The notes below the pieces were generated by a model. The model was not told the DNA's origin. It saw only the letters and a program-made list of their open reading frames with translations, and ran no database searches. The translations under genes were made by a program, and so were the position numbers. Source: Deltaproteobacteria bacterium (GTDB taxonomy: Bacteria > Desulfobacterota_E > Deferrimicrobia > Deferrimicrobiales > Deferrimicrobiaceae). Taken from it: DNA of 8,538 nt. Position 1 is the stretch's first letter, and each line of letters opens with the position of its first letter. Where the stretch lies: the NCBI GenBank assembly GCA_023489025.1, contig JAMDCN010000109.1, positions 1 to 8,538 on the forward strand, read 5' to 3'. This document shows, piece by piece, positions 1 to 8,538 of this stretch.

Positions 1-1
1 C

Positions 2-577
2 GAGACGCTCTACTTCTCCAGGGAGAGGACCCCCGCGTTCCTCGTCACCAACCTGAACAGCGAGATCCGCGAGGCGCTGTCGATGTTCCGGGAGGACCTC
101 GAGGAGGCCCGGATCTCGACGGTGATCGATCTCTCCCCGGACCTCCCCGTCATCTCCGTGGATCCGGACCAGCTGCGGCAGGTGCTGTGGAACCTCGTCT
201 CCAACGCCATCCAGGCGATGGGGGGAAGCGGCACCCTCACGGTCGCCACGCGCCCCGCCCTCCCCGAGGAGGGGACCGGCGTGGTTTTCCAGGTGAGCGA
301 CACCGGCGGCGGGATCCCGCACGACGTGGTGCACAACATCTTCAATCCGTTCTTCACCACGAAGGCGAAGGGGACCGGCCTCGGGCTTCCCATCGTCCAC
401 GCCATCGTCGAGAAGCACGGCGGGACAATCCATCTGGACAACCGGGAGGGGGCCGGTGTAACCTTCTCGGTCTTCCTCCCCCTTTTCCCGAAGGAGGCGG
501 GGACCGGGGAGCGGATCCTCGAGCAACTTCGCAAGGGCGGGACGAATGGAAACGGATCGACGGCGAATCAGGGATAA
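2..577 (+). CDS. Sensor histidine kinase, C-terminal ATPase part (5' end outside window)
   Basis: This is the catalytic end of a two-component sensor kinase; 191 residues are visible and the frame is open to the window edge. The GHKL ATPase fold shows its motifs in order: the N box (LRQVLWNLVSNAIQAM, Asn near visible residue 68), the G1 box (VSDTGGGIP, about 99-107), the F box (NPFFTTK) and the G2 box (GTGLGLPIV, about 124-132). The phosphoaccepting His box and any sensor domain lie upstream, so stimulus and partner are unknown. The spacing of FFTTKAKGTGLGLPIV is typical of NtrB-like and PAS-containing kinases of the HisKA class (family knowledge). The residues after the fold end in a loose Gly/Asn-rich tail. 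The last 32 bp overlap mqnE in another frame, suggesting co-transcription. I see no response regulator in the window. Confidence 0.93.
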   Translation, partial: ETLYFSRERTPAFLVTNLNSEIREALSMFREDLEEARISTVIDLSPDLPVISVDPDQLRQVLWNLVSNAIQAMGGSGTLTVATRPALPEEGTGVVFQVSDTGGGIPHDVVHNIFNPFFTTKAKGTGLGLPIVHAIVEKHGGTIHLDNREGAGVTFSVFLPLFPKEAGTGERILEQLRKGGTNGNGSTANQG

Positions 578-1643
578 GGTCGAGGCGGGGGAGCGGCTGT
601 CGGAGGCCGACGCGCTCGCGCTCTATCGCGCGCGGGACATCCTCGCCGTCGGCGAGATGGCGGCCCTGGCGAACCGACGGGCGAACGGCGACCGCGTCTA
701 CTTCATCGTCAACCGGCACGTGAACCCGACGAACATCTGCGTGAACCGGTGCAGGTTCTGCGCGTTCAGCAAGGGGAAGGACGATCCCCTCGCGTACACG
801 ATGACGATGGACGAGATCCTTCGCCGGGCGGAAGAGGCCCGGGAGCAGCGGGCCACGGAACTTCACATCGTCGGGGGGTTGCACCCGGACCTCCCCTTCG
901 ACTTCTACCTGGCGATGCTGCGCTCCCTGCGGGAACGGTTTCCCTCCCTGCACGTCCAGGCGTTCACGGCCGTGGAGATCGATTATTTCCGGAAGATCAC
1001 CGGGCTTCCGCTGGCCGAAGTGATCGCGCAATTGAAGGATGCGGGGCTCGGATCCCTTCCCGGCGGCGGGGCGGAGATCTTCGCCCCGGAGATCCGGAAC
1101 GAAATCTGTCCCGAGAAGATTTCGGGGGAACGGTGGCTCGAGGTGATGGAGGCGGTCCACGCGGCGGGGCTTCGCAGCAACGCCACGATGCTGTACGGCC
1201 ACGTGGAGACCCTGGAGTCGCGGGTGGACCACCTGCGGCGCCTGCGGGAGTTGCAGGACCGCACCGGCGGGTTCCAGTCGTTCATCCCCCTGGCGTTCCA
1301 CCCGAAGAACACGGAGATCGCCAAGGGGTACACCACGGGGCTCGAAGACCTGCTCGCGCTGGCGGTGGCGCGGCTCTACCTCGACAACTTCCGCCACATC
1401 AAGTCGTTCTGGATCATGGTGGGACCGAAGCTGGCGCAGATCTCCCTCCACTTCGGGGTGGACGACATCGACGGGACCGTGGTCGAGGAGAAGATCACCC
1501 ACGCGGCCGGCGCGCAGGCGGGGCAGGAGATGTCCGTCGCCGAGCTGGTGACGATGATCCGGCAGGCGGGGAAGATCCCCGTCGAGCGGGACACCCTCTA
1601 CAACGTGGTCCGCGAGTGGCCGGCGGAAGGCTCCCCGGCGTGA
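546..1643 (+). CDS. mqnE: Aminofutalosine synthase MqnE (radical SAM)
   Basis: MqnE joins the enolpyruvyl group of 3-[(1-carboxyvinyl)oxy]benzoate to SAM-derived adenosine, giving aminofutalosine, in the futalosine pathway to menaquinone. The 365-residue protein has the radical SAM cluster motif CX3CX2C at Cys65, Cys69 and Cys72 (NICVNRCRFCAF). It also has GGLHPDLPF (110-118), the glycine-rich PGGGAEIF (172-179) and FHPKNT (251-256), which I associate with MqnE rather than MqnC. The length is normal for the family. The ATG at 546 is chosen because the N-terminal KVEAGERLSEADALALY segment matches the usual family start; the upstream GGGCGGGA is only a moderate ribosome site. The start overlaps the end of the kinase gene, and the stop overlaps the methyltransferase start (GTGA). 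It belongs with mqnC, from which it is separated by the restriction-modification pair. MqnE versus MqnC is assigned from motifs alone. Confidence 0.93.
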   Translation: METDRRRIRDKVEAGERLSEADALALYRARDILAVGEMAALANRRANGDRVYFIVNRHVNPTNICVNRCRFCAFSKGKDDPLAYTMTMDEILRRAEEAREQRATELHIVGGLHPDLPFDFYLAMLRSLRERFPSLHVQAFTAVEIDYFRKITGLPLAEVIAQLKDAGLGSLPGGGAEIFAPEIRNEICPEKISGERWLEVMEAVHAAGLRSNATMLYGHVETLESRVDHLRRLRELQDRTGGFQSFIPLAFHPKNTEIAKGYTTGLEDLLALAVARLYLDNFRHIKSFWIMVGPKLAQISLHFGVDDIDGTVVEEKITHAAGAQAGQEMSVAELVTMIRQAGKIPVERDTLYNVVREWPAEGSPA

Positions 1644-2929
1644 CGACTTCCCACAAAATCATCATTAGCGATTCGCGGTGGATGAAAGAACTACCGGACC
1701 GGTCCGTCCATCTTGTGGTGACTTCGCCGCCGTACTGGCAGCTGAAGGATTATGGGAACGAGGAGCAGATCGGGTTCAACGACAGTTACGAGGATTACAT
1801 CAATAACCTGAACCTGGTGTGGAGCGAATGCCACCGGGTTTTGCATGACGGATGCCGCTTGTGCGTCAATATCGGCGACCAATTCGCGAGATCGGTTTAC
1901 TACGGCAGATACAAGATCATCCCGATCCGGACGGAGATCATCAAATTCTGCGAAGCCGCCGGGTTTGATTACATGGGTGCCGTCATCTGGCAGAAAGTGA
2001 CGACCTGCAATACCACCGGCGGCGCGACGATCATGGGATCTTTCCCCTATCCGAGGAACGGTATTCTCAAGCTGGATTACGAGTTCATCCTGATCTTCAA
2101 GAAGTATGGTGTCTCCCCGAAAGTGACGGAAGATGTGAAGGAACAATCGAAGATGTCGACGGAGGAGTGGAACCAGTATTTTGCCGGGCATTGGAATTTC
2201 CCGGGGGAGAAACAGGACAGACATCTTGCGATGTTCCCCGAAGAATTGCCGAAACGTCTCATCCGGATGTTCAGCTTCGTGGGAGACACGGTGCTCGATC
2301 CGTTCCTCGGGAGCGGCACGACCTCGCTTGTGGCGAAAAAACTGAACCGAAACTCGGTCGGATACGAAATCAACAAGGATTATGTTCCAACGATCATCTC
2401 GAAGGTAGGGGGCGATCAGAGGGACCTTTTCCGCGATTGTCGGATCGAGGTGGCAAGCGCCGACCGCAGGGAACCGGGCTACGCGGAAAGGGTAAATGCG
2501 CTGCCCTATAAATTTGCGGATCCGGTTCGCTTCGACAAAAAAGTCGACCCCAGAAAAATCCGGTTCGGATCGAAGATCGACGGATCGGAAACCGGAAGGG
2601 AATCGTTCTTCACGGTTGCTGAGGTCGTTTCGCCAGAGACACTGACGTTAAGCAACGGCGTGTCTATCCGCCTGATCGGGATCAAGGAGGATCCCGGGAC
2701 AAGGGTGGAGGCGATGCGGTTCCTGCGGGAAAAGACCGACGGGCAGAAGGTGTATCTCAAATACGATGCCTTGAAGTATGACGACGAACGCCGCCTCATG
2801 TGTTACCTCTACCTGTCGAACAAGACCTTCATCAATGCGCACCTCATAAAAAGCGGCTTGGTCGGTGTGGAGACGGGCTACGATTTCCGGTACAGGACAA
2901 AATTCCTTTCCCAAAAAGAAGCTGTGTAA
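1640..2929 (+). CDS. Beta-class DNA methyltransferase with C-terminal SNase-like domain
   Basis: This 429-residue protein is a SAM-dependent DNA methyltransferase. The catalytic motif TSPPYW (28-33) precedes the SAM-binding motif DPFLGSGTT (220-228), the order of the beta class (N6_N4_Mtase family). SPPY rather than DPPY favours N4-cytosine as product. Paired with the MjaI-like endonuclease next door, it is probably the protecting enzyme for CTAG; that is inference from the known M.MjaI and M.MthZI systems. From about residue 322 the protein resembles the staphylococcal nuclease fold: VSIRLIGI, then DDERRLMCYLYL, then FINAHLIKSGL. Counterparts of nuclease Arg35 (Arg344) and Arg87 (Arg385) are present, but the Asp40/Glu43 positions read Lys349 and Pro352, so nuclease activity is doubtful. 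The GTG at 1640 is chosen because GGAAGG lies 9 bases upstream and the frame before it only shadows mqnE. GC content is lower than in the neighbours. Confidence 0.93.
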   Translation: MTTSHKIIISDSRWMKELPDRSVHLVVTSPPYWQLKDYGNEEQIGFNDSYEDYINNLNLVWSECHRVLHDGCRLCVNIGDQFARSVYYGRYKIIPIRTEIIKFCEAAGFDYMGAVIWQKVTTCNTTGGATIMGSFPYPRNGILKLDYEFILIFKKYGVSPKVTEDVKEQSKMSTEEWNQYFAGHWNFPGEKQDRHLAMFPEELPKRLIRMFSFVGDTVLDPFLGSGTTSLVAKKLNRNSVGYEINKDYVPTIISKVGGDQRDLFRDCRIEVASADRREPGYAERVNALPYKFADPVRFDKKVDPRKIRFGSKIDGSETGRESFFTVAEVVSPETLTLSNGVSIRLIGIKEDPGTRVEAMRFLREKTDGQKVYLKYDALKYDDERRLMCYLYLSNKTFINAHLIKSGLVGVETGYDFRYRTKFLSQKEAV

Positions 2930-3558
2930 TGGCAAAGGAATGGATTCTGAACCAAGCAAATATGCGATGGGGTTTGACCCGGAAAAGCAAGGTCGGTGCT
3001 GTGGCAGATTTGATAAGGAAGTGTTCGCCAAAAGAATTGGCGGATTGGGAAGATTATTACTATAAAAACGGTTCTTCGAAAGACCATCTTGAAAATCTGG
3101 GGAGGATTCTTTTTGTCAAGGTTTCAGAAATCTGCAAGGCGGAAATCGAAGATGTTACGGAAAAGGATTGTATTGATTTCATTGCCGATCTGGTGATCCG
3201 CCGCACATATGACGGATATCAATCGGAAATCCAGACGATCTACGGACAATTGCAGGAATTGCTTGGCGTGGCGGTGAAACCCGCACCCGATGAGTGGGAC
3301 AGGGGATATAACGTCGATTTTTTCATCGAGATCAACGGGAAGTGTATCGGGCTTCAGATCAAACCCGCCGGGTATGCATATATCCCCCAGATCATCGCTG
3401 AAGCAGGGTTTCAAAAAAAGACGCACGAGAAGTTCTCACAGAAATACGGTGGGAAGGTCTTTTACATCATCTCCATCGCTGAAGAGAAAAAGAAAGTGAT
3501 TCACAACAAGGAAGTGGTCGAGGAGATCCGGAGAGAGATCGAAAGGTTGAGCAATTGA
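2929..3558 (+). CDS. MjaI-family type II restriction endonuclease (probable CTAG cutter)
   Basis: I recognise the 209-residue protein as a MjaI-type restriction enzyme (RE_MjaI family). The opening MAKEWILNQANMRWGL, the RKCSPKELADWEDYYY block (30-45), the GYQSEIQTIYGQLQE block and DEWDRGYNVDFF all fit. MjaI itself cuts CTAG (family knowledge); specificity here is inferred. A plausible PD-(D/E)XK core is Asp130 (NVDFFI), followed after a beta hairpin by Gln143-Ile-Lys145 (LQIKP). This is the QxK variant known from Mrr-like nucleases. The ATG at 2929 shares its A with the methyltransferase stop (TAATG), so translation is probably coupled and the methylase is made first. The stop overlaps the TTG start of mqnC. 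Sampled GC is about 42-45%, the lowest in the window, supporting recent transfer. The frame is intact, so the enzyme may be active. Confidence 0.88.
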   Translation: MAKEWILNQANMRWGLTRKSKVGAVADLIRKCSPKELADWEDYYYKNGSSKDHLENLGRILFVKVSEICKAEIEDVTEKDCIDFIADLVIRRTYDGYQSEIQTIYGQLQELLGVAVKPAPDEWDRGYNVDFFIEINGKCIGLQIKPAGYAYIPQIIAEAGFQKKTHEKFSQKYGGKVFYIISIAEEKKKVIHNKEVVEEIRREIERLSN

Positions 3559-4676
3559 TCTCCGGGAGCACGAACTCTTCCTCGGAGTCGTGGAAGGATG
3601 CGTTCGTCCGGGCGGATCGGAATTCCGTCACGATCGAAGAGGGGGTCCGGCTGCTGCGGGAGGCGCCGCTGTTCGAACTCGGGCGTGCGGCAGACGTGGT
3701 CCGGCATCGGCTTCACCCGGATGGTATCGTCACCTACATCGTCGACCGGAACATCAACTACACGAACGTCTGTTCCTGCGGCTGCTCCTTCTGCGCCTTC
3801 TACCGGAAGAAGGACGCTACCGACGCCTATGTCCTGTCGGAAGAGGAGCTTTCCGCGAAGATCGTGGAGACGATCGCGGCGGGCGGGGTCCGCGTGCTGC
3901 TGCAGGGGGGGCTGCACCCCGACTGGGGGATCGCCGAGGCGGTCCGGCTGGTGCGGGCGGTGAAGCGGCACCCGATCCTGTTGCACGGATTCTCCCCTCC
4001 GGAAGTGTGGCACTTCGCGCATCAGTCGAAGATGACGATCGGAGAGGTGATCGCGCGTCTGAAGGATGCCGGCCTCGATTCGATCCCCGGCGGCGGGGCG
4101 GAGATCCTCGACGACGAGGTGCGGCGCCGTATCAGCCCGAAGAAGATCGGCTGGGAGCAGTGGGCGGCGGTGATGCGCGAGGCCCATCGACAGGGGCTTC
4201 GGTCCTCCGCGACGATGATGTTCGGCAGCGTGGAGAGCCCCGAGGCGATCGTCGCCCACCTGCTGCGGGTCCGCGCCCTCCAGGAAGAGACGGGGGGCTT
4301 CACGGCGTTCATCCCGTGGGTGTTCCAGTCGGGGAACACCGAGTTGTCGCGCGACCCGCGGTTCGGGGAGGCGTCGGCCCGGGGATTCGGCCACGCCGTC
4401 GGGTACCTGCGGGTGCTGGCCCTGTCGCGGATCCTGTTGCCGAACGTCCCGACCGTCCAGGTGTCGTGGGTGACGATGGGGGCGAAGGTGGCGCAGATCG
4501 GGCTCTTCTTCGGCGCGGACGACTTCGGCAGCACGATGATGGAGGAGAACGTCGTCGCCTCCGCGGGGGTCTCCTTCCGGATGTCCGAGGAGGAGATCGT
4601 CGCCACGATCCGGGACGCGGGATTCACCGCCGCGCGGCGGGACACACATCTCCTTTTTGGAAATGGAGCGGCTTGA
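3555..4676 (+). CDS. mqnC: Cyclic dehypoxanthine futalosine synthase MqnC (radical SAM)
   Basis: MqnC cyclises dehypoxanthine futalosine, the step after the nucleoside hydrolase (MqnB or equivalent) in the futalosine pathway. The 373-residue protein shows [13 protein letters not shown] leading into CX3CX2C at Cys73, Cys77 and Cys80, with one extra Cys75 between. It also has [12 protein letters not shown] (115-126), PGGGAEIL (178-185) and [15 protein letters not shown] near the C-terminus, all typical of MqnC. The only reasonable start is TTG at 3555, overlapping the endonuclease stop (TTGA), with GAAAGG 8 bases upstream. No ATG or GTG lies in frame near the N-terminus. The first dozen residues ([12 protein letters not shown]) look non-conserved, possibly remade when the restriction genes arrived. 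High GC resumes at once. MqnA, MqnB and MqnD are not in the window. Confidence 0.93.
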
Positions 4677-4680
4677 CAAG

Positions 4681-5958
4681 ATGCTCGACCTGAAATTCGT
4701 CCGGGAAAATATCGCGATCGTGGAGGAGGCGCTGCGGAAGCGCCGTTCGTCGCTCTCCCTGGAAGGTTTCGTGGCGCTGGACAAGGCGCGCCGGGAACGG
4801 CTCGTCGAAGTCGAGGGGATGCGGGCGGAGCGCAACGCGGCTTCCGAGGAGATCGGCCGCCTGCGCCGTGAGAAGAAGGACGCGTCGGAGCTCATGGAGC
4901 GGATGAAGGCGCTCTCGACCCGGCTCAAGGAGGCGGAAGGGGAACTCCCGGAGATCGAGCGGAGGATGGAGGAGTTCCTCCTCGTCCTCCCGAACATGCC
5001 GGATCCGTCGGTCCCGGACGGTGCGGGGGAGGAGGACAACCCCGTCGTGCGGACGTGGGGGACTCCGCGGACCTTCCATTTCCCGGTCAAGGACCACGTG
5101 GACCTCGGCGCGGCGCTGGATATCCTCGATTTCGACCGGGCCGCCAAGATCGCCGGGGGCCGGTTCTGCCTGTCGAAGGGGGCGGGGGCGCTGCTCGAGC
5201 GGGCGCTCATCAACTTCATGCTCGACGTCCACACGCGGGAGCACGGGTATCTCGAGGTCCTTCCTCCGTTCATGGCGAACAGCGCGTCGTTCCTCGGCAC
5301 CGGGCAGCTCCCCAAATTCGAGGAGGATCTCTTCCGGGTGGCGGGGACCGACTACTTCCTCGTCCCCACCGCCGAAGTCCCCGTGACGAACATCGTGCGG
5401 GACGAGATCCTCGCGGCCGGGACACTTCCCCTGAAGATGACGGCGTACACCCCGTGCTTCCGCGCGGAGGCGGGCTCCTACGGGAAGGATACCCGGGGGA
5501 TGATCCGGCAGCACCAGTTCAACAAGGTCGAGCTGGTGAAGATCTGCCGCCCGGAGGAGTCCGCGCAGGAGCTGGAGAAGCTCACCGCCGACGCCGAGGA
5601 GATCCTGCGGCGCCTCGGCCTGCCGTATCGCGTGGTGACGCTGTGCACGGGAGACATCGGCTTCTCCTCCGCGAAGACGTACGACATCGAGGTCTGGGTC
5701 CCCTCGCAGGGCCGGTACCGGGAGATCTCCTCCTGCAGCACCTTCACCGACTTCCAGGCGCGCCGCGCGAAGATCCGCTTCCGGGAAGGGGTGTCGGGAA
5801 AGACGCGGCTGGCCCACACCCTGAACGGGTCGGGGCTGGCGGTCGGACGGACGGTCGTCGCGATCCTCGAAAATTACCAGCGAGAGGACGGCACGGTCGA
5901 TATCCCCGAAGCGCTTCGCCCCTACATGGGCGGACTGGAACGGATCGCAAAAAGGTAG
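4681..5958 (+). CDS. serS: Seryl-tRNA synthetase
   Basis: SerS charges tRNA-Ser (and tRNA-Sec) with serine in the cytoplasm. The 425-residue protein has the normal bacterial length. It begins with the conserved [10 protein letters not shown] and continues into a charged alpha-helical arm (about 25-100) that reads as the tRNA-binding coiled coil. The class II core follows: [12 protein letters not shown] (226-237), motif 2 starting [12 protein letters not shown] at 260, and motif 3 [19 protein letters not shown] starting at 382. I choose the ATG at 4681, although TTG at 4657 and ATG at 4663 are in frame upstream, because MLDLKF is the usual family start and GGAG sits 12 bases before it. Only four bases separate it from mqnC, so it probably belongs to the same transcript. 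The downstream repeat hairpin may end that transcript. Confidence 0.97.
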
Positions 5959-5965
5959 CCACTGT

Positions 5966-5994
5966 TTCATCACCCCGGGATTCATCACCCCGGG
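5966..5994. repeat. Two tandem copies of a 14-bp motif
   Basis: The motif TTCATCACCCCGGG occurs at 5966-5979 and again, identically, at 5981-5994, with one A between. The second copy ends immediately before the proposed -35 box of the MerR/HicB gene. The CCCGGG cores (5974-5979 and 5989-5994) can also pair with each other as a 6-bp stem with a 9-base loop, followed by a pyrimidine-rich run (TTGCTCTTCTTCC). It could be an operator for the downstream gene, a weak terminator for serS, or both. Confidence 0.6.
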
Positions 5995-6022
5995 TTGCTC
6001 TTCTTCCATTGTCGTGTAAAAT
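5995..6022 (+). promoter_or_regulatory. Predicted sigma70-type promoter for the MerR/HicB gene
   Basis: A -35 like TTGCTC (5995-6000) and a -10 like TAAAAT (6017-6022) are separated by 16 bases. Transcription would start near 6029, leaving a leader of about 30 bases that contains the strong ribosome site AGGAGGG (6048-6054), six bases before the ATG at 6061. This is one of the few AT-rich spots in the window. No transcript data support it. Confidence 0.5.
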
Positions 6023-6060
6023 ACATCTATGTGGTTTAGTTCCCTGCAGGAGGGATCGTT

Positions 6061-6696
6061 ATGGAGGGGTTCGGAAGCCGGACTGTAGCGACTCTCACCG
6101 GTCTGTCTCTGCGTCAGATCGATTATTGGGATCACACTCATTTCATCAAGCCATCCCTGATGGGGTCTTCGGGTAAAGGGACACGGCGCTTGTATGATTT
6201 CATGGACCTTGTCCAGTTCCGCGTCGCCGCGTCCCTTCGGTCGCAGGGAATCAGTCTTCAAAAAATCCGGAAATGCACCAACTACCTCCGGAAACAACGA
6301 GTAAACCTTGAACGTCCGCTTGTCTCCCTGAAGTTCCTGACGGACGGAGAATCGATATTTGTCCTGACATCCGACCCGAAAGTCGTGATGGATACACTGA
6401 AGGAAGGCCAGTTGGTCTTTTCTCTCGGCATCGGGGAAATCCTGAAGGATCTGAAGGGTAAAGTGTCGCAGATAGGGAAGAAGCAAACGGTAATCGTGCG
6501 GGTAGGGAAGAGGCGGTTTACGGTGGTTCTTCATCACGATGTGGAAGATGGGGGGTATTGGGTGGAATGCCCGGAGTTGCCGGGATGCCTGTCCCAGGGG
6601 GACACGGTGGAAGAGACGCTGGAGATGATTCGTGATGCGATTCGCGGGCATCTTGCGGTGATGGGGAAGGAGACCCTTCGGCGGAAGACCGGCTGA
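6061..6696 (+). CDS. MerR-type HTH protein with C-terminal HicB-like domain
   Basis: The 211-residue protein appears to be a fused regulator. Residues about 5-78 look like a MerR winged helix-turn-helix: SRTVATLTGLSLRQIDYWDHTHFIKPS, then TRRLYDFMDLVQFRVAASLRSQGISLQKIRK. Residues about 85-140 (VSLKFLTDGESIFVLTSD, then LKEGQLVFSLGIGEIL) resemble the linker domain seen in MerR/DUF433-type antitoxins; this part is tentative. Residues about 150-207 match the HicB antitoxin fold (RRFTVVLHHD, GGYWVECPELPGCLSQGD, TVEETLEMIRDAIRGHL). It probably binds DNA and may neutralise or once have neutralised a HicA-type toxin, but no intact hicA follows. It has its own promoter and a strong ribosome site, and its sampled GC (about 47%) is lower than the housekeeping genes. 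It could be a solitary transcription factor, an orphan antitoxin, or an accidental gene fusion. The frame is continuous without frameshift signs. Confidence 0.85.
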   Translation: MEGFGSRTVATLTGLSLRQIDYWDHTHFIKPSLMGSSGKGTRRLYDFMDLVQFRVAASLRSQGISLQKIRKCTNYLRKQRVNLERPLVSLKFLTDGESIFVLTSDPKVVMDTLKEGQLVFSLGIGEILKDLKGKVSQIGKKQTVIVRVGKRRFTVVLHHDVEDGGYWVECPELPGCLSQGDTVEETLEMIRDAIRGHLAVMGKETLRRKTG

Positions 6697-6815
6697 TGGT
6701 CTCGCCGTCCGACCTGAAGCCCGAGAGGACGATCCGGTATTGTCCAGCAAGACCTTACAGGGGTAGCCACCGCTATTTCCTGAACTTTTTGCCTAACCGG
6801 GCGCCGGTCTGTTAG
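6696..6815 (+). pseudogene. 39-codon ORF coupled to the HicB stop; possible hicA remnant
   Basis: An ATG at 6696 overlaps the preceding stop (TGATG), the arrangement expected of a translationally coupled toxin partner. The 39 residues begin MVSPSDLKPERTIRY and contain PYRGSHRYF, which faintly recalls the GSH segment of HicA toxins. The remaining HicA fold and its C-terminal half are absent, and the ORF ends inside the -10 box of the next promoter. There is no clear ribosome site beyond coupling. I regard it as a decayed hicA or a chance ORF. The similarity is weak and judged by eye only. Confidence 0.25.
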
Positions 6816-6818
6816 AAT
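6789..6818 (+). promoter_or_regulatory. Extended -10 promoter for the rubredoxin operon, with a spacer dyad
   Basis: TTGCCT (6789-6794) and TAGAAT (6813-6818) are 18 bases apart, and TG at 6810-6811 gives an extended -10 (TGtTAGAAT). Inside the spacer lies a perfect inverted repeat ACCGG-GCG-CCGGT (6796-6808). This is a natural place for an operator, especially for a MerR-type regulator. A start about seven bases past the -10 would fall near 6825, only about six bases before the rubredoxin ATG. The dyad alone could instead be a weak terminator stem for the preceding gene, but no T-run follows it. Confidence 0.5.
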
Positions 6819-6830
6819 TTCTTCCTGGAC

Positions 6831-6941
6831 ATGAAAAAGTGGGAGTGCGTCATCTGTGGATATATCCACGAGGGAGAGGAACCTCCGGATATATGTCCGG
6901 TGTGCGACGCTCCGAAGGAATTTTTTCGGCTCCTGGAATAA
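6831..6941 (+). CDS. Minimal rubredoxin of the rubrerythrin type
   Basis: This 36-residue electron carrier binds one iron through four cysteines: Cys6 and Cys9 (CVICGY) and Cys22 and Cys25 (CPVCDAPK). The 12-residue gap between the two CX2C pairs is that of the C-terminal rubredoxin domain of rubrerythrins. Classic rubredoxins have about 52 residues and a much longer gap. The protein is therefore best read as a free-standing rubrerythrin rubredoxin domain, probably passing electrons to the diiron protein encoded two genes downstream. The reading frame is ATG 6831 to TAA 6941. It lacks a good Shine-Dalgarno sequence (only GGA at 6827-6829), so the message may be nearly leaderless. A larger ORF in another frame across this stretch is discounted because the cysteine pattern here is unmistakable. 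Confidence 0.93.
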   Translation: MKKWECVICGYIHEGEEPPDICPVCDAPKEFFRLLE

Positions 6942-6957
6942 ACGTCACGAGGGATCC

Positions 6958-7383
6958 ATGTCCGTAAAGGTGAACGTACCGTATCTTCACCCGATGTTCG
7001 TCCACTTCCCGCAGGCCCTGTTCCCGGTGGCCTTCGGGGCGTTCTGTGTCTACGTGCTGACGGGGATCCGGGAGTTCGAGACGGGGGCGTTCGTCGCCGC
7101 GCTGTTCGGGGCGCTGGCGGCGCCGCTGACGACGGCGACGGGGTTCTTCGACTGGTGGAACCGCTACCAGGCGTACATGACGAGCGTCTTCAAGATAAAG
7201 ATCACGGGGGCGTTCGTCCTGATGGCGCTTGCCGGGCCGGCGGCGCTGCTGCGCACATTTCACCCCGGCCTGGCCGTCCTGCCGCTGGCCGGACTGGGGT
7301 GGGCGTACTTCGGGCTCCTCGCCGCGTGCACCGCAACATGCGTCGTCCTCGGGTATTATGGAGGGAAGCTCGTTTTCCACTGA
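6958..7383 (+). CDS. DUF2231-family integral membrane protein
   Basis: The 141-residue protein looks like a small four-helix membrane protein of the DUF2231 family, whose function is not established. The family hallmark LHPMFVHFPQALFP lies at 10-23, with His11 and His16 as possible metal or haem ligands. Hydrophobic segments run at roughly 16-36, 43-62, 81-99 and 112-134, and a characteristic TGFFDWW follows the second. The ATG at 6958 is chosen because GAGGGA precedes it by a few bases and the conserved HP motif follows directly; an in-frame start at 6856 would overlap the rubredoxin gene and add unrelated sequence. It lies 16 bases after the rubredoxin stop, so the two are probably co-transcribed. 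A role in membrane redox chemistry is a guess from its neighbours and histidines. Confidence 0.88.
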   Translation: MSVKVNVPYLHPMFVHFPQALFPVAFGAFCVYVLTGIREFETGAFVAALFGALAAPLTTATGFFDWWNRYQAYMTSVFKIKITGAFVLMALAGPAALLRTFHPGLAVLPLAGLGWAYFGLLAACTATCVVLGYYGGKLVFH

Positions 7384-7434
7384 GTGCGTCGTAACGAACT
7401 ACCGGAACCGAATGCCGAAAAAGGGGGAATCACC

Positions 7435-7953
7435 ATGGGTTCGCCGGAAATGGTTTCCATCGTGCACCGCGCCATCGACCGGGAGAGGGACGCGATCAAC
7501 GTCTACCTCGGGCTGGCGAAGATCGTCACGGACGTGAAGGCGAAAAACGTGCTCATCCACCTCGCCTCGGACGAGGTGGGCCACATGACGAAGCTCGAGA
7601 AGCACCTGATCTCCGTCCTGCGCGGAAAAGACTGGGTGATCGAGCGGGCGGATCTGGTCGAGGCGATGTCCGAGCAGGTCTCGCAGCCGTCGGTGCTCGA
7701 AAAGGTCGATGCGAAGAAGCTGGCCAAGGCCGATACGATACGGATCCTCGGGGTCGCGATCGGCCGGGAGGTCGAGGCGAACCGGTTCTACATCGAGATG
7801 GCGGGACGCTCGAAGAAGGATTCGGCGAAGGAGATGTTCCTCTCCCTGGCGAAGGAGGAGGAGCTGCACGCGAAGATCCTGCGGGCCGAGGTGGACTCGA
7901 TCGGCCAGAACGGCTTCTGGTTCGACATGCAGGAATTCACGATGGAACAGTAG
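7435..7953 (+). CDS. Rubrerythrin-like diiron protein (ferritin fold, no rubredoxin domain)
   Basis: The 172-residue protein is a ferritin-like four-helix bundle with a predicted diiron site. Ligands can be read on four helices: Glu17 (DRERDAINVY), Glu47 and His50 (DEVGH), Glu112 (GREVEANRFY), and Glu142 and His145 (EEELH). Two Glu plus two ExxH is the rubrerythrin/ferritin pattern. It ends FWFDMQEF, seen in stand-alone ferritin-like proteins. Family members reduce peroxide or handle iron in the cytoplasm. The rubredoxin domain that rubrerythrins carry is missing here, but a matching domain is encoded separately at 6831. The ATG at 7435 has GGGGGA six bases upstream; a longer GTG start at 7384 is in frame but adds non-conserved residues. 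It is followed 13 bases later by greA. Confidence 0.93.
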   Translation: MGSPEMVSIVHRAIDRERDAINVYLGLAKIVTDVKAKNVLIHLASDEVGHMTKLEKHLISVLRGKDWVIERADLVEAMSEQVSQPSVLEKVDAKKLAKADTIRILGVAIGREVEANRFYIEMAGRSKKDSAKEMFLSLAKEEELHAKILRAEVDSIGQNGFWFDMQEFTMEQ

Positions 7954-7966
7954 GAAAGGGATCGCG

Positions 7967-8443
7967 TTGCTTAGCGAGGTGAAACGGAAGCTCGAGGAAG
8001 AGGTGCAGCGGATCGACCACGAGCTGCGGGTGACCCTTCCCAAGGAGATCCAGACGGCGCTGGGCCAGGGCGACCTCTCCGAGAACGCCGAGTACGAGGC
8101 GGCCAAGGACCGGCAGTCGACGCTCCAGGCGCGCTTCGCCCAGATCCAGAAACGCCTGGCCGACCTTTCCCGCATCGACGTGGCGGGCGTGCCGAAGGAC
8201 CGCGCGGGGCTCGGGAGCGAGGTCACCGTGGAAAACCTCGATAGCGGGGAAGAGATCCGCTATACCCTCGTGATCCCGGAGTTGGCCGACGGGAACAAGG
8301 CGTTCGTCTCCATGGCGTCGCCGGTGGGGAAGGCGCTCATGAACCGTCGCGTCGGCGACGCGGTGACGATCACGATCCCCCGCGGAACGCTCGAGTACGA
8401 GGTTCGGCGGATCGTCACCCTGTCCGGGGACGTTCTCGAATAA
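7967..8443 (+). CDS. greA: Transcription elongation factor GreA
   Basis: GreA enters the secondary channel of RNA polymerase and stimulates cleavage of backtracked RNA. The 158-residue length is exactly usual. The N-terminal half is a charged coiled coil (about 1-70) with the diagnostic tip GDLSENAEYEAAKD (35-48), where Asp36 and Glu39 correspond to the Mg-coordinating Asp41 and Glu44 of E. coli GreA. The C-terminal globular part shows GSEVTVENLDSGEE and SPVGKALMNRRVGD, which contact polymerase in the family. The start is TTG at 7967, six bases after GGAAAGGG; the alternative GTG at 7979 would cut into the first helix. The 13-base gap to the diiron gene suggests co-transcription. A hairpin follows the stop. 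Confidence 0.95.
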   Translation: MLSEVKRKLEEEVQRIDHELRVTLPKEIQTALGQGDLSENAEYEAAKDRQSTLQARFAQIQKRLADLSRIDVAGVPKDRAGLGSEVTVENLDSGEEIRYTLVIPELADGNKAFVSMASPVGKALMNRRVGDAVTITIPRGTLEYEVRRIVTLSGDVLE

Positions 8444-8451
8444 CCAGGGAG

Positions 8452-8469
8452 GTAAGGGCAGACCCTTAC
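8452..8469. terminator. Hairpin between convergent genes
   Basis: A perfect inverted repeat GTAAGGG-CAGA-CCCTTAC (7-bp stem, 4-base loop) lies just after the greA stop. Its right arm holds the stop codon of the gene arriving on the other strand. Neither strand has a T-run after the stem, so intrinsic termination would be weak. Its place between converging genes is the main argument for it. Confidence 0.35.
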
Positions 8470-8538
8470 GCCAGCGCGGGGAACCGCCGCCGGACCTCCT
8501 CCAGCAGACCCTTCACTTCCTCCGCGCAAGGGTCCCGA
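8466..8538 (-). CDS. C-terminal end of an unidentified gene (5' part outside window)
   Basis: On the - strand a frame open from the window edge encodes 23 residues (RDPCAEEVKGLLEEV, then RRRFPALA) and stops with TAA at 8466-8468. Almost every codon ends in G or C, as in the real high-GC genes here, and the charged helical sequence looks like a genuine protein tail. Too little is visible to name a family. It converges on greA with 22 bases between the stop codons. Confidence 0.6.
   Translation of the reverse strand, partial: RDPCAEEVKGLLEEVRRRFPALA

Follow-up and report, generated by a model that had tools for sequence, protein, structure and literature searches.

Six genes are found in a row on the + strand of the window, that is, the whole stretch of 8,538 nucleotides that was analyzed: a histidine kinase fragment, mqnE, a methyltransferase gene (MT), a restriction endonuclease gene (RE), mqnC, and serS. 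The first (2..577, identified by PF02518 and its open reading frame) encodes the C-terminal part of a histidine kinase (HATPase_c) and overlaps mqnE by 32 nt. mqnE (546..1643) encodes aminofutalosine synthase (TIGR03700, 538.6 bits against a cut-off of 434.55), and mqnC (3555..4676) encodes cyclic dehypoxanthinyl futalosine synthase (TIGR03699, 455.9 bits against 428.1). Between them exist MT (1640..2929), which encodes a protein of 429 aa of the N4/N6 class, and RE (2929..3558), which encodes an MjaI-type restriction endonuclease of 209 aa. serS (4681..5958; PF00587 and PF02403) begins 4 nt after mqnC if its start is ATG 4681. The earlier note described a restriction-modification (RM) pair placed between mqnE and mqnC with three stop/start overlaps, and all three are exact when read from the sequence. 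The mqnE stop, TGA 1641-1643, overlaps GTG 1640, the opening codon of the MT frame, in GTGA (1640..1643); the MT stop, TAA 2927-2929, and the RE start, ATG 2929-2931, share TAATG (2927..2931); and the RE stop, TGA 3556-3558, overlaps the mqnC start in TTGA (3555..3558). In the mqnC frame, TTG 3555 is the single ATG, GTG, or TTG codon from the stop at 3480 up to position 3660, and the 14 N-terminal residues of this mqnC differ from the N-termini of its relatives. An in-frame GTG at 1616 is an alternative opening for MT; the gene calls of three homologs (P0122-P0124) use its equivalent.

The MT protein has a PF01555 domain (4e-45) followed by a staphylococcal nuclease (SNase)-like domain at approximately residues 321-429 (2600..2929), where PF00565 scores 23.1 bits against a cut-off of 21, a weak match that is over the threshold. 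In a 25-row alignment, TSPPYW (residues 28-33) is located ahead of DPFLGSGTT (220-228). SPPY before FxGxG is the beta order of methyltransferases. The protein adjoining the RE therefore has the beta motif order and may be of the N4-cytosine rather than the N6 type. Its nearest solved sequence is 2zie. The catalytic half resembles the methylase TTHA0409 in sequence and fold, in a region that is poorly predicted: the catalytic part of the AlphaFold model has a mean pLDDT of 55, and just the SNase-like part was used. In this latter part the pLDDT is 79-94 in blocks across residues 321-420, and Foldseek matches the C-terminal domain to staphylococcal nuclease (TMt about 0.74, E = 2e-7). A loss of the SNase catalytic residues, which seemed likely by eye, was dropped as a candidate, since phmmer gave no alignment to a nuclease.

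The RE protein matches PF09568 with 145 bits (cut-off 22.7; 2.5e-42). A control search for this family in 14 genomes gave a match in M. jannaschii alone. Residues D130, Q143, and K145 are invariant across 30 aligned rows. Fold matches are weak, with none at E ≤ 0.001; the first is the Hjc Holliday-junction resolvase (E = 4e-3, TMq 0.30). This match agrees with a PD-(D/E)XK fold. From its family, the pair is predicted to methylate CTAG and to cut unmethylated CTAG in incoming DNA. No CTAG is found in the window (2.8 expected) or in 17 kb of the relative G002 (4.4 expected). Four loci that lack the pair also have few CTAG sites (7 where 18.8 are expected). Avoidance of CTAG was therefore set aside as evidence, the counts being local and the relatives without the pair likewise poor in CTAG.

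The type II systems MjaI, MthZI, and BfaI, which act on CTAG with N4-cytosine methylation, likewise consist of a PF01555 methyltransferase and a PF09568 endonuclease. The Methanothermobacter plasmid pFZ1 encodes a methyltransferase 35% identical to that of the window over residues 1-257, adjoining a gene annotated as 'MjaI family restriction endonuclease'. This system is presumably MthZI. While the two genes on pFZ1 converge, those of the window are co-directional and overlap. According to PMC5867850, characterized CTAG methyltransferases are 303-364 aa long, compared with 429 aa for the MT of the window with its SNase-like tail. The PADLOC model MTase_II PDLC03259 (423 positions) matches this MT over residues 3-424 with 631 bits, so the fused MT-SNase architecture is already catalogued; no difference in architecture from the model was seen, and it is the genomic site that is particular. 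A full-text literature search found no paper on the MT-SNase fusion.

The pair differs in composition from the genes around it. GC content is 0.668 in mqnE, 0.533 in MT, 0.457 in RE, 0.669 in mqnC, and 0.667 in serS, and at 4-fold sites it is 0.95, 0.79, 0.60, 0.90, and 0.93, respectively. The drop across the pair and the return in mqnC described earlier are thus borne out by measurement (67% to 53% in MT, 46% in RE, and back to 67%). A separate promoter and terminator around the pair had been named as findings that would refute the earlier reading. The terminator search found no terminator-like site on the + strand in positions 1-5958, and the consensus scan, on which the promoter result rests, found no promoter-like match directly upstream of the pair. 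Weak + strand promoter-like matches exist at 2532 (inside MT) and 3010 (inside RE); in the whole window, on both strands, four matches were found against 1.5 expected. A second gene of lower GC content (0.547) is located between serS and the gene that follows, at 6061-6696, and encodes an HTH of the MerR type together with a HicB-like domain. It has no tblastn match at 1e-10 in the relatives L001-L020, several of whose contigs end before this place.

A scan with mqnE kept 80 of 151 confirmed loci, and the nearest of these pointed to a family of 24 genomes. Of these genomes, 20 have an mqnE-mqnC junction that can be read (in one case across a contig break); those of G009, G018, G019, and G023 cannot. 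Eighteen of the 20 readable junctions lack the pair, and two are filled. The same pair in all close relatives, which according to the earlier note would argue against transfer, is therefore not what the comparison gives. Could the pair nevertheless be ancestral to the whole family and lost in most members? That the same junction is filled in two sublineages would agree with this. Of the 16 tree rows outside a clade of eight, however, 14 are empty and two unreadable, their genomes have no full-length match, and the low GC content of the pair also speaks against great age in the family; this already disfavored history is highly improbable.

Of the 18 empty junctions, 14 have the mqnC start within the mqnE stop codon, through GTGA or ATGA in 13 and TTGA in G013. 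As for the other four, mqnC starts with ATG right after the stop in G017 and slightly downstream in G020, and spacers exist in G015 and G022. The GTGA between mqnE and MT in the window is at the same site as this native overlap. Five of the 18 relatives with an empty junction have ACG (Thr) as codon 2 of mqnC, and codon 2 of MT in the window is also ACG. Among 112 MT homologs codon 2 is Lys in 78 and Thr in five, all of the latter in the clade that carries the insert. Position and second codon together suggest that MT took over mqnC's own start site. The earlier note called it unusual that the pair landed without breaking translational coupling; the prevalence of the native overlap indicates that the coupling was inherited and did not survive by luck.

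The two spacers were considered separately. In G015 (L131:195-385) about 170 nt of GC-rich sequence with an inverted-repeat look lies between mqnE and mqnC; it has no similarity to the pair and was rejected as its remnant. In G022 (L104:1385-1470) the spacer follows a shortened mqnE and reads TTG ACA ACT TCT CAT (MTTSH), the same residues as in the MT N-terminus. Its score was reached in 5 of 500 shuffles, with 12 comparisons made, and it was not counted as a scar. mqnC is downstream of mqnE in 39 of the 80 loci, in 26 within about 150 nt. Ten ORFs between the two genes outside the family comprise six VitK2_biosynth, one citrate transporter, one DHBP synthase, and two unnamed. As none of these ten was named as a defense gene, the junction was rejected as a general defense hotspot.

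The arrangement is more than chance, since it recurs in G024 and, in decayed form, in G002. Both carry the insert at the same base position, so the single landing implied earlier does not hold. The genomes of all close relatives were assembled from metagenomes; the G002 contig has 4.3x coverage, and a contig break interrupts the pair in G024. G024 has a full MT (81%) and an RE split at residue 105/106, with residues 1-105 at one contig end and 106-209 at the start of a second contig that leads to mqnC. In G002, MT residues 1-319 (94%) are joined in frame to the last RE residues, and the RE stop is kept before mqnC; a single deletion would therefore have taken out the SNase-like domain together with almost the whole of RE. 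Between the window and G002, MT is 94% identical in protein and 84% identical at 4-fold sites, which is what purifying selection leaves. In P0122-P0124, a prefix of eight residues (VAGG...G) precedes the MT start. Since this prefix matches the mqnE 3' end read in the MT frame, these homologs probably sit at the same junction. In methyltransferases of the MT family at L176, L177, and L178 (G239, G185, and G401), the match ends near residue 314-321, at the boundary of the G002 deletion, and the SNase-like tail may therefore be optional. A second, different methyltransferase, 35-40% identical over approximately residues 1-282, is found at L134 (G024:C135), L135 (G002:C7), and L136 (G019:C194).

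In G024, CATGACG is present at the MT start and at an mqnC start codon, three of the bases being the start codon itself, as a short target duplication would leave it. In the window the second start of this type, that of mqnC, is gone, and TTG 3555 is the usable in-frame start. No repeat of 12 nt or longer bounds the insert in positions 1540-3720 of the window. Five pairs of inverted repeats were found, none of them bounding it, and no transposase or integrase gene is beside the pair, which is flanked by mqnE and mqnC. The term "mobile island" used previously is thus too strong for two genes between mqnE and mqnC with neither a mobility gene nor a bounding repeat.

Homologs of the pair are widely spread. 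At least 8000 candidates were obtained for MT and 4094 homologs were scored for RE. Among the 120 matches listed per gene, named sources include several bacterial phyla as well as archaea, with identities of about 70-77%, indicating wide transfer. MT matches at E of 1e-60 or better occur in 61 of 395 phylum genomes drawn; the RE family occurs in 1 of 26 genomes of the class. With coverage of 80% of the query required, none of 225 plasmid records and one of 500 phage records (24% identity) matched. Eight loci come from viral contigs, five of these at 57-75%. The claim of acquisition by transfer stands, given the 18 of 20 empty junctions, the rarity of the RE family in the class, and the divergent GC content. 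That the pair came from outside the host class is well supported by the empty junctions, by kin scattered over many phyla, and by the difference in composition. Among 28 other phylum loci of MT, three have a co-directional frame of at least 100 codons ending within 30 nt of the MT start, and a single one of the upstream frames overlaps (L164, by 17 nt). In 15 loci with a detectable MjaI-type RE, one frame starts within 30 nt after RE (L155, 101 codons). None of the 28 has close-packed frames on both sides. Applied to the window, the same rule recovers its two overlaps, and in G024 it recovers the upstream one. As far as this sample shows, seamless embedding therefore appears to be a feature of the insert clade and not of the MT family.

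A host tree of mqnE, mqnC, and serS (15 rows, with G023 left out) gives the topology ((G024,(G006,G022)),((G001,G015),(G002,window))), with modest support for G002 plus the window (84/82). Placing the occupied trio in one clade is rejected by the three host genes (p = 8e-6) and by mqnE alone (0.0025); neither mqnC alone (0.107) nor serS alone (0.087) rejects it. Since the occupied genomes are not one clade, the insert was lost, exchanged, or acquired more than once, and a single insertion requires at least two losses or exchange. In the MT tree the window, G002, G024, and P0121-P0129 form one clade (99/99), from which G024 branches first. With three shared taxa, the agreement with the host tree, in which G024 is also first, is weak.

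At 4-fold sites, MT divergence between the window and G024 is consistent with the host genes (t = 0.91 against 0.83). For the window and G002, it is less than half that of the hosts (0.14 against 0.32), and forcing the two to agree costs 5.7 lnL (122 sites). An MT that postdates the split of its hosts argues against purely vertical inheritance. For RE, the window-G024 comparison would need an ancestor with almost no G or C at 4-fold sites (57 sites), and third-position identity is 0.38-0.53 in RE blocks against 0.47-0.78 in blocks of mqnE, mqnC, and serS. A free equilibrium GC content gains about 4.4 lnL each in MT and RE, and also 4.3 in the native mqnC.

These data bear on two other histories. 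Related MjaI-type pairs may have inserted independently at this junction at least twice, in the G024 line and in the window/G002 line, the overlap being a preferred target. The patchy host distribution, the greater divergence of RE than of the hosts, and the CATGACG at both insert ends in G024 all agree with this; the single MT clade with G024 first, the window-G024 MT divergence equal to that of the hosts, and the failure to find a recombinase or end repeats do not, and we regard repeated insertion as unlikely. Alternatively, one insertion occurred in one lineage and the occupied mqnE-mqnC segment then moved between species by homologous recombination, which would be the main cause of the patchiness. 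The young window-G002 MT and the patchy distribution are what such transfer would produce. The mqnE and mqnC flanks of the insert, however, have no clear rise in identity between these two genomes, and between the window and G024 the MT has the same age as the hosts, so that segment transfer as the main cause is possible but doubtful.

One old entry followed by losses and some exchange among close lineages fits best, although the RE divergence is strained under a single entry. On the whole we consider it likely that a type II pair entered from outside the class at the mqnC start, and was then kept, decayed, or lost, and probably exchanged. A pair of the MjaI (CTAG) kind would have reached this group of bacteria from outside the class and inserted exactly at the mqnC start codon. 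MT would then be translated from the pre-existing mqnE stop/start overlap, as its position and codon 2 suggest, RE would be coupled to MT through TAATG, and mqnC would be restarted from the RE end, with all genes presumably on a single transcript from the kinase gene to serS. The insert would have persisted in the window and G024 and is missing in G001, G015, G006, and G022; in G002 one deletion would have taken RE and the SNase domain and kept the MT frame; and exchange between close lineages probably followed. A bolder form of this proposal, in which such pairs repeatedly target a core-operon stop/start overlap, duplicate its start codon, and capture and pass on translation, in which loss is confined to deletions that leave the reading relay open (G002 being an example), and in which restriction is wired to quinone synthesis, is distinctly improbable on the present evidence.

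In PMC3031569, RM systems are described as inserting with long, variable target duplications, and Furuta 2010 is cited for operons as being among the places where RM genes occur. Those systems likewise have empty and filled sites in close relatives and lack a transposase of their own. The present insert differs in that the duplication is at most 7 bp (in G024) and none is visible in the window, and in its exact use of a stop/start overlap. Literature searches turned up no description of this junction, nor any of RM genes together with mqnC. Because RM systems in operons have already been reported, the pair of the window is a well-documented new instance.

Three states of one junction, namely empty, with the pair present, and with RE deleted, exist in close relatives and make a natural series. 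This series suggests how a defense pair becomes established in a core operon and is reduced to a methyltransferase alone. From gene order it is predicted that restriction is tied to respiration. If expression is shared, phage defense would be regulated along with the quinone genes, and careless removal of the pair would be costly through a polar effect on mqnC.
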